Positions 1 through 64,000 of a stretch of 64,000 nt of DNA are shown in pieces. The DNA comes from Flavihumibacter soli (GTDB taxonomy: Bacteria > Bacteroidota > Bacteroidia > Sphingobacteriales > Sphingobacteriaceae): the NCBI RefSeq assembly GCF_010692725.1, contig NZ_JAAFZB010000090.1:1-64000 (forward strand). Reading direction: 5' to 3'. Position numbers and translations under genes: made by a program. Positions within the stretch are counted from its first letter, which is position 1. Each line of letters opens with the position of its first letter. The notes under the pieces were generated by a model that was not told the DNA's origin, ran no database searches, and saw nothing but the letters and a program-made list of their open reading frames with translations.

Positions 1-61
1 AAGTTAAGCCCGCCAGAGCCAATGGTACTGCCGTAACAGGTGGGAGAGTAGGTCGGTGCCC
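1..61 (+). rRNA. rrf: 5S ribosomal RNA, 3' end (partial)
   Basis: The first 61 bases match the 3' half of a bacterial 5S rRNA: the conserved GGTGGGAGAGTAGGTCGG segment is followed by GTGCCC closing the terminal stem. The 5' half lies outside the window, so an rRNA operon ends here. A hairpin with a T-run follows within 10 nt. The exact 3' end is estimated. Confidence 0.9.
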
Positions 62-70
62 AATTTTATA

Positions 71-107
71 AAACCCTTGTCCAGAAAATGGATGAGGGTT
101 TTTTTTT
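71..107 (+). terminator. Intrinsic terminator of the rRNA operon
   Basis: An AAACCCT / AGGGTTT stem encloses a loop of about 16 nt and runs into nine T residues, just after the 5S rRNA end. The stem is short, but its position and the long U-tract make termination of the rrn transcript the natural reading. Confidence 0.75.
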
Positions 108-161
108 GAATAGAAATTTCCGCCAACGTTTCGATCAGCGAATACCGATCAAATTCTGTAA

Positions 162-169
162 TATTTTTG
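162..169 (+). promoter_or_regulatory. Candidate -7 promoter box for the S8 protease
   Basis: TATTTTTG matches the Bacteroidota -7 consensus TAnnTTTG perfectly, about 75 nt before the protease start. No clear TTTG -33 box is found at normal spacing, so only the -7 element supports the call. Confidence 0.35.
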
Positions 170-244
170 ATCATTGCTTTCCTGCTTCGCTCTTGGCATA
201 ATTATTAGCTATCTTCAATACTTTATTGAAACAACACAGACACA

Positions 245-1882
245 ATGAACTACATGAGAACGCTGATGTGCCTGGCAATTATGGCAGTCATGCCATTACT
301 TGTGTCAGCACAGGGAGTTGAAAAACCAAAGGAGAATTGGCAGAACCTGGATCTTAAAACGGATGGGGTATTCGGAATTAGTACGGAAAAGGCATATAAG
401 GAATTGCTTAAAGGTAAATCGTCAAAACCTGTGATTGTTGCTGTGCTCGATGGTGGTATTGATGAGGACCACGAAGACCTTAAGAAAGTGATTTGGATCA
501 ATGCTAAGGAAGTAGCTGGAGATAAGGTTGATGATGACAAGAACGGCTATGTGGATGACGTGACAGGTTGGAATTTTATCGGTTCTGCCAAAGGGAATAT
601 CCACTATGACAATATGGAACTTGTTCGTCTTATCCGCAAGTTACAACCCAAGTATGCTGCCGCATTAAATACCACTCCATTTAATGAAAAGGAGCAGAAG
701 GAATTCTTTCTTTATAAGAGGCTTATAACTGATTATATGGAAAAGCTTCAAACTGCACAGATGGGACTAGCTAACACAACGATCTTTAAGAGGTATATTG
801 ATGAGATATTAGCTAAAATGAAGGTAGATAAACCTACTTTAGCTGATTTTGAAAAATATAAACCTGCTAATGATATCGAAGAGAAAGTATTAAAGGCTAT
901 TAAGGGTGAATTAAAGAAGAACCCGGACTTCAGCAAAATAAAGGAGGATATTGATGAAGGATTAACGTATTATGGTAACATGGTGAAGTATCACCTGAAC
1001 CTGGACTTTGATCCGAGGGATACGGTTGGTGATGATTATTCTAACAGCAGAGAGCGCTTCTATGGCAATAATGACATAACCGGTCCGGATGCAGAGCACG
1101 GTACGCATGTGGGAGGCATAATTGGTGCTGTTCGTGATAACAATATCGGAATAAAGGGGGTCGCTGATAATGTAAAGATCATGGTTGTCAGAGTAGTCCC
1201 TGATGGTGATGAAAGAGATAAGGATGTTGCAAATTCCATTAGATATGCTGTTGAGAATGGTGCTAAGATCATAAACATGAGTTTCGGCAAGGAATATTCA
1301 TGGGATAAAAAAATAGTAGATGAGGCTGTTCAGTACGCAATGGAGAAGGGTGTTTTGTTGGTCCATGCAGCTGGGAATGATGGAAAGAATATTGATAAAA
1401 CAGACAATTTCCCTAATAACCAATTTGTAGACAGCCTTGGTGTAAACATGGGGAAAGCCAATGCGTGGATTGAGGTTGGTGCCTCGGGATGGAAGAACGA
1501 TGAGTCCCTTTTAGCTGAATTTTCAAACTACGGAAAGAAGTCAGTTGATGTTTTCGCTCCCGGGGTGAAAATAAACTCTACCTTTCCAAACTCTACTTAT
1601 AAGGAGAATGACGGTACCAGTATGGCATCGCCGGTTGTTGCTGGTTTGGCTGCTTTGATATGGTCTTACTATCCTGGTTTATCTGCGATACAGGTCAAGG
1701 AGGTTATTATGAAATCAGTCACCAAAGTTGATACTAAGGTGAAAATTAAAGATGAAACTGGATCAAAAAAGGTTGCTTTCAGTGAGGTATCCGTTTCGGG
1801 TGGGATAGTGAATGCTTATAATGCTTTACAGTTGGCTGAGAAGATGAACGTGGCTGCAGCTGCAGGAACAAAGTCTCAGTAA
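245..1882 (+). CDS. Secreted S8 (subtilisin-like) serine peptidase
   Basis: A 545-residue protein with an N-terminal signal peptide (hydrophobic stretch at about residues 7-22, ending LVSAQ). The subtilase triad is visible: Asp69 in VLDGGID, His285 in HGTHVGG and Ser459 in GTSMASP. The gap of about 215 residues between Asp and His is far longer than in subtilisin and contains a Lys-rich insertion, a layout common in Bacteroidota S8 peptidases. There is no C-terminal T9SS sorting domain, so the product is probably periplasmic or released. A second in-frame ATG lies four codons downstream (257) and could be the true start. It is convergent with msrA, with which it shares a terminator. Confidence 0.93.
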   Translation: MNYMRTLMCLAIMAVMPLLVSAQGVEKPKENWQNLDLKTDGVFGISTEKAYKELLKGKSSKPVIVAVLDGGIDEDHEDLKKVIWINAKEVAGDKVDDDKNGYVDDVTGWNFIGSAKGNIHYDNMELVRLIRKLQPKYAAALNTTPFNEKEQKEFFLYKRLITDYMEKLQTAQMGLANTTIFKRYIDEILAKMKVDKPTLADFEKYKPANDIEEKVLKAIKGELKKNPDFSKIKEDIDEGLTYYGNMVKYHLNLDFDPRDTVGDDYSNSRERFYGNNDITGPDAEHGTHVGGIIGAVRDNNIGIKGVADNVKIMVVRVVPDGDERDKDVANSIRYAVENGAKIINMSFGKEYSWDKKIVDEAVQYAMEKGVLLVHAAGNDGKNIDKTDNFPNNQFVDSLGVNMGKANAWIEVGASGWKNDESLLAEFSNYGKKSVDVFAPGVKINSTFPNSTYKENDGTSMASPVVAGLAALIWSYYPGLSAIQVKEVIMKSVTKVDTKVKIKDETGSKKVAFSEVSVSGGIVNAYNALQLAEKMNVAAAAGTKSQ

Positions 1883-1901
1883 AGACATAAGTAAATATCA
1901 A

Positions 1902-1939
1902 AAGAAAACCCGCTTCATAATATGAAGCGGGTTTTCTTT
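1902..1939. terminator. Bidirectional terminator between S8 peptidase and msrA
   Basis: A near-perfect inverted repeat with a 17-bp stem (AAGAAAACCCGCTTCAT and its complement around AAT) lies between two convergent stop codons. It has A- and T-rich flanks, so it can work in both directions. Confidence 0.9.
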
Positions 1940-1947
1940 GGGATATC

Positions 1948-2493
1948 TTATAGCAAGCCCGGCTGTACCTTTTCCTTGAATTCCTTTATGAACTTATTTA
2001 ATTTAGGCTGAATAACAAAAGCGCAATACGGCTGTTCGGCATGCTGGTTGAAATAATTTTGATGATAATCCTCTGCTTCATAGAACTGGGAAACCGGTGA
2101 GATCTCAGTCACGATAGGTTTGTCAAATACCATTTCCTTTGTTAAAGTATCAATCATATCCCGGGCCATTTGCTTCTGTTCCTGATTGTGATAGTAAATT
2201 ACGGATCGGTATTGGCTACCAATATCATTACCCTGCCGGTTTAGGGTTGTAGGATTATGTGTCTTAAAAAACACTAACAGTATTTCGTCGAAGGAAATCT
2301 CATCCTGATCATACTCTATCTGAATCACTTCAGCATGACCGCTGTCGCCATTGCAGATATCCGTGTAAGTTGGGTTCTGAGTTACCCCTCCCATATAACC
2401 GGAAACGACCTTACTAACGCCTTTCAGGTTTTGGAAGACGGCCTCTGTACACCAGAAACATCCTGCGCCAAGTGTTGCTTGCTCCAATTTCAT
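1948..2493 (-). CDS. msrA: Peptide-methionine (S)-S-oxide reductase MsrA
   Basis: A 181-residue protein of normal MsrA length with the diagnostic GCFWC motif at residues 11-15. Cys12 is the catalytic nucleophile that reduces methionine-S-sulfoxide in oxidised proteins. The conserved segment GSQYRSVIYYHN and the C-terminal YHQNYFNQH region are also present. No signal peptide is seen, so it is cytoplasmic. It stands alone between two terminators and has no fused MsrB domain. Confidence 0.96.
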   Translation of the reverse strand: MKLEQATLGAGCFWCTEAVFQNLKGVSKVVSGYMGGVTQNPTYTDICNGDSGHAEVIQIEYDQDEISFDEILLVFFKTHNPTTLNRQGNDIGSQYRSVIYYHNQEQKQMARDMIDTLTKEMVFDKPIVTEISPVSQFYEAEDYHQNYFNQHAEQPYCAFVIQPKLNKFIKEFKEKVQPGLL

Positions 2494-2542
2494 ATGTTAA
2501 ATAACGAAATATGCGACGTTTTGGTTTTTAGGTACCTTTCAC

Positions 2543-2571
2543 AGAAAAGCCGGTACTAGACCGGCTTTTCT
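2543..2571 (-). terminator. Intrinsic terminator after the lipoprotein gene
   Basis: A perfect 12-bp inverted repeat (AGAAAAGCCGGT / ACCGGCTTTTCT, 5-nt loop) sits directly against the stop codon at 2572 and separates this unit from msrA. On the minus strand the 3' arm ends in TTTTCT. Confidence 0.85.
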
Positions 2572-3627
2572 TTATTGGTATTGGATATAAACTGGTTGTG
2601 GTTTCAGTTTGAGTAATTCTTCCGGTGTCATCAGTCGGTTAGGGGCTTTCTTCAGATCGTTTTTATAAAAAAGCTTGAAGCCGGTAAACTGCACAGGTTC
2701 AGAGTAGATAAAATGGCGATAGGTTCCTTTTTTTAACTCAGGCTCACCCCATCCGTCCATGTGCATTACAACCTGCACTTCAGGTCTTAACTTAATGTTG
2801 TTTGCATTAGTAACCATTTTCTTTGTAAAACGATGTACAACAAATACTTTTGCAGGGAGATTGTGTTCTTTTACCAGCTTTGCAAGGTAATCTGAACAGT
2901 AGTTTATATCCGCTGCATCATATGTACCGATCTTGGAACCAGGTCTCGCACCTGTTTTCATTGAGAACTCAGGATCAATTCCCAGGTGGACATTCGGCAT
3001 CTTCAGATACTTCTCGTAACGTGGTAGTTCTTTTTGTATAGTACTTAATGCAACCTGAAGATCTAAAAAGACGATTGCATTATGCATTTTCGCAATGGTA
3101 ATTGCAGAGTCGATCTGCTTTTCGGGCATACGGTTAATATACATTCCGTCTTTACCTTCAGTGCCACTTGCAACCGAAGCGATATAATGAATACCAACTT
3201 GTACAGGCGTTGAAGGATCTGCTTTTTCCCATCGCTTAACTTCTGAATTTAACCGGCTCCACATTTCTTTTGGAGCATATTCTCCTAAGGCACCCATTTT
3301 TTTCGAATAAAGGTTGCCATAGTAAACAACAATACGCTTAAACGGTAGTATGGCGCCTGCAATTGGGTAAGGCTGGTTTTTTACCGGCCATTTACCAGTC
3401 GTATCACCGTTGGCAATAGCTACCAATTTCTTGTTATAATTCGCGGTATCGACTGGAGTGTACAAATCCTCTGCAGGGGTTTCAGCAACAGCAGCAATAA
3501 CTTTCAGGCTATCATCAGAAATAGTTTTTCCGTTAGCTGTTGAAGTGGGATCAGTACAATTAGTAAGTAATCCGAAGGTGGCAGCGCCCAATGCCACAGT
3601 AAAGGCAAGATGTTTTTTATTGATCAT
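2572..3627 (-). CDS. Conserved lipoprotein of unknown function, TIM-barrel-like
   Basis: I do not recognise a named family. The chosen start at 3627 gives a 351-residue protein with a lipoprotein signal: Lys residues, a hydrophobic core, then LLTNC with Cys as the lipidated residue. This start lies 4 nt after the stop of the D-aminoacylase gene; the open frame continues upstream to 3669 but would bury the signal peptide. The mature part has alternating strand-like segments such as IVFLDLQVAL, VHLGIDPEF and KVFVVHRF, suggesting a barrel fold with acidic residues at strand ends, as in some glycoside hydrolases. That fold is inference. Likely co-transcribed with the upstream amidohydrolase. Confidence 0.75.
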   Translation of the reverse strand: MINKKHLAFTVALGAATFGLLTNCTDPTSTANGKTISDDSLKVIAAVAETPAEDLYTPVDTANYNKKLVAIANGDTTGKWPVKNQPYPIAGAILPFKRIVVYYGNLYSKKMGALGEYAPKEMWSRLNSEVKRWEKADPSTPVQVGIHYIASVASGTEGKDGMYINRMPEKQIDSAITIAKMHNAIVFLDLQVALSTIQKELPRYEKYLKMPNVHLGIDPEFSMKTGARPGSKIGTYDAADINYCSDYLAKLVKEHNLPAKVFVVHRFTKKMVTNANNIKLRPEVQVVMHMDGWGEPELKKGTYRHFIYSEPVQFTGFKLFYKNDLKKAPNRLMTPEELLKLKPQPVYIQYQ

Positions 3628-3631
3628 GGTT

Positions 3632-5206
3632 TTATTTGGTAAATGACGGGCCATGCAGGATTTTACCATTACGGACTCCGGTGTGTTGCATTTTATTTAA
3701 GGTTATTTTTCCGTTAACTAAAACATATTGAATGCCAGTAGAAAATGCGTGCGGCTTTTCATACGTAGATACATCCTTAACTGTTTCGGGGTCGAATACA
3801 ATAATGTCGGCAGCCATTCCTTCTCGAAGAAGGCCGCGATCTTTAAATTCAAATTTTTGTGCAGGAAGGGATGTCATTCTGCGGACCGCATCTTCCAATC
3901 CGATCACATGCTGCTCACGCACATACTTACTGAGTACCCGCGCATTACTCCCATACCCACGTGGATGAGGCACCCCTGCTCCAAATTCCCTGATTCCTGA
4001 GTCAGACGCTATCATCGTGAAAGGATATTGCATGATGTTTTCAACGTCAGCTTCGTCCATACTATGGAAGACCATAGAGGCACCACCTCTTTTTGTAAGA
4101 TCAAGAATGGTTTCGATTTCATCCGTAATAGTCGGCTTTCTTCCCATCAGAAGATTGATCTGCGAAATACTTTTACCATTATAGGTGGTGTCATTTTTGA
4201 AATTCGAGACAACTGCATACTCGAAACTTGTACGCTGGCGCTGCTCCATATCGCCTACCATTTCAGTCAATATTTTCCTGTGAATAACCGGATCATTGAT
4301 TCGATAGTTAATTGAGTCCCGGCCGTTTTCAAGAACCCAGGAGGGTATCACGGAATTAAGTGTTGTGCTGCTTGCGGTATAGGGGTATTGATCAATGGTA
4401 ACGTCATATCCATCTTCCCTTGCCTTCCGCACCAGTGCAAGTGTTTTGTCCGATTGTCCCCAAAACGGTTTGCCAATTTTAAAATGGGAGATCTGAACCG
4501 GCATGCCGGCTTGTTTACCTACATTGAGTGCTTCTTCTATTGCTTCAAAAACATGCTGACTTTCGCTCCTTATATGTGAAGTGTAGGTGCCGTGATGTTT
4601 CGATGCGGCCTTGGCCATGGAAATAACTTCATCAGTCTTGGCATAGGTACCCGGGATATAGATAAGGCCCGTGGATAAGCCAACAGCCCCGTCTTTCATC
4701 GCCTTTTCGACAAGCTGTTCCATTCTTTTAAGCTCTTCAGCATTTGGCTCACGCATGGAAGTTCCCAACACGGCTTGCCTGACGGTATTATGTCCAATAA
4801 ATGTAGCCACGTTGATGGAAAGCTTAAGGCTGTCCAGCATACGGAAATAATCTTTTATGTCTGCATTGCTTGAGCCGCAATTCCCCGTAATTACTGTCGT
4901 CACTCCGTCATGAATGAAGTTGTCAGCAGTCGGTGTTCGTTTTTCGTCTCCTTCAATGTGCGTATGGACATCAATAAATCCCGGAGCTATGACCTGTTTC
5001 CGGGCGTCAATTACTTCTTTGGCCTTCAGATGGCCGAGTCTGCCTATAGAATATATCTTACCATTCTTAATGGCAATGTCCCCGTAGAACCACGAGTTCC
5101 CTGTTCCATCGATGATCTTTCCATTAATGATGAGGACATCTACCTTCTTTTGTGCAAAAAGGTAAAATGGGATCAGGGACAGAATAAGAAAGAGGAAGTA
5201 TTTCAA
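3632..5206 (-). CDS. N-acyl-D-amino-acid deacylase (amidohydrolase family)
   Basis: An amidohydrolase with the metal-binding motif FIDVHTHIEGD near the N-terminus, GNCGSS, a long TIM-barrel body and the C-terminal ADIIVFDPETV segment typical of D-aminoacylases. It would hydrolyse N-acyl-D-amino acids or related D-residue amides. I place the start at a TTG codon (5206): it gives a 524-residue protein beginning with a clean signal peptide (hydrophobic FLFLILSLIPFYLFA then Q). The frame is open to an ATG at 5272, but that would put 22 polar residues before the signal. Export suggests periplasmic processing of D-amino-acid amides, perhaps from cell-wall material. It is followed after 4 nt by the lipoprotein gene. 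Confidence 0.88.
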   Translation of the reverse strand: MKYFLFLILSLIPFYLFAQKKVDVLIINGKIIDGTGNSWFYGDIAIKNGKIYSIGRLGHLKAKEVIDARKQVIAPGFIDVHTHIEGDEKRTPTADNFIHDGVTTVITGNCGSSNADIKDYFRMLDSLKLSINVATFIGHNTVRQAVLGTSMREPNAEELKRMEQLVEKAMKDGAVGLSTGLIYIPGTYAKTDEVISMAKAASKHHGTYTSHIRSESQHVFEAIEEALNVGKQAGMPVQISHFKIGKPFWGQSDKTLALVRKAREDGYDVTIDQYPYTASSTTLNSVIPSWVLENGRDSINYRINDPVIHRKILTEMVGDMEQRQRTSFEYAVVSNFKNDTTYNGKSISQINLLMGRKPTITDEIETILDLTKRGGASMVFHSMDEADVENIMQYPFTMIASDSGIREFGAGVPHPRGYGSNARVLSKYVREQHVIGLEDAVRRMTSLPAQKFEFKDRGLLREGMAADIIVFDPETVKDVSTYEKPHAFSTGIQYVLVNGKITLNKMQHTGVRNGKILHGPSFTK

Positions 5207-5299
5207 ATTTATTAGGTTTGGGGCTGAAATTAGCTCTGCTTTAACACATTGACAATTAAAAGATTTCCACAAAGCTGAATTACTGTGGATAGTGATCAG

Positions 5300-6187
5300 T
5301 TAAATGGCAGTTTTACAAAACTTTCCGAAAACCCCAAGGGGTAGTTTGCAGCCGGAAGTGGCCTGAAGGAAAAGTTCGCCGCATTCCAGATTTTTTGCTT
5401 CCGGGAAGGAAGAGAGAATCAGGTTCTCAACGATAACGGATGAAAAACCCAATGAATAAGTGTTAAGGATCAGGAAATGCTCTTCACTATCGAGCAATTG
5501 AACAACATCCTGCATCATTTCCTGGATATTGTCTTCAAGTTTCCACTTTTCCCCACTCGGTCCATGGCCATATGCTGGCGGATCAAGTATAATCCCATTA
5601 TACTTCTTACCGCGTTTCAGTTCCCGCTTAACAAATTTAAGAGCGTCCTCAACGACCCACCGGATATTATCAAGCTTGGATATTTCCTGATTCTCATTAG
5701 CCCATGTAACTACCTGTTTAATTGAATCGACATGCGTTGTATCTGCTCCGGCGGCCCGTGCCGCCAGCGAGGCTCCGCCTGTATAGGCGAACAGGTTTAA
5801 CACCTTCGGCTGGACAGTTTTAAATTTACCGAGACATTCGGCAATATAATCCCAGTTCACTGCCTGTTCGGGAAAGATTCCAAGATGTTTAAATGAGGTT
5901 AATGCAAGACGAAAGTTGATGGATATTTCAGTATTATCGTAATTAATGTGCCAGCGGTCTGGTGTTTTCTGATCTTTTTTGATCCACTCACCTGATGTTG
6001 CTGAGCGCCCCTTAAAACGGATATGATGAACTTTGGTCCATTCCTTCTCTGAAAGAACCTTCTTCCAGACTGCCTGCGGCTCAGGCCTGATTAATATAAC
6101 ATTTCCAAAGCGTTCAAGCTTTTCGAAGTCGCCGCAGTCAATTAGTTCATAGTCTTTCCAGTAGAGTGGTGTAAGAAGTTGGATCAT
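5300..6187 (-). CDS. Class I SAM-dependent methyltransferase (RlmI-like, probable rRNA or oxidoreductase-annotated type)
   Basis: A 295-residue protein with a Rossmann methyltransferase core: VLNLFAYTGGASLAAR is motif I, HVDSIKQVV motif II, and ILDPPAYGHG a D-P-P motif. The arrangement resembles RlmI/RlmK-type RNA methyltransferases acting on 23S rRNA, although an N-terminal PUA domain is not clear. Substrate is not predictable from sequence. It lies between the MlaEF pair and the D-aminoacylase, all on the minus strand, with 70-90 nt gaps. Confidence 0.85.
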   Translation of the reverse strand: MIQLLTPLYWKDYELIDCGDFEKLERFGNVILIRPEPQAVWKKVLSEKEWTKVHHIRFKGRSATSGEWIKKDQKTPDRWHINYDNTEISINFRLALTSFKHLGIFPEQAVNWDYIAECLGKFKTVQPKVLNLFAYTGGASLAARAAGADTTHVDSIKQVVTWANENQEISKLDNIRWVVEDALKFVKRELKRGKKYNGIILDPPAYGHGPSGEKWKLEDNIQEMMQDVVQLLDSEEHFLILNTYSLGFSSVIVENLILSSFPEAKNLECGELFLQATSGCKLPLGVFGKFCKTAI

Positions 6188-6257
6188 AATGTTAGGAAAT
6201 TTCTTGTATTCGATTTATATGCGAAGCGTTGTAAGCAGAATGCGCCCAGATAAGTCA

Positions 6258-7010
6258 TTATAGCTTAATCTTGGCGGCCGCCATGAATTTACTGGCGAAT
6301 ACAAAATCGTTAAGTTCTTTATTATCAGTGTGGGCAATTTCCTTGTTGGAGCCTTCCCACCATTTTTCCCCCTGATGCAGGAAGATGATATTTTCACCAA
6401 TACCCATCACGGAGTTCATATCATGAGTTACCACAATGGTAGTGGTATTATATTCTTCGGTTATTTCCTGGATCAGTTCATCAATGACGATAGATGTTTT
6501 CGGATCAAGACCTGAGTTAGGTTCATCTACGAAAAGGTACTTAGGATTCATAGCTATTGAACGTGCAATACCTACCCTTTTTTTCATTCCCCCAGAGAGC
6601 TCAGCAGGAAGCAATTTATTCTTGCCTTCCAGGTTAACGCGTTCCAGGCAGAAATTCACCCGTTCCAGTTTCTCTTTGCGGTGCTGCTCGGTGAACATAT
6701 TAAGAGGAAACATGATATTTTCCTCGACAGTCATCGAATCAAAGAGAGCCGATCCCTGGAAAAGCATGCCGATTTCTTTACGAATATCGATCCGTTCCTC
6801 AAATTTCATTCTCGTGAAGTCGCGACCGTCATAAACGACCGAACCGATTTCCGGTTCATGAAGCCCGACCATACATTTAAGTAGTGTCGTTTTCCCAGAA
6901 CCGGAGCCTCCTATAATGAGGTTACATACCCCATCCCTGAATTCGGCAGAGATTCCTTTCAGAACATGGTTTTCCCCAAAGGTTTTGTTGATATCGTGGA
7001 TCTTTATCAT
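6258..7010 (-). CDS. mlaF: ABC transporter ATP-binding protein, MlaF type
   Basis: A 250-residue ABC ATPase starting at MIKIHDINK. It has Walker A GGSGSGKTT, signature LSGGMKKRVGIARS and Walker B YLFVDEPNSGLDP. The start at 7010 overlaps the permease stop by ATGA, which shows translational coupling; the longer open frame from 7058 would lie inside the permease gene. With the adjacent MlaE-type permease it should form an inner-membrane complex for phospholipid or other lipid transport. No MCE/MlaD substrate-binding gene follows: the next gene is a methyltransferase. Confidence 0.92.
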   Translation of the reverse strand: MIKIHDINKTFGENHVLKGISAEFRDGVCNLIIGGSGSGKTTLLKCMVGLHEPEIGSVVYDGRDFTRMKFEERIDIRKEIGMLFQGSALFDSMTVEENIMFPLNMFTEQHRKEKLERVNFCLERVNLEGKNKLLPAELSGGMKKRVGIARSIAMNPKYLFVDEPNSGLDPKTSIVIDELIQEITEEYNTTTIVVTHDMNSVMGIGENIIFLHQGEKWWEGSNKEIAHTDNKELNDFVFASKFMAAAKIKL

Positions 7011-7741
7011 AGCAGGAGCTGGGCAATTACATAATCTGCAAATAGGATCATAATACAACTGATAACCACTGCACGGGTGCTTGACTGACCAACTTCAAGT
7101 GCTCCGCCGTCAGTATAGAAACCCTGGTAGGCGGAAACTGAGGTAATGATAAAAGCGAAAATGACAGCTTTTACCATAGAAACAGTAAACGTAAAAGGGA
7201 TAAAATCAGTTGTGAGCCCCGTGATGAAGTCCTGGGATGTTGTCGCTCCAGAAGCTGTTCCCGCCAGGTAACCTCCGGCTATACTCAGACCGATCGAAAT
7301 TATGACAAGCAAGGGTATCGTGGTGACTGCACCTATTATCTTAGGGAGAATCAGGTAACCCGGCGAGTTGATCCCCATTATTTCAAGAGCGTCAATCTGT
7401 TCAGTCACGCGCATGGTTCCAATTTGTGATGCAACACTGGATCCAACCTTTCCCGCCAGTACGATGGCAGATATTGTCGGGCTAAGCTCCAATATGGATG
7501 AGTCACGAACAATTGACCCGATCACCGATTTCGGGATCAGATCACTTACCAGTTGGAAGGCCGTCTGTACGGTAGTTACAGCACCTAAAAAAACGGAAAT
7601 AATGGCGATGATTCCGAGCGAGCCGACGCCAATCGAATCCATTTCTTTAAAGATCTCCCGGCGATATATATTCCATTTTTCCGGCCGGCGGAATACTGCT
7701 TTCAGCAATAATATGTATTTACCTAAGGAATGAAAAATCAT
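7007..7741 (-). CDS. mlaE: ABC transporter permease, MlaE family
   Basis: A 244-residue integral membrane protein with about five hydrophobic segments. It carries the MlaE family signature region (LELSPTISAIVLAGKVGSS, then GTMRVTEQIDALEIMGI), which includes the conserved EQIDAL motif that contacts the ATPase. It is the first gene of the pair and overlaps mlaF by 4 nt. Family members move lipids between inner and outer membranes. The MCE component expected for a complete system is not next to it. Confidence 0.93.
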   Translation of the reverse strand: MIFHSLGKYILLLKAVFRRPEKWNIYRREIFKEMDSIGVGSLGIIAIISVFLGAVTTVQTAFQLVSDLIPKSVIGSIVRDSSILELSPTISAIVLAGKVGSSVASQIGTMRVTEQIDALEIMGINSPGYLILPKIIGAVTTIPLLVIISIGLSIAGGYLAGTASGATTSQDFITGLTTDFIPFTFTVSMVKAVIFAFIITSVSAYQGFYTDGGALEVGQSSTRAVVISCIMILFADYVIAQLLL

Positions 7742-7861
7742 TAATTCTTATAATTAACCCGGAAAATATGCAATAATAATATAAAATCCTCAGCTGCCTG
7801 TCCGATGACTTTAAAATAAACAGGAAATGACATTGAGCAGCTTTTTTTAGTAATGAATTAA

Positions 7862-7892
7862 TTTGTTCACGTATCTCATTTCTGTAGATTTA
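7862..7892 (+). promoter_or_regulatory. Candidate promoter for the SDR gene
   Basis: TTTG at 7862-7865 and TAGATTTA at 7885-7892 are separated by 19 nt. This matches the Bacteroidota layout of TTTG and TAnnTTTG with one mismatch in the last base. The start codon lies about 90 nt downstream. Confidence 0.5.
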
Positions 7893-7985
7893 TTAGCTCA
7901 ATGTTCTCCCTGACTGGATAGAATTCACATTGAGGTCACAACTTTTATTAATCTCTAAGCCCAAAATACACTTTAACTTGATCAG

Positions 7986-8687
7986 ATGAATGCAATAGTT
8001 ACCGGAGCAACCAAAGGAATGGGATTGTCTATAAGCAAACACCTGGCTGCTAACAATTATAATCTTGCTTTGTGTGCGCGGAATGGTACAGAACTGCAAA
8101 ACCTTCAGAAGGAACTAAGAGCTCAATATCCTCAACTTGATATAGTCGTATTGCCAACAGATTGTGCTAAACCGGAAGACGTCAGGTCATTTGCCGAATT
8201 TGTCAGTTCAAACTTTGAATTTGTTGATGTCCTGATTAATAACGCCGGCTTGTTTATACCTTCGAAATTGATGACCGAAGGGGATGATGACCTCGCTATG
8301 CAAATGCAGGTGAATGTCTCTACGCCTCACTTTCTGTGTAAACACTTCGGCAGCCGCATGCAGCAGGCTGGCAGGGGACATATCATTAATATCTGCTCGA
8401 TATCAAGTGTTAAGCCCACCGTCACTGCAGGTTCTTACAGCATCAGCAAAGTTGCACTCCTTGGTTTGACTAAGATCTTGCGTGAGGAATTAATGGCAAG
8501 TGGAGTTAAGGTGACAGCGGTACTTCCGGGCTCTACCTTAACTGGCTCCTGGGAAGGAACCTCTATTCCCGCCAGCCGCTTTATTGATTCCGATGATATA
8601 GCTCGTTCTGTTATCGCCTGTCTTAGTATGAGTGCCGGGGCGAATGTCGACGAGATAATAATCCGACCCCTGAAGGGCGATCTTTAG
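7986..8687 (+). CDS. Short-chain dehydrogenase/reductase
   Basis: A 233-residue classical SDR. The cofactor loop TGATKGMG lies at residues 6-13, NNAG follows the fourth strand, and the catalytic Ser and Tyr-x-x-x-Lys are in SISSVK and SYSISK. The loop and the Arg after the second strand (CARN) suggest NADP(H). Substrate is unknown; the short length fits 3-oxoacyl reductase-like enzymes. It is a single gene, divergent from mlaE. Confidence 0.9.
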   Translation: MNAIVTGATKGMGLSISKHLAANNYNLALCARNGTELQNLQKELRAQYPQLDIVVLPTDCAKPEDVRSFAEFVSSNFEFVDVLINNAGLFIPSKLMTEGDDDLAMQMQVNVSTPHFLCKHFGSRMQQAGRGHIINICSISSVKPTVTAGSYSISKVALLGLTKILREELMASGVKVTAVLPGSTLTGSWEGTSIPASRFIDSDDIARSVIACLSMSAGANVDEIIIRPLKGDL

Positions 8688-8790
8688 TACTTTCCCGAAT
8701 TCCGTCTTTGTTCACCGACCTTTTCCAGTCATTTACCGAGAACATAAGTTAATTTGCCAGTTTGATATAGGCTCACATAGGGATGCACTG

Positions 8791-8798
8791 TACATTTG
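8791..8798 (+). promoter_or_regulatory. Candidate -7 promoter box for the PspC cluster
   Basis: TACATTTG fits TAnnTTTG exactly, 58 nt before the first PspC start. A TTTG at 8761-8764 is 26 nt away, longer than usual, so the -33 box is uncertain. Confidence 0.35.
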
Positions 8799-8855
8799 AA
8801 TCATCAGATAAATTCGAAAACAGAATTCTCAATCAAACCAACTAATAACACGATC

Positions 8856-9119
8856 ATGGAAAGGAAATTACAACGTAACACACAGGACAAAAAGCTGGCT
8901 GGCGTGTGTTCAGGTTTAGCAGAATATTTTGATATAGACGTCACTTTGGTACGCGTTGCCTTCATAATGGCGGTTCTCGCTGGATTCTCAGGGATATTAG
9001 CCTATGTCATTTTATGGATAATTGTTCCTGTGAAACCCATAATGCCGGGCAGCTATAGTAGTCACTATACCGCAGATTATAGAGTTTATAACGAAAACCC
9101 GCAGGGCACTTCCCGGTAA
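8856..9119 (+). CDS. PspC domain-containing protein
   Basis: An 87-residue protein made almost wholly of one PspC domain: KLAGVCSGLAEYFDID followed by one long transmembrane helix (VRVAFIMAVLAGFSGILAYVILWIIVP). The start at 8856 (MERKLQRN) aligns with the next paralogue; an in-frame ATG at 8796 would add 20 unrelated residues. PspC proteins sense envelope stress in enterobacteria. Here it heads a three-gene set with a longer paralogue and a LiaF-like protein, so a membrane-stress role is likely but inferred. Confidence 0.9.
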   Translation: MERKLQRNTQDKKLAGVCSGLAEYFDIDVTLVRVAFIMAVLAGFSGILAYVILWIIVPVKPIMPGSYSSHYTADYRVYNENPQGTSR

Positions 9120-9168
9120 AACAGTCTCATAAGAATCAATCAAATCAAACCATATAAAAATAACGATC

Positions 9169-9822
9169 ATGGAAAAGAAACTTCAAAGAAACGAACAAGA
9201 TAAAATGCTGGCAGGTGTGTGTGCAGGCTTAGCCGAATATTTTGATGTTGATGTTACCTGGATTCGCATAGCCTTTGTTGTTGCAACGCTTGCCGGATTC
9301 TCAGGAGTACTAGCTTATATTATCCTGTGGATAGCGGTGCCAGCAAAACCCTTTATACCAGGTGCCTATAATTCCCACCAGAGTCGCTACAGTGCTGATT
9401 ACAGGGTGTATGAAGAAAGTAAGGAGCCCTCAGCGTACAATACTTATACTGTTCCGGAACCACCGGTTCCGGCACGTAAAGCGGGCAATGGCCGTATGAT
9501 CGCTGGACTGGTCCTCGTGGCCTTTGGTGCCTTTTTTCTGCTTGACGAATTTAATGTAATTCCTTACTGGTTCGACTTTGATAAATTATGGCCGCTGATC
9601 TTCATCATCCCCGGAATTCTGATCATTTCTAAGAACGGCAGACGACCATCTTTTAATGAGGGTGCTGATATACACCCTACTGACGGCACTACGGCCGGAG
9701 CAAGCAATGCAGGTAACACCTCCAGTAGCAGCACATCCGCTATCACAACGACTTCTGCAGGTCCTGCTGATTCAACTGGTACAAGCGGAACGGAAACAGG
9801 CCATGAGGAAACCAAATTATAA
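9169..9822 (+). CDS. PspC domain protein with LiaI/LiaF-type membrane domain
   Basis: A 217-residue protein. Residues 1-60 are a PspC domain nearly identical to the upstream gene (KMLAGVCAGLAEYFDVDVTW, one TM helix). After a linker comes a second hydrophobic unit, GRMIAGLVLVAFGAFFLLDEF, then FDKLWPLIFIIPGILII, which is the LiaI-LiaF-like transmembrane domain. The C-terminal 50 residues are low-complexity Ser/Thr/Gly/Ala. The PspC half looks like a tandem duplicate; the fusion links PspC and LiaF functions in one polypeptide. Confidence 0.9.
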   Translation: MEKKLQRNEQDKMLAGVCAGLAEYFDVDVTWIRIAFVVATLAGFSGVLAYIILWIAVPAKPFIPGAYNSHQSRYSADYRVYEESKEPSAYNTYTVPEPPVPARKAGNGRMIAGLVLVAFGAFFLLDEFNVIPYWFDFDKLWPLIFIIPGILIISKNGRRPSFNEGADIHPTDGTTAGASNAGNTSSSSTSAITTTSAGPADSTGTSGTETGHEETKL

Positions 9823-9845
9823 TTTTATACTTCAATCAATTAATC

Positions 9846-10820
9846 ATGAAAACAGAGAAAGTAATCTGGGGGTTGATCCTCATCTTCATAGGAGCGGTCT
9901 TTCTGCTTAACAACTTCGGGGTAATTAACTTTTATTGGGGATCCGTATGGCGCTTCTGGCCAATCATATTCATCCTTATCGGTGCTAACATGTTATTCAG
10001 CAGGTTGAATAGTTCAACAGGAGCCATACTTTCAGTTTCTTTTACTCTTATCGCTCTGATCTTTCTGGGATATCAAGGGACCCGTGAGCCTGAACACCGT
10101 ATTGGACGCTCCTGGTTTAAATTCGATCATGATGACTGGGGCAGAGATTCACGGGATTCACGGGATTCCAAGGAAAATAGAGCTGACTGGACATCCTCAA
10201 ACACCTTTACAGAACTATATACTGCCAACATCAAAAAGGCTGAGCTGAATATAAAAGGAGGTGCCACCAGTTACAGGCTGGATGACACTACTTCTAAATT
10301 GTTTAATGCAGAGGTGAAGCGGAATTTCGGAAATTATACACTCGAAAAGACTTCAAGGGATTCGGTAGAAGTACTTACTTTCAGAATGCGGGACAAAAAG
10401 CAGAAATGGAATATGGATGAGATGGATGGTAATGAAGTTAATATCCAGTTAAATGCAAAACCGATCTGGGATATTAATGTAGAGATGGGTGCTGGCGAAA
10501 CTAATTTTGACCTTACCTCATATAAAATTGCAAACCTTGAGTTAAAGGGTGGCGCTGCTTCTTTCAAAGTAAAATTGCCTGAACCGGTCACAACAACGAA
10601 TGTGACTGTTGAAACCGGGGTAGCCGAAGTAGACATCAGAGTGCCTCAGGCATCCGCATGCCGTATTACTGTGGAGAGCGGCTTGTCATCAAAAGACTTT
10701 AGCGGATTTACAAAACAGGGCGATGGCAGCTATCAGACATCCAACTATAACACATCTGCCAAAAAGATACAGATACAGTTAAAGGGAGGCTTGTCAAGCT
10801 TTGAAGTAAGCAGGTACTAG
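9846..10820 (+). CDS. LiaF-like membrane protein with C-terminal beta-helical domain
   Basis: A 324-residue protein. The N-terminal part repeats the LiaI/LiaF membrane motif of the previous gene (VIWGLILIFIGAVFLLNNFG, then WRFWPIIFILIGANMLF) plus one more helix. From about residue 120 the protein is soluble with repeated strand motifs such as KAELNIKGGATSYRL, ANLELKGGAASFKV and IQLKGGLSSFEV. This is the toastrack-like DUF4097/LiaF C-terminal fold. It is separated from the PspC fusion by 23 nt and followed by a terminator, so it ends the operon. Role in envelope stress is inferred from family. Confidence 0.87.
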   Translation: MKTEKVIWGLILIFIGAVFLLNNFGVINFYWGSVWRFWPIIFILIGANMLFSRLNSSTGAILSVSFTLIALIFLGYQGTREPEHRIGRSWFKFDHDDWGRDSRDSRDSKENRADWTSSNTFTELYTANIKKAELNIKGGATSYRLDDTTSKLFNAEVKRNFGNYTLEKTSRDSVEVLTFRMRDKKQKWNMDEMDGNEVNIQLNAKPIWDINVEMGAGETNFDLTSYKIANLELKGGAASFKVKLPEPVTTTNVTVETGVAEVDIRVPQASACRITVESGLSSKDFSGFTKQGDGSYQTSNYNTSAKKIQIQLKGGLSSFEVSRY

Positions 10821-10845
10821 TTGTTGATCCTATCTACCTATAAAT

Positions 10846-10875
10846 AAACAGGCGGCTATGTCGCCTGTTTTTGTA
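10846..10875 (+). terminator. Intrinsic terminator after the LiaF-like gene
   Basis: AAACAGGCG and CGCCTGTTT form a 9-bp stem around a 7-nt loop, followed by a T-rich tail. It closes the PspC/LiaF operon 26 nt after the stop codon. Confidence 0.85.
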
Positions 10876-10901
10876 TTTTTAAGCCCAATCAAATCCATTG
10901 C

Positions 10902-11507
10902 ATGGCCGATTATCTGATAGTAATAAATGGTAAACCTCAAGGGCCATATCCGTTGGAACAATTGAAGGAACTGGGCCTGCAAGCCGGCTCATTTGTGAAA
11001 ACGCCCCAAATGGATGATTATAAGGAGGCGCATGAGGTGCCCGAACTGCGTGAGCTTCTGAACCTGAAGGCACGGCATGCATTGCCGCAATATTTCGCAA
11101 CACTGGATGTCCGTTTACTGGCAGTGATCATTGACCTCTTTATCATCTTTGCTGTTTTCGCTTTCATCGTATTTATTGTGATGCTTTTTTTAGCGGGTAA
11201 AGAAGCAAAAATCGCTGCCGCTGTTTCGGGGCTTGTGATCATTCCTTTGACTAAACTGATCTATGGCGCTATTATGGAAGCATCTACCAGGCAGGCAACT
11301 TACGGCAAGCTCCTGATGGGAATTAAAGTTACGGATGAAGCTGGAGAGCGCATTACTTCAGGACAGGCTTACGGGCGAAACTTTTCCAAACTGATCTGTA
11401 TTTTAACGCTTGGAGTAGGTTATTTGATCGGCTTTTTCGACAAGCGCCAGCAATGCCTGCATGATAAAATAGCAGGAACGCTTGTGATCAAGGACAGGCT
11501 GCTTTAG
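10902..11507 (+). CDS. RDD family membrane protein with N-terminal GYF_2 domain
   Basis: A 201-residue protein. Residues 1-50 (YLIVINGKPQGPYPLEQLKEL) form a GYF_2 domain, normally a peptide-binding module. From residue 65 an RDD domain follows: RLLAVIIDLFIIF contains the Arg and Asp typical of the family, with three hydrophobic helices and a conserved AYGRNFSK segment before the last helix. RDD proteins are poorly understood, some being linked to ion transport. A period-7 repeat array begins at the last base of its stop codon. Confidence 0.88.
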   Translation: MADYLIVINGKPQGPYPLEQLKELGLQAGSFVKTPQMDDYKEAHEVPELRELLNLKARHALPQYFATLDVRLLAVIIDLFIIFAVFAFIVFIVMLFLAGKEAKIAAAVSGLVIIPLTKLIYGAIMEASTRQATYGKLLMGIKVTDEAGERITSGQAYGRNFSKLICILTLGVGYLIGFFDKRQQCLHDKIAGTLVIKDRLL

Positions 11508-11553
11508 GAGCAAAGAACAAAGAACAAGGAACAAAGAACAAGGAACAAAGATT
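11507..11553 (+). repeat. Heptamer tandem array after the RDD gene
   Basis: Six to seven consecutive 7-bp units of the form AGAACAA or GGAACAA start at the G of the TAG stop at 11507 and decay into degenerate copies after about 11550. The A/G at the first position alternates between units. The period is strictly seven. Confidence 0.9.
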
Positions 11554-11593
11554 ATGGATCGTGAGTTCCTGGAAGAGAACAGGATATAAACTT

Positions 11594-11636
11594 AAAGAGC
11601 AAGAACAGAGGTAAAATTCCCTGATCCTTGCTCTTT
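11594..11636. repeat. Inverted repeat in the convergent RDD/tldE intergenic region
   Basis: AAAGAGCAAG at 11594-11603 and its exact complement at 11627-11636 form a 10-bp stem with a 23-nt loop. The right arm is also part of a degenerate period-7 array read from the tldE stop on the minus strand. It may act as a weak bidirectional terminator, but it has no good U-tract. Confidence 0.6.
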
Positions 11637-11658
11637 GTTCATTTATCCTTATTCCATT
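11617..11658 (-). repeat. Degenerate heptamer array after the first tldE copy
   Basis: Read on the minus strand from the tldE stop codon, six successive 7-nt blocks all have A in column 1, G in column 4 and A in column 5, for example AAAGAGC then AAGGATC. The array begins inside the TAA stop. It faces the heptamer array of the RDD gene in opposite orientation. Confidence 0.65.
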
Positions 11659-12991
11659 AGACGGCGTCTGATAGTGAAGAGAAGGTAAAGTCTCTGATCT
11701 TCATTGGCGGGATCAAAGCGTTTAAACCGGATTCACCGCTCACGGTACGTTCCGGTTTTCCTAAAGCTTCCAGATTGTTTAACATGATCACCGGACTTTC
11801 GTTGAAGCGGAAATTCTTGATAGGGAACTTGATCTGCCCGTTTTCGATGTAGAAAGTACCGTCACGTGTGAGACCGGTAAGAAGTACCGTCTGCGGGTCA
11901 ACAGTTCTGATATACCATAGGCGGGTTACAAGGATACCCTTTTCCGTGCTTTTAATCATTTCTTCCAGCGATGAATTGGTGCCTTCCATGATAATTGCAT
12001 CAGGGGAGGGAATCGCCTTGATGCCTTTCTTTTGAGCCCAGTACCGGCTGGCGTAAAGATTTTTGATCACACCCTTGTCGATCCACTGAACTTTCTCCTG
12101 TGAGCGGCCGTCACCACTCCAGGTGCTGGTCGGCACTTGCGCGTTAAAGGGATCTGAATAAATATTTACTCTTTCATCTACAAGCTTCTCTCCCAGCTTG
12201 GTAGCCCCTCCGGGCTTGCTCATAAAACTGCGTCCTTCATCCGCCTGGCGCGCGTCCATTCCGAAAAACATATTTTCCAGAAGGACAAGAGCAGCTGCCG
12301 GCTCCAATATCACCGTGTATTTGCCAGGTTCAATAGCTTTTGCTGTTACTGAACGCGTGGCCTTGTCTGCCGCAGTCTTGGTGGCCGACTTTACATCAAG
12401 CTGACTGAAGTCATTAAATGCCTTAGTGGCATATCCGGATCCTTTGCCATCATCCGTACGCAGGGTGACATTAAAATTTACATTGGTCGCGGTGTTATAG
12501 GCAAACAAACCTTTCGAGTTCATCATCGCCGCATAGCCGGTGCTGTTCTCAAGGAAGCCGGCAGCGGTAAGCTTATTATCCTTCGAAATCTTAAGGCTTT
12601 CCGCTACAGCGTCTGCCCTGTCTTTAGGAGTCATCGCTGCAGTGGATTGCACAAACGTTGGTGATTCTTTATACGTCTGCGGGCCCATAAAAGGAACGTA
12701 TTCCGGATTTTCCGGGGCCAGGCGCGCAAGCTCCTCAGAACGGGCTACTACCTTTTTTAATGATTCATCATCAAATTCATTGATTGTTGCGACTCCAAGT
12801 TTTTTGCCGAAGGCGGAAGAAACTACCAGGCTGTTCTGACTGATTCCGCCGCTTGTAGAAACTGAATTACGGGCATACCTGATGTTACCGTTATCAGACC
12901 CGTTTAAATTAACTTCGCATTCGTCGGCCTTAGAGTAACTCAGCACCTTCTGCATTAGTGCCTGCGTTTGTTCTTTACTTAGTATTGGCAT
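11657..12991 (-). CDS. TldE/PmbA family protein (copy 1)
   Basis: A 444-residue TldE/PmbA-type protein: the C-terminal region (TRLWYIRTVDPQTVLLTGLTRDGTFYIENG, interrupted here only by naming) and the central VEPGKYTVILEP-like segment are typical. Like other TldE subunits it lacks the HExxxH zinc motif of its TldD partners, so it is probably the non-catalytic half of a TldD/E heterodimer protease acting on unfolded or modified peptides. No signal peptide is visible. It follows the Tat-signal tldD copy 1 by 12 nt and is the last gene of the cluster. Confidence 0.9.
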   Translation of the reverse strand: MPILSKEQTQALMQKVLSYSKADECEVNLNGSDNGNIRYARNSVSTSGGISQNSLVVSSAFGKKLGVATINEFDDESLKKVVARSEELARLAPENPEYVPFMGPQTYKESPTFVQSTAAMTPKDRADAVAESLKISKDNKLTAAGFLENSTGYAAMMNSKGLFAYNTATNVNFNVTLRTDDGKGSGYATKAFNDFSQLDVKSATKTAADKATRSVTAKAIEPGKYTVILEPAAALVLLENMFFGMDARQADEGRSFMSKPGGATKLGEKLVDERVNIYSDPFNAQVPTSTWSGDGRSQEKVQWIDKGVIKNLYASRYWAQKKGIKAIPSPDAIIMEGTNSSLEEMIKSTEKGILVTRLWYIRTVDPQTVLLTGLTRDGTFYIENGQIKFPIKNFRFNESPVIMLNNLEALGKPERTVSGESGLNALIPPMKIRDFTFSSLSDAV

Positions 12992-13003
12992 GATCGGGTT
13001 GTC

Positions 13004-14638
13004 TTAAATTTTTCTTCCTGTGTTGATTACATTAATTCCGTTGAAACGGGTTGTAGACGAGCCGTGTGAAACCGAGCTGCTTTGAGATGGCTGGCCTTTT
13101 CCATCAAAAAATGATCCTCCTAAACGGTAGTCACTTTCATCACACATATCGGTGCACGCATTCCAGAATTCCTGGGTGTTGGCCTGGTATGCAACATCTT
13201 TAAGCATTCCCGCAATTTTACCATCTTTTATTTCATAGTAAAGCTGCCCGCCGAATTGGAAGTTATATCGTTGCTGGTCAATAGAGAATGATCCGTCGCC
13301 AACAATGTAAATTCCTTTTTGAACATTCTTAATGAGATCATCGATACTTTTCTTTTGCGTACCTGGTTTCAACGATACATTAGGCATACGCTGAAACTGG
13401 ACACTGCTCCAGTTATCCGCGTAACAGCATCCCTGCGATTCATTTAATCCGATAATGTGTGCCTGGTCGCGTATTGCCTGGTAATTAACCAGTGTGCCGT
13501 CTTTAATGATGTCCCAGTTTTTCGTCTTTACACCTTCATCGTCATAACCAACGGCGCCCAGTGAACCTTTCTGAGTTTTATCACCAAACAGGTTGACTAT
13601 TTTGCTGCCGAAATTGAACTTCTTGGATTCCCATTTATCGAGCGTCAGGAAACTGGTGCCTGCAAAGTTTGCCTCATAACCCAATACACGGTCTAGTTCA
13701 GTAGGATGACCAACTGATTCGTGAATAGTGAGCCATAAGTGAGAGGGATCCAATATAAGATCATATTTGCCCGGCTCCACTGATTTGGCTGTAAGCTTTT
13801 GACCTAACTGTCCGGCCGCTGCTTTCGCATCCTCAAGCATATCATACCTTCCTTTGTAGAAGGTTGTTACTCCGTTGATCTTATCTTCAGGACGAGCTTG
13901 CAAATACTCGTATCCCATGCCCATAGGCGCACTTAGGGAGTTTCGGGTTTCAAACTTACCGGTCTTTGAGTCAATTTTGGTCAGGAAAAAGGTAGGCCAT
14001 ATCCTGTGAATGTCCTGGTCGATGTAAGAACCGTCGGTAGAGGCGAAATACTTCTGCTCATTCACAAGAAACAGGATAGAATTCGCGTAATTAGCTCCGC
14101 CCTTCAATGCTGCATCGTTTACAGAGAGAAGCAAGTCTACTTTTTCTTTAACAGGTACTTCGAAAGCATTTTTTTCGATCGGTGCTTTCCAGCTTACTTC
14201 CCCATAGCCTTTTTGAGGTGCCAGTTCCACGGGGGAGGTCAGTAACCGGGAATTTTCTTTTGCGATTGCTACAGCAAGCTCGGCAGCCCTGGCGATACCA
14301 TCGTTATCCATCTTATCGGTGGCTGCGAATCCCCAGCTGCCGTTGGCAATTACGCGGACGCCCAGTCCATAAGATTCGGTATTAACAATGTTCTGCACTT
14401 TGTCTTCCCGGGTAACAACAAACTGATTCAGGTAACGGCCTATCCGCACGTCGGTATATGTGGCACCTTTTGACCTCGCCGCATTCAGCGCTACATCAGC
14501 CATGCGTTTTTTGAGCGCCGGATCAATGCTTCCCAGCATATCCGCCGGGTCGATGGTCTTGCCCCAGACCGGAATAGCAGGTAGCATGGTTGCAGCTGCA
14601 CCCATGCCGGCCAGATACATAAAATCTCTTCTTTTCAT
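13004..14638 (-). CDS. Tat-signal TldD family metallopeptidase (copy 1)
   Basis: A 544-residue TldD-type protein with the zinc motif HESVGH at residues 306-311 (HExxxH) and a later conserved QRMPNVSL segment. The N-terminus MKRRDFMYLAGMGAAA is a twin-arginine signal: a double Arg, then Phe and a hydrophobic stretch, so it should be exported folded. Cytoplasmic TldD of enterobacteria has no such signal. It pairs with the tldE copy 12 nt downstream. Two more copies with exactly the same length lie upstream. Confidence 0.9.
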   Translation of the reverse strand: MKRRDFMYLAGMGAAATMLPAIPVWGKTIDPADMLGSIDPALKKRMADVALNAARSKGATYTDVRIGRYLNQFVVTREDKVQNIVNTESYGLGVRVIANGSWGFAATDKMDNDGIARAAELAVAIAKENSRLLTSPVELAPQKGYGEVSWKAPIEKNAFEVPVKEKVDLLLSVNDAALKGGANYANSILFLVNEQKYFASTDGSYIDQDIHRIWPTFFLTKIDSKTGKFETRNSLSAPMGMGYEYLQARPEDKINGVTTFYKGRYDMLEDAKAAAGQLGQKLTAKSVEPGKYDLILDPSHLWLTIHESVGHPTELDRVLGYEANFAGTSFLTLDKWESKKFNFGSKIVNLFGDKTQKGSLGAVGYDDEGVKTKNWDIIKDGTLVNYQAIRDQAHIIGLNESQGCCYADNWSSVQFQRMPNVSLKPGTQKKSIDDLIKNVQKGIYIVGDGSFSIDQQRYNFQFGGQLYYEIKDGKIAGMLKDVAYQANTQEFWNACTDMCDESDYRLGGSFFDGKGQPSQSSSVSHGSSTTRFNGINVINTGRKI

Positions 14639-14739
14639 TTAAGGTTCGGTTGTTTGATAAATAAATATATTTAAATAAAAACCAATTAGAATTGGTACTC
14701 CACTTTGTAACCTGAGTTTTACCTCCCTAATCGGCTTAC

Positions 14740-16374
14740 TTAAATTTTTCTCGCTGTATTGATAACATTAATCCCATTGAAACGAGTAGTGGAGCATCCA
14801 TGTGATACTGCGCTTACCTGGCTTGGTTGTCCTTTTCCGTCAAAGAACGATCCGCCGACGCGGTAATCTTTCTCATCACAGATTGCGGAACATGAGTTCC
14901 AGAATTCCTGGGTGTTAGACTGGTAGGCTACTCCCTTTAGCAGGCCTCCAATTTCCCCTTTGTTGATCTCGTAGCACAGCTGTCCGCTGAACTGAAAATT
15001 GTAACGTTGCTGATCGATGGAATAAGAATTCCGGCCGAGTATGTAAATGCCTTTCTCTACATTTTTGATCATCTCATTGACACTCAATGGCGTCTTTCCC
15101 GGTTTTAAAGACACATTCGGCATTCGCTGAAACTGAACACTGCTCCAGCTGTCGGCATAGCAGCAGCCCTGGGATTCCGGCAGGTTCAAAATATGGGCCT
15201 GATCGCGTATAGTCTGGTAACTTACCAGCACGCCATCCTTAATAATATCCCAGTTCTTACACTTCACTCCCTCATCGTCGTATCCCACGGCAGCCAGGGA
15301 ATGTTTCTGGGTTTTATCAGCTTCAAAATTGACCAGCTTGCTTCCAAAGTTGAACTTCTTAGATTCCCATTTGTCCAGGGTCAGGAAGCTGGTGCCGGCA
15401 TAATTTGCCTCATAGCCCAGGACCCTGTCAAGTTCCGTAGGATGCCCGACTGATTCATGAATGGTGAGAAACAGGTTGGTTGGGTCTATTACCAGGTCAT
15501 ATTTGCCCGGCTCAACCGGTTTAGACTTAAGCTTCTCGTCCACCTGGCGAGCAGCAGTGGTCGCATCCTCAACCATATTGTAACGGTTCTTATAGAGGAT
15601 GTCCACGCTTTTGATTTCTTCTTCCTTTTTCGGGATTAAATACTCATAACCCATTCCCATCGGAGAACTGAGTGCGTTACGGGTCTCGAATTTCCCGGTC
15701 TTAGCATCGGTTTTAGTTACTGTAAAAGTCGGCCAGAGACGATGGATATCCTGGTCGATATAAGAGCCTTCCGTAGATGCAAAATACTTTTGCTCGTTTA
15801 CCAGGAAAAGCGATGAATTGACGAAGGTGGCGCCTCCCTTCAATGCAGCATCGTTTACCGCTAGTAGGAGGTCTGTTTTCTCTTTAATTGGGACCTCAAA
15901 AGCATTCTTTTCAATTGGTGATTTCCAGCTTACTTCACCATACCCTTTCTGCGGGGCTAGCCTCACAGGTTCGGTCAGTAATTTTGAATTTACCTTTGCA
16001 ATTTGTACAGCTACTCCGGCTGCCCGGGCGATGTTGTCGTCATCCAATTTATCTATTGCTGCGAAGCCCCAGCTGCCGTTTGCTATCACCCGGATGCCCA
16101 TGCCATACGATTCGGTATTACTGATATTTTCCACCTGCTTTTCACGGGTTGTAATAAACTGGTTCAGGTAACGGCCAATGCGAACATCGGCATAGGTAGC
16201 ACCTTTTGACCGGGCCGCATTCAAAGCAACATCAGCCATTCTTTTCTTTAATGCGGTATCTACGGGCATCAGGGCTTCTTCCATTGAAATATCCCGCCCA
16301 AAAACCGGTATATTCTGCAGCATGGCGGCGCCTGCGCCGATTCCCGACAGGTAGATGAAATCTCTTCTTTTCAA
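14740..16374 (-). CDS. Tat-signal TldD family metallopeptidase (copy 2)
   Basis: A 544-residue paralogue of the neighbouring tldD genes, with twin-arginine signal MKRRDFIYLSGIGAGA and zinc motif HESVGH in TIHESVGHPTELDR. Long stretches are identical to copies 1 and 3, including the region after the zinc motif (LGYEANYAGTSFLTLDKWES). It has no tldE directly downstream; the next gene is tldD copy 1. This, and the equal lengths, point to in-place duplication. The upstream 155 nt carries heptamer repeats, and a promoter there is possible. Confidence 0.9.
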   Translation of the reverse strand: MKRRDFIYLSGIGAGAAMLQNIPVFGRDISMEEALMPVDTALKKRMADVALNAARSKGATYADVRIGRYLNQFITTREKQVENISNTESYGMGIRVIANGSWGFAAIDKLDDDNIARAAGVAVQIAKVNSKLLTEPVRLAPQKGYGEVSWKSPIEKNAFEVPIKEKTDLLLAVNDAALKGGATFVNSSLFLVNEQKYFASTEGSYIDQDIHRLWPTFTVTKTDAKTGKFETRNALSSPMGMGYEYLIPKKEEEIKSVDILYKNRYNMVEDATTAARQVDEKLKSKPVEPGKYDLVIDPTNLFLTIHESVGHPTELDRVLGYEANYAGTSFLTLDKWESKKFNFGSKLVNFEADKTQKHSLAAVGYDDEGVKCKNWDIIKDGVLVSYQTIRDQAHILNLPESQGCCYADSWSSVQFQRMPNVSLKPGKTPLSVNEMIKNVEKGIYILGRNSYSIDQQRYNFQFSGQLCYEINKGEIGGLLKGVAYQSNTQEFWNSCSAICDEKDYRVGGSFFDGKGQPSQVSAVSHGCSTTRFNGINVINTARKI

Positions 16375-16390
16375 AATCTTAGTATTTAAT

Positions 16391-16418
16391 CAGCCGTCAG
16401 CTTTCAGCTATCAGCTTT
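16391..16418. repeat. Heptamer array upstream of tldD copy 2
   Basis: Four tandem 7-bp units on the plus strand, two of them CAGCTTT, the others CAGCCGT and CAGCTAT. They lie 17 nt before the tldD copy 2 start codon in the 155-nt gap between tldE copy 2 and tldD copy 2. Confidence 0.85.
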
Positions 16419-16492
16419 CCTTAAAAAATTAGGGAATATCAGCTAGCTGAAATTCCCTTTAATTATAATGCAAGTTTGCTTTACTACTCTGA

Positions 16493-16520
16493 CAGCCGAC
16501 TACTGACAGCTGTCAGCTTA
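16493..16520. repeat. Heptamer array after tldE copy 2
   Basis: Four 7-bp units on the plus strand (CAGCCGA, CTACTGA, CAGCTGT, CAGCTTA) lie 10 nt beyond the tldE copy 2 stop. Their sequence is of the same CAGCT type and orientation as the array at 16391-16418, so the gap holds two related arrays about 75 nt apart. Confidence 0.8.
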
Positions 16521-16529
16521 TCCAAAGCC

Positions 16530-17846
16530 TTATACCGCATCTGATAAAGATGAAAAGGTAAAGTCCCGGATCTTCATTGGCGGAACGATCATATTTCCAC
16601 TTCGCTGGGCTTTCCCTAAAGCTTCCACGTTATTCAGCATAATGATCGGGCTTTCGTTAAAGCGAAAGTTTTTAATCGGGAACATGATCTTACCATTCTC
16701 AATGTAAAAAGTACCGTCGCGGGTAAGGCCCGTTAGTAATAAGGTCTGAGGGTCCACCGAACGGATATACCAAAAGCGCGTCACCAGAATTCCTTTTTCG
16801 GTTCCCTTAATAAGCTCTTCGAGAGATGCGGTGCCGCCTTCCATGATCACCTGACGTGCAGGGGGAATCGCTTTAACGTTTTGCTTCTGAGCCCAGAAAC
16901 GTGTATAGCTTAGGTTTTTTACCACGCCTTTGTCAACCCAGACTGTTTTTTCCTGGGGCCTGCCATCGCCGCTCCAGGTAGCGCCTGGTAATTCAGGATG
17001 AAAAGGATCTGAGTAAATATTAACCTGCTCGTTAAACAGCTGCTCACCTAAACGGGTGCCACCGCCTTTTTTACTCATAAAGCTGCGGCCTTCATCTGCA
17101 CTGCGCGCATCAAATCCACGCACCAGGTTTTCCAGCATGTCTTTGGCCGCAAGGGGCTCCAATATCACCGTGTATTTTCCCGGCTCAATAGCTTTTGCTG
17201 TCGCCGAACGCGTAGCTTTTCCCGATGCAATGCGGGTTTGAGCCAGTGTATCTAGCTTCTTTACATCATTGAAGCTTTGCTCTACATAGCCTGAGCCGGT
17301 GCCAGCCTCGTTTCGGGTGGTAACGGAAAAGGAAATATCAGTGTCTTTATTGTAGGCAAAAAGGCCTTTCGAATTCATGATAGCCCTGAAGCTGTTCGAG
17401 TTCTCGAGGAAACCGGCAGCTTCCAGTTTTGCTTCCTTGGCGACCTGTAAACTTTTAAGTACCATTTCAGCCCTCGCATCGGGATTTATAGCCGCTGTTG
17501 CCGGAACAAATGCAATTGATTCGCGGTAAGTTTGAGGTTCCATGACCGAAACATACTCCGGATTTTCGGGTGCCAGACGGGCAAGTTCTTCCGCCCTTCG
17601 CACTACCTTTTCCAATGATGCATCATCGAATTCATTAATAGTAGCCGAGCCAGTTTTCTTTCCAAAGGTGGAACTGACTGCCAGTCCCATGGTACTGATC
17701 TCGCCAGCTGTAGAAACGGCATTCCGTGCATAGCGGATGTTACCGCCTTCAGAACCGCCTAAACTAACTTCACATTCGTCGGCCTTCGAAAAACTTAGTG
17801 TTTTTTTCAGAATAGCCTGTGCTTCTTCCTTGCTTAAAATTGCCAT
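16530..17846 (-). CDS. TldE/PmbA family protein (copy 2)
   Basis: A 438-residue paralogue of the tldE at 11657-12991, sharing the N-terminus (ADECEV.L.GS..GNIRYARN pattern) and the C-terminal end KIRDFTFSSLSDAV exactly. No HExxxH motif and no signal peptide. It starts 7 nt after the stop of tldD copy 3, so these two form one coupled TldD/TldE pair. How an unsignalled TldE reaches a Tat-exported TldD is unclear; co-export of the folded heterodimer is one option. Confidence 0.9.
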   Translation of the reverse strand: MAILSKEEAQAILKKTLSFSKADECEVSLGGSEGGNIRYARNAVSTAGEISTMGLAVSSTFGKKTGSATINEFDDASLEKVVRRAEELARLAPENPEYVSVMEPQTYRESIAFVPATAAINPDARAEMVLKSLQVAKEAKLEAAGFLENSNSFRAIMNSKGLFAYNKDTDISFSVTTRNEAGTGSGYVEQSFNDVKKLDTLAQTRIASGKATRSATAKAIEPGKYTVILEPLAAKDMLENLVRGFDARSADEGRSFMSKKGGGTRLGEQLFNEQVNIYSDPFHPELPGATWSGDGRPQEKTVWVDKGVVKNLSYTRFWAQKQNVKAIPPARQVIMEGGTASLEELIKGTEKGILVTRFWYIRSVDPQTLLLTGLTRDGTFYIENGKIMFPIKNFRFNESPIIMLNNVEALGKAQRSGNMIVPPMKIRDFTFSSLSDAV

Positions 17847-17853
17847 AGAATAT

Positions 17854-19488
17854 TTAGATTTTTCTTGCTGTATTTATAACGTTAACGCCGTTGAATCGGC
17901 TTGTAGAACTGCCATGCGACACGGCACTTGATTGGGATGGCTGACCTTTTCCGTCGTTGAAAGTTCCGCCAAGACGATAGTCACTTTCATCACAAATTGC
18001 CGTGCAGGAATTCCAGAATTCCTGCGTGTTCGATTGGTAAGCGACATCATTAAGCATCCCGGTGATTTTACCGTTGCTGATCTCATAGAAAGTTTGTCCG
18101 CCGAACTGGAAATTATAGCGTTGCTGATCGATTGAGTAGGATCCGTCGCCAATGATGTAAATTCCTTTCTCCACGTCTTTGATCATGTCATCGACGCTTA
18201 ACTTGGCTTTGCCTGGTTGCAGCGAAACATTTGGCATCCGCTGGAATTGAACATCGTTCCATCCCTGCGCATAACTGCATCCCTGTGATTCTTCAAGTCC
18301 GATAATGTGAGCCTGATCCCGGGTAGCCTGGTAGTTTACCAGCGTGCCATCTTTAATGATATCCCACCTTTTGCATTTTACTCCTTCGTCATCAAAGCCG
18401 ACGGCTCCTAAAGAACCCTGTTCGGTTTTATCGCCGGTAATGTTTACCAGCTTGCTGCCGAAGTTGAATTTCTTGGACTCCCATTTATCGAGTGTCAGGA
18501 AGCTGGTTCCGGCGTAATTGGCTTCATATCCTAAAACACGGTCTAATTCGGTCGGGTGCCCTACGGACTCATGAATGGTCAGGAATAAATTAGAAGGATC
18601 CAGCACCAAGTCGTATTTGCCTGGCTCAACTGATTTTGCTTTAAATTTCTGCTCAGTCTCTACGGTCGCTGCTTTAATGTCTTCCAGTATATCGTAGCGA
18701 TCTTTATAACGGGTAACGATGCCGCTAACCTTACTTGCTGCCCGCGGTTCCATATATTCATATCCCATTCCCATCGGTGCGCTCAGGGATTTCCTTGTGA
18801 AGAATTTACCTGAAGCCTTGTCAATCTTCGTAACTGTGAAATTTGGAAAAATCCGGTGAATATCCTGGTCGATATACGAACCATCCGTTGAGGCGAAATA
18901 TTTCTGCTCGTTTACAGCGAATATGGCGGAGTTTACAAAGCTCGCGCCACCGGCCATTGCTGCGGCATTGCTGGCCATCAGCAGGTCTATTTTTTCTCCA
19001 ACAGGAACTTCAAAAGCATTTTTCACGATAGGGGTTTTCCAACTCACTTCACCATAGCCTTTTTGAGGAGCCAGCTGAACAGATGTCCCCTGGATCTTTG
19101 AATTCGCCTTGGCAACAGCAACTGCTTTCTGAGCTGTTTTGGCAATCTCATCTAATGTGACAATGTTAGTCGCGGCAAAGCCCCAGCTCCCGTTAGCCAG
19201 CACCCGGATACCGACACCATATGATTCGGTATTCGCGATACCCTGTACCCGTTTTTCCCGGGTAGCAACAACCTGGTTCAGGTAGCGGCCAATGCGTACA
19301 TCGGCATAGGTTGCGCCTTTAGACCGGGCGGCATTTAAAGCAACGTCTGCCAGCCGTTTTTTTAATGCGGGATCAATAGGGATCAAGGCTTCTTCCATCG
19401 AAATATCCCGACCGAACCCGGGGACCGATTGCAGCATCGAAGCTCCGATTCCAATCCCTGAAAGGTAAATAAAGTCTCTTCTTTTCAA
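17854..19488 (-). CDS. Tat-signal TldD family metallopeptidase (copy 3)
   Basis: Third 544-residue TldD. It has twin-arginine signal MKRRDFIYLSGIGIGA, zinc motif HESVGH in TIHESVGHPTELDR and the family C-terminus SRFNGVNVINTARKI. It is first of the five TldD/E genes in transcription order and lies about 90 nt after the membrane protein that ends the MoxR/BatA block. Compared with the other copies, the middle region around residues 245-290 is the most divergent. Confidence 0.9.
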   Translation of the reverse strand: MKRRDFIYLSGIGIGASMLQSVPGFGRDISMEEALIPIDPALKKRLADVALNAARSKGATYADVRIGRYLNQVVATREKRVQGIANTESYGVGIRVLANGSWGFAATNIVTLDEIAKTAQKAVAVAKANSKIQGTSVQLAPQKGYGEVSWKTPIVKNAFEVPVGEKIDLLMASNAAAMAGGASFVNSAIFAVNEQKYFASTDGSYIDQDIHRIFPNFTVTKIDKASGKFFTRKSLSAPMGMGYEYMEPRAASKVSGIVTRYKDRYDILEDIKAATVETEQKFKAKSVEPGKYDLVLDPSNLFLTIHESVGHPTELDRVLGYEANYAGTSFLTLDKWESKKFNFGSKLVNITGDKTEQGSLGAVGFDDEGVKCKRWDIIKDGTLVNYQATRDQAHIIGLEESQGCSYAQGWNDVQFQRMPNVSLQPGKAKLSVDDMIKDVEKGIYIIGDGSYSIDQQRYNFQFGGQTFYEISNGKITGMLNDVAYQSNTQEFWNSCTAICDESDYRLGGTFNDGKGQPSQSSAVSHGSSTSRFNGVNVINTARKI

Positions 19489-19580
19489 AATATTCAGTTT
19501 TAAAATTTTGTTATATAGCGTATGATATACCCTTATGAAAGCTCAATGTACTGATTCGAAGTAAATAAGTAAACCTTCGG

Positions 19581-21365
19581 TTATAAAAATTTTGTTTCAA
19601 TCCATAAATAGCTGCAGCAGGCCAGCAGAAGCAGGTAAAAAAAGATTGGTGGTATCTGCTCATTTGAATAGTTGCCACCAGGCGAAACCTCTTTCGGTTC
19701 CCTGCCTGATTGTTCTGCAAACTTCCTGGTAGCCTGGAAATTTTGGACATGCCTGACACTTAGCCAATCCATAGGATTGAACACGAAAACGTTCGTGCTT
19801 AGTCCATCAGCTGTTTTGACAGTATTCCAACCCGCTTTACCCGGCCAGAAAGAACCCTTCCACCAGTTTGGGAGTTCGGCGTTCTGCGCTAAACTCACCC
19901 GCGAATCCCCGGCAAAGAGTTTGGGAAGAGAAGTTGCCCCGGTTTGCAGCAGAACCCGTGTTTCTTCATGAACTACAGGGAATCGCTCTGCAATTTTTAT
20001 ATGCTCCTTTGACTGTTTCTTTCGGGCCGCCTTTTCTATCAGGAATGACCAGAATGAACTATACTCCGACGACTTTCCGGAGAGTTTCAGGAAATAGGTA
20101 TTGTTTATGGTGCTGAAAATTATTCGTCCAAGGCCGGATATCGTGCTGCTCACAAGGATGTGATCTTTACTGTCCCGGACAAGAGGCTGATCATATGCCT
20201 GCGGCGCGAGATAGTTTACTCCCTTTCCCGGAATGATCATCTGATATCTGCTGCCCGGAATGCTTACCGAAAGATTTTCCTGATCGGCCATCGGCGATGC
20301 CGGAAAAGACGCTCCAAAAAATCCCGGCAGTTTAACCTCCTCTTCATTCCTGATCAATAATCCCATCCCTTGGTTTACCTGTCTACTAACAGCCAGTCGT
20401 TCCGATTGACTTAACTGGAGGACAGATGTCTCATCAGCAATCAAAACATCAAACTTCTCCAGGGAACCCGATTGGAAATTCAGTGGTATCGCATCCATGT
20501 TTACAAATTCAGTACTGAATTTACCCGTACTGATCTTGTTGCGTACTGCTACTGAGAAGTTACTTCCGGCCAGCCATTGCTTTAAAAAATTCACCTCGAA
20601 GTCGGGGAATGCTGAAACGATGAAAATGTTTAATGGCTTTACCGGTTCAACTTCAAAGGGGATCTTTTCGGTGAAGAGTGAATCCTTACCGGATGTGACG
20701 ACCAGGTAATTTACCGCAGTGCCCAGCTGCCGGGGACTGCAGCTCAATTGAAAGGTCGCTAAACTATCAGGGCTTATAATTGCGGAATCCAGGACGGTGC
20801 TCAACCCTTTAAGCTGTATTTTAACTTCCTTTCCCCATGTATTATTAAAGCAACCCGATACCCATAGTTCTTCCCCGCTTTTTATCTTCTCCTTCCAGTT
20901 CACTTTCTGGAAGCCAGATATCACTCCTGGTTTATGAAACTGAACATTCGTGTTCTTGAGAAATTGAAGCTCATCATCCGGTAGTCCCGATCCCAGGATA
21001 TGAAGCTTTTTAACCTCGGGATTTGCGGCCAGGTAATAGTCAATCGCTGGAATACGTTGTTGACTTTTCGCACCTGAACTTTTCAGGAGTTCCGGATCGG
21101 TGGCTATAACCAGGGGTTCTGTAAATGCGGATAAACTATCCTTGCTGAAGCCATCTGTCAGTAAAATAATAGCCCTTTCCCCGGAGGTATTGCTTTTTCG
21201 TTTATAGGTGGGAGGGAGCGCAATGAGTGTTAAAGCAGTAACAGCTATAATGGAAGCAGCCAGCCTCAAGGATAAATTCTTTCTGGCCTTTCTGCGAACT
21301 TCTTTCAGTATCACCCAAAGCGCCAGCAAAGCCGAAATAATTATCACCACGTAGTTCCACTCCAT
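19581..21365 (-). CDS. Membrane protein of the MoxR/BatA cluster, unknown function
   Basis: A 594-residue protein I cannot assign to a named family. It has two N-terminal transmembrane helices (about residues 5-20 and 34-50), a long periplasmic-looking part and one C-terminal helix (IFFYLLLLACCSYLWIE). The layout of two helices, large domain and a final helix resembles BatA/DUF4350-type proteins found next to MoxR ATPases, and FIVSAFPDFEVNFLKQWLA recalls VWA-BatA homologues without a clear MIDAS. It starts 2 nt after the upstream stop, so translation is probably coupled. Confidence 0.75.
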   Translation of the reverse strand: MEWNYVVIIISALLALWVILKEVRRKARKNLSLRLAASIIAVTALTLIALPPTYKRKSNTSGERAIILLTDGFSKDSLSAFTEPLVIATDPELLKSSGAKSQQRIPAIDYYLAANPEVKKLHILGSGLPDDELQFLKNTNVQFHKPGVISGFQKVNWKEKIKSGEELWVSGCFNNTWGKEVKIQLKGLSTVLDSAIISPDSLATFQLSCSPRQLGTAVNYLVVTSGKDSLFTEKIPFEVEPVKPLNIFIVSAFPDFEVNFLKQWLAGSNFSVAVRNKISTGKFSTEFVNMDAIPLNFQSGSLEKFDVLIADETSVLQLSQSERLAVSRQVNQGMGLLIRNEEEVKLPGFFGASFPASPMADQENLSVSIPGSRYQMIIPGKGVNYLAPQAYDQPLVRDSKDHILVSSTISGLGRIIFSTINNTYFLKLSGKSSEYSSFWSFLIEKAARKKQSKEHIKIAERFPVVHEETRVLLQTGATSLPKLFAGDSRVSLAQNAELPNWWKGSFWPGKAGWNTVKTADGLSTNVFVFNPMDWLSVRHVQNFQATRKFAEQSGREPKEVSPGGNYSNEQIPPIFFYLLLLACCSYLWIETKFL

Positions 21366-21367
21366 AT

Positions 21368-23482
21368 CTATCGCTGTAGGCGGCTTAAGTTTTTTAAATA
21401 TTGTTCGGATAGACCCGAAGTTGCATCGGAGGACATGGCCTGCGGAATTTTGAGGGTTCCTGTAATTGCTTTCTGCAATGCCTTTTCTACCATCATTAAT
21501 TCCTCAGGCTTCGATAGATAATTTTCATTGCTGATTAATTTGCGCAGGACGATCACTGCTCCAAGGTATACCGAGGGATTTGCGACGGCTTTATTACTCA
21601 GGATCTTGTTGGCTTCTGCAAGGATCATACGGTCAGCACGGCTGAGCATTTCTATTTCCTTTAGTTTATCGATTACCCCTGAGGTTTGTCTCAAAGCACT
21701 GTAGGGATCTGTTACAGCCGGGAATTTACCGGTATTAAAGGGATTGATGATCTTGTCTAATTCGCCGCTTAAGCGGGTCTTCTCTTTCAGGGGAGGAGTT
21801 TTAATGGCCGTTTTGGCTACATACACCCGCGACTTTTGCTGAAGATCCTTCAGCAGACGCAAAGCTTTGTACTCATAGGGCAAAGCTTCTGAGGGCCTGT
21901 TCGTTCTTAAGCGCTGCTCCGAATTCCACATTTCCGTTAAGGTTGCTTTAAGTTGTGATTTCAATTCAGGCTCAAAGAATGTGGCGTCTTCCGCATTATC
22001 ATGATTATGCCCGAACTCGTTGAGGATAGCATCGGTATTACCGAAGGCTGCCGGATCATCAGCTGGATGTTCATCATGATCATCTTCTCCGCCCTCTTCA
22101 CCTAAAAATTTTCCATAACGGAGACGGAGGAGCTTTTGGTCGATGCCCAGGTTATTGCTGCGGCTGTTAAAGTCTTCCGTACTTATAGATGAACGGTCTT
22201 TGATCAGCTTCTCTGTATCGATAATGATCTGGCGCATACTTCGGAAGTATTCCGGAACAAGGTTAACGCCGCTGGTCATGCCATCCATGCTCATCAGCTC
22301 GGCGGTATCCTGGATGGATACAAAATATGTTTCAGAGCGGCTTTCCTGGTTGAGGTTATCAAGGGCTTTGACATAGAAGTAGAGCTCATCACCGGGGACC
22401 ATTCCCAATGATTTCAGATCGATATTTTTTTGCAGGTTATAGCTGCGGTTCAGCGCTTTGAAATTTGAATCGAAGGTTAGTTGCTTCTCCGTAAATTTAA
22501 CTCCTTCGCCCTTACCGCTGGCAGTTGTTGCCATGATCACCGCACCTTTTACTCCATAGTCGTCAGTAATGGAAATCTTCACCGCAGTTCTTTGGGGTTC
22601 TCCAAAATCAATGGTGGTGTATTGCTTGGGTATGATTATGCGAATAAAGGCCGGGTTATCCCTGATAGTTTGCACCTGGTAAAGATCAGAAAGTTGCTCA
22701 TTCACCTTTACCTGGTAAAATCCCGGCTGCTGAATTACCTTACTTAGTTGCCATAAGGTTTTTTCAGGGTTTAAAGGCTGCAGTTTTAGCCTTTCCCGGT
22801 CGTTGAATATGAAACTCAACTCTTTTACGGGCTCATTGGTTTGTACTTTCCAGGTAACCAGGGAGCCTGCCTCAGCAAGTAATGAAAACTGTTCCTGGTT
22901 TCGTACACGTTTGCGGGTGTAGGCGGGAGGAACGATCGTGATCGTAGCTGACTGCACTTTTGCAGGTAATATCTCTGGCTGCATCGGTGATATGCTTTCG
23001 GCACTTGTCTGTTGGGAAACCGGGCTAACATTCTTATCCGAAGGAAGCATACAGATCAGGGCTGCTATCATAAAAACAAAGAGCGACGCTATAAACCGGA
23101 TCATCAAAGCCCGGTGCCTTACCCCTGGGAGGCTGCTTAACCGGGCGGCTATTCTTGATGCCTGGATATTTTCAAGAAAGTTTAACGAATCCTGCGGCTT
23201 AAGGAACAACTGGCTGCTTTCTTCAAGTTCCGGGAAACGCTCATTTAAAAAACGGGACACATCGGCCGTACGGATGCTCCATGGTTTTTGAATGGTAAGA
23301 ACGGCAACCAGGAATGAAGCAAACAAGGGGAGAGCCCAAAGGAATGAAATACCATATCCCCGGTAAAGTATGCTTATTACCAGTGCAGTACAACCCAGGG
23401 CGATCAATATCCCTGAAAGCACCAGGTTGAACCGCCATGATTTGCGGACAGCCAAAATATATTCTTTCCCTTTCTCAGTCAT
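21368..23482 (-). CDS. Large membrane protein of the MoxR cluster (DUF4175-like)
   Basis: A 704-residue protein. Residues 20-65 hold two transmembrane helices (FNLVLSGILIALGCTALVI, then FLWALPLFASFLVAVL), a third helix lies near residue 130, and the rest is a large extracytoplasmic domain with a helical C-terminal half. This architecture matches DUF4175-type proteins of Bacteroidota MoxR operons. The start at 23482 is chosen because ATGACTGA overlaps the BatA stop by 8 nt; the frame is open up to 23530. An acidic His-rich stretch (EEGGEDDHDEHPADD) near residue 480 might bind metal. Confidence 0.75.
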   Translation of the reverse strand: MTEKGKEYILAVRKSWRFNLVLSGILIALGCTALVISILYRGYGISFLWALPLFASFLVAVLTIQKPWSIRTADVSRFLNERFPELEESSQLFLKPQDSLNFLENIQASRIAARLSSLPGVRHRALMIRFIASLFVFMIAALICMLPSDKNVSPVSQQTSAESISPMQPEILPAKVQSATITIVPPAYTRKRVRNQEQFSLLAEAGSLVTWKVQTNEPVKELSFIFNDRERLKLQPLNPEKTLWQLSKVIQQPGFYQVKVNEQLSDLYQVQTIRDNPAFIRIIIPKQYTTIDFGEPQRTAVKISITDDYGVKGAVIMATTASGKGEGVKFTEKQLTFDSNFKALNRSYNLQKNIDLKSLGMVPGDELYFYVKALDNLNQESRSETYFVSIQDTAELMSMDGMTSGVNLVPEYFRSMRQIIIDTEKLIKDRSSISTEDFNSRSNNLGIDQKLLRLRYGKFLGEEGGEDDHDEHPADDPAAFGNTDAILNEFGHNHDNAEDATFFEPELKSQLKATLTEMWNSEQRLRTNRPSEALPYEYKALRLLKDLQQKSRVYVAKTAIKTPPLKEKTRLSGELDKIINPFNTGKFPAVTDPYSALRQTSGVIDKLKEIEMLSRADRMILAEANKILSNKAVANPSVYLGAVIVLRKLISNENYLSKPEELMMVEKALQKAITGTLKIPQAMSSDATSGLSEQYLKNLSRLQR

Positions 23483-25025
23483 TTCCGGCAATTGACTTTT
23501 GTTTATAGGAGACCCACCTTTCAAGGGCAAACAGAACCATCAGCAATACCCACAGGTGTCGGTCAAGCATACTCTTTTTCAACCCTGGCCCCCGAAAGCT
23601 GCTCTTCGGTTCCTTGTTAACGGCTGGTTTAATCTGGGGAACAGCCAATGCCCTCCGGTCAGTCATTTCCCCGCCCGCGCTTATTTCATATTGTTTAAAT
23701 ACCAGTTCCATCAGCACTTCCGGAAATCGTGGGCTCCAGACCAGCTCATTCCATTCCGGATCAAACCGGCTGAAAAACTTCAGTTCTGAAGACTGGCCGT
23801 TCGGTGCCTGCAATAAAACCGGGCTGCCGGACTCATCTTCCCAGAGTACCGAACCTTCTGATTTGGGCTTATTACCTAATTTTCGTTTGAAGAGCGCAGC
23901 ATTCAACAAAGAATAGTGGGCCAGATCGCTGGCCAGTATCGTGGAATTGCCGGGAGTTACAGTCTTTCCTGCCTGGTAACTGAAAATGTTTGCTGCCTTT
24001 GCCTTTATATTTTTATTGATGGGTTCATCGGAAAGCCAGAAGAGCCAGTTTAGTCCATTGGAAAGTTTCGCAGGATCACGGTAAGTTGTAATAGAGATCC
24101 GCCGCTGACTGAAGCTTTGTACCGCTTCAAGTGCTGCCTTAACATAAGCCATGTCGGCAGGGTGTTTATCGGTATAAAGTGCAATTCGGATGCTAGCGGT
24201 ATCAATTTTTACAACGGAGGTATCCATATATTGCTTAAGACTTCCGGAGGGATTATACCGGATACCCGCCTGATCAGCCCCGATCAGCTCATAGGCAGGA
24301 TTAATTTTTTCGGACGATGTGTTCTCCAAAGAATAGAATATCCCATTCGGACGAGACTGCGCCAGGATGAGCCTTAAGCTATCCCTTTGGCTGAGGTAAG
24401 CACCTGTGATTTTGTTAAACACAGAGTCGGCAGGAGAATAGGTATTCCAGGTAATGTTTGATCTTAACAGGGGGCGACTTCCCTTAAACCTGTTTAAGTG
24501 GTTACCTGTAAATATATAAGCCCGGGCGTCAACCGGTAGTTGATCATCGAGTGCCTTAGCCAGTGACCAGTATGAAAGACTAGAAATCGAATCCCGGCGA
24601 TCGCCGGCCTCCATTTTTGCTGTGTCCGCCAGGGAAAATTCCCGGAAACCGGGATTGAAATAATGGGTTTGAAAACCCAGCTTTACCAGGGAATCGATGC
24701 CGGGCTTGAAAGCATGATAACTTTCCTGGAGATGACTTTTATCAAGCAGGATCCAGCCTTTCACTTTTTCTGCCGGCGCCTTTTCAATGATAAGGGGAAC
24801 AGCCAATAGCAGAGCGAGGATGATCAGCAGTAAACAACGCAGTAATAATAACCACAGATCCTGGAAGCGAAGGCTGCGGGAATGTTGTTTCGAACTTTCC
24901 CCGAATAACTGGATACTGCCGATCTTCAGGGTTTTGCCTTTCTTCACGCTCCATAAATGGATAGCCAGCGGGATGATTACCGCGCCAATTGCCAAAAGCC
25001 ATATGGGGTTGAGAAACTGCAGCAA
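23475..25025 (-). CDS. BatA domain-containing membrane protein
   Basis: A 516-residue protein. The N-terminus (MLQFLNPIWLLAIGAVIIPLAIHLW) plus RFQDLWLLLLRCLLLIILALLLAVPL is the conserved BatA N-terminal two-helix domain. A large domain follows and a C-terminal helix near residue 490. The usual VWA MIDAS motif DxSxS is not evident; the corresponding strand reads GWILLDKSHL, so metal binding may be lost. It overlaps the next gene by 8 nt and follows the DUF58 gene closely. It probably works in a MoxR-dependent membrane complex. Confidence 0.85.
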   Translation of the reverse strand: MLQFLNPIWLLAIGAVIIPLAIHLWSVKKGKTLKIGSIQLFGESSKQHSRSLRFQDLWLLLLRCLLLIILALLLAVPLIIEKAPAEKVKGWILLDKSHLQESYHAFKPGIDSLVKLGFQTHYFNPGFREFSLADTAKMEAGDRRDSISSLSYWSLAKALDDQLPVDARAYIFTGNHLNRFKGSRPLLRSNITWNTYSPADSVFNKITGAYLSQRDSLRLILAQSRPNGIFYSLENTSSEKINPAYELIGADQAGIRYNPSGSLKQYMDTSVVKIDTASIRIALYTDKHPADMAYVKAALEAVQSFSQRRISITTYRDPAKLSNGLNWLFWLSDEPINKNIKAKAANIFSYQAGKTVTPGNSTILASDLAHYSLLNAALFKRKLGNKPKSEGSVLWEDESGSPVLLQAPNGQSSELKFFSRFDPEWNELVWSPRFPEVLMELVFKQYEISAGGEMTDRRALAVPQIKPAVNKEPKSSFRGPGLKKSMLDRHLWVLLMVLFALERWVSYKQKSIAGND

Positions 25026-25030
25026 GGGAT

Positions 25031-25918
25031 TTATAATTTTATATTACTACGCTGTTTTAAAAATTCCCGGAGAGCCTGGTCGAGGGGCTCATCTGTTCTT
25101 ATCAGCTTGTAGGCGATGTTCCGTTCAAGCAATTGGGTTCTTACCTGGGCCAGGTAATTTTCAAGCTTTTCCTGGTATAATCTCTCTTTGACAGAAGAAT
25201 TAAACTGAACTGTTTCGCCGGTTTCAAGATCCTCCAGCGTGCTGTAACCCTTAAAATCCATCTCAAGTTCGTTTTTCCCCATCAGGTGAAAAACCACAAC
25301 CTCGTTTTTTAAAGCCACCATCGTGTCAAGCAGTTTGATGATCTCTTCATCCTGCTGGTAGAAATCGGTAATAAATATCAGCAGTTCGCGCTTTTGCGAA
25401 CGGGTATAGATATCATTAAAATGATTGGCGGACGTGAAGTTACCTGTTGCCTGTAGATTTTCGAGATGGTAAAAAAGCCGGGATAAATGCTGAAAGTCCT
25501 GTTTTGCTGTTAAGGAAACCAGGTCTCCGTCACGGAATATGTAGAGCCCGACGGCATCACTTTGCAAATGTGCGAGGTAGGCCAGCGCTGCCGCCATATA
25601 CCGCGCATAGTCAATCTTCTTAATACCGGAGTCTTCATGATTCATGGAACCGCTGGCATCGATCAGTAACCTGACAGAAATGTTCGTTTCCATTTCCGAC
25701 TCCCGGATATAGTAACGATCCGAGCGGCCGTACATTTTCCAGTCGAGCCAGCGAAGATCATCTCCGGGCTGATAGCTGCGATACTGGCTGAATTCCATGC
25801 CCGGGCCCTTGATACTGCTCTTATTAATGCCCGTCATAAACCCGTCGATAATCGTTTTAGCCGCTAAGGAAAGGTCCTTAATGGCCATGATCGTTTGCGG
25901 GTTCAGTACTTTGCTCAT
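25031..25918 (-). CDS. DUF58 domain-containing protein (vWA-like)
   Basis: A 295-residue soluble protein with the DUF58 hallmark EFSQYRSYQPGDDLRWLDWK near residue 42 and a vWA-like core, where VRLLIDASGSMNHED carries the DxSxS MIDAS motif. DUF58 proteins accompany MoxR AAA+ ATPases and are thought to present substrates or metals to them. It lies 31 nt after the MoxR gene and 5 nt before the BatA gene, which shows one operon. Confidence 0.92.
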   Translation of the reverse strand: MSKVLNPQTIMAIKDLSLAAKTIIDGFMTGINKSSIKGPGMEFSQYRSYQPGDDLRWLDWKMYGRSDRYYIRESEMETNISVRLLIDASGSMNHEDSGIKKIDYARYMAAALAYLAHLQSDAVGLYIFRDGDLVSLTAKQDFQHLSRLFYHLENLQATGNFTSANHFNDIYTRSQKRELLIFITDFYQQDEEIIKLLDTMVALKNEVVVFHLMGKNELEMDFKGYSTLEDLETGETVQFNSSVKERLYQEKLENYLAQVRTQLLERNIAYKLIRTDEPLDQALREFLKQRSNIKL

Positions 25919-25949
25919 GACGTCTGGATAATTAATCTAAAACCGCAGG

Positions 25950-26954
<1,005 letters not shown>

Positions 26955-27095
26955 CGCGTGCTTAATTATTATTTACCTGGTTTTAATTTTAGAAAATTAG
27001 AAATAAAATGGGCTAAATGAAGAGCGTATCAGAGAATTTACAAGAAATCCGCACGATAAAGCGGCAGCATTGCCGTAAAGACCTATTTTAGGAAA

Positions 27096-27719
27096 ATGAT
27101 TTCGGCCAAATTTACATTTGCCAGGTTGCGGTATCGGTCCGGCGATTGGGATACCGATCAGCGGATGCCTTCCAATATCTTAAATTCTTTACTGGAGTAT
27201 ACCACTATTCCCCTCAATACGGAGGAAAAGGTGATCGACCTGGCGAGCAACGATCTGTTCTTGTATCCCTTCTGCTATTTAAGCGGCCATAAGCTCGTGC
27301 AGTTTGACGCCCAGGAGAAAGCAAATTTCAAGAAGTATGTCCAAAACGGCGGATTCGTATTTGTAGATGACTGCAATCATGATATTGATGGTCTCTTTGC
27401 GCGCTCATTTGAGGCACAAATGGCCGCCCTGTTCGGACCAAAAGCTCTCCGGAAGATCCCGAACAACCACAAAATATACAATTCGTTTTTTCAGTTCGAA
27501 AAGGGGCCGCCGACAACCTCATTCGAACTCAATGGCTGGGGAGACGATCTCGTTCATGACTATCTTAAAGCGATCGAAGTGAATGGTCGTATTGGGGTGC
27601 TATACAGTAATAAGGACTATGGCTGCGAGTGGGACTATGATTTTCGAAACAAGCGGTTCCTGGCCGAGGATAATACAAAATTCGGCGTTAACATTGTCGT
27701 TTACGCGATGGGCGCATAA
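27096..27719 (+). CDS. DUF4159 domain-containing protein
   Basis: A 207-residue protein that is a complete DUF4159 domain: FARLRYRSGDWDTDQ at the N-terminus, then ASNDLFLYPFCYLSGH and GGFVFVDDCNHD. No signal peptide is seen here, although many DUF4159 proteins are secreted. The fold resembles a class I glutamine amidotransferase-like or vWA-type sandwich; activity is unknown. It is divergent from the MoxR operon across a 141-nt gap, and DUF4159, MoxR and TldD genes often sit together in this phylum, so a shared role is likely. Confidence 0.88.
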   Translation: MISAKFTFARLRYRSGDWDTDQRMPSNILNSLLEYTTIPLNTEEKVIDLASNDLFLYPFCYLSGHKLVQFDAQEKANFKKYVQNGGFVFVDDCNHDIDGLFARSFEAQMAALFGPKALRKIPNNHKIYNSFFQFEKGPPTTSFELNGWGDDLVHDYLKAIEVNGRIGVLYSNKDYGCEWDYDFRNKRFLAEDNTKFGVNIVVYAMGA

Positions 27720-27758
27720 TTCCTGTCACCTGCCTGGACGGGGACTCGCTTAGGACAT

Positions 27759-27798
27759 GTTAGGGTTAAGTCCATCAATTCATGGACTTAACCTTAAC
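27759..27798. terminator. Strong 17-bp inverted repeat, possible terminator
   Basis: A perfect 12-bp stem (GGTTAAGTCCAT / ATGGACTTAACC, 6-nt loop) extends to 17 bp with one G-U pair. It lies 40 nt after the DUF4159 stop and before ispG. There is no clear U-tract on either side, so it could be an mRNA-end hairpin or a protein-binding site rather than an intrinsic terminator. Confidence 0.5.
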
Positions 27799-27940
27799 TT
27801 GTCTGCTACCTGATCTATACAATCCTCCTACCTGATTTTTGCTGAAATGGTATAAATCAGGCCCTTTAGCGATCTCTTTTTCAATCGGCCCTCACTGTAA
27901 GCGTCTGATTGTGTATTTTTGTAAAATTTTCATCTGCTTC

Positions 27941-29989
27941 ATGAATCCGGGAACTGTTAATATTTTAGAAGGCCGTTATTGTAATTCCATTACTTCTTAT
28001 GCGAGGTTTTTAACCCGGGAAGTCTTCATAGGCGATATTGCCATGGGTGCACATAACCCTATTCGTATTCAAAGTATGACCACGACAGATACGATGGATA
28101 CGATCGGGACAGTCGAACAAACTATCCGTATGGTCGACGCAGGTTGTGAATATGTGCGGATCACCGCGCCAAGTGTGAAGGAAGCAAAGAACCTCGCAAA
28201 TATTAAAAAGGAACTGAACCTTCGGGGCTACAAGGTTCCGCTTATTGCCGATATTCATTTTACCCCCAATGCCGCGGAAGCTGCCGCGCGAATCGTAGAA
28301 AAGGTGCGGGTCAATCCCGGTAACTATGCAGATAAGAAGCGCTTCGAAAATTTTGAATATACACCTTCGGAATACCAGGCGGAGCTTGAGCGGATCTATA
28401 AGAAGTTCAGCCCGCTGGTAAAAGTTTGTAAGGAATATGGTACGGCCATGCGAATTGGCACCAATCATGGCTCACTCTCAGACCGGATCATGAGTCACTA
28501 TGGGGATACGCCGCAGGGAATGGTTGAATCGGCCATGGAATTCATGCGGATGTGCGAAGATCTGAATTATTATAACCTGGTCGTTTCGATGAAAGCCAGT
28601 AACCCGCAGGTAATGGTACAGGCTTATCGACTCCTGGTGGAGACGATGGCAAAGGAGGGAATGAATTATCCGCTGCACCTTGGGGTAACGGAAGCCGGCG
28701 ACGGTGAAGATGGCCGCATCAAATCGGCTGTCGGGATCGGGACGCTTCTTGAGGACGGACTGGGTGACACCATTCGCGTTTCATTAACAGAGGATCCGGA
28801 ATTTGAAGCACCGGTAGCGATTGCTTTAGCCGGAAGATACACGGGAAGGGATGTTAATACTGAGAAGCTGCATCCGGAAGACCTGCAGACTACCGACTCA
28901 AAACTCCCAACTAATTTTAGTCCTTATGAGTACAGCCGACGGAAATCCGCTGAGCTTAATACTTTTATAGGCGGTCACCAGGTTCCGAGGGTGATCATGG
29001 ATATATCACGAACAAATTTGAAGGATCCGGCGGTCCTTGCCGATGCAGGCTATCTGTATTCCCCGGTACTGGATAAATATAACATGGGCGAGCAGTCCAC
29101 GGACTTTGTTTACCTTGCTGATCAGCAACCTTCGTTTGTGCTTCCAGGAAACCTGAAGCAACTCTATGATTACGACACCTGGAAAATGCTGTCGGACAAG
29201 AGTAACTGTCACCCTTTGTTTACAATTTCTCAATTCGTGAATGCTGACATTCGTGACAAGTCGTTGAACCTTGTCAGGATTACCGATGCGGACATCGACA
29301 CTGAATTATTTAATACGCTTCCTGTTGATAAAACACTGGTTTTCGTTTTGGAAACCAATCGCGGTCATGGTCTTGCCGATCAGCGGCAGGCATTCTTTAA
29401 GCTGCTTGAAATTGGGCTGGATGTTCCGGTTATCATTAAGAGAACCTATAGCTTTCCCGACAACTCCCAACTCCCAACTCCCAACTCCCAACTTAATACC
29501 ACCAGCACGACACTCAATACTGCGGAAGACTTTCAGCTGTACGCAGCAACTGACTTAGGTGGCTTATTGCTCGATGGATTTGGTGATGGTATCTGGGCCG
29601 ATGCGCCACTCATTCCATTAAAAAGTATTCTGACTACTTCCTTTGGGATCCTGCAGGCGACACGTTCAAGGATTTCAAAAACGGAATATATCTCATGCCC
29701 GAGCTGCGGCCGTACGCTGTTTGATCTGCAGGAAACCACGCAGATGATCCGCAGCCGTACCGACCATCTGAAAGGGCTCAAGATAGGTATCATGGGCTGC
29801 ATCGTGAATGGTCCAGGTGAAATGGCTGACGCAGACTATGGATACGTTGGAACGGGGCCTGGCAAGATCACTTTATATCGCGGTAAGGAAGTGGTCAAGA
29901 AAAATGTGAACACCGAGAGTGCTCTCGATGAACTGATTGACATAATCCGCGAAGACGGAAACTGGATTGAGCCTGCTTTACAGCTCTAA
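27941..29989 (+). CDS. ispG: 4-hydroxy-3-methylbut-2-en-1-yl diphosphate synthase IspG
   Basis: A 682-residue IspG of the long form found in Bacteroidota and plants, with an inserted middle domain between the TIM barrel and the iron-sulfur domain. The barrel part holds IRIQSMTTTDTMDT and VRINxG-like KVRVNPGNYADK. The C-terminal domain carries the 4Fe-4S ligands CPSCGRTLFD and GCIVNGPGE. The enzyme makes HMBPP in the MEP isoprenoid pathway. The start at 27941 (MNPGTVNILEG) is chosen by the conserved N-terminus; the frame is open to 27839. Just before the conserved DLGGLLLDGFGDGI segment the gene carries a translated heptamer array, reading about NSQLPTPNSQL. Confidence 0.96.
   Translation: MNPGTVNILEGRYCNSITSYARFLTREVFIGDIAMGAHNPIRIQSMTTTDTMDTIGTVEQTIRMVDAGCEYVRITAPSVKEAKNLANIKKELNLRGYKVPLIADIHFTPNAAEAAARIVEKVRVNPGNYADKKRFENFEYTPSEYQAELERIYKKFSPLVKVCKEYGTAMRIGTNHGSLSDRIMSHYGDTPQGMVESAMEFMRMCEDLNYYNLVVSMKASNPQVMVQAYRLLVETMAKEGMNYPLHLGVTEAGDGEDGRIKSAVGIGTLLEDGLGDTIRVSLTEDPEFEAPVAIALAGRYTGRDVNTEKLHPEDLQTTDSKLPTNFSPYEYSRRKSAELNTFIGGHQVPRVIMDISRTNLKDPAVLADAGYLYSPVLDKYNMGEQSTDFVYLADQQPSFVLPGNLKQLYDYDTWKMLSDKSNCHPLFTISQFVNADIRDKSLNLVRITDADIDTELFNTLPVDKTLVFVLETNRGHGLADQRQAFFKLLEIGLDVPVIIKRTYSFPDNSQLPTPNSQLNTTSTTLNTAEDFQLYAATDLGGLLLDGFGDGIWADAPLIPLKSILTTSFGILQATRSRISKTEYISCPSCGRTLFDLQETTQMIRSRTDHLKGLKIGIMGCIVNGPGEMADADYGYVGTGPGKITLYRGKEVVKKNVNTESALDELIDIIREDGNWIEPALQL
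29462..29494 (+). repeat. Translated heptamer array inside ispG
   Basis: Four perfect tandem copies of AACTCCC (29462-29489) plus a partial fifth. The 28-nt array keeps the ispG frame open and encodes a Ser/Gln/Leu/Pro-rich linker with the sense NSQLPTPNSQL. On the other strand the unit is GGGAGTT, close to the purine-rich heptamers found between genes elsewhere in the window. Confidence 0.95.
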
Positions 29990-29997
29990 AGTTCAAG

Positions 29998-30834
29998 CTA
30001 CTCTGCATCCGTCAAAAATTCAGTGCTTTTCTCGCACACCAGTTGCAGTTGTAGTGGCATTTCTTCCTTCGAATAGGGATGGGAGGCTCCGAAAACGTGG
30101 TTAGCATAAGGTATGATCATAAATCGGGCATTTTTATTTTGATCCTGCAATTGCTGAGCTTCCGTTAACAGCACATTTTCATCTTCATCGCCGTGGATGA
30201 TCAGCCATGGTATTTCTATCCTTGCTGCAGCATCCAGTATGTTATACTCCTTGTGATGTTTTTCAAGATCGTAAAGCAGGTTGACCTTTAAAGGAGTGTT
30301 TTGCTTGGTGCGGGTGTTATAGGTATAAATTACTCCTTTTTCGCGCCACTCGGCCAGTTGTTCACGTTTCCATAGGCCGCTGAAATCTGCTATGGAAGCC
30401 CAGGTGATCAGTTTGCTGACCCGCGGATCTTTAGCCGCCTGGATAATACAAACTCCGCCACCCCGGCTATGGCCAATGAGGCTCACCTTGTTTGCCGGTT
30501 TGAATTCTCTGCCACTGCATGCGAAGCTGATCACCTGGTCCAGATCGAAGAATTCCTTGGTAAAGGTATTGTCACTGAACAGCCCCAAATCGGCGAAATC
30601 AATTGGGTTTTCGGGAGTGGTGCCATTATGGGAGAAGTTGAACTTAAAGTAGCGAAAGCCTTTTTGAGCGAAGTACTCTGCCACCAGGTTATGAGTTCCC
30701 CAATCTTTAAATCCTTTGAATCCATGAGCAAAGATCACGAGCGGGGCGTCCTGATAGCTGTTATCGTAGGTAAGATCGGCCAGAATCGGCCGGCCTTCCG
30801 AACCTGGAATAATAAAGGTTTGTTGAACGATCAT
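29998..30834 (-). CDS. Alpha/beta hydrolase (dienelactone hydrolase-like)
   Basis: A 278-residue alpha/beta hydrolase. FAHGFKGFKDWG is the oxyanion-hole region, GHSRGGG the nucleophile elbow with Ser, and IIHGDEDENV plus ANHVFG hold the Asp/Glu and His of the triad. No signal peptide. Substrate is not predictable. It is convergent with ispG, only 8 nt apart, with no terminator between them, so the two transcripts probably overlap. Confidence 0.88.
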   Translation of the reverse strand: MIVQQTFIIPGSEGRPILADLTYDNSYQDAPLVIFAHGFKGFKDWGTHNLVAEYFAQKGFRYFKFNFSHNGTTPENPIDFADLGLFSDNTFTKEFFDLDQVISFACSGREFKPANKVSLIGHSRGGGVCIIQAAKDPRVSKLITWASIADFSGLWKREQLAEWREKGVIYTYNTRTKQNTPLKVNLLYDLEKHHKEYNILDAAARIEIPWLIIHGDEDENVLLTEAQQLQDQNKNARFMIIPYANHVFGASHPYSKEEMPLQLQLVCEKSTEFLTDAE

Positions 30835-30995
30835 AAGCGCATAACGTTTTCAATTATTTTTTGTGTGCACGTCGCAAGCACAATGGATAATAACAATAGA
30901 AATTTGCTAATTTAGGCTCTTCTGTGATTGTTTGTCGAAGAACTGTCAATAGCTATTTATAACCTTTCTAAATATAGCTGTTTGACACACAAGTG

Positions 30996-31027
30996 ACACG
31001 TGTGAAATGGCTTATTGATTACTTTTG
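30996..31027 (+). promoter_or_regulatory. Candidate hemA promoter region with ACACGTGT palindrome
   Basis: TACTTTTG at 31020-31027 fits the TAnnTTTG -7 box, 30 nt before the TTG start. A perfect 8-bp palindrome ACACGTGT lies at 30996-31003, where a regulator next to the -33 region could bind. A clear TTTG -33 box is missing, which would fit an activated promoter. The regulatory role is inference. Confidence 0.35.
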
Positions 31028-31056
31028 TTGCGGTTTTTTAACATAGGACACAGTAC

Positions 31057-32283
31057 TTGAGAGATTTAAAAGTCATAGCGTTTACCCACAAACATATAGA
31101 CCTGAAGGAGTTAGGAAAGTTTGTAATTTGTAACGAGACTCTGGAAGATAGATTGCAGGCGGTACGCGCCAAGTTTGATATTGCTGAAATCTTTTACATA
31201 GGTACCTGTAACCGTGTCGAATTTGTTTTCACCGCTGCCGTTGAACTGACTCCTCAATTTATCCAGGATTTTATCCGGACTCTAAATTTTTGCGTTCCGG
31301 AAGATCGACTCGGAGATTTCTCTAAGCAGGTATCCATTTATGAATCCGAAGAAGCTTTAAATCATCTGCTGCGTATTTCCTGTTCACTGGAAAGCCTGGT
31401 TGTGGGGGAGAAGGAGATACTTGCCCAGGTACGTAAGGCTTATAAGACCTGTAAAGACAGTGGTTTTACCGGCGACTACCTCAGGCTTATTATGGCCCGC
31501 GTTGTTAAAACGGCAAAGGAAGTATATACCCATACGAATATCGCACGTAAGCCAATCTCGGTGGTTTCACTAGCTTACCGGAAGTTGCGTGAATTGAACA
31601 TGTGTTCCAATGCGCGTATTCTGATAATCGGGGCCGGGGAAACCAATAACAATATCGCGAAGTACCTTAAGAAGCACAAGTTTTCCAACTTTACCATATT
31701 TAACAGAACTCAATCGAAGGCTCTGACGCTTGCGAACGAACTTCAGGGCGAAGCTTACGACCTCCGGGATTTAGAAAGCTATCGTAAGGGTTTTGATGTC
31801 ATTATTACCTGTACAAGTTCTATTGAACCTATTATTACAGAGAAGGTTTACCAGTCGCTGTTAAACGGCGAAACAGATAAGAAAGTAATTGTTGACCTCG
31901 CTGTGCCCAATGACACTGCTCCCGAAGTAGTTCAAAATTACCCTATTCATTTCATTGAGGTTCACAGCCTGCAGGAAATTGCAAACAGTAATCTTCAGGA
32001 GAGATACGATGAACTGATCAACGCGGAACGCATTATCGAAAAAAACATCGTTGAGTTTGGTCCTATCCTGAAACAGCGTCGCGTTGAAATAGCTATGCGT
32101 GAAGTACCTGTGAAGATCAAAGAGATTAAAAGTTTGGCCATTAATTCTATTTTTGCTCAGGATCTTGAAGGCCTGGATCAGAATTCCCGGGATGTTCTGA
32201 ATAAGATCATTAATTATATGGAGAAGAAATATATTAGTGTTCCTATGATCATGGCAAAAGATATACTGGTTAAAAACGTATAA
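31057..32283 (+). CDS. hemA: Glutamyl-tRNA reductase
   Basis: A 408-residue GluTR with the catalytic motif GTCNRVEF (Cys near residue 51), the SLVVGEKEILAQVRKAY segment and an NADPH-binding Rossmann region ILIIGAGETNNNIAKYL, then a dimerisation helix region. It reduces Glu-tRNA to glutamate-1-semialdehyde, the first step of C5 haem synthesis. The start is a TTG codon; no ATG or GTG gives a complete N-terminus. It is first in a run of haem genes in the same direction. Confidence 0.97.
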   Translation: MRDLKVIAFTHKHIDLKELGKFVICNETLEDRLQAVRAKFDIAEIFYIGTCNRVEFVFTAAVELTPQFIQDFIRTLNFCVPEDRLGDFSKQVSIYESEEALNHLLRISCSLESLVVGEKEILAQVRKAYKTCKDSGFTGDYLRLIMARVVKTAKEVYTHTNIARKPISVVSLAYRKLRELNMCSNARILIIGAGETNNNIAKYLKKHKFSNFTIFNRTQSKALTLANELQGEAYDLRDLESYRKGFDVIITCTSSIEPIITEKVYQSLLNGETDKKVIVDLAVPNDTAPEVVQNYPIHFIEVHSLQEIANSNLQERYDELINAERIIEKNIVEFGPILKQRRVEIAMREVPVKIKEIKSLAINSIFAQDLEGLDQNSRDVLNKIINYMEKKYISVPMIMAKDILVKNV

Positions 32284-32370
32284 TACCCGGTCGGTTTCTA
32301 CCTCGGATCCTGCAATTTTTATCGTATTCATGCTTGGAGTAATTTTACTTCCAAACAATTTCATTTTAGA

Positions 32371-33957
32371 GTGGCAAAAAAGATTATCATCGGAACGCGG
32401 GGAAGCGAACTAGCTTTATGGCAGGCAAATCATGTAAAAGCCAGGCTGGAGGAAATCGGCGTCGAAGCAGAGCTGAAGATCATTAAAACACAGGGTGACA
32501 GGATAGTGAACCTGAGCTTTGACAAGCTGGAAGGCAAGGGATTTTTCACTAAGGAACTGGAAGATGAGCTGCTTGCCGGTAAAATTGACCTGGCGGTGCA
32601 TTCACATAAAGATCTGCCGACCAATCATCCGGAAGGTCTTATCATTGCCGCGGTTTCTGAGCGTGAAGATCCTGCCGAATTACTTCTGATCCTTAAAGAT
32701 TGTGTGGACCTTCAGCAGAAACTTGCTGTCAAGTTCGGGGGGATGGTCGGCACTTCTTCTAATCGCCGCAAGGCACAGCTCCTGGCTGTACGTCCTGATC
32801 TTGAGATTAATGATCTCCGGGGTAATGTTCCTACGCGTATACAAAAACTCCGCGATGAGGATTATGATGCTATCATGCTTGCGAAAGCTGGTGTGCAGCG
32901 CCTGAATATCGATCTTTCGGAATTCCACGTTGAGGAGATCGATCCTATTGAACTTGTTCCTGCGCCTGCCCAGGGCGTACTCGCCCTCCAGATTAGGGAA
33001 ATTGATAAAGACTTATTTGAGATATTAAAACCATTGAATGATCCTTCGGTTGCTGAGCAGATAGCTGTTGAGCGTAAGGTGTTAAACATGTTCAAGGGAG
33101 GCTGTCAAATGCCTTTGGGCTGTTATTGCCGGAACGACGAAGGTTTGTTCCAGGTATGGACGGCAAAGGCGCGGGACGGGGATGATTTTCCAGACCGTCT
33201 GTTCATTGAAACGGACTGTACTGAAGGCCTTGCCGAAAGAATAGTGGCCAAGTTTAAAGAAGGCAGAAAGTTTCCTGAAAGTGTTTTTATAACCAGGAAT
33301 CTTCCCGAGAGCAGTTATCTGCGCCGGGCCCTGGAGAAGCATGGAATACAGATTGAAGACCGTTCTCTCATCAAAACGTTTCCAACTATTAACAAGCTGG
33401 ATTCTTACATTTTGAAGTACGTTAAATGGATATTTTTCAGCAGTAAAAATGCGATAGAATATTTTTTCAAACTGGAACCTTTGTTGCCTAAGGCAGTCAA
33501 ATTTGGCGTATTAGGCAGAGCTTCGGAAGACACTTTGCGGCGTTTTGGAAAAGCTGCCGACTTTAATGGTGAAGATGAAGGAATTGATACTTCTGACATT
33601 GCGGAAAAATTTGCTGTTGTGGCGAATGGTTCTACGGTGCTGTTTCCCGGGGCAAAGGACTCATTGCGTACTGTTCAGCAGGCTTTAAGCCAGGAGACTA
33701 AGATAATTGAACTGCCGGTTTATGAAACTGTGATGGACGAACGGGTGGAGGGTTCTTCAGCAAATGTGCTGATCTTTACGAGCCCTTCGAATGTTGAGGC
33801 CTATTTCCAGGATAATTTGCTGGAATTCGGACAGAAAGTTATTTGTATCGGTAAATCTACAGGTAAGAAATTTGATGAGATGGGGGTAAAATATACTTTG
33901 CCTTACTCTCCTGATGAGATCGGCCTGGCAGAAGCGGTTTTTGGCCTTGAATATTAA
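32371..33957 (+). CDS. hemC: Fused porphobilinogen deaminase / uroporphyrinogen-III synthase (HemC-HemD)
   Basis: A 528-residue protein starting at GTG. Residues 1 to about 300 are hydroxymethylbilane synthase: IGTRGSELALWQA, HSHKDLPT, and KGGCQMPLGC with Cys245 as the dipyrromethane cofactor anchor. From about residue 305 (VFITRNLPES) a uroporphyrinogen-III synthase domain follows, with FFSSKNAIEYFF and IFTSPSNVEAYF as family-typical segments. One polypeptide would thus do two consecutive steps and might channel the unstable hydroxymethylbilane. There is no separate hemD in the window. Confidence 0.93.
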   Translation: MAKKIIIGTRGSELALWQANHVKARLEEIGVEAELKIIKTQGDRIVNLSFDKLEGKGFFTKELEDELLAGKIDLAVHSHKDLPTNHPEGLIIAAVSEREDPAELLLILKDCVDLQQKLAVKFGGMVGTSSNRRKAQLLAVRPDLEINDLRGNVPTRIQKLRDEDYDAIMLAKAGVQRLNIDLSEFHVEEIDPIELVPAPAQGVLALQIREIDKDLFEILKPLNDPSVAEQIAVERKVLNMFKGGCQMPLGCYCRNDEGLFQVWTAKARDGDDFPDRLFIETDCTEGLAERIVAKFKEGRKFPESVFITRNLPESSYLRRALEKHGIQIEDRSLIKTFPTINKLDSYILKYVKWIFFSSKNAIEYFFKLEPLLPKAVKFGVLGRASEDTLRRFGKAADFNGEDEGIDTSDIAEKFAVVANGSTVLFPGAKDSLRTVQQALSQETKIIELPVYETVMDERVEGSSANVLIFTSPSNVEAYFQDNLLEFGQKVICIGKSTGKKFDEMGVKYTLPYSPDEIGLAEAVFGLEY

Positions 33958-33998
33958 ATGAATCCCGGGAGTCATTTGATTCCGTTAAAATACAACCC

Positions 33999-34967
33999 AT
34001 GTTAATTCGTCCGAGAAGATTAAGAAAATCACCAATAGTGCGTGAGCTGGTGGCTGAAACCCGCTTGTCAAAAGATATGTTCATTTACCCGTACTTCGTG
34101 GTACCGGGTAGTAATATCAGTCATGGGATCGATGCAATGCCGGGTATTAGCCACTTTTCGGTCGATACACTCTTAAAGGACGTTGAGAAATCGCTGAAAC
34201 TGGGTATAAATAAAGTTCTTTTGTTCGGAGTCGGCGAGGAGAAAAGTGAGGACGCGAGCTCTGCATACAGTAATAAATCGGTCGTGGTGAATGCGATCAG
34301 CGGATTAAAGAAAGAATTCGGGGATGATCTTTACATTGTTACAGATGTGTGTACCTGCGCCTATACCACTCATGGACATTGCGGCATCCTGCATGACGAT
34401 TATGTTCAGAACGACGCTACAGTAGAAGTGCTGGCAAAGATGGCTCTATCCCACGCTGAAGCAGGGGCGGATATGGTCGCTCCTTCTGATATGATGGACG
34501 GCAGGATCCTTGGTATCCGAGAAAAACTGGATAGCCAGGGATTCGAGAACACTTCCATAATGAGTTATAGTATCAAGTTTGCTTCGGCTTACTATGGTCC
34601 GTTCCGCGAGGCGGCAGACTCTGCCCCCGGTAAAGGCGATCGCAAGGCTTACCAGATGGACTTCCGAAATCCTAATGAAACTATGCGAGAAGCATTCCTC
34701 GATGAAGAAGAGGGAGCAGATATTTTGATGGTAAAGCCGGCCTTAGCTTACCTGGATATCATTCATCGGTTAAAAGAGAATACAAATTTGCCGGTAGCTT
34801 GTTATAATGTATCCGGCGAATACTCGATGGTAAAGGCGGCTGCCAATAACGGTTGGATAGACGAGCAAAAGGTGGTAATGGAAAATATGTATGCTTTCAG
34901 CAGGGCCGGGGCGAATATCATAATTACCTACCATGCAAGGGACATCCTGGAAAAAGGGTGGATGTAA
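33999..34967 (+). CDS. hemB: Delta-aminolevulinic acid dehydratase
   Basis: A 322-residue HemB that condenses two ALA into porphobilinogen. It has the zinc-ligand cluster DVCTCAYTTHGHCG, the Schiff-base lysine regions SYSIKFASAYYGPF and ILMVKPALAYLD, and the conserved metal-site region GKGDRKAYQMD. The start lies 41 nt after hemCD. A period-7 repeat array begins at its stop codon. Confidence 0.97.
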   Translation: MLIRPRRLRKSPIVRELVAETRLSKDMFIYPYFVVPGSNISHGIDAMPGISHFSVDTLLKDVEKSLKLGINKVLLFGVGEEKSEDASSAYSNKSVVVNAISGLKKEFGDDLYIVTDVCTCAYTTHGHCGILHDDYVQNDATVEVLAKMALSHAEAGADMVAPSDMMDGRILGIREKLDSQGFENTSIMSYSIKFASAYYGPFREAADSAPGKGDRKAYQMDFRNPNETMREAFLDEEEGADILMVKPALAYLDIIHRLKENTNLPVACYNVSGEYSMVKAAANNGWIDEQKVVMENMYAFSRAGANIIITYHARDILEKGWM

Positions 34968-34993
34968 GGAGTTAAGAATTAAGAATTACGAAT
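34966..34993 (+). repeat. Heptamer array after hemB
   Basis: Four 7-bp units (AAGGAGT, TAAGAAT twice, TACGAAT) start within the TAA stop codon of hemB and end before the 59-nt leader of hemL. The array is strictly period 7. Confidence 0.85.
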
Positions 34994-35052
34994 AGTGTGT
35001 TTGCTGGATTTATCAAAGATCAATTGATAAGTCGGCACGTTGAATTATAATA

Positions 35053-36426
35053 ATGTTAGACTCAATAAAAAAAATGTTTTCTGGCTCGGAGGAAGATTAC
35101 CCGGCGTCCACAACAGGAAAGCCGGATATTCCAAGAGAGAAATCTGCAGAGCTTTACGAAAAAGCTAAATCATATTTCCCGGGCGGAGTTAATTCGCCGG
35201 TGAGGGCTTTCCGTTCGGTATATGGAACGCCATTATTTATTCAAAAAGGAGATGGTTGCTTTGTATGGGATGCTGACGGAAACCAGTTCATTGATTTTTG
35301 CGGATCCTGGGGACCACTAATCTTAGGACATAACAACGCGAAGGTAAGGGAAGCCGTGACTGCAGCCATGCAGAACGGGATGAGTTTCGGTGCGCCTACG
35401 GCCCTCGAAAATCAGCTGGCTGCGCTTATTATTGAGAATAATCAATACGTTGAAAAAATCCGTTTTACCAGTTCAGGTACGGAAGCGGTTATGTCCGCTA
35501 TCCGGTTGGCCCGCGGGTATACAAAACGGGATAAGATATTAAAATTTGAAGGCTGCTATCACGGTCATGCTGATTCTTTGCTTGTAAAGGCAGGCTCAGG
35601 TCTGGTCACCTTTGGTGAAACCTCTTCGGCCGGCGTTCCTAAATCATTTGCTGACGAAACCATCGTTGTTTCGCTAAATGACCGGGAAGCTGTGGAGCGG
35701 GCTTTTGAGCAATTTAAGGATCAGATTGCTGCGGTGATAATAGAAGGTGTTCCGGCTAACAATGGTTTACTTATCCAGGACGCTGACTACATTTCTTTCC
35801 TTCGGGAAATTTGTACAAGAAATAATAGCCTATTGATATTGGACGAAGTGATAACAGGGTTCAGATTGGGCTTTGAAGGCGCGGCCAGGCACTATAATGT
35901 CCGGCCTGATATTGTTACGTACGGAAAAATAATCGGCGGCGGTTTGCCGGTCGGTATGTACGGTGCTTCTGCAGAGATCATGGGAACTGTTTCTCCTGAA
36001 GGTCCGGTATACCAGGCGGGAACTTTATCGGGTAATCCGGTGGCTATGGCGGCCGGTCTGGCGCAGCTGACTGAACTGCTTCGTTCAGGATTTTACAAAG
36101 ACCTGAATAAAAAAACACAGGAGTTTGCTGATTCCATACAAAGGTTTGCAACTGCCCGTAACTATAAATTCAAAGTATTTAGCATCGGTTCGATCTTCTG
36201 GTTCGCCTTTACGGATAAGGAAAACATTAAGACCGCAGAAGAGATAGACCCTGCTAGTATGGAGAAGTTTAAAGTTATGCACCGGGAGTTATTGAATCGC
36301 AACATTTATCTCGGTCCGTCCGGCTATGAGGTCGGATTTGTTTCTGCTGCGCATTCGAAGGTCGAGTTGGAGAAAGCTAAAAGAGCCATCTTCGAAAGCC
36401 TTGATATCGTATTTCGGGGTAAATAA
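35053..36426 (+). CDS. hemL: Glutamate-1-semialdehyde 2,1-aminomutase
   Basis: A 457-residue PLP enzyme with Lys292 in TYGKIIGGGLPVG as the cofactor lysine, FPGGVNSPVRAF near the N-terminus and LILDEVITGFR as the PLP-binding Asp region. It converts glutamate-1-semialdehyde to 5-aminolevulinate, directly after HemA. The N-terminus is about 25 residues longer than usual for the family; an internal start is possible but the ATG at 35053 fits the spacing. Confidence 0.96.
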   Translation: MLDSIKKMFSGSEEDYPASTTGKPDIPREKSAELYEKAKSYFPGGVNSPVRAFRSVYGTPLFIQKGDGCFVWDADGNQFIDFCGSWGPLILGHNNAKVREAVTAAMQNGMSFGAPTALENQLAALIIENNQYVEKIRFTSSGTEAVMSAIRLARGYTKRDKILKFEGCYHGHADSLLVKAGSGLVTFGETSSAGVPKSFADETIVVSLNDREAVERAFEQFKDQIAAVIIEGVPANNGLLIQDADYISFLREICTRNNSLLILDEVITGFRLGFEGAARHYNVRPDIVTYGKIIGGGLPVGMYGASAEIMGTVSPEGPVYQAGTLSGNPVAMAAGLAQLTELLRSGFYKDLNKKTQEFADSIQRFATARNYKFKVFSIGSIFWFAFTDKENIKTAEEIDPASMEKFKVMHRELLNRNIYLGPSGYEVGFVSAAHSKVELEKAKRAIFESLDIVFRGK

Positions 36427-36444
36427 CTGCTTTGATCAGCCAGA

Positions 36445-37320
36445 ATGAGAAAACCATTACTCATATTTAATTTTCTGATCATTTACGCTTTTGCGCAACT
36501 GGTCTGGTGGGGCGTTCTGCTTATTAAAGCGGAGCCTCAGCGTATGGGAATGATCCTTGGCGAAGCTGCAGTTTTCTTCATGATTTTTATAGTTGGTGCC
36601 TATAAGCTGCACCGGGCGCTGAATAAGGAAAGGAAGCTGCACCAGCAGCAAAGTAACTTTCTGCTGTCGGTAACTCACGAGCTTAAATCTCCGCTGGCAT
36701 CGATTAAACTTTATCTGCAAACCATACTGAAGCGCAACCTTGATCTTCAGCAGCAGCAATATTTTATCAATAACTCTCTTAAGGATATTGAGCGGCTGGA
36801 CGACCTGGTAGAGAATATGCTGATCGCGGCAAAGATTGAAAATAAGTCTTATTCATTCCCGAAAGAGTTGTTTAATTTCTCTGAGCTTGTGGAAAGGATC
36901 GTCGAGCGTTTACAGATTCACAGCTGCAGTTCGCAGGTTATTATAGCGGAAGTGCAAAAAGATATCAATCTGACAGGCGATAAATTTGCGCTTACTTCGG
37001 TGGTTACCAACCTGATAGAAAATGCTGTAAAGTATTCACCACCTTGTGCCGAAGTGTCTGTTAAGCTTTTTTCTAATAACGGTACCATACATTTTGAGGT
37101 TGCCGACAAGGGGATAGGTATCTCCGATCAGGAAAAATCACGTATTTTTGAAAAGTTTTACCGGGTGGGTAGTGAGGATACCCGCAAGACGAAGGGCACC
37201 GGGCTGGGTTTATTTATTGTCAGGCAGGTGCTGGATAAACACCAGGCCCATATTAAAGTAAAAAACAATCATCCTTCGGGAACGGTTTTCGAAGTTATAT
37301 TTAACGCTCATGGCAAGTAA
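36445..37320 (+). CDS. Sensor histidine kinase with two membrane helices and no large sensor domain
   Basis: A 291-residue kinase. Two helices (about residues 5-27 and 35-52) have only a short loop between them. The HisKA H box SVTHELKSPL carries His78. The ATPase domain has LIENAVKYSP (N box), DKGIGIS (G1) and KGTGLGLF (G2). With no periplasmic sensor domain it belongs to the intramembrane-sensing or partner-dependent type. It overlaps the response regulator gene by 11 nt and sits inside the haem operon. Confidence 0.93.
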   Translation: MRKPLLIFNFLIIYAFAQLVWWGVLLIKAEPQRMGMILGEAAVFFMIFIVGAYKLHRALNKERKLHQQQSNFLLSVTHELKSPLASIKLYLQTILKRNLDLQQQQYFINNSLKDIERLDDLVENMLIAAKIENKSYSFPKELFNFSELVERIVERLQIHSCSSQVIIAEVQKDINLTGDKFALTSVVTNLIENAVKYSPPCAEVSVKLFSNNGTIHFEVADKGIGISDQEKSRIFEKFYRVGSEDTRKTKGTGLGLFIVRQVLDKHQAHIKVKNNHPSGTVFEVIFNAHGK

Positions 37321-38017
37321 GCAACGTATTCTTTTAGTTGAAGATGAAGAACATCTTCTGGAAGCTATTAAGTTAAACCTCGAAATGGAAGGCTATAAGG
37401 TCTCCACGGCAACTGATGGGAAAAAGGCCCTGAAAGTCTTTAAGGAAGAACGTTTCAATCTGATCATTCTGGATGTAATGCTGCCTGAGATTGACGGTTT
37501 CCAGGTTGCTGAAACCATCCGCCTGGAGAATTCAGAGGTTCCGATTATGTTCCTTACAGCTAAAAATACAAGCGAGGACCGGGTTTTAGGGCTTAAAAAA
37601 GGTGCGGATGACTATCTTGTTAAACCGTTCAACCTGGAAGAACTGATTCTTCGTGTTGGCATTCTTGTTAAAAGAGGCCTTAAAGGCGATGACCTGAAGG
37701 AGCTAAACTCCTATAAGATTGGCGAAAAGACGATTTACTTCAATTCCTTCGAACTTAAAAACGAGGATGGCAGTATTACACCGCTTACCAAAAAGGAAAC
37801 GATGCTGTTAAAGTTACTGGTAGAGCGACGCAATGAAGCAGTGTCGCGCGAGCAGATCCTTGAAACGGTATGGAACTATGATGTTTATCCTTCTACCAGG
37901 ACGATAGATAATTTTATACTAACGTTCCGTAAATATTTTGAGCCTGATCAAAAAAATCCGACCTATTTTCATTCAATAAGAGGGGTAGGATATAAATTCA
38001 CGGACAATTCCCAATAA
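37310..38017 (+). CDS. OmpR/PhoB-type response regulator
   Basis: A 235-residue regulator. The receiver domain has the acidic pocket EDEEH, the phospho-accepting Asp55 in LIILDVMLPEIDGF and Lys in DDYLVKPF. A winged-helix DNA-binding domain follows (LTKKETMLLKLLVERRNEAVSREQIL, then the RTIDNFILTFRKYFE helix). It is coupled to the kinase gene by overlap. Its targets are unknown; the haem operon it lies in is an obvious candidate. Confidence 0.95.
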   Translation: MASKQRILLVEDEEHLLEAIKLNLEMEGYKVSTATDGKKALKVFKEERFNLIILDVMLPEIDGFQVAETIRLENSEVPIMFLTAKNTSEDRVLGLKKGADDYLVKPFNLEELILRVGILVKRGLKGDDLKELNSYKIGEKTIYFNSFELKNEDGSITPLTKKETMLLKLLVERRNEAVSREQILETVWNYDVYPSTRTIDNFILTFRKYFEPDQKNPTYFHSIRGVGYKFTDNSQ

Positions 38018-38020
38018 TAC

Positions 38021-38545
38021 ATGTTGACAAAGAAGGCCCGGATCTGGGTTTTAGTATTTGCTGTTATTTTATTGTTTTGGACCCTCTACCAAGAGGTCTA
38101 TGAAATTTCCGCAGCAGTCGGTATCGGTATTGCATTGCTTATATGGGGTCATTTCAGGGAAGGAACAGTGGTAATGGCGGCAAGGCAGTTTCATGACAAG
38201 AATTACGATGCTGCCGAAGAGCTTCTGAAGGAGATAAAGGATCCAGATAAGTTAGGCCGTCACCGCCGGGGCTTCTACGAATTTATCTATGGGAACATTG
38301 AGTTGCACAGGCAAAATTATGCTGAAGCAGAAAAGCATTTTCAGATAGCCAGTAATTTCCCCCTTCGGAATCAAAATGATAAAGCTATTGTGCTTGTTCA
38401 CCTGGCAAACCTGAATCTTAGGAAAAAAATGCCGGAGCGGGCAAGGTCTTACGTGGATATCGCAAAGGGCTTAAAGATCTCGGCAAGAGTAAAAAATATA
38501 ATACAGAATATTGAACACGAAATTAAATCACAACAGGTTGAATAA
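38021..38545 (+). CDS. Small membrane protein with TPR-like repeats
   Basis: A 174-residue protein with two N-terminal transmembrane helices (about residues 8-25 and 29-44) and then helix pairs of TPR type, for example NYDAAEELLKEI and LHRQNYAEAEKHFQIAS. I do not recognise a named family. It lies 3 nt after the response regulator and overlaps hemE by 8 nt, so it is part of the haem operon. A scaffold role at the membrane, similar to HemY-like proteins with TPRs, is possible but not shown. Confidence 0.8.
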   Translation: MLTKKARIWVLVFAVILLFWTLYQEVYEISAAVGIGIALLIWGHFREGTVVMAARQFHDKNYDAAEELLKEIKDPDKLGRHRRGFYEFIYGNIELHRQNYAEAEKHFQIASNFPLRNQNDKAIVLVHLANLNLRKKMPERARSYVDIAKGLKISARVKNIIQNIEHEIKSQQVE

Positions 38546-39578
38546 TCAAGATGTAAACGACAGTCTGTTCATCAGGGCTGCTTTTTCCAAACCAACAGAA
38601 CGGCCGCCGGTATGGATGATGAGACAAGCGGGCCGGTTTATGCCGCAGTATTGGGAAATAAAGAATAAGTATTCTTTCCTTGAGATGTGCAAGACACCGG
38701 AAATCGCTGCAGATGTGACCATGTTGCCTGTTGATCTGCTGGATATCGATGCAGCTATTTTATTTTCAGATATCCTGGTAACAGGCGAAGCAATGGGCGG
38801 CGATCTCAGTTTCACTCAGGGCGTCGGACCTAAATTTGCCAACCCGGTTCGCAACCAGTCAGATATAGATAGTTTATTAACTGATGTGGGAGACAGGCTG
38901 GATTATGTTGCCAATGCTATCAAAGTGATACAGCAACGCTTGAACGGCAGGATACCACTGATTGGATTCGCAGGAGCCCCTTTCACTGTGATGAGTTACC
39001 TGGTTGAAGGTGGTTCTTCAAGAGATTTTAAGCTAACGAAGCTGATGCTGCACAACCATCCGGAAATGGCGCATAGCTTGTTATCGAAGATCGCGAAGGT
39101 GACTGTGGACTATCTAAACATGCAGATTGAAGCGGGGGTTAACGCCGTTCAGATATTTGACAGTTGGGCACAGGCATTAAGCTGGGATGATTATAAGGAA
39201 TTTTCTCACCGGTATATTAATGAGATAATTTCCGGCCTTAACAGGAAGGACATTCCTGTGATATCCTTTTGTAAAGGGAGCTCGGTTTTTGCGCCGCTTA
39301 TGGCAGAGGCAAAGCCGGATGTAATATCCATTGACTGGAATGCTGACCTGCTTGACATGAAAGGGCGCTTATCGCAAAATATTGCTGTTCAGGGAAATCT
39401 TGATCCGCATATCCTCTATGCCGATAAGAAAGTGATCAGGGAACGAATTCATCGTTTGTTCGAAAGAATGCGAGGTCAGAACGGGTTTATTTGCAACCTG
39501 GGGCATGGTATCATGCCCGACATTCCTTTTGACAATGTGAAGTATGCCGTAGAGGTCATTAAGGAGTACAGGTATTAG
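38538..39578 (+). CDS. hemE: Uroporphyrinogen decarboxylase
   Basis: A 346-residue HemE with the signature PVWMMRQAGRFMPQYWE, the catalytic-site segment LFSDILV, and GFAGAPFTVMSYLVEGG. It decarboxylates uroporphyrinogen III to coproporphyrinogen III. Only TTG codons are available as starts (38511 or 38538); 38538 gives an N-terminus of normal length and an 8-nt overlap with the upstream stop. A heptamer array begins right at its stop codon. Confidence 0.95.
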   Translation: MNNQDVNDSLFIRAAFSKPTERPPVWMMRQAGRFMPQYWEIKNKYSFLEMCKTPEIAADVTMLPVDLLDIDAAILFSDILVTGEAMGGDLSFTQGVGPKFANPVRNQSDIDSLLTDVGDRLDYVANAIKVIQQRLNGRIPLIGFAGAPFTVMSYLVEGGSSRDFKLTKLMLHNHPEMAHSLLSKIAKVTVDYLNMQIEAGVNAVQIFDSWAQALSWDDYKEFSHRYINEIISGLNRKDIPVISFCKGSSVFAPLMAEAKPDVISIDWNADLLDMKGRLSQNIAVQGNLDPHILYADKKVIRERIHRLFERMRGQNGFICNLGHGIMPDIPFDNVKYAVEVIKEYRY

Positions 39579-39618
39579 AATTAAGAATTAAGAGTTACGA
39601 TTTAAGAATTAGGGATTT
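39577..39618 (+). repeat. Heptamer array after hemE
   Basis: Six consecutive 7-bp units, three of them AGAATTA and the rest one to three changes away, begin at the AG of the hemE stop codon. Period is seven throughout. It fills most of the 65-nt gap before hemJ. Confidence 0.9.
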
Positions 39619-39643
39619 CTGCTGAATAAGATGGACAACGATC

Positions 39644-40192
39644 ATGGCCTACCTCTACGTTAAGGCAATACATATAATTTTTGTAGTTAGCTGGATGGCC
39701 GGGCTTTTCTATGTCGTTCGTTTGTTTGTCTATCATGTGGAAGCCAATGATAAGCCTGAGGATGAAAAGCAGATCCTCGGTAGACAGTTTGCTATGATGG
39801 AGCACAAACTCTGGTATTACATTACAACACCGGCCATGGTATTAACTATCATGGCCGGTGCCGCAATGTTGTATCTGAATCCGGTCCTGTTATCCCAGAA
39901 CTGGATGCATGTGAAGCTTGGCTTCGTTGCCGCTTTGCTTGTGTATCATTTTATTTGTCAGCGTATTATGACTCAGTTCAGCCAGGGAATTTTTCGCTGG
40001 GGTTCTGGTCAGCTAAGGCTATGGAACGAGGTCGCTACTATTTTGCTGGTGGCTATTGTATTTACGGTCATATTAAAGAGTGCGGTTGAATGGATGTATG
40101 GTCTATCAGGCCTGGTGATTTTTGCTGTGACAATAATGATCGCTGTCAAAGTAGTGAAATACTACAGGTTAAAAGGGAAACAGGAGCGCTAA
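39644..40192 (+). CDS. hemJ: Protoporphyrinogen IX oxidase, HemJ type
   Basis: A 182-residue membrane protein with four to five helices, carrying the HemJ/UPF0093 motifs KAIHIIFVVSWMAGLFY (His10, conserved) and MEHKLWYYITTPAM. HemJ oxidises protoporphyrinogen IX in bacteria that lack HemG and HemY. Its place right after hemE supports this and makes it the last gene of the haem cluster. Convergent with the NmrA-like gene, 9 nt away. Confidence 0.93.
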   Translation: MAYLYVKAIHIIFVVSWMAGLFYVVRLFVYHVEANDKPEDEKQILGRQFAMMEHKLWYYITTPAMVLTIMAGAAMLYLNPVLLSQNWMHVKLGFVAALLVYHFICQRIMTQFSQGIFRWGSGQLRLWNEVATILLVAIVFTVILKSAVEWMYGLSGLVIFAVTIMIAVKVVKYYRLKGKQER

Positions 40193-40201
40193 GTGTGGCC
40201 G

Positions 40202-41155
40202 CTATTCCTCAACTGGTATCCGGTCTTTGTTCAGGGTAACCCAGGTGCTGAAATCCTGCAATTCAGGGTTCAGGGATCTTGAAAATTCGATATCGCGCTT
40301 ATCACTGAACTCTTCGGCAAAATCGCGGTAGAACTGGAACATATTACCGAGGTCATCGGCCCCGGGGAATCCAAAGCTTCTGTACACCTCCGGCGAGACT
40401 TCATTATACACAACCTTTTTGCCAAGTACCCGTGAAAAGGTATCGGCCATCTCAGCACCGGAAATGTGTTCGCCGGCGATTCCGAGGTCTTCTCCGATCA
40501 GTTCTTCTCCCTTTTTAAATATCCCGTAAGCACATTTTCCAATATCTTCGGCGGCCATACCGGCCATTTTTTTATCGCCCATAGGAAAAGTGATCGCCAA
40601 TTGGCCATCAGGACCTTTTTTGGGTCCCATTCCAAAGTTGATGTAGTTATCCCAGTAAAAGCTGGTATGGAGATAAGTAACAGGCACCTGCAGTTCGTCA
40701 AAGAACTTGTTCGATTCGCCCTTTGCGTCGAAGTGGGGGACCTTATATTTCTCCTGCAATGTCGGCATCCGGTCATCATGCAGTGGAATGAATTTCCGGG
40801 TATCTTCCAGGGTTGACCAGATCACATGGCGAAGCCCGGCATCTTTGGCAGCCTCGGCAAGTATCCGCGCTTCGGCCATCTCCTGCTCCGGCGACATGTG
40901 GTGCCAGAAGAAGGTCACAAGGTAGGCACCATAGGCTCCTTCAAACGCTTTCCTTATACTGTCCGCATCATCAACGTCAGCTTTAACTACCTCAGCGCCC
41001 TGAGCCGCGAGTTCTTTTGCTTTGTCCGACTGGGGATCGCGTGTGATAGCCCTAACAGCGAATTCACTGTTCTTATCGTTCAGGATGGCCCTCACAAGAC
41101 CGCCACCCTGTGAGCCGGTGGCACCCACAACGGCAATTATTTTTTTGGTTTCCAT
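40202..41155 (-). CDS. NmrA-like NAD(P)-binding protein
   Basis: A 317-residue atypical SDR. The Rossmann motif VVGATGSQGGGLVRA is at the N-terminus, ARAITRDPQSDKAKEL is the cofactor-binding second strand with Arg as in NADP-binding NmrA proteins, and the Ser-Tyr-Lys catalytic set is absent. NmrA-like proteins sense redox cofactors or act as reductases. It stands alone and I see no functional link to neighbours. Confidence 0.88.
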   Translation of the reverse strand: METKKIIAVVGATGSQGGGLVRAILNDKNSEFAVRAITRDPQSDKAKELAAQGAEVVKADVDDADSIRKAFEGAYGAYLVTFFWHHMSPEQEMAEARILAEAAKDAGLRHVIWSTLEDTRKFIPLHDDRMPTLQEKYKVPHFDAKGESNKFFDELQVPVTYLHTSFYWDNYINFGMGPKKGPDGQLAITFPMGDKKMAGMAAEDIGKCAYGIFKKGEELIGEDLGIAGEHISGAEMADTFSRVLGKKVVYNEVSPEVYRSFGFPGADDLGNMFQFYRDFAEEFSDKRDIEFSRSLNPELQDFSTWVTLNKDRIPVEE

Positions 41156-41260
41156 AAGCGTTTTCTTTTAAATTTAAGAAATTCTGGTGGCGATTTTGCT
41201 CGTCCAATGAATTGTAAACGAATGTGTTACCGTTTTTCTCATCGAAGGGTTTATCGGTGC

Positions 41261-41557
41261 CTAAAAATCTTCATAGAGGCGAAGACGGTTTTGAAGCCTG
41301 ATGATCTCCGACTGCATCTGGCTGATCCGTTGAAGTAACTGCGTAACGGCGTGAATGCCTTCCAGATTAATATCCAGATCATCATGCAGCCGCAGGATCC
41401 TTTCTAATTTCTCCAGTTGATTTTCCGGGATATAATTTACCTCGTGACGGGTCACAAGCTCGATCATGCCGAATTCCTGCAGATTCCGCATATAGGAAAA
41501 TTCGATGTTATGAGAGGTGCAAAACTCGTCAGCAGATATCAATGCTTGCTGTGGCAT
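41261..41557 (-). CDS. cbpM: Chaperone modulator CbpM family protein
   Basis: A 98-residue MerR-like protein: a winged-helix-type N-terminal half (ISADEFCTSHNIEFSYMRNL, then LVTRHEVNYIPENQL) and a helical C-terminal half ending in QSEIIRLQNRLRLYEDF. CbpM binds and inhibits the J-domain protein CbpA. It starts 10 nt after the cbpA stop, the usual partner order. Confidence 0.87.
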   Translation of the reverse strand: MPQQALISADEFCTSHNIEFSYMRNLQEFGMIELVTRHEVNYIPENQLEKLERILRLHDDLDINLEGIHAVTQLLQRISQMQSEIIRLQNRLRLYEDF

Positions 41558-41567
41558 AATATGAGAT

Positions 41568-42467
41568 TTAAGATTTAGCTAATTCAGTGAATAATCTTTT
41601 TTGTTCGTCTGTTAGGTTAGTGGGTATCTTAACATCATAAGTGATAAACAAATCGCCAAACTCATCTTCTTTTTTATACTTAGGAAAGCCTTTGCCTTTC
41701 AATTTCACTTTAGAACCATTCTGGGTTCCCGCCGGTACTTTGAGTTTGACCCGACCGTCCATTGTGCCTACCGTAATCTCTCCACCTAATACTGCCGTAT
41801 ACAGGTCAATGTGAGCGGTTTTATACAAGTCATTACCAACTCGTTTGAATTCCGGGTCATTGGCGATATTAAAGGTGATGTATAGGTCTCCGGTTGGCCC
41901 GTTATTTACGCCCGCACCGCCGTGTCCTTTTATTTTGATGGTTTGCCCATTTTCTATACCTGCCGGAATAGTGATCCGGATATTCTTACCATTGACAGTT
42001 AGGGTCTGCTTATGGCTATGATAGACATCCCTCAGGTTGAGATTCAGCTCTGCATTAAAATCCTGGCCTTTATACCTGGCCTGACCACGACTCCCTCCGA
42101 AACCTCCGCCCTGACCGCCGAACATGGAGTTGAAAAAGTCTGAAAAATCGTCTTCGGTAAATCCTCCTGAATACGCCCGGCCGCTGTCGTAATTTCTGCC
42201 GTTATATTGCTGTTGCGCCGCCTGCTGCTCAAATTGGTCGGCATGCTTCCAGTCGGTGCCATATTGATCGTATTTTTTTCGCTTGTCGGGATCGCTCAGC
42301 ACTTCATTAGCCTCGTTAACTTCCTGGAATTTTTTATGAGCCTCTTTATCATTTGGGTTAACATCAGGATGATACTTTCTTGCCTGTTTCCGGTAAGCTG
42401 TTTTTATCTCTTTCTCAGTGGCATTTTTGTTTATACCCAAAGCTTTATAATAATCAATAAACGCCAT
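41568..42467 (-). CDS. cbpA: DnaJ-class co-chaperone CbpA
   Basis: A 299-residue J-domain protein. Residues 3-70 are a J domain with the HPD motif in YRKQARKYHPDVNPND, a Gly/Gln-rich linker follows (residues 75-130), then the two beta-sandwich substrate-binding domains (LNLNLRDVYHSHKQTLTV, VKLKVPAGTQNGSKVKLKGKGFP). It has no zinc-finger Cys repeats, so it is CbpA rather than DnaJ. It stimulates DnaK ATPase and is paired with cbpM. Two degenerate AAATCTT-type heptamers lie at its stop codon. Confidence 0.93.
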   Translation of the reverse strand: MAFIDYYKALGINKNATEKEIKTAYRKQARKYHPDVNPNDKEAHKKFQEVNEANEVLSDPDKRKKYDQYGTDWKHADQFEQQAAQQQYNGRNYDSGRAYSGGFTEDDFSDFFNSMFGGQGGGFGGSRGQARYKGQDFNAELNLNLRDVYHSHKQTLTVNGKNIRITIPAGIENGQTIKIKGHGGAGVNNGPTGDLYITFNIANDPEFKRVGNDLYKTAHIDLYTAVLGGEITVGTMDGRVKLKVPAGTQNGSKVKLKGKGFPKYKKEDEFGDLFITYDVKIPTNLTDEQKRLFTELAKS

Positions 42468-42562
42468 AAGATCTGGTTAAGCCTTCTTATTTGCCTGATA
42501 ATCAATATGTATTCGAGTGCCTCTGAATTGGTTTAAGACACTTGAATGTATTAGACACTGTA

Positions 42563-42581
42563 GTCCTATAACTTATAGGAC
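42563..42581. promoter_or_regulatory. Inverted repeat in the cbpA/sigma factor divergent region
   Basis: GTCCTATA and TATAGGAC form a perfect 8-bp inverted repeat with a 3-nt centre, 60 nt before the sigma factor start. Its symmetry and place in the divergent promoter region suggest an operator for a dimeric regulator; as a hairpin it could also terminate transcription on the plus strand (ATTTTT follows). Confidence 0.4.
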
Positions 42582-42641
42582 GATATTTTTGTTTACCCAT
42601 GCAACTATTCTTTCAATTCCATCATCTTACCTTTATAGCTG

Positions 42642-43211
42642 ATGAATTTGAATCATACTTTTACAATTGACAGTTTACTTGAAGGGTGTAAACGGGGAGA
42701 ACGGAAGGCTCAGGAAAGTCTTTACCGAGTCCTGGCATCGCGGATGATGGCTGTCTGCATGCGGTATGCCAAAGACACTTACGAAGCTGAAGATATGCTT
42801 CAGATGGGTTTTGTAAAAGTATTTACCAAGGTGGCCGAATTCAGAGGAGATGGATCTTTCGAAGGCTGGATTCGGCGAATCATGGTCAATACAGCTATCG
42901 AGACGTATCGTAAGAATTTGAGAACGATGAATGTGGTGGATATAGATGAAGTTTATGACCAACCACAAAGTACGTTCGACATGAGTCAACTGGAAACGAA
43001 GGACCTTATGAAACTAATTCAACAGCTGTCAAGCGGATACCGGATGGTTTTTAATATGTACGTGATCGAGGGCTATTCTCACCGTGAGATAGGTGAGGCC
43101 CTTGGAATCAGTGAGGGCGCTTCCAAATCACAGTTATCCCGGGCACGGGCAATATTAAAGGAAAAGTTAATTAAAATAGAGGGCTCAAATTATGGAACCT
43201 ATGCAGGATAA
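42642..43211 (+). CDS. RNA polymerase sigma factor, sigma-70 family ECF type
   Basis: A 189-residue ECF sigma factor. Region 2 (YAKDTYEAEDMLQMGFVKVF, then EFRGDGSFEGWIRRIMVNTAIE) and region 4 (GYSHREIGEALGISEGASKSQLSRAR) are both complete. The next gene overlaps it by 20 nt and encodes a single-helix membrane protein, so the pair looks like a sigma/anti-sigma module controlling envelope genes. Confidence 0.95.
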   Translation: MNLNHTFTIDSLLEGCKRGERKAQESLYRVLASRMMAVCMRYAKDTYEAEDMLQMGFVKVFTKVAEFRGDGSFEGWIRRIMVNTAIETYRKNLRTMNVVDIDEVYDQPQSTFDMSQLETKDLMKLIQQLSSGYRMVFNMYVIEGYSHREIGEALGISEGASKSQLSRARAILKEKLIKIEGSNYGTYAG

Positions 43212-43932
43212 GGATTTTGACCAGTTATTTAAGCAGCGCTTTGAAGCTTTCGAGGTAGAACCTTCAGGCAGATCGTGGGATAATATTACCGGTCAGCTTG
43301 ATGGTCAAAGGAAGAAAGGAAAAGCATTCCCATCCTTCTGGATGGCTGCTGCAAGCCTGGTCATTATGACCTCCGCGGTTCTCTTGCTATACCGGCCGGC
43401 TGAGGTGATCAAACTCCGCGGAAAAGCAGATTCGCAGGTAGCTGTCAATCAAAAACCGGCTGTCAATGAACTGGAGCCGCTAAGCAGTGAGACTGTTGAC
43501 AGAGCTGAAGATCTGCGAAATCCTGTTGATCCAATTAGAAGGGAAAGAGTATCGGTTTCCGAGAAACAGGTACATAAAAGTATGAATGGCCCGGAACAGA
43601 ATGCTGCGGTTATTTCTGAAAAGGCGGAAATGGTGCAAGGCGATGTACTGATTGCGAATCAGCCTCTTACAGTTAGCGAAATGCCCGAGGCGGAGATTAA
43701 AACAGAAGAAAGCGAGCCTATTCTTGCCCAGAATGTATCGGACACCGATGATGCCGAACCGGCAGGGCCTGCAAGACAAAAGATAAAAAGCGTAGGTGGC
43801 CTGGTCAACTTCGTGATCGCGCGGGTGGATAAACGGGATAATAAGATCATCGAATTTAGGGATGGGGAGGAAGGAACAGAGGTTTCCGGGATTAATCTGG
43901 GTCCGATAAGGTTTAAAAGCAGAAATAAATAG
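43192..43932 (+). CDS. Single-helix membrane protein, probable anti-sigma factor
   Basis: A 246-residue protein with no clear family. The N-terminal 40 residues are polar and acidic (DFDQLFKQRFEAFEVEPS), then one transmembrane helix lies at about residues 51-66 (WMAAASLVIMTSAVLLLY). The rest is Glu/Pro/Val-rich and likely periplasmic and extended. Overlap with the sigma factor and this topology suggest an anti-sigma factor. An ATG three codons downstream (43201) is also possible. Function is inferred from context only. Confidence 0.75.
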   Translation: MEPMQDKDFDQLFKQRFEAFEVEPSGRSWDNITGQLDGQRKKGKAFPSFWMAAASLVIMTSAVLLLYRPAEVIKLRGKADSQVAVNQKPAVNELEPLSSETVDRAEDLRNPVDPIRRERVSVSEKQVHKSMNGPEQNAAVISEKAEMVQGDVLIANQPLTVSEMPEAEIKTEESEPILAQNVSDTDDAEPAGPARQKIKSVGGLVNFVIARVDKRDNKIIEFRDGEEGTEVSGINLGPIRFKSRNK

Positions 43933-43984
43933 CAAAGGGTTTGTACCCGATATTCAGATCATAACACAATAATTTCCAACAAAC

Positions 43985-44812
43985 ATGAAAAGATCACTTA
44001 TTGCGGTGCTTTTATGCGCCTGCACAGGGACAGTTATTGCCCAGGAAAAGCCGAAACCAGCCAAAGACACTTTGGTAGTAATCACAGCTGATACCACTAA
44101 AAAAGACAAACATAACCGGATAACTATTGAGTTCGGTAAAAAAGATTCTGCGGATTATGACCGTGATGAGAAAAAGCATAGGCCGGAAAGCAGATTTTCC
44201 GCCCAGCTTACAATCGCCCGCATGGATTTAGGTTTAAGTACCTACCTCGATAAAGGCAGTTTTACTTTATCTCCCGAAAACTCTTACCTGGAATATAAAA
44301 CATGGGAAACAAGCAATTTCGGACTGGAGATCTTTCAAATGGGATATCGCTTTGATAATTACTTTAAAATCTACCTGGCTGCAGGATTTGACTGGAACCA
44401 TATACGCCTGAAAGAGAATATCACATTTCAGAAAAATCAGCCTACGCTTACCTATGTAGTAGATACCATTGAATTTGATAAGAACCGTTTTTCCAGCCAG
44501 TATCTGCGGGTGCCCCTGTCATTTCAGTTTCGCACGAAGGATGACCAGCGAGGCAATAAAGTGTACTTCGTACTCGGCCCTGAGGTCGGCTTCCTGTTAA
44601 ACGGGAAAGTCAAACAGATCAGTAGTGAGCGCGGAAAGGAAAAATTCAAGGATGATTATAATTTTAATCCATTTCGTTATGGTGCTTTTGCCCGCATAGG
44701 CTATGGAGATTTTGGGGTGTATACAAAATATTACTTCAATGATGTATTTGCGGATGGTCAGGGACCAGTGGACTTCAAGAATCTGTCGTTTGGATTTATG
44801 CTCGGGTTTTAA
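43985..44812 (+). CDS. Outer membrane beta-barrel protein (porin-like)
   Basis: A 275-residue protein with a signal peptide (MKRSLIAVLLCACTGTVIAQ). After a Lys/Asp-rich linker (residues 20-75) come strand-like alternating segments such as LGLSTYLDKGSFTLS, YFKIYLAAGFDWNHIRL and YLRVPLSFQFR, ending with a terminal aromatic (LSFGFMLGF), as in outer-membrane barrels. It follows the putative anti-sigma gene by 52 nt and is a likely target or client of the sigma system. Confidence 0.82.
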   Translation: MKRSLIAVLLCACTGTVIAQEKPKPAKDTLVVITADTTKKDKHNRITIEFGKKDSADYDRDEKKHRPESRFSAQLTIARMDLGLSTYLDKGSFTLSPENSYLEYKTWETSNFGLEIFQMGYRFDNYFKIYLAAGFDWNHIRLKENITFQKNQPTLTYVVDTIEFDKNRFSSQYLRVPLSFQFRTKDDQRGNKVYFVLGPEVGFLLNGKVKQISSERGKEKFKDDYNFNPFRYGAFARIGYGDFGVYTKYYFNDVFADGQGPVDFKNLSFGFMLGF

Positions 44813-44856
44813 CACGGCTATCTGAATATTTATATAAGTATTAAAATTAAGACCCA

Positions 44857-45666
44857 ATGTTCGCCACCATGTTCAGGATACTCAATATCATCGCAGCTAT
44901 CGCTATTTTATCCACCGGTTTTTGCTTCTCGCAAACCGTGGAAGAAATTGACCAAATAATATTCAGCCCCTCTGCTCTTTCCAGGGATTACAAGTTTGAT
45001 TTCCCGGGAACGTTTGAAGAGCGAAGTATTACGATGAAGGATGGAATCGTTTTAAACGGCGTCCTGTTCAGAGCCAAAGCAAGCAAGGGGCTGGTGTTTT
45101 ACCTGCATGGCAGTTCAGGTGCGTTAAATGGCTGGGGGAAGACAGCACCCAATTATACCAGGTTAGGATACGATATCTTTATCTTAGATTACCGTGGATA
45201 TGGCAAGAGTGGTGGAAAGCTGGAGAATGAACAGCAGTTCTATGATGATTTGCAGTATGCCTACGATGATTTGAAAGCTGACTATCCGGAGAATAAAACG
45301 ATTATCCTTGGATATTCAATCGGAACCGGCCCGGCGGCACAGCTGGCAGCGAGGAATCATCCTTCTAAACTGATCCTTCTTGCACCGTATTATAGCATGG
45401 AGGACTTCCTGCCGCGCCTGGTGCCGGGTATAGATGTCAACCTGATCAGGTATAAGTTTAAAACCTATGAATTTGTCCAGCATGTGAAAGCGCCTGTCAT
45501 CATATTTCACGGTGAAGAAGATAAGGTAGTTTACCCCGGTTCGTCGGAGAAATTGAAAGGGTTTTTTAAAGCTAATGATCAGCTGCATTCTTTAAAAGGA
45601 GTGGATCACTATGGAATCGGAGAAAGTCCGGCCTTCCTTGCGGAACTGGGCAACATTTTGAAATAA
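44857..45666 (+). CDS. Secreted alpha/beta hydrolase
   Basis: A 269-residue protein with an N-terminal signal sequence (hydrophobic IIAAIAILSTGFCFSQ). The hydrolase core has YLHGSSG (oxyanion hole), GYSIGTGPA (nucleophile Ser), and FHGEEDKVV and VDHYGI for the Asp/Glu and His. Substrate unknown, with similarity in form to BAAT/ABHD13-type lipases. A second ATG four codons in (44869) may be the real start. It is followed by a strong terminator. Confidence 0.87.
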   Translation: MFATMFRILNIIAAIAILSTGFCFSQTVEEIDQIIFSPSALSRDYKFDFPGTFEERSITMKDGIVLNGVLFRAKASKGLVFYLHGSSGALNGWGKTAPNYTRLGYDIFILDYRGYGKSGGKLENEQQFYDDLQYAYDDLKADYPENKTIILGYSIGTGPAAQLAARNHPSKLILLAPYYSMEDFLPRLVPGIDVNLIRYKFKTYEFVQHVKAPVIIFHGEEDKVVYPGSSEKLKGFFKANDQLHSLKGVDHYGIGESPAFLAELGNILK

Positions 45667-45686
45667 TACAACTATTTGCCGAAGCC

Positions 45687-45717
45687 AAAAGGGGGTTCTG
45701 TCAGGAACCCCCTTTTT
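45687..45717 (+). terminator. Intrinsic terminator after the hydrolase gene
   Basis: AAAAGGGGGTTC and GAACCCCCTTTT form a 12-bp stem with a 6-nt loop, running into TTTTTATT. It closes the sigma factor/hydrolase block 20 nt after the stop codon. Confidence 0.93.
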
Positions 45718-45730
45718 ATTATATTTGGTG

Positions 45731-46729
45731 ATGAACACCACTCCCATCATCCAGCTTAATAATGTTAGTAAGCACTATTCACTAACAAACGAGGCTGGCG
45801 TTTCAGATATTGACATTTCTATTTCCAAAGGCGATTTCGTTGCCATAGTAGGTGAGAGCGGCAGCGGGAAAAGCACGCTTCTAAAGCTGATCTATGGTCT
45901 GCTGGCCCCTAATGCCGGGGAAATTCTATTTAAGGGGGAACATTTAAAAGGTCCGCATGAAAGGCTGATTCCAGGACATGAGTCCATGAAGATGGTTACG
46001 CAGGACTTCAATCTGAACCTCTATGCCCGCGTTTATGATAATATATCCGGGATGCTTTCCAATGAGGATGTGCATGGAAAGGAGCAAAAGACCTGGGAAA
46101 TGATGGAATTCCTTGGAATAGATAAGCTTGCTGAGAAAAGGATCGTCGAACTCAGCGGGGGCGAACAACAGCGGGTAGCGATTGCACGTGCGATAGTCAC
46201 AGAGCCGGAGGTGCTGTTACTCGACGAGCCGTTTAGCCAGATCGATGCGGTTCTGAAAACTCAGCTGCGCGCGGATCTCCGCAGGCTCTGTTCATTCCTC
46301 GGGATCACCATGATCCTGGTGTCGCATGACCCTACGGACGGAATGACGCTGGCGGATGATATGATCATAATAAAGGATGGCAGAATTAAGGAGCGCGGGA
46401 GGCCGTCAGATATATATTCCAGACCTTCACATACCTACACAGCGAGTTTGCTTGGGAACGCCTTTGTACTGCCTTCAGATGAAGCACGCAGCCTCGGGTT
46501 AAAACCTTCGAAAGGTAAAGTCATGATCTATCCTGAGTGGGTTCAGCTTAAAAGCACCTGGAGTAGCAGGCGGTACCAGGTGAAGGATGTCTTCTTTAAG
46601 GGCTTTTATGAAGAACTGCTTCTTGAGCGGGAACATATCAAGATTCGGGCATTGAATATGCAGCCGGGTAGTGTGAAAAAAGGGGAGACTGTGCAGGTTT
46701 TGGTTAGCAACTTTTTGGAGTTTGACTAA
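45731..46729 (+). CDS. ABC transporter ATP-binding protein (orphan)
   Basis: A 332-residue ABC ATPase of the MalK/PotA layout: Walker A GESGSGKST, Q-loop MVTQDFNLN, signature LSGGEQQRVAIARA, Walker B LLLDEPFSQID and a C-terminal accessory domain of about 90 residues (TOBE-like). No permease or binding-protein gene is adjacent, so its transporter is encoded elsewhere or unknown. The start ATG at 45731 is preferred; in-frame TTG and GTG lie just upstream. Confidence 0.92.
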   Translation: MNTTPIIQLNNVSKHYSLTNEAGVSDIDISISKGDFVAIVGESGSGKSTLLKLIYGLLAPNAGEILFKGEHLKGPHERLIPGHESMKMVTQDFNLNLYARVYDNISGMLSNEDVHGKEQKTWEMMEFLGIDKLAEKRIVELSGGEQQRVAIARAIVTEPEVLLLDEPFSQIDAVLKTQLRADLRRLCSFLGITMILVSHDPTDGMTLADDMIIIKDGRIKERGRPSDIYSRPSHTYTASLLGNAFVLPSDEARSLGLKPSKGKVMIYPEWVQLKSTWSSRRYQVKDVFFKGFYEELLLEREHIKIRALNMQPGSVKKGETVQVLVSNFLEFD

Positions 46730-46745
46730 GGAATTTTGACACGTT

Positions 46746-47591
46746 CTAGTTATGCTTCACTCCAGCATGCTGTTCAATAAGCTGGTTTAATTCATTCTGA
46801 AGAATCCTTGTTGTTTCACCGGGTTTACCGTCGCTAATGACATGTTCATCAACCTGTATAACCGGAAGAATGTTTTTTGTGGTACTGGTTATGAATGCTT
46901 CTTTAGCATTGTAGAGTTCAGTTAAATTAACATCCCGTTCTTCCACCCGGTACATTGAACTCGCAAGTTGTAATACCTGCTTCCGGATGACGCCCCTTAG
47001 CAGGTTGTTCACGGGAGTAACCAAAGCTCCATCCTGTGTAACGATAAAAATGTTGGCTCTTGGGCACTCTGAAATAATGTTCTTATGGTGATACAGCACA
47101 TCGTCAGCATGGTTTTCCGCTATGAATGTCTTTAGCCAGATAGCCATCAGGTAATCAATGGTTTTAACTTCTGAGAACTGCCTCTGGTGTTGATAGCTAA
47201 CTAAGCGGGTACCGTTTCGTGCGGCTTCTTTATTAATATTGAATTTCTGTTGGGTAATAATCAGATTAGGTTCTGCAATGCTGAAACCGTCAGGTGAATA
47301 GCCGCCGGTTAAAGTGATTCGAACGCCTGAATCGGGCAGCTTGTTTCTTGCAATAAGTGAGTGTAGTATTTCCTTGAGTTCTTCAGGTGTTTGTTTCACA
47401 GTAAGTCGCATTTGCCCGGCAGAATGGTAAAACCGTTTGAGGTGGTCGTCGAGAAAAACCGGCCGGCCACCCACTAACTTAAAGAAGTCGAAAATGCCAT
47501 ACCCGCGTTGAATTGACAGATCATTGATAAAAACAGTGGCGTCCGCTGCCGGAATAATGTTACCGTTCAGTACTACAAATGAGTTGCTCAT
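46746..47591 (-). CDS. Class IV aminotransferase (second copy in the BCAA operon)
   Basis: A 281-residue fold-type IV PLP enzyme. It has RGYGIFDFFKLVGGRP, the catalytic lysine in EVKTIDYL and phosphate-binding segments near ISECPRANIF. It is similar in class to IlvE, D-amino-acid aminotransferases and PabC, and the exact reaction cannot be read from the motifs. It is last in the branched-chain operon, 27 nt after ilvA, so it may be an auxiliary transaminase. Confidence 0.85.
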   Translation of the reverse strand: MSNSFVVLNGNIIPAADATVFINDLSIQRGYGIFDFFKLVGGRPVFLDDHLKRFYHSAGQMRLTVKQTPEELKEILHSLIARNKLPDSGVRITLTGGYSPDGFSIAEPNLIITQQKFNINKEAARNGTRLVSYQHQRQFSEVKTIDYLMAIWLKTFIAENHADDVLYHHKNIISECPRANIFIVTQDGALVTPVNNLLRGVIRKQVLQLASSMYRVEERDVNLTELYNAKEAFITSTTKNILPVIQVDEHVISDGKPGETTRILQNELNQLIEQHAGVKHN

Positions 47592-47600
47592 TACCGTGAT

Positions 47601-47621
47601 AAGATTTGAGGTTCAGGATTA
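47601..47621 (-). repeat. Short degenerate heptamer array at the ilvA stop
   Basis: Three degenerate 7-nt units on the plus strand (AAGATTT, GAGGTTC, AGGATTA) end exactly with the ilvA stop codon. It is weak on its own and listed because the position fits the other arrays. Confidence 0.45.
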
Positions 47622-48869
47622 CACAAGATATTCAAATAATGTCTGATCGTTGTTGATCTCTTTAAATTCGAATTTATGTTTATCCATTCTTTCAAGCAGA
47701 AATTTATAATCGCCAGCAGATTTTAGTTCTATCCCTACCAGGGCAGGCCCGCTCTCCCGCTGATTCTTTTTTATGAATTCAAAACGCGTAATATCGTCAT
47801 TAGGCCCAAGGACATCGTTCACAAAGCGTTTTAAGGCACCGGGGCGCTGAGGGAAACGGATGACAAAATAATGTTTTAAACCCTCGTAAAGCAGAGACAA
47901 TTCCTTGATTTCCTGCATCCGCTCAATATCATTATTACCGCCGCTTACAACACAAACGACGTTCTTGCCTTTGATGCTTTCCGCACAAAAGTCGAGTGCT
48001 GCAACCGTTAATGCACCTGCGGGTTCAGCTACGATCGCATCTTCGTTATAGAGTTTGAGAATTGATGTGCAAACCTTTCCTTCCGGAATAAGGAGCATCT
48101 CATCAAGAATCTCTCTGCATATTGGAAATGTTAATAATCCTGCACTCTTAACTGCAGCCCCGTCAACGAAGCGATTGATCTGGCCTAGACTTACCGGTTC
48201 GCCCGCCTTGAGAGCCTGAAACATAGAGGGTGCACCTTCAGGCTCCACACCAATAATCCTGATGCCCGGTCTTTCCTGCTTAAGGTAGGCCCCAACACCT
48301 GCGGCCAATCCGCCTCCTCCGACAGGAACGATAATCACTTCGGCATCCGGCAGTTCATTAAGGATTTCAACTCCGACGGTCGCCTGTCCTTCAATCACAC
48401 GGTGATCATCAAATGGCGGTATAAAGGTCATCCCGTTCGCTTTTGCATATTGAAGCGCATCTTTTAAGCAGTCATCGAAAGTATCGCCAACCAATACGAT
48501 GTCGACCATCCCATTTCCAAACATCCTGGTCTGACCTATTTTTTGACGGGGAGTGAATTCGGGCATAAATATCACACCCCGGGTATTCATTTTTTTGCAG
48601 GAGTAAGCAACTCCCTGCGCATGATTGCCGGCACTTGCACACACAACCCCCTTTTCGAGGTCTTGTGGTTCTAGCTGACTTATCATGTTATAGGCACCTC
48701 GCAGTTTATAAGACCTAACTACCTGCAGATCTTCTCTCTTCAAGTAAATATTACACCCGTACCTTTCAGACAGCCGTTGATTAAAGATCAGCGGCGTCCG
48801 TTTTACAACATTGCCGATACGCTTTAAGGCGCTTACGGGATCACTTTTAAAAGTTTCTGCTGCTATCAT
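47619..48869 (-). CDS. ilvA: Threonine dehydratase (threonine ammonia-lyase)
   Basis: A 416-residue PLP enzyme with the lysine motif YLKREDLQVVRSYKLRGA (Lys in SYKLRG), the Gly-rich VPVGGGGLAAGVG phosphate loop and a C-terminal ACT-like domain (RFPQRPGALKRFVNDVL) for isoleucine feedback control. It makes 2-oxobutanoate, the first step toward isoleucine. It starts 1 nt after the leuA stop, so translation is coupled. Confidence 0.95.
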   Translation of the reverse strand: MIAAETFKSDPVSALKRIGNVVKRTPLIFNQRLSERYGCNIYLKREDLQVVRSYKLRGAYNMISQLEPQDLEKGVVCASAGNHAQGVAYSCKKMNTRGVIFMPEFTPRQKIGQTRMFGNGMVDIVLVGDTFDDCLKDALQYAKANGMTFIPPFDDHRVIEGQATVGVEILNELPDAEVIIVPVGGGGLAAGVGAYLKQERPGIRIIGVEPEGAPSMFQALKAGEPVSLGQINRFVDGAAVKSAGLLTFPICREILDEMLLIPEGKVCTSILKLYNEDAIVAEPAGALTVAALDFCAESIKGKNVVCVVSGGNNDIERMQEIKELSLLYEGLKHYFVIRFPQRPGALKRFVNDVLGPNDDITRFEFIKKNQRESGPALVGIELKSAGDYKFLLERMDKHKFEFKEINNDQTLFEYLV

Positions 48870-48870
48870 C

Positions 48871-50397
48871 CTATAAAAATTTATTTACTGCATCGAGGTA
48901 CGCGCTTGCAGATGCTTTAACTATGTCTGTACTGAAACCATAACCCATATAGGATTTGCCTTCATGGTTCACGCGCATATTCACCTTGCTTATGTCATCG
49001 CTTCCGCCATGCATTGCCTGGATACTGAACTCTTTCAATTCAATATCTTGCCCAATGATTTTTTGAATTGCCCTGATCGATGCGTTTACCGGACCGTTTC
49101 CGGTGGCTGCGGCTTCGTGCTCAGCACCCTTATAATTCAATTTAACTTTAGCATGCGGAATTTCCAGGTCTCCACACGAAACATCAATCGATTCCATGAA
49201 GAGCCCGTTCTTAAAGTTATGTCCTTCACCCATTAAGAGTAATAGGTCATCGTCCTGGATCGACAGCTTTTGGTCAGCAAATACCAGGAAACGTTCGTAA
49301 ATATCGTCAAGATTAATACGGTCAATTTCATAACCTAAACGAGTAAGATGATGCTTTAGGGCGTGCCGTCCGCTTCTTGCTGTTAATATGATTTCAGACT
49401 GTTCAATGCCCACATCTTCCGGGTTCATGATTTCATAGTTCTCACGATGTTTAAGAACTCCATCCTGGTGAATCCCCGAACTATGTGCAAATGCGTTCCT
49501 GCCAACGATAGCTTTATTTGACTGAACGGGCATCCGCATCATGCGGCTAACCATCCCGCTTATCTCTGAGAAATGCTTACTATTTATATTGCTGTGGAGA
49601 TTCAATGAATGATGTGTTTTCAAAATCATGCATACTTCCTCGAGTGCAGTATTGCCCGCCCGCTCTCCAATACCATTAATGGTACATTCTATCTGACGCG
49701 CGCCGTTTTGAATACCAGCCAGCGTATTTGCTGTAGCCAGGCCAAGATCGTTGTGACAGTGCACTGAAATAATCGCCTTATCTATATTTTTTACGTTTTC
49801 TTTCAGAAAGCGGATCTTAGCGCCATACTGATCCGGAAGGCAATAACCATTTGTATCGGGGATATTAACAACAGTTGCACCAGCAGCAATTACTGCTTCT
49901 ATCATACGGGCCAGAAACTCATTGTCTGCACGGCCGGCATCCTCAGCATAAAACTCGATATCCTCTACATACTTTTTAGCGTATTTAACGGCATCTACTG
50001 CTCTTTCGAGGATATCCTCACGCGTGCTGTTAAACTTGTACTTAATGTGCGTGTCAGATGCACCAATGCCCGTGTGTATCCTGGGATGCCTGGCGTATTT
50101 TAATGCCTGAGCTGCAACATCAATATCATTCTTATTTGCCCGAGTTAACGCGCATATGATCGGATTGCTTACTGCTTTAGAAAGTTCAACCACGCTTTGA
50201 AAGTCGCCCGGACTGGACACCGGAAAGCCGGCTTCTATCACGTCCACTCCCAGTAATTCGAGTGATCTTGCAATTTCAATTTTTTCGACAGAAGTTAACT
50301 GGCAACCTGGTACCTGTTCCCCGTCCCGTAAGGTGGTGTCAAAAACGTAAATTCGGTTAGGGTCGTGTAGCATAATGTTATGTGCCTTCAAAGGCAT
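48871..50397 (-). CDS. leuA: 2-isopropylmalate synthase
   Basis: A 508-residue LeuA with [13 protein letters not shown] at the N-terminus, the metal-binding [14 protein letters not shown] and a C-terminal leucine-sensing domain (about residues 380-508). It condenses acetyl-CoA with 2-oxoisovalerate, the first committed leucine step. The ATG at 50397 follows the leuB stop by 1 nt; an ATG eight codons in (50373, MLHDPNR) matches the usual family start better and may be the real one. Confidence 0.95.
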
Positions 50398-50398
50398 T

Positions 50399-51490
50399 TT
50401 AAGTTACTATTACGAGTTGTTGTAAGCGGCTTATCACTTGCCTGCCCATTTGCCCGCTACCAATTATTTTGTCAGCGGGAGTTTGAGGGTCCGCTATATC
50501 GATCGTTCGGAATCCGTCTTTGAGAACACTCCTGACAGCTTCCATAACTAGCCTTCCTTCTTCCTGCAGACCCAGACTAATATCAAGCAGGAGGGCAGCG
50601 GATAGTATGGAAGCAAGGGGGTTTGCTTTATCGGTTCCTGCAATATCATGGGCAGAACCATGGATTGGTTCAAAGAATCCGGGTCCTTCACCAATAGACG
50701 CCGATGCAAGCATGCCCATGGATCCTGCAATCTGCGAGGCTTCATCAGTCAGAATATCTCCGAACAAATTAGCTGTTAAGATGACGTCAAACCGTCTCGG
50801 GTCTTTAACCAGTTGCATTGCCGCATTATCGACGAACATATGTTCGGTTTGTACATCAGGATATTCCTTGGAAATTTCCTGAACGACCTCGCGCCAAAGC
50901 CGCGAACTTTCGAGGACGTTAGCCTTATCCACTGAGCACAGCCTCTTTCGTCGGGTTCTGGCAGCAGAATATGCTTTGCGGGCGATGCGCTCTATTTCAT
51001 AGCGATGATAGATCATCAGGTCTGACGCTGTATTGCGGTCATTGCTGCGATATTTTTCGCCGAAGTAGACATCCCCGGTGAGTTCGCGAAAGAATAGAAT
51101 GTCGGTGCCTTTTAATACTTCCGGTTTCAGGCTTGATGCATGAAGTAATTCATCAAACAATACGATAGGCCTTAGATTAGCATACAGGCCCAGTTCTTTT
51201 CTGATCTGGAGCAAGCCCTGTTCTGGCCTTACTGTCAGATGGGGATTATTGTCATATTTTGCATGGCCGATCGCGCCAAATAAGATGGCGTCACTTCTCC
51301 TTGCCTTTTCAAGTGTTTCGTCAGGTAAGGGAGTGCCGGTTGCTTCAATGGCAGCATGGCCCATTAATCCTTCAGAAAAAGAGAACTGATGATTGAATAT
51401 TGATCCGATCTGTTCGAGCACTGCCTTCCCCCAAACTGTTACCTCCTGGCCTATACCGTCTCCTGGTATGATGAGTATGTTCTTTGTCAT
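50399..51490 (-). CDS. leuB: 3-isopropylmalate dehydrogenase
   Basis: A 363-residue enzyme with [10 protein letters not shown] at the N-terminus, the substrate Arg region [28 protein letters not shown] and the NAD-binding [14 protein letters not shown]. It oxidatively decarboxylates 3-isopropylmalate. It lies 2 nt after leuD and 1 nt before leuA, within a tightly packed leu block. Confidence 0.97.
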
Positions 51491-51492
51491 CT

Positions 51493-52152
51493 TTAGCGAT
51501 TGTTTGTTCGGGAATCTTCAGGGAATACGCCTTTATTATCGGCAACTATTTTATCGACTTTGATCGCCTGCTCAGCTTCGTAGGACTCAATCAGACTTTT
51601 GTTACCGAGGATAAAGTCTATATCATCATAACCGTTGATAAGGCAGGTTTTCTTGTAGGCATTGATATGAAAAGCTTCCTGTTTCAGCGTTGACAGCACT
51701 TTTACTGTCCCGTTTACCAGATCGATCTCTAATTCCAGATCTGAGTTTTTCCGATTTTCTTCAAAGATGTGCTTAAGGAATTCTTCACTTACCTGAACAG
51801 GAAGCAAACCATTATTTAAAGCATTACTCTTAAATATATCGGCAAAAAAGCTACTTATCACCACATCGAAGCCGTAATCCTGTAAGGCCCAGGCAGCGTG
51901 CTCCCGGCTGCTTCCGCAACCGAAGTTCTTACCTGCTACAAGGATTCTTGCATTTTTGTATTCTGGCTTATTAAGTGCAAAATCCGTTTTTGGTTGACCG
52001 TTTGAATCATACCGCCAATCACAAAAAAGGTTCTTTCCAAATCCCTCTCTCGATGTGGCCTTTAAAAATCTGGCGGGGATGATCTGGTCGGTGTCAATAT
52101 TCTCAATGTCCAGTGGAATTACTGTTGATATCAGGTGCTCAAACTTTCTCAT
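51493..52152 (-). CDS. leuD: 3-isopropylmalate dehydratase small subunit
   Basis: A 219-residue LeuD with [16 protein letters not shown] and the swivel-domain motif [19 protein letters not shown]. It forms the isomerase with LeuC, encoded immediately upstream (11 nt). Length is normal. Confidence 0.97.
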
Positions 52153-52163
52153 ATAATTATTAT

Positions 52164-53573
52164 TTAAGATCCAACCTGGAGTAGTTCGCGGATATCTGTA
52201 ATTTTTCCGGTTATCGCCGCCGCCGCTGCGGTCAGAGGACTCACCAGCAAGGTGCGTGCGTTCTGGCCCTGCCGGCCTTCAAAATTGCGGTTTGAGGTAG
52301 AGACACAATATTTGCCGGCTGGTATTTTATCCTCGTTCATCCCTAAGCATGCACTGCATCCCGGCTCCCTGAGCTGAAAGCCTGCTTGTTCAAATACCTT
52401 GTCAAGGCCTTCTGCTATGGCCTGCTGCTCAACATGTTTTGATCCCGGAACGATCCATACCGTTACGTTATCTGCCTTTCGACGGCCTTTAACGAACTCA
52501 GCTACTTCCCTGAGGTCTTCAATTCGTGAATTTGTACAACTGCCTATAAACACATAATCTATTTCCTTTCCGACCATCGCAGTCCCGTCTTCCAGTCCCA
52601 TATAAGTGAGAGCTTTCTGGTAGGACAACTGCTCTGTTGACGGCTGCGAATATGTAGTTGGAATAGTTTCATTTATGGCCATGCCCATTCCCGGATTGGT
52701 GCCATAGGTAATCATCGGTCCGATATCCGCAGCGTCAAAAGTTATCACTGAATCAAATTGTGCGTCCTCGTCACTATAAAGCGTTTGCCAGTATTTTATT
52801 GACTGCTGCCAGTTTTCACCTTTCGGAGCGAATTCTCTTCCTTCAATATAGTTGAAAGTGGTGGTGTCAGGAGCTATCAGTCCGCCGCGGGCTCCCATTT
52901 CAATACTCATGTTGCAAACGGTCATGCGACCTTCCATGCTTAGGCTACGGATCGCTGAACCGGCATACTCGATGAAAAACCCTGTTCCGCCTGCAGCGGA
53001 AAGTTTGGAAATGATATAAAGTATGAGATCTTTCGCACTCACTCCCTGAGCTAACTGCCCGTTCACTTCAATCTTCATCGTTTTCGGGCTTTGCTGCAGC
53101 ACGCACTGAGTAGCTAAAACCTGTTCCACTTCTGATGTCCCTATTCCAAAAGCAATACAGCCAAAAGCGCCATGTGTGGAAGTATGGCTGTCGCCACACA
53201 CAATCGTTTTCCCTGGAAGTGTTATTCCAAGTTCGGGGCCGATGACATGGACTATTCCCTGGTTAGGGTGACCCAATCCGTAAAGCTCAATGCCAAACTC
53301 GTTACAGTTTCTGGTCAGCGTATCTACCTGCAACCGGGATAACTCTTCCCGTATCGGCAAATGCTGGTTAAGAGTCGGTACGTTGTGATCTGCAGTGGCG
53401 ACAGTTTGTTCCGGACGAAACACCGGCAGTCCGCGCCTCCTCAGCCCATCGAATGCCTGCGGAGTTGTCACTTCATGAATCAGGTGCGTGTCGATATATA
53501 AAATGTCAGGGAATCCTTCTGACCTTTTAACGAGGTGAGCATCCCAGATCTTTTCTACCAGAGTCTTTCCCAT
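52164..53573 (-). CDS. leuC: 3-isopropylmalate dehydratase large subunit
   Basis: A 469-residue aconitase-family protein with the 4Fe-4S ligand motifs [14 protein letters not shown] and CSACLGMN, and [13 protein letters not shown] for the active site. With LeuD it isomerises 2- to 3-isopropylmalate. It begins 13 nt after the ilvC stop, at the junction of the ilv and leu halves of the operon. Confidence 0.97.
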
Positions 53574-53586
53574 GGTCTTTATTCAA

Positions 53587-54666
53587 TCAATTACGAGTTT
53601 CTGAAGCCAGTGCTTCCGTTTTCTGATTTTCGGGACGTAAACTGCGTACTGCTTTTCCTGCCTGCCATAATTCGCTTTCCCGTAGTTCTTTCAACTCAAC
53701 CTCCAGTTTCTCTCTGTAATCAGGCTGGCTGTTAGAATCAATCGACCGCTGCGATTCTTTACCTGAAGCTACACTTTTGTAAAGTTCAGCAAATACGGGC
53801 TGCGTAGCATCGCGGAACCGTTTCCACCAGTCTAAAGCACCACGCTGTGCAGTGGTTGAACAGTTGGCGTACATCCAGTCCATGCCGTTTTCTGCTACCA
53901 GTGGCATGAGGCTTTGAGTTAACTCTTCAACTGTTTCATTAAAGGCTTCAGACGGAGAGTGCCCATTATCACGTAACACCTGATACTGTGCGGCAAATAT
54001 TCCCTGAATAGCGCCCATTAGAGTTCCGCGCTCACCAGTGAGATCACTGAAAACTTCTTTTCTGAAGTCTGTTTCGAACAGGTATCCGGAACCTACCGCG
54101 ATTCCTAATGCAATTACTCTTTCTTTTGCCCGCCCGGTAGCATCCTTGAAAATGGCATAGCTGGAATTCAAACCCCGACCTTGCAAAAACATCCGCCGCA
54201 ACGATGTGCCTGATCCCTTCGGAGCCACTAAAAATACATCCACTCCATCTGGCGGAACGATACCGGTTTGTTCATTAAACGTGATACCGAAACCATGTGA
54301 AAAATAAAGAGCCTTGCCCGGTGTCAAATGTTTTTTAACTGTTGGCCAAAGCTCAATCTGAGCTGCGTCGCTTAAAAGGTAACAGATTATAGTGCCTTTT
54401 TGTAAAGCTTCTTCGATTTCAAAAAGCGTTTCGCCGGGAACAAATCCATCGGCAACAGCTTTATCCCAGGATTTGGAATTCTTACGCTGCCCAACAATAA
54501 CGTTGACATCGTTGTCTCTTTGATTGAGTGCCTGGCCGGGTCCCTGAACTCCGTAGCCGATTATCGCAACAGTTTCATTTTGTAATATTTCCTGTGCCTT
54601 TGCCAGGGGAAATTCTTCGCGGGTAACAACGTTTTCAACCGTTCCGCCGAAATTAATTTGTGCCAT
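53587..54666 (-). CDS. ilvC: Ketol-acid reductoisomerase
   Basis: A 359-residue IlvC. The N-terminal Rossmann part has VAIIGYGVQGPGQALNQRDN, and the cofactor loop GQRKNSKSWD suggests NADPH. The metal-binding knotted domain holds SDLTGERGTLMGAIQGIFAA and ANCSTTAQRGALDWW. It turns acetolactate and acetohydroxybutyrate into dihydroxy acids. Preceded by a 62-nt gap after ilvN, the widest inside the operon. Confidence 0.96.
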   Translation of the reverse strand: MAQINFGGTVENVVTREEFPLAKAQEILQNETVAIIGYGVQGPGQALNQRDNDVNVIVGQRKNSKSWDKAVADGFVPGETLFEIEEALQKGTIICYLLSDAAQIELWPTVKKHLTPGKALYFSHGFGITFNEQTGIVPPDGVDVFLVAPKGSGTSLRRMFLQGRGLNSSYAIFKDATGRAKERVIALGIAVGSGYLFETDFRKEVFSDLTGERGTLMGAIQGIFAAQYQVLRDNGHSPSEAFNETVEELTQSLMPLVAENGMDWMYANCSTTAQRGALDWWKRFRDATQPVFAELYKSVASGKESQRSIDSNSQPDYREKLEVELKELRESELWQAGKAVRSLRPENQKTEALASETRN

Positions 54667-54728
54667 GTTTATTTGGTTTGTGTTGATTTATAAATTGAAA
54701 TATGTACTGTTCAGGTGGTCAACCGGGA

Positions 54729-55355
54729 TCACATTGTAAAAACATTGTCGCCTTTATTGAGGAACTCATTTTCAACTACTTCTTCGCTGGGTTCGAGAGC
54801 CTCAAACTCTTTTAATTTTTCATGAAATCCACGACTATTCTTAATAATCGCTACCCGGGCGCTCCTGACGAACTCAATCAGATTATAAGGTTCCAGTGCA
54901 GTTACCAGCCGGTCGGTCTCCTCACGGTGGCCGGTTACTGAAAATACGGTATAGTCTTTCCTAATTACGACCGCTGACGCGCCATATTGCCTGAGCAAAC
55001 GTTCCACCTCAACCTGTTCAGCTATGATATCTGTCGGGACTTTATATAGTGCCAGCTCCTGCCAGATGATTTCATGATTTGTATTGAAGTAGACTTTCAG
55101 TACCTCAACTTGTTTTTCGATCTGCCTTGCAAGCTTTCTAACGACATCGCCCGTTTCCTGGATCACTATATTAAAGCGGTGTATTCCATCGATCTCAGAC
55201 GGAGAGGTGTTCAGGCTCTCGATGTTGATCTTTCGTTTTGAAAATATAATTGCAATTCGGCTTAGTATCCCGATTCGATTTTCAGTATACACGGTGAAAG
55301 TGTAATCCTGTTTTACATCTTCCTTGATATAATCTTTGTGATTTAGTGATGTCAT
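54729..55355 (-). CDS. ilvN: Acetolactate synthase small (regulatory) subunit
   Basis: A 208-residue IlvN/IlvH-type subunit with an N-terminal ACT domain (YTFTVYTENRIGILSRIAIIFSKRKINIESL, cited only in part: TENRIGILSRIA) and a second ACT-like domain. It confers valine feedback control on IlvB. The segment of about 45 residues after the second domain is acidic. It starts 6 nt after ilvB. Confidence 0.94.
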   Translation of the reverse strand: MTSLNHKDYIKEDVKQDYTFTVYTENRIGILSRIAIIFSKRKINIESLNTSPSEIDGIHRFNIVIQETGDVVRKLARQIEKQVEVLKVYFNTNHEIIWQELALYKVPTDIIAEQVEVERLLRQYGASAVVIRKDYTVFSVTGHREETDRLVTALEPYNLIEFVRSARVAIIKNSRGFHEKLKEFEALEPSEEVVENEFLNKGDNVFTM

Positions 55356-55361
55356 AGCTAT

Positions 55362-57101
55362 TTATTTTAACCTGATCTCGCTTACGCTGCAACCCTGCGG
55401 AACCATAGGAAATACATTGTTCTCTTTACCCACCATAACTTCCAGAAGATAGGACCCCTCATGCTCAAGCATGGTTTGCAAAGCTGATCTAAGGTTTTCC
55501 CTTGTTTCTAGACACTGTCCGTCGATGCGGTAGGCTTTTGCCAGGGCTACGAAGTCGGGACTTTCAATGTTGACCGAAGAATAGCGCTTGTCGTTAAACA
55601 GCTGCTGCCACTGCCGGACCATTCCCAGAAAACGGTTGTTCATGATAATAATCTTGATATCAACCTTCGACTGCATAATCGTCCCCAACTCCTGCAAGGT
55701 CATTTGGAAGCCGCCGTCACCGACAATGCCTACGACGGTTCGCTCAGGAGCGCCAAATTTGGCACCTATCGCTGCTGGCAGGCAAAAGCCCATCGTGCCG
55801 AGCCCTCCTGAAGTTACGTTCGACCGGCTGGAATTGAATTTAGCATATCGGCAGGCCACCATCTGATGCTGTCCTACATCGGTAACGATCACCGCGTCAC
55901 CATTGGTTAATTCATTCAGAGTACGTATCACCTCACCCATCGTTAACTCGCCGGTTTCCGGGTTTAACTCCTGGTGAATTACAGTTTCAATTTCCTGCCT
56001 TTCTAACTCAGAAAATCTTTGCAGCCATTCAGCATGGGAGTGTTTCTTTACTAACTCAGTCAGTAATGGGAGTGTTTCCTTGCAATCACCCCAGACTCCA
56101 ATATCAGCTTTTACGTTTTTGTCAATTTCCGAGGGATCGATGTCGAAATGTATGATTGTTGCCTGTTTTGCATATTTATCAAGCCGTCCCGTAACACGGT
56201 CGTCGAAACGCATTCCAATAGCGATCAATACATCGCATTCGTTCGTTAACACATTGGGACCATAGTTTCCGTGCATCCCGAGCATGCCGACGTTCAGTGG
56301 ATGCGCCGATGGAATTGCACTTTCCCCTAAAATTGTCCACGCTGCCGGTATTCCTGATTTCTCAATGAATGCGGTAAACTCTTGTTCAGCGCCACCAAGG
56401 ATGACTCCCTGTCCAAATAATACAAATGGTTTGGTCGCCTTATTGATCACCTCCGCTGCTTCGCTTATTGCACCAATTCTTATTTTGGGTGCTGGCCGGT
56501 AACTTCTAATATGGGAACACTTTTTATAGGCTTCGAATTCCGCGAGCTGCAGTTGTGCATTTTTGGTAATGTCAATCAGCACCGGGCCAGGTCTTCCGCT
56601 CCGGGCTATATAAAAAGCCTTCGCTAGTGCTTCCGGTATTTCTGCAGCATCCGTAACCTGGTAATTCCATTTCGTTACAGGTGCCGTAATATTGATTACA
56701 TCTGTTTCCTGGAAGGCATCTGTGCCCAGCAGATGAGCATATACCTGGCCCGTGATACAAACCAGGGGAGTACTGTCAATCTGAGCATCCGCTAGTCCTG
56801 TAACAAGGTTCGTTGCACCCGGCCCGCTTGTTGCGAATACAACACCAGTTTTACCCGAGACCCTGGCAAATCCCTGTGCAGCATGAATAGCTCCCTGCTC
56901 GTGTCTTACCAGGATGTGCTCTATTTTTCCATCATAGTCATATAGCGCATCATACAGGGGCATTATCGCCCCGCCCGGATATCCGAATACAGTTTCGACC
57001 CCTTCCTCAATGAGGGCCTTTAGGATCATTTCAGATCCGCTGCAGCTGATTAAATCGGCTGTTTCCTTATTCTTCGTCTGTAACACATCCTTCACTAGCA
57101 T
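55362..57101 (-). CDS. ilvB: Acetolactate synthase large (catalytic) subunit
   Basis: A 579-residue TPP enzyme. The catalytic Glu is in [18 protein letters not shown], the TPP/Mg motif is [18 protein letters not shown]...NN, and [14 protein letters not shown] is conserved. It makes acetolactate from pyruvate. The ATG at 57101 overlaps ilvD by 35 nt; an ATG at 57029 would remove the overlap but cut conserved-looking residues before [13 protein letters not shown], so the longer start is preferred. Confidence 0.96.
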
Positions 57102-58746
57102 CTTTTACTTGTTTTAGGTACTTGAACAAAATTCCTTTAGTTGCTGCAGGCTTCGGCTGTATCCACTTACTTCGCCTACTGTTTAATTCTTGATCACTGA
57201 TCATCAGATTAATCGAGTTATCGTTCGCATCAATAACTATCAGATCATCATCCTCTACCAGCGCTATATTTCCGCCTTCCCATGCTTCGGGAGTAATATG
57301 GCCAACAACGAAACCGTGTGTGCCTCCCGAAAAGCGACCATCGGTAATTAAGGCGACAGACTTACCAAGTCCGGCACCGATAATCGCTGATGTAGGTTTA
57401 AGCATTTCAGGCATTCCAGGAGCTCCCTTTGGACCTACATGGCGTATAACGACTACATCACCCTGCTTTACTTTTCCACTTTGGATTCCTGCTATCAAAG
57501 CTTTCTCACCGTCAAAGACTCGTGCGGGTCCTTCGAATCGCTCACCTTCCTTACCACTGATCTTTGCGACCGAGCCCTTTGGAGATAAGTTCCCGTATAA
57601 CATTTGCAGGTGTCCTGTCTCTTTTAGAGGGTTTTCTATTGGGCGTATCACCTGCTGAGTGGTAAATTCGAGATCAAGCGCATCAGTCACATTCTGCGCA
57701 AGTGTTTTGCCGGTAACTGTCATACAATCGCCGAATATCATTCCCTGTTTCAGGAGATATTTCAATATCGCCGGAACACCACCAATCTCATGTACATCTT
57801 CCATCAGATATTGGCCACTCGGCTTCAGATCTGCAATCACCGGAGTTTTATCACTGATCGCCTGAAACTCATCAAGCGTTAAATTAAGGCCTACAGATCT
57901 GGCCATGGCAATGAGATGAAGTACAGCATTGGTGGAACCGCCTAGAGCCATTACCACCACAATCGCGTTATGAAAGGCTTCCTTTGTCATGATATCGGAA
58001 GGAAGAATGTTTTTTTCAAGCAGATTCCTGATTGCCTTTCCTGCAGCCCTGCACTCCTGCTGTTTTTCTTCGCTCAAAGCAGGGTAGGAGGAGCTATATG
58101 GCAGGCTCATACCCAGTGCTTCAATTGCTGACGCCATTGTATTGGCAGTGTACATTCCTCCGCAGGCACCAGCTCCTGGACATGAGTTGCGAATGATACC
58201 CTGGTAGTCTTCTTCATTAAGGTTTCCTGCAAGCTTTTGACCAAGGGCCTCAAACGCTGACACGATATTTAAAGACTGTCCCTTATATTGACCCGAGTGA
58301 ATACTGCCGCCGTATACCATGATGGCCGGTCGGTTCAACCTTCCCATAGCGATGATCGAGCCGGGCATATTCTTATCACAGCCAGGAAGAGCGATCAGCC
58401 CGTCGTAATATTGAGCTCCGCAAACGGTTTCTATACTGTCGGCAATTATGTCTCTGGAAACAAGAGAATAACGCATTCCGTCGGTTCCGTTTGATATACC
58501 ATCACTGACGCCAATGGTATTAAATATCAAACCCACGAGTTCATTGTCCGTTACGCCCGTTTTTACAGTTTTCGCCAGATCATTCAGGTGCATATTGCAG
58601 GTGTTCCCTTCATAACCCATGCTGACGATTCCAACTTGCGCTTTTTTCATGTCATCAGGCGTCAGCCCAATCCCAAATAACATGGCTTGTGCAGCCGGTT
58701 GCGTAGGGTCAGCGGTTATAGTTTTGCTATAGCGGTTCAGCTCCAT
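57067..58746 (-). CDS. ilvD: Dihydroxy-acid dehydratase
   Basis: A 559-residue IlvD. The Fe-S ligand Cys residues lie in [18 protein letters not shown] and [16 protein letters not shown]. The C-terminal region has [24 protein letters not shown]. It dehydrates dihydroxy acids to 2-oxo acids for Val and Ile. It begins 4 nt after the ilvE stop. Confidence 0.97.
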
Positions 58747-58750
58747 GATA

Positions 58751-59641
58751 TCAGATGATTACCTCGTAGTTTTCCTTTTCCAACACCAGGTTTTTGTAAG
58801 TTCGCTGTATAGTCGCTCCTAATGTATCTTTCCAATCTGCGACGAAAACTTTGTCGTCGATAGATTTAATACCCACAATCTCCGCGGCTGTTCCGCAGAA
58901 AAATGCGCTTTGAGCCGTTTGAATATCTGCCACTGTCAGGGTTTTTTCAAAAACGGGGATACCCAGGATCTGCCCGATCTCGAACACTGTTGCCCTGGTG
59001 ATGCCTGGCAGAATGCTGCCCGGAGGAGGAGTAAACAGACAGCCATCTTTCTCAAGAAAGAAGTTGGCTCCGGGAGCCTCTGCTATGTTTTCATGCATAT
59101 CCAACAGCAGTGCTTCATCGTATCCCTTGTCCTTTGCCTCTGTAGTGGCCAAAATGGAATTGACATAATGTCCTGTCGCTTTTGCTTCAACCTTAACGGA
59201 TTTAGGATTAGGTCGCTGGAAGCTGGAAATGCAAACTTTTAATAGGTTATTCCCGAGGTATGCGCCCCAGTCCCATGCACAGATCATTACGGAGACTTCT
59301 GCAGGTCTTGTCAGCGACATATTGGGACTGCAAAACACCAGAGGGCGGATATAAGCGTTCTTTAAGTGGTTAACCTCCAGTATCTTGTAGGTAGCGTCGA
59401 TGAGCTGTTCATTGTCAAATTCATAAGGAATGTTGATCAGCTCACATGATTGTTTAAGTCTCTCAAAATGCTCCTTGGCTTTGAAAACCCGGATACCGTT
59501 ATGGGTTTGATATGCTCGAATGCCTTCAAAAACACCGTATCCGTAGTGAAGGGATTGACCGTAAAGATCTGTTTGTGTTTCTGCAGCTTTGAGAAATTTA
59601 CCATTTAAGTAGAGGACTGTTTCACTGTTGTAATATTGCAT
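58751..59641 (-). CDS. ilvE: Branched-chain amino acid aminotransferase
   Basis: A 296-residue class IV aminotransferase with [16 protein letters not shown], the PLP lysine in [15 protein letters not shown], and the phosphate-binding Gx[14 protein letters not shown] segment. It transaminates the last 2-oxo acids to Val, Leu and Ile. It is the first gene of the operon. Its start lies 20 nt after the T-run of the attenuator terminator, so only read-through transcripts reach it. Confidence 0.96.
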
Positions 59642-59660
59642 GAGTTCTAATTTTTGGACT

Positions 59661-59697
59661 AAAAAAAAGCGCCGTTCTTTTTTGGTAAGAAGGCGCC
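59661..59697 (-). terminator. Attenuator terminator before ilvE
   Basis: On the minus strand GGCGCC and GGCGC arms, extended by TTCTT pairing with AAGAA around one bulge, form a strong GC-based hairpin followed by eight T residues. It lies 23 nt after the leader peptide stop and 20 nt before ilvE. An intrinsic terminator in front of the first structural gene points to attenuation. Confidence 0.92.
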
Positions 59698-59730
59698 GTT
59701 ATATTGTGTTGTCGGTTATCTAAAGCGCCT
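59691..59730 (-). promoter_or_regulatory. Putative antiterminator pairing of the ilv leader
   Basis: AGGCGC at 59725-59730 (codons Gln-Ala-Leu at the leader end) is the exact complement of GCGCCT at 59691-59696, the 5' arm of the terminator. Pairing of the two would block the terminator. A ribosome stalled at the Leu run about 15 nt upstream would leave AGGCGC free, while one at the stop codon would cover it. The model is inferred from the sequence. Confidence 0.7.
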
Positions 59731-59842
59731 GCTGCAAAATCAGTAGTAGGATAGTACCTGCTAAATAGATGAGGCTGACCAGTTTGTGATCACTGACAAG
59801 AGGAGCGTAAATCAGAGCTGTTTGAGTGTTGTGAGGAACCAT
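59720..59842 (-). CDS. ilvL: Branched-chain operon leader peptide (attenuator ORF)
   Basis: A 40-codon ORF not otherwise overlapping any gene. It contains 10 Leu, 4 Ile and 3 Val (17 of 40), with the run T-I-L-L-L-I-L at residues 30-36 using two CTA Leu codons. It ends in CAG GCG CTT TAG. It is followed by an antiterminator-capable segment and an intrinsic terminator before ilvE. Its job would be to sense Leu/Ile/Val-tRNA charging by ribosome stalling. The name follows enterobacterial ilvL by analogy; the sequence itself is not similar. Confidence 0.82.
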   Translation of the reverse strand: MVPHNTQTALIYAPLVSDHKLVSLIYLAGTILLLILQQAL

Positions 59843-60118
59843 TATTAAAATCTTTGATTTGATAAATTCAATGTAGAGCCTTCAAATGGTTTAATCAATA
59901 GCTAATTGTATTATTATCAAATAGATACATAATTCTGAAAATTGGGAAACGTTCAGAACATTAGCGATTAGTTTAGCCCGGATTCCAAATTTAAATATCT
60001 GCGCCGTAGACTATTTCCATATATGGTTTTCGGTTCAAAAAGCGGAGTGGACTGCATTCTATCATCACTTTCTGCGTAAAATACCAGACAGACCTAAATA
60101 AGTTAAAATATCACCCAC
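59843..60118. other. Gene-free stretch upstream of the ilv leader
   Basis: About 275 A/T-rich bases between the atpC terminator and the ilv leader. It must hold the promoter of the branched-chain operon on the minus strand, but no TTTG/TAnnTTTG pair with good spacing could be fixed; the best candidates are partial. I see no ORF or repeat in it. Confidence 0.6.
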
Positions 60119-60149
60119 AAAAAAACCCGGCAAATTAAAATTTGCCGGG
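60119..60149 (-). terminator. Terminator of the atpD-atpC operon
   Basis: A CCCGGCAAA / TTTGCCGGG stem (9 bp, 6-nt loop) followed on the minus strand by seven T residues, 28 nt after the atpC stop. Confidence 0.93.
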
Positions 60150-60177
60150 CCGATAATTTAGGGTTCAAAAAGAAATA

Positions 60178-60432
60178 TTATACTGTTTCGCCTACTCCTT
60201 CGGCTAATACAATAATCTTATTATTTAATACTTCAACAACTCCTCCTTTGATATAGAACACCTCTTCGGGCTTGCCGCCGCCCCGGATGATCACTTTTCC
60301 GTCTTCCAGAGTTGATATTATCGGAGCATGGTCCTTTAAGACTTCGAATGACCCCATAGAACCAGGAACAGTTACGGATGTAACCGGGCCTTCATAAACT
60401 GTTTTATCGGGAGTTAATATTTCTAATGTCAT
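60178..60432 (-). CDS. atpC: ATP synthase epsilon subunit
   Basis: An 84-residue protein that covers only the N-terminal beta-sandwich of epsilon (MTLEILTPDKTVYEGPVTSV, GSFEVLKDHAPIIS). The C-terminal helical hairpin of E. coli epsilon (about 50 residues), which inhibits ATP hydrolysis, is missing. Short epsilons are usual in this phylum, so this is probably native. The gap to atpD carries a heptamer array. Confidence 0.93.
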   Translation of the reverse strand: MTLEILTPDKTVYEGPVTSVTVPGSMGSFEVLKDHAPIISTLEDGKVIIRGGGKPEEVFYIKGGVVEVLNNKIIVLAEGVGETV

Positions 60433-60441
60433 GTTTATTAG

Positions 60442-60510
60442 ATGTGAGATCTAAGATATGAGAGTTGAGATTAAGTCTCTCCTCTCATATCTCATACCTA
60501 ATGACTCATT

Positions 60511-60511
<1 letters not shown>
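60442..60511. repeat. Inverted heptamer arrays between atpD and atpC
   Basis: Five 7-nt units of the ATATGAG type are followed by units of the complementary CTCATAT type. They meet near 60478 and end at the atpD stop codon. GATATGAGAG (60455-60464) and CTCTCATATC (60482-60491) form a perfect 10-bp stem, so the mRNA between the two cistrons can fold into a long hairpin. Confidence 0.85.
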
Positions 60512-62049
<1,538 letters not shown>

Positions 62050-62080
62050 TCACCCTTTTTCCGGGCGTTTTTTGGGTCTG

Positions 62081-62110
62081 CAAAAATACTCTTTATAGCC
62101 GAAAATCAAA
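62081..62110 (-). promoter_or_regulatory. Promoter of the atpD-atpC operon
   Basis: On the minus strand TTTG (62110-62107) and TATTTTTG (62088-62081) are 18 nt apart, a full match to the Bacteroidota -33/-7 promoter. The start codon of atpD lies about 65 nt downstream. Confidence 0.65.
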
Positions 62111-62250
62111 CACTTAATGAAAAGATTTTTATCCCCCCTTTACAACTCGTAAAAAACTCCGTAGATTAAAAGGTTTGCCTGACTGATAACAAACTTAAGA
62201 GCCAGTTAGGTGTTGTAAGTTTAAAATTAAGTCAAACTTAAAACCGAATC

Positions 62251-62502
62251 ATGAAAACAGCTAGAAATCTTAGAACCATGAAGCCGAAGTCGGAAATCCT
62301 GGTACCGTTTGCAGTAGCCTTACTCTTTATTTTTAACTCAGTATTATCATTTGCTCAGTCAGCTCCCGAAAAGGTAGAAGTTGACATTAATGCCGATGGA
62401 GGCAGCGTATGGTATGGCCAGCCTTGGGTTTGGGCAGTAGGTATCGCAGTCTTCATTGTGCTTATTGTTGCTATCACAAGGAGTAACAGTAAGAATGCAT
62501 AA
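62251..62502 (+). CDS. Small membrane protein of unknown function
   Basis: An 83-residue protein: a signal-like hydrophobic stretch (ILVPFAVALLFIFNSVLSFAQ), a short polar part (APEKVEVDINADGGSVWYGQ) and a C-terminal transmembrane helix (WVWAVGIAVFIVLIVAITR). An ATG at 62278 would give a shorter protein with the same topology. No family is recognised. It stands alone, with its own terminator. Confidence 0.75.
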   Translation: MKTARNLRTMKPKSEILVPFAVALLFIFNSVLSFAQSAPEKVEVDINADGGSVWYGQPWVWAVGIAVFIVLIVAITRSNSKNA

Positions 62503-62523
62503 TCACTCAAAGCGTTATTATAG

Positions 62524-62552
62524 AAACCCCCGACACCGGGGGTTTTTTTATG
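62524..62552 (+). terminator. Intrinsic terminator after the small membrane protein
   Basis: AAACCCCCG and CGGGGGTTT form a 9-bp stem with a 4-nt loop, followed by TTTTA. It lies 22 nt after the stop codon. Confidence 0.9.
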
Positions 62553-62709
62553 TTTTAATCGGCTAGAATATAATTTTGTGTTAGCGCGGGCCCTCGAATA
62601 CTCGCAGGACGCGAATGAGGCATATCCTGGATATCGGAAGTAGAAAGAGGCCCGAACTATTGTGCATTATTACAATTGTTTAAGAAACATTAAATACGGT
62701 TCTTTGGTC

Positions 62710-63639
62710 ATGATGAAAATTCTGGTAACTGGAAGCAATGGATTGCTCGGTCAGAAATTGACGGAAATAATATTATCGAATCCTGAACTGCAGCTTGTAG
62801 CAACCGGGAAAGGGCCAGACCGCTTTCCGCAGGATGGTAAGTACGATTATGCCGAACTGGACGTAAGTGACGGTATACAGGTTGAACAAGTGCTTCGTCT
62901 CCACCGGCCGGATGTTTTAATTCACGGCGCGGCAATGACAAATGTTGATGAATGTGAAAACAGGAAAGATGAATGCTGGATTGCAAATGTTGACTCGGTA
63001 AAAAACCTTATTGTTGCCTGTGAAAAGTTAGATATTCATCTGATCCACTTATCAACGGATTTCATATTTGACGGGGAGGCCGGACCTTACACCGAAGAGG
63101 CCGAACCACACCCTCTAAGCTATTACGGCCTTACCAAACTAGAGGCTGAGAAGCTTATAAAGGCATCGTCGGCTTCCTGGACTATCTTAAGGACCATTAT
63201 TGTTTATGGTATTGTAAATGATATGAGCCGTTCCAATATTGTTTTGTGGGCAAAGAATGCCCTTGAAAAGGGGGCGCCAATTAATGTTGTAAATGATCAA
63301 TGGAGAATGCCGACTCTTGCTGAGGACCTGGCAGCCTGCTGCGTATTGGCAGCCAGGAAAAAAAAGCAGGGAGTATACAATGCGTCCGGTAAGGACATGA
63401 TGAGCATTATTGAGCTTGTTGAGAAGGTTGCGGATTATTGGAATCTGGATAAATCCCTGATCAACCCAATCAGTTCAGCAAGTTTAAACCAGGCAGCCCG
63501 CCGACCAAAACGGACAGGGTTTGTGCTGGACAAGTCGATCCGGGAGCTTGGGTATACGCCTCATTCCTTTCAGGAAGGTCTTTTCATCCTCGACCAGCAA
63601 TTAAAAAAAGGTGCAAACAATTCAGAACCAGGGGCCTAA
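62710..63639 (+). CDS. RmlD-like NAD(P)-dependent sugar-nucleotide reductase
   Basis: A 309-residue extended SDR with KILVTGSNGLLGQKL at the N-terminus, the RmlD-like HGAAMTNVDECE and STDFIFDGEAGPY segments and catalytic Tyr-x-x-x-Lys in YYGLTKLEAE. It resembles dTDP-4-dehydrorhamnose reductase; other rml genes are not adjacent, so the exact substrate is open. The start MMKILVTG at 62710 is chosen because the Rossmann strand must begin there; the frame is open to 62662. Confidence 0.88.
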   Translation: MMKILVTGSNGLLGQKLTEIILSNPELQLVATGKGPDRFPQDGKYDYAELDVSDGIQVEQVLRLHRPDVLIHGAAMTNVDECENRKDECWIANVDSVKNLIVACEKLDIHLIHLSTDFIFDGEAGPYTEEAEPHPLSYYGLTKLEAEKLIKASSASWTILRTIIVYGIVNDMSRSNIVLWAKNALEKGAPINVVNDQWRMPTLAEDLAACCVLAARKKKQGVYNASGKDMMSIIELVEKVADYWNLDKSLINPISSASLNQAARRPKRTGFVLDKSIRELGYTPHSFQEGLFILDQQLKKGANNSEPGA

Positions 63640-63656
63640 TGTCTTTTTTAAAATAA

Positions 63657-63689
63657 TTTAGGCAAAATTAAAAAGAAAACATATTTTTG
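63657..63689 (+). promoter_or_regulatory. Promoter of tRNA-Arg
   Basis: TTTA (63657-63660) and TATTTTTG (63682-63689) are 21 nt apart; the second is a perfect TAnnTTTG -7 box and the first is one base off TTTG. The tRNA begins 15 nt after it. Confidence 0.6.
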
Positions 63690-63704
63690 CAATCCGTTTG
63701 AAAA

Positions 63705-63778
63705 GCACCTGTAGCTTAATTGGATAGAGCACCTGACTACGGATCAGGAGGTTAGGGGTTCGACTCCCTTCAGGTGCA
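63705..63778 (+). tRNA. tRNA-Arg (anticodon ACG)
   Basis: A 74-nt cloverleaf: acceptor arms GCACCTG / CAGGTGC, D arm with GCTTAATTGGATAGAGC, anticodon stem CCTGA/TCAGG with loop CTACGGA (anticodon ACG, read as ICG for CGN Arg codons after deamination by TadA), and T arm AGGGGTTCGACTCCCT. The discriminator is A and no CCA is encoded, as the next bases are CAAG. Confidence 0.97.
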
Positions 63779-63810
63779 CAAGCACAACCCCGCGAAGGCG
63801 GTATTCAATA

Positions 63811-63843
63811 AAGCCTTTTCGATATTCGAAGAGGCTTTTTTAA
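63811..63843 (+). terminator. Intrinsic terminator after tRNA-Arg
   Basis: AAGCCTTTTCG and CGAAGAGGCTT pair over 11 positions with one G-U, around ATATT, and run into TTTTTTAAA. Confidence 0.88.
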
Positions 63844-63860
63844 ATTTTAACCAAATTAGA

Positions 63861-64000
63861 ATGCTGAACTTAGTATTATTTGGCCCACCGGGCGCCGGTA
63901 AAGGAACCCAATCCCAAAAACTGATTGACAAGTATAATTTGGTTCATCTTTCAACGGGTGACATATTAAGGGCTGAAATTTCTCAGGGCACTCAATTAGG
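63861..64000 (+). CDS. adk: Adenylate kinase, N-terminal part (runs off the window)
   Basis: The first 46 codons of adenylate kinase. The P-loop GPPGAGKGT is at residues 8-16 and [11 protein letters not shown] follows, the AMP-binding region. The reading frame is open to the end of the window. It phosphorylates AMP with ATP. Confidence 0.95.

Follow-up and report, generated by a model that had tools for sequence, protein, structure and literature searches.

A candidate ribosome-stalling attenuator in front of the ilv-leu operon of Flavihumibacter soli and its recurrence in Bacteroidota

The ilvGMEDA, ilvB and leuABCD operons of enterobacteria carry attenuators that combine a leader containing many residues of the amino acids under control, a terminator located before the first gene, and an antiterminator using the 5' arm of that terminator. 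The attenuator of the Corynebacterium ilvBNC operon, as presented in the relevant passages of two reports, involves an upstream ORF (uORF) and a three-hairpin model (PMC10272879, PMC11857589). In 2010, according to the passage of one report that deals with their distribution, leader-peptide systems were known outside Proteobacteria and Actinobacteria only as the new bacilli case of its authors (PMC2965389). For Bacteroidota, indications of leader-peptide attenuation ahead of amino-acid operons come from Flavobacterium psychrophilum, in a report whose main text, in the sections concerned, names pheA and hisG among the conserved 5' elements and no ilv/leu element (PMC9723704). Passages of other reports describe, in B. 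thetaiotaomicron, sORFs that resemble leader peptides (PMC7366714) and, as a candidate cis-regulatory element of Bacteroidetes, the Bacteroid-trp RNA motif (Rfam RF01692; Weinberg 2010; PMC2864571). Among the literature matches listed, no paper dealt with an ilv/leu leader-peptide attenuator in Bacteroidota.

Here we analysed a 64,000-nucleotide stretch of the Flavihumibacter soli genome (the window, meaning this whole stretch), for which an initial annotation had proposed a ribosome-stalling attenuator in front of the operon ilvE-D-B-N-C-leuC-D-B-A-ilvA. NCBIfam assignments returned the same gene order, and the proposal itself appears well supported by recurrence of the element, genome-specific pairing of its parts and leader codons matched to the pathway. 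Judging from these sequence comparisons, we consider that the region probably constitutes (with a likelihood of roughly 0.8) a ribosome-mediated (leader-peptide) attenuator that would respond chiefly to charged tRNA-Leu and secondarily to Ile, before the whole branched-chain operon.

The elements involved are collected in Table 1. Translation of the leader reproduced the composition first counted, 17 Leu, Ile or Val (L/I/V) residues in 40 codons (10 Leu, 4 Ile and 3 Val). The Leu/Ile run had been placed at residues 30 to 36 with two CTA codons; the CTA pair stood (codons 32 and 33), but the run only extends from residue 31 to 36, residue 30 being a threonine. Locally, CTA is the least used Leu codon (7.3% of the 412 Leu codons in 12 neighbouring genes), and the two remaining frames across the run, as read from the sequence, are not L/I/V-rich. 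Folding recovered the intrinsic hairpin and eight Ts claimed before ilvE at -13.8 kcal/mol (z -2.2; range about -13.2 to -13.8), with one bulged base in the stem, and it was because of this bulge that a simple consensus terminator scan of the window did not list it. The AGGCGC segment, said to be complementary to the 5' arm of the terminator, finds its partner GCGCCU there, and the region 2:region 3 pairing, folded without the 3' arm, reached -9.8 kcal/mol (z -2.4). Its first base lies 13 nt past the second CTA codon by direct count, near the 15 nt originally estimated. A leader codon run, an intrinsic terminator, a mutually exclusive antiterminator and stall codons placed as in an attenuator are thus all found in the window. 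The genes upstream of the leader unit are atp genes (Pfam). At the other end of the operon, a gene for a class IV aminotransferase (Pfam Aminotran_4; 46746-47591, minus strand) begins 27 nt past ilvA and might be cotranscribed with it.

Table 1. Features of the ilv-leu leader region and its surroundings (window coordinates).
Feature	Position	Strand	Details
Leader ORF, 40 codons	59720..59842	-	MVPHNTQTALIYAPLVSDHKLVSLIYLAGTILLLILQQAL*, stop UAG
Proposed stall run, codons 31-36	59735..59752	-	ATC CTA CTA CTG ATT TTG (ILLLIL)
Region 2, 5' strand of antiterminator	59725..59730	-	AGGCGC at leader end
Region 3, terminator 5' arm	59691..59696	-	GCGCCU, common to antiterminator
Terminator hairpin (3:4)	59668..59697	-	GGCGCCUUCUUACCAAAAAAGAACGGCGC + 8 U, folding
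Terminator U-run	59661..59668	-	8 U
Promoter-like site	59869..59898	-	TTG-N20-TACATTG, pattern script; 56 nt upstream of leader ATG
ilvE, first gene of the putatively controlled operon	58751..59641	-	NCBIfam
ilvD-B-N-C-leuC-D-B-A-ilvA	47619..58746	-	NCBIfam
Terminator past upstream atp genes	60124..60151	-	Terminator scan; sets atp genes apart from ilv unit

Upstream of the leader, the TTG-N20-TACATTG site presumably corresponds to the Bacteroidota-type -33/-7 promoter consensus. Of 26 Pedobacter-side loci, which are related to one another, 19 have the pattern TTG-N-TAnnTTG ahead of the leader (0.7 expected); in the phylum survey described below, only 6 of 55 loci have it (2.0 expected). At one fixed spacing it occurred 3 times in the window, with 2.9 expected by chance, and taken alone it is weak evidence.

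Given the size of the ribosome footprint, region 2 would be exposed while a ribosome is stalled in the run and covered once a ribosome stands at the stop codon. From this arrangement we infer leader translation, stalling, kinetic competition and a response to starvation. With plentiful charged tRNA, the ribosome would reach the UAG and cover region 2, which would let the 3:4 hairpin form and RNA polymerase stop before ilvE. With scarce charged tRNA-Leu, it would instead stall on codons 31-36, and the free region 2 would capture region 3 before region 4 is made, allowing transcription to enter the operon. When the window sequence was folded with the stalled ribosome masked, the antiterminator formed as long as the 3' arm was not yet made; on the complete RNA the terminator still won, so the switch would have to be kinetic. 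Folding revealed no specific 1:2 pairing (a pause or protector hairpin) in the window, and across the locus set such pairing was weak (z -5.2). A small hairpin (GGTAT..ATACC or ATGTGA..TCACAT) was observed between the L/I/V run and region 2 in loci L208-L251 of family f84 and L162-L180 of family f54, where it may act as a pause hairpin. Paired cells made up 84% in f84, and one pair there had changed on both sides; f54 was judged by eye.

An ordinary terminator lying beside a Leu-rich ORF by chance would show the same parts with no switch behind them, and the fact that consensus scans of the window list neither the ilvE terminator nor any unusual promoter is what such a coincidence would look like. 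Of the 65 U-tailed hairpins of the window, only one of the 64 other than the ilvE terminator has a comparable L/I/V-rich ORF, and dinucleotide shuffling of the region produced an equally rich ORF at the same place in 2 of 200 cases. We then considered relatives, comparing 45 contigs encoding an ilvE relative plus additional genomes; the nearest named record was a Pedobacter MAG (L031; ilvE identity 78%). A leader was called when at least 6 of 8 codons were L/I/V (5 of 8 in some counts), and all counts depend on thresholds (hairpin cut-off from -3 to -6 kcal/mol; L/I/V in 5 or 6 of 8 codons). After 11 rows had been dropped, 60 of 98 hairpins upstream of ilvE or ilvD were preceded by a leader with at least 6/8 L/I/V. 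Among 594 control hairpins from other parts of these loci the number was 19, which shows that such ORFs do arise beside other hairpins. Per-locus shuffling gave p < 0.05 in 52 of 64 loci; the closest relative, L002, has 4 L/I/V in 8 codons and was not significant (p = 0.345). The recurrence at ilv operons across the phylum, together with the genome-specific pairing and pathway-matched residues reported in the following paragraphs, makes a chance neighbourhood very improbable.

For the phylum survey, ilvD was detected at E <= 1e-180 in 117 of 296 genomes, giving 116 loci besides the window. We found an L/I/V-rich leader just before a U-run hairpin in 55 of them, distributed as follows: f84 (another class) 18/28, f54 18/27, f15 6/7, f36 4/8, f22 3/3, f1 (the family of the window) 2/6, f68 1/2, f49, f77 and f111 1/1 each, and eleven further families 0/32. 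The leader looked for upstream of ilvE in relatives, L/I/V-rich and placed before a terminator, therefore recurs both in close relatives and in the phylum. Some of the printed leader peptides had been read in a wrong frame (L045, L166 and L173 among them), and a candidate Leu-only first module in Chryseobacterium-type loci (MSFLLLLLS...) was rejected, its sequence being an out-of-frame reading of an Ile/Val leader; as this misreading illustrates, a limit of 6 L/I/V in 8 codons leaves the frame unfixed in T-rich leaders. Two complete leader-terminator modules in series were present at the stricter limit in 5 of the 55 survey loci, and L176 has three. A search of f22 with an ilvE query matched 30 of 120 genomes; at the 5/8 limit, at least one module was found in 29 of these 30 loci and two in series in 13 (loci among L329-L356). 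Tandem modules before ilvE were noted in L329-L356, L176, L069 and L054.

Next, we asked how specifically each leader end pairs with the terminator arm of its own genome. Column-by-column covariation within one family was uninformative in that 6 of 9 terminator pairs were invariant, and because of this scarcity of variation within that family, swap tests between genomes were used. In 56 loci (18 near-duplicates named by eye removed; loci with at least 5/8 L/I/V kept, plus L002), own leader end and own arm paired at a mean of -14.5 kcal/mol vs -10.2 kcal/mol for permuted pairs (z -12.0). A GC-stratified swap among 97 loci, obtained from 117 by removing identical peptide ends, yielded -13.85 vs -9.77 kcal/mol (z -15.5), and among 34 loci sharing no 11-mer the z value was -10.4, with the native pair in the best tenth of its row in 20 and better than the row median in 30; since all these sets hold only loci with both leader and hairpin, the values speak to pairing and not to frequency. 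The native pair of the window scored -15.2 kcal/mol in the GC-stratified swap, where 9 of 96 foreign arms were as good or better. The complementarity is hence kept as the sequences change, in line with the initially suggested check for compensatory base changes, and between families leader end and terminator arm have varied in a compensatory manner. Spacing was also measured in the 97 loci: counted from the end of the last L/I/V codon in the run, region 2 begins a median of 11 nt later (IQR 10-14); its median limits are -9 and +1 relative to the stop codon, and a further 25 nt (21-28) separate it from the beginning of the terminator. In the window, the automatically chosen duplex is longer and begins inside the Leu run (value -5, vs 13 nt for the AGGCGC core).

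To examine pathway specificity, cut-offs of our own choice were used for the L/I/V, His and Trp tests (6, 4 and 2 of 8 codons, respectively), and the his and trp sets consisted of the 30 best-scoring loci each of the family of the window. The ilv regions of the phylum survey contained an L/I/V-rich ORF in 64 of 116 cases, a Trp-rich one in 5 and a His-rich one in none. All 30 hisG loci showed a His-rich leader ORF on inspection; under the cut-offs, 29 of the 30 counted as His-rich, 3 as L/I/V-rich and 1 as Trp-rich. For trpE, the corresponding numbers were 25 of 30 Trp-rich, 1 L/I/V-rich and none His-rich. The leader residue matches the downstream pathway. The genome of the window has its own His leader upstream of hisG (L281, G000:C94, upstream of 96558). 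Among the hisG loci (L269-L298), in most of 11 sequences the leader end is covered by a hairpin and a conserved GTTTCTACGTGAAAC-like element is present; no U-run directly past this element was found in the 11 sequences, suggesting a different switch, perhaps at the level of translation, and an Rfam scan of 6 hisG loci gave no relevant match. In the trpE loci (L299-L328), a strong U-tailed hairpin usually comes after the Trp-rich leader, and the leader in the genome of the window (L312, TGG TGG), read by eye, is MMIVLNTCNWWSFFN, then a terminator. The Bacteroid-trp motif is a Trp leader before trp genes; RF01692 did not match the window, 20 ilv loci or the six trpE loci scanned.

These data also bear on another reading, in which the product of the ORF is a small hydrophobic (membrane) protein with a function of its own and the hairpin stands there incidentally. 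The peptides are hydrophobic, and a Pfam search assigned the window peptide to no family. Among related and survey loci, however, the leaders differ greatly in sequence and length but keep their position and L/I/V content, and His and Trp versions precede his and trp genes, so that we regard a membrane protein as a slightly fainter prospect still than a chance ORF. In a codon-position comparison bearing on leader translation, five sequences of the genus had 11, 9 and 15 variable columns at positions 1, 2 and 3, which favours neither side. Control by a T-box or another known riboswitch deserves the least credence of all, as Rfam scans of the window, and of 20 related loci at E <= 0.1, returned no such match. 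At the gathering score no Rfam family was found over the leader of the window or those of the 20 related loci. Two matches stayed below threshold: Phe_leader, at 33.8 bits (cut-off 55; E 0.09), covering the leader of L211 (f84), and RsaJ near the L045 leader, on the other strand. Since no Rfam family matched in the scanned loci, family-based annotation would miss these leaders.

The element is patchy in the family of the window and degraded in some close relatives. Within the genus, ilvD was found in 17 of 20 genomes, and leader plus hairpin in ten (the window, G003, G004, G006, G007, G010, G012, G017, G018 and G019), the G006 leader having only 4/8 L/I/V. G008 has a leader and a hairpin under the detection limit, G013 a leader-like ORF without terminator, and no L/I/V-rich leader was present in five (G001, G002, G009, G011 and G015). 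All seven of these genomes encode ilvB and leuA without internal stops, so loss of the switch need not entail loss of the pathway; the G015 ilvD match has one in-frame TAA. Leaders lost or degraded with the pathway genes kept were recorded in five species of the genus (L079, L082, L084, L090 and L004), and in L082 the promoter-like site remains and the terminator is gone. Outside the genus, one of 8 ilvD-first loci of the family has the module (L093, L095-L099, L101 and L104). An attenuator that is inherited yet weak or vestigial in F. soli, with a transcription factor or ppGpp doing most of the control, would fit the five losses and the missing terminator of G013, six genomes in which ilvB and leuA are intact. 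The copy in the window, in contrast, has all parts, and its terminator (-13.2 kcal/mol) is stronger than any in the nine further members of the genus that have both leader and hairpin (range -3.8 to -7.7 kcal/mol), and we therefore consider a vestigial copy unlikely and a working attenuator the better reading.

More broadly, leader-peptide attenuation might be a main control of the ilv-leu and trp operons of Bacteroidota and, in another form without intrinsic terminator, of their his operons, sometimes apparently without a 1:2 protector, as in the window, and with two serial modules in one lineage; the odds on this generalization seem to us evenly balanced. The leaders offer a concrete candidate for an amino-acid-sensing switch of branched-chain synthesis in several families and two classes of the phylum. 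If the reading is true, RNA polymerase would have ribosomes close behind it in a phylum that makes weak use of Shine-Dalgarno sequences, and serial modules would sharpen the response. Because stalling attenuation requires a ribosome closely trailing RNA polymerase, the leaders make transcription-translation coupling testable.

The kind of mechanism is already known; the ilv-leu member and its spread are apparently new, at least to us, published hints from Bacteroidota being few. The attenuation suggested for F. psychrophilum (PMC9723704), in the sections dealing with it, resembles the case of the window in phylum, in its amino-acid biosynthesis operons and in the mechanism proposed. By the descriptions given in the passages concerned, Corynebacterium ilvBNC (PMC10272879, PMC11857589) likewise shows uORF-based attenuation of a branched-chain operon, but belongs to Actinobacteria and follows a three-hairpin model. 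In architecture, the leader region of the window is like the enterobacterial ilvGMEDA, ilvB and leuABCD attenuators, with an amino-acid-rich leader, an intrinsic terminator and an antiterminator including the terminator 5' arm. It differs from them in that no specific 1:2 protector is seen in the window, that region 2 overlaps the leader end and stop codon, and that, in another phylum, one leader precedes joined ilv and leu genes.
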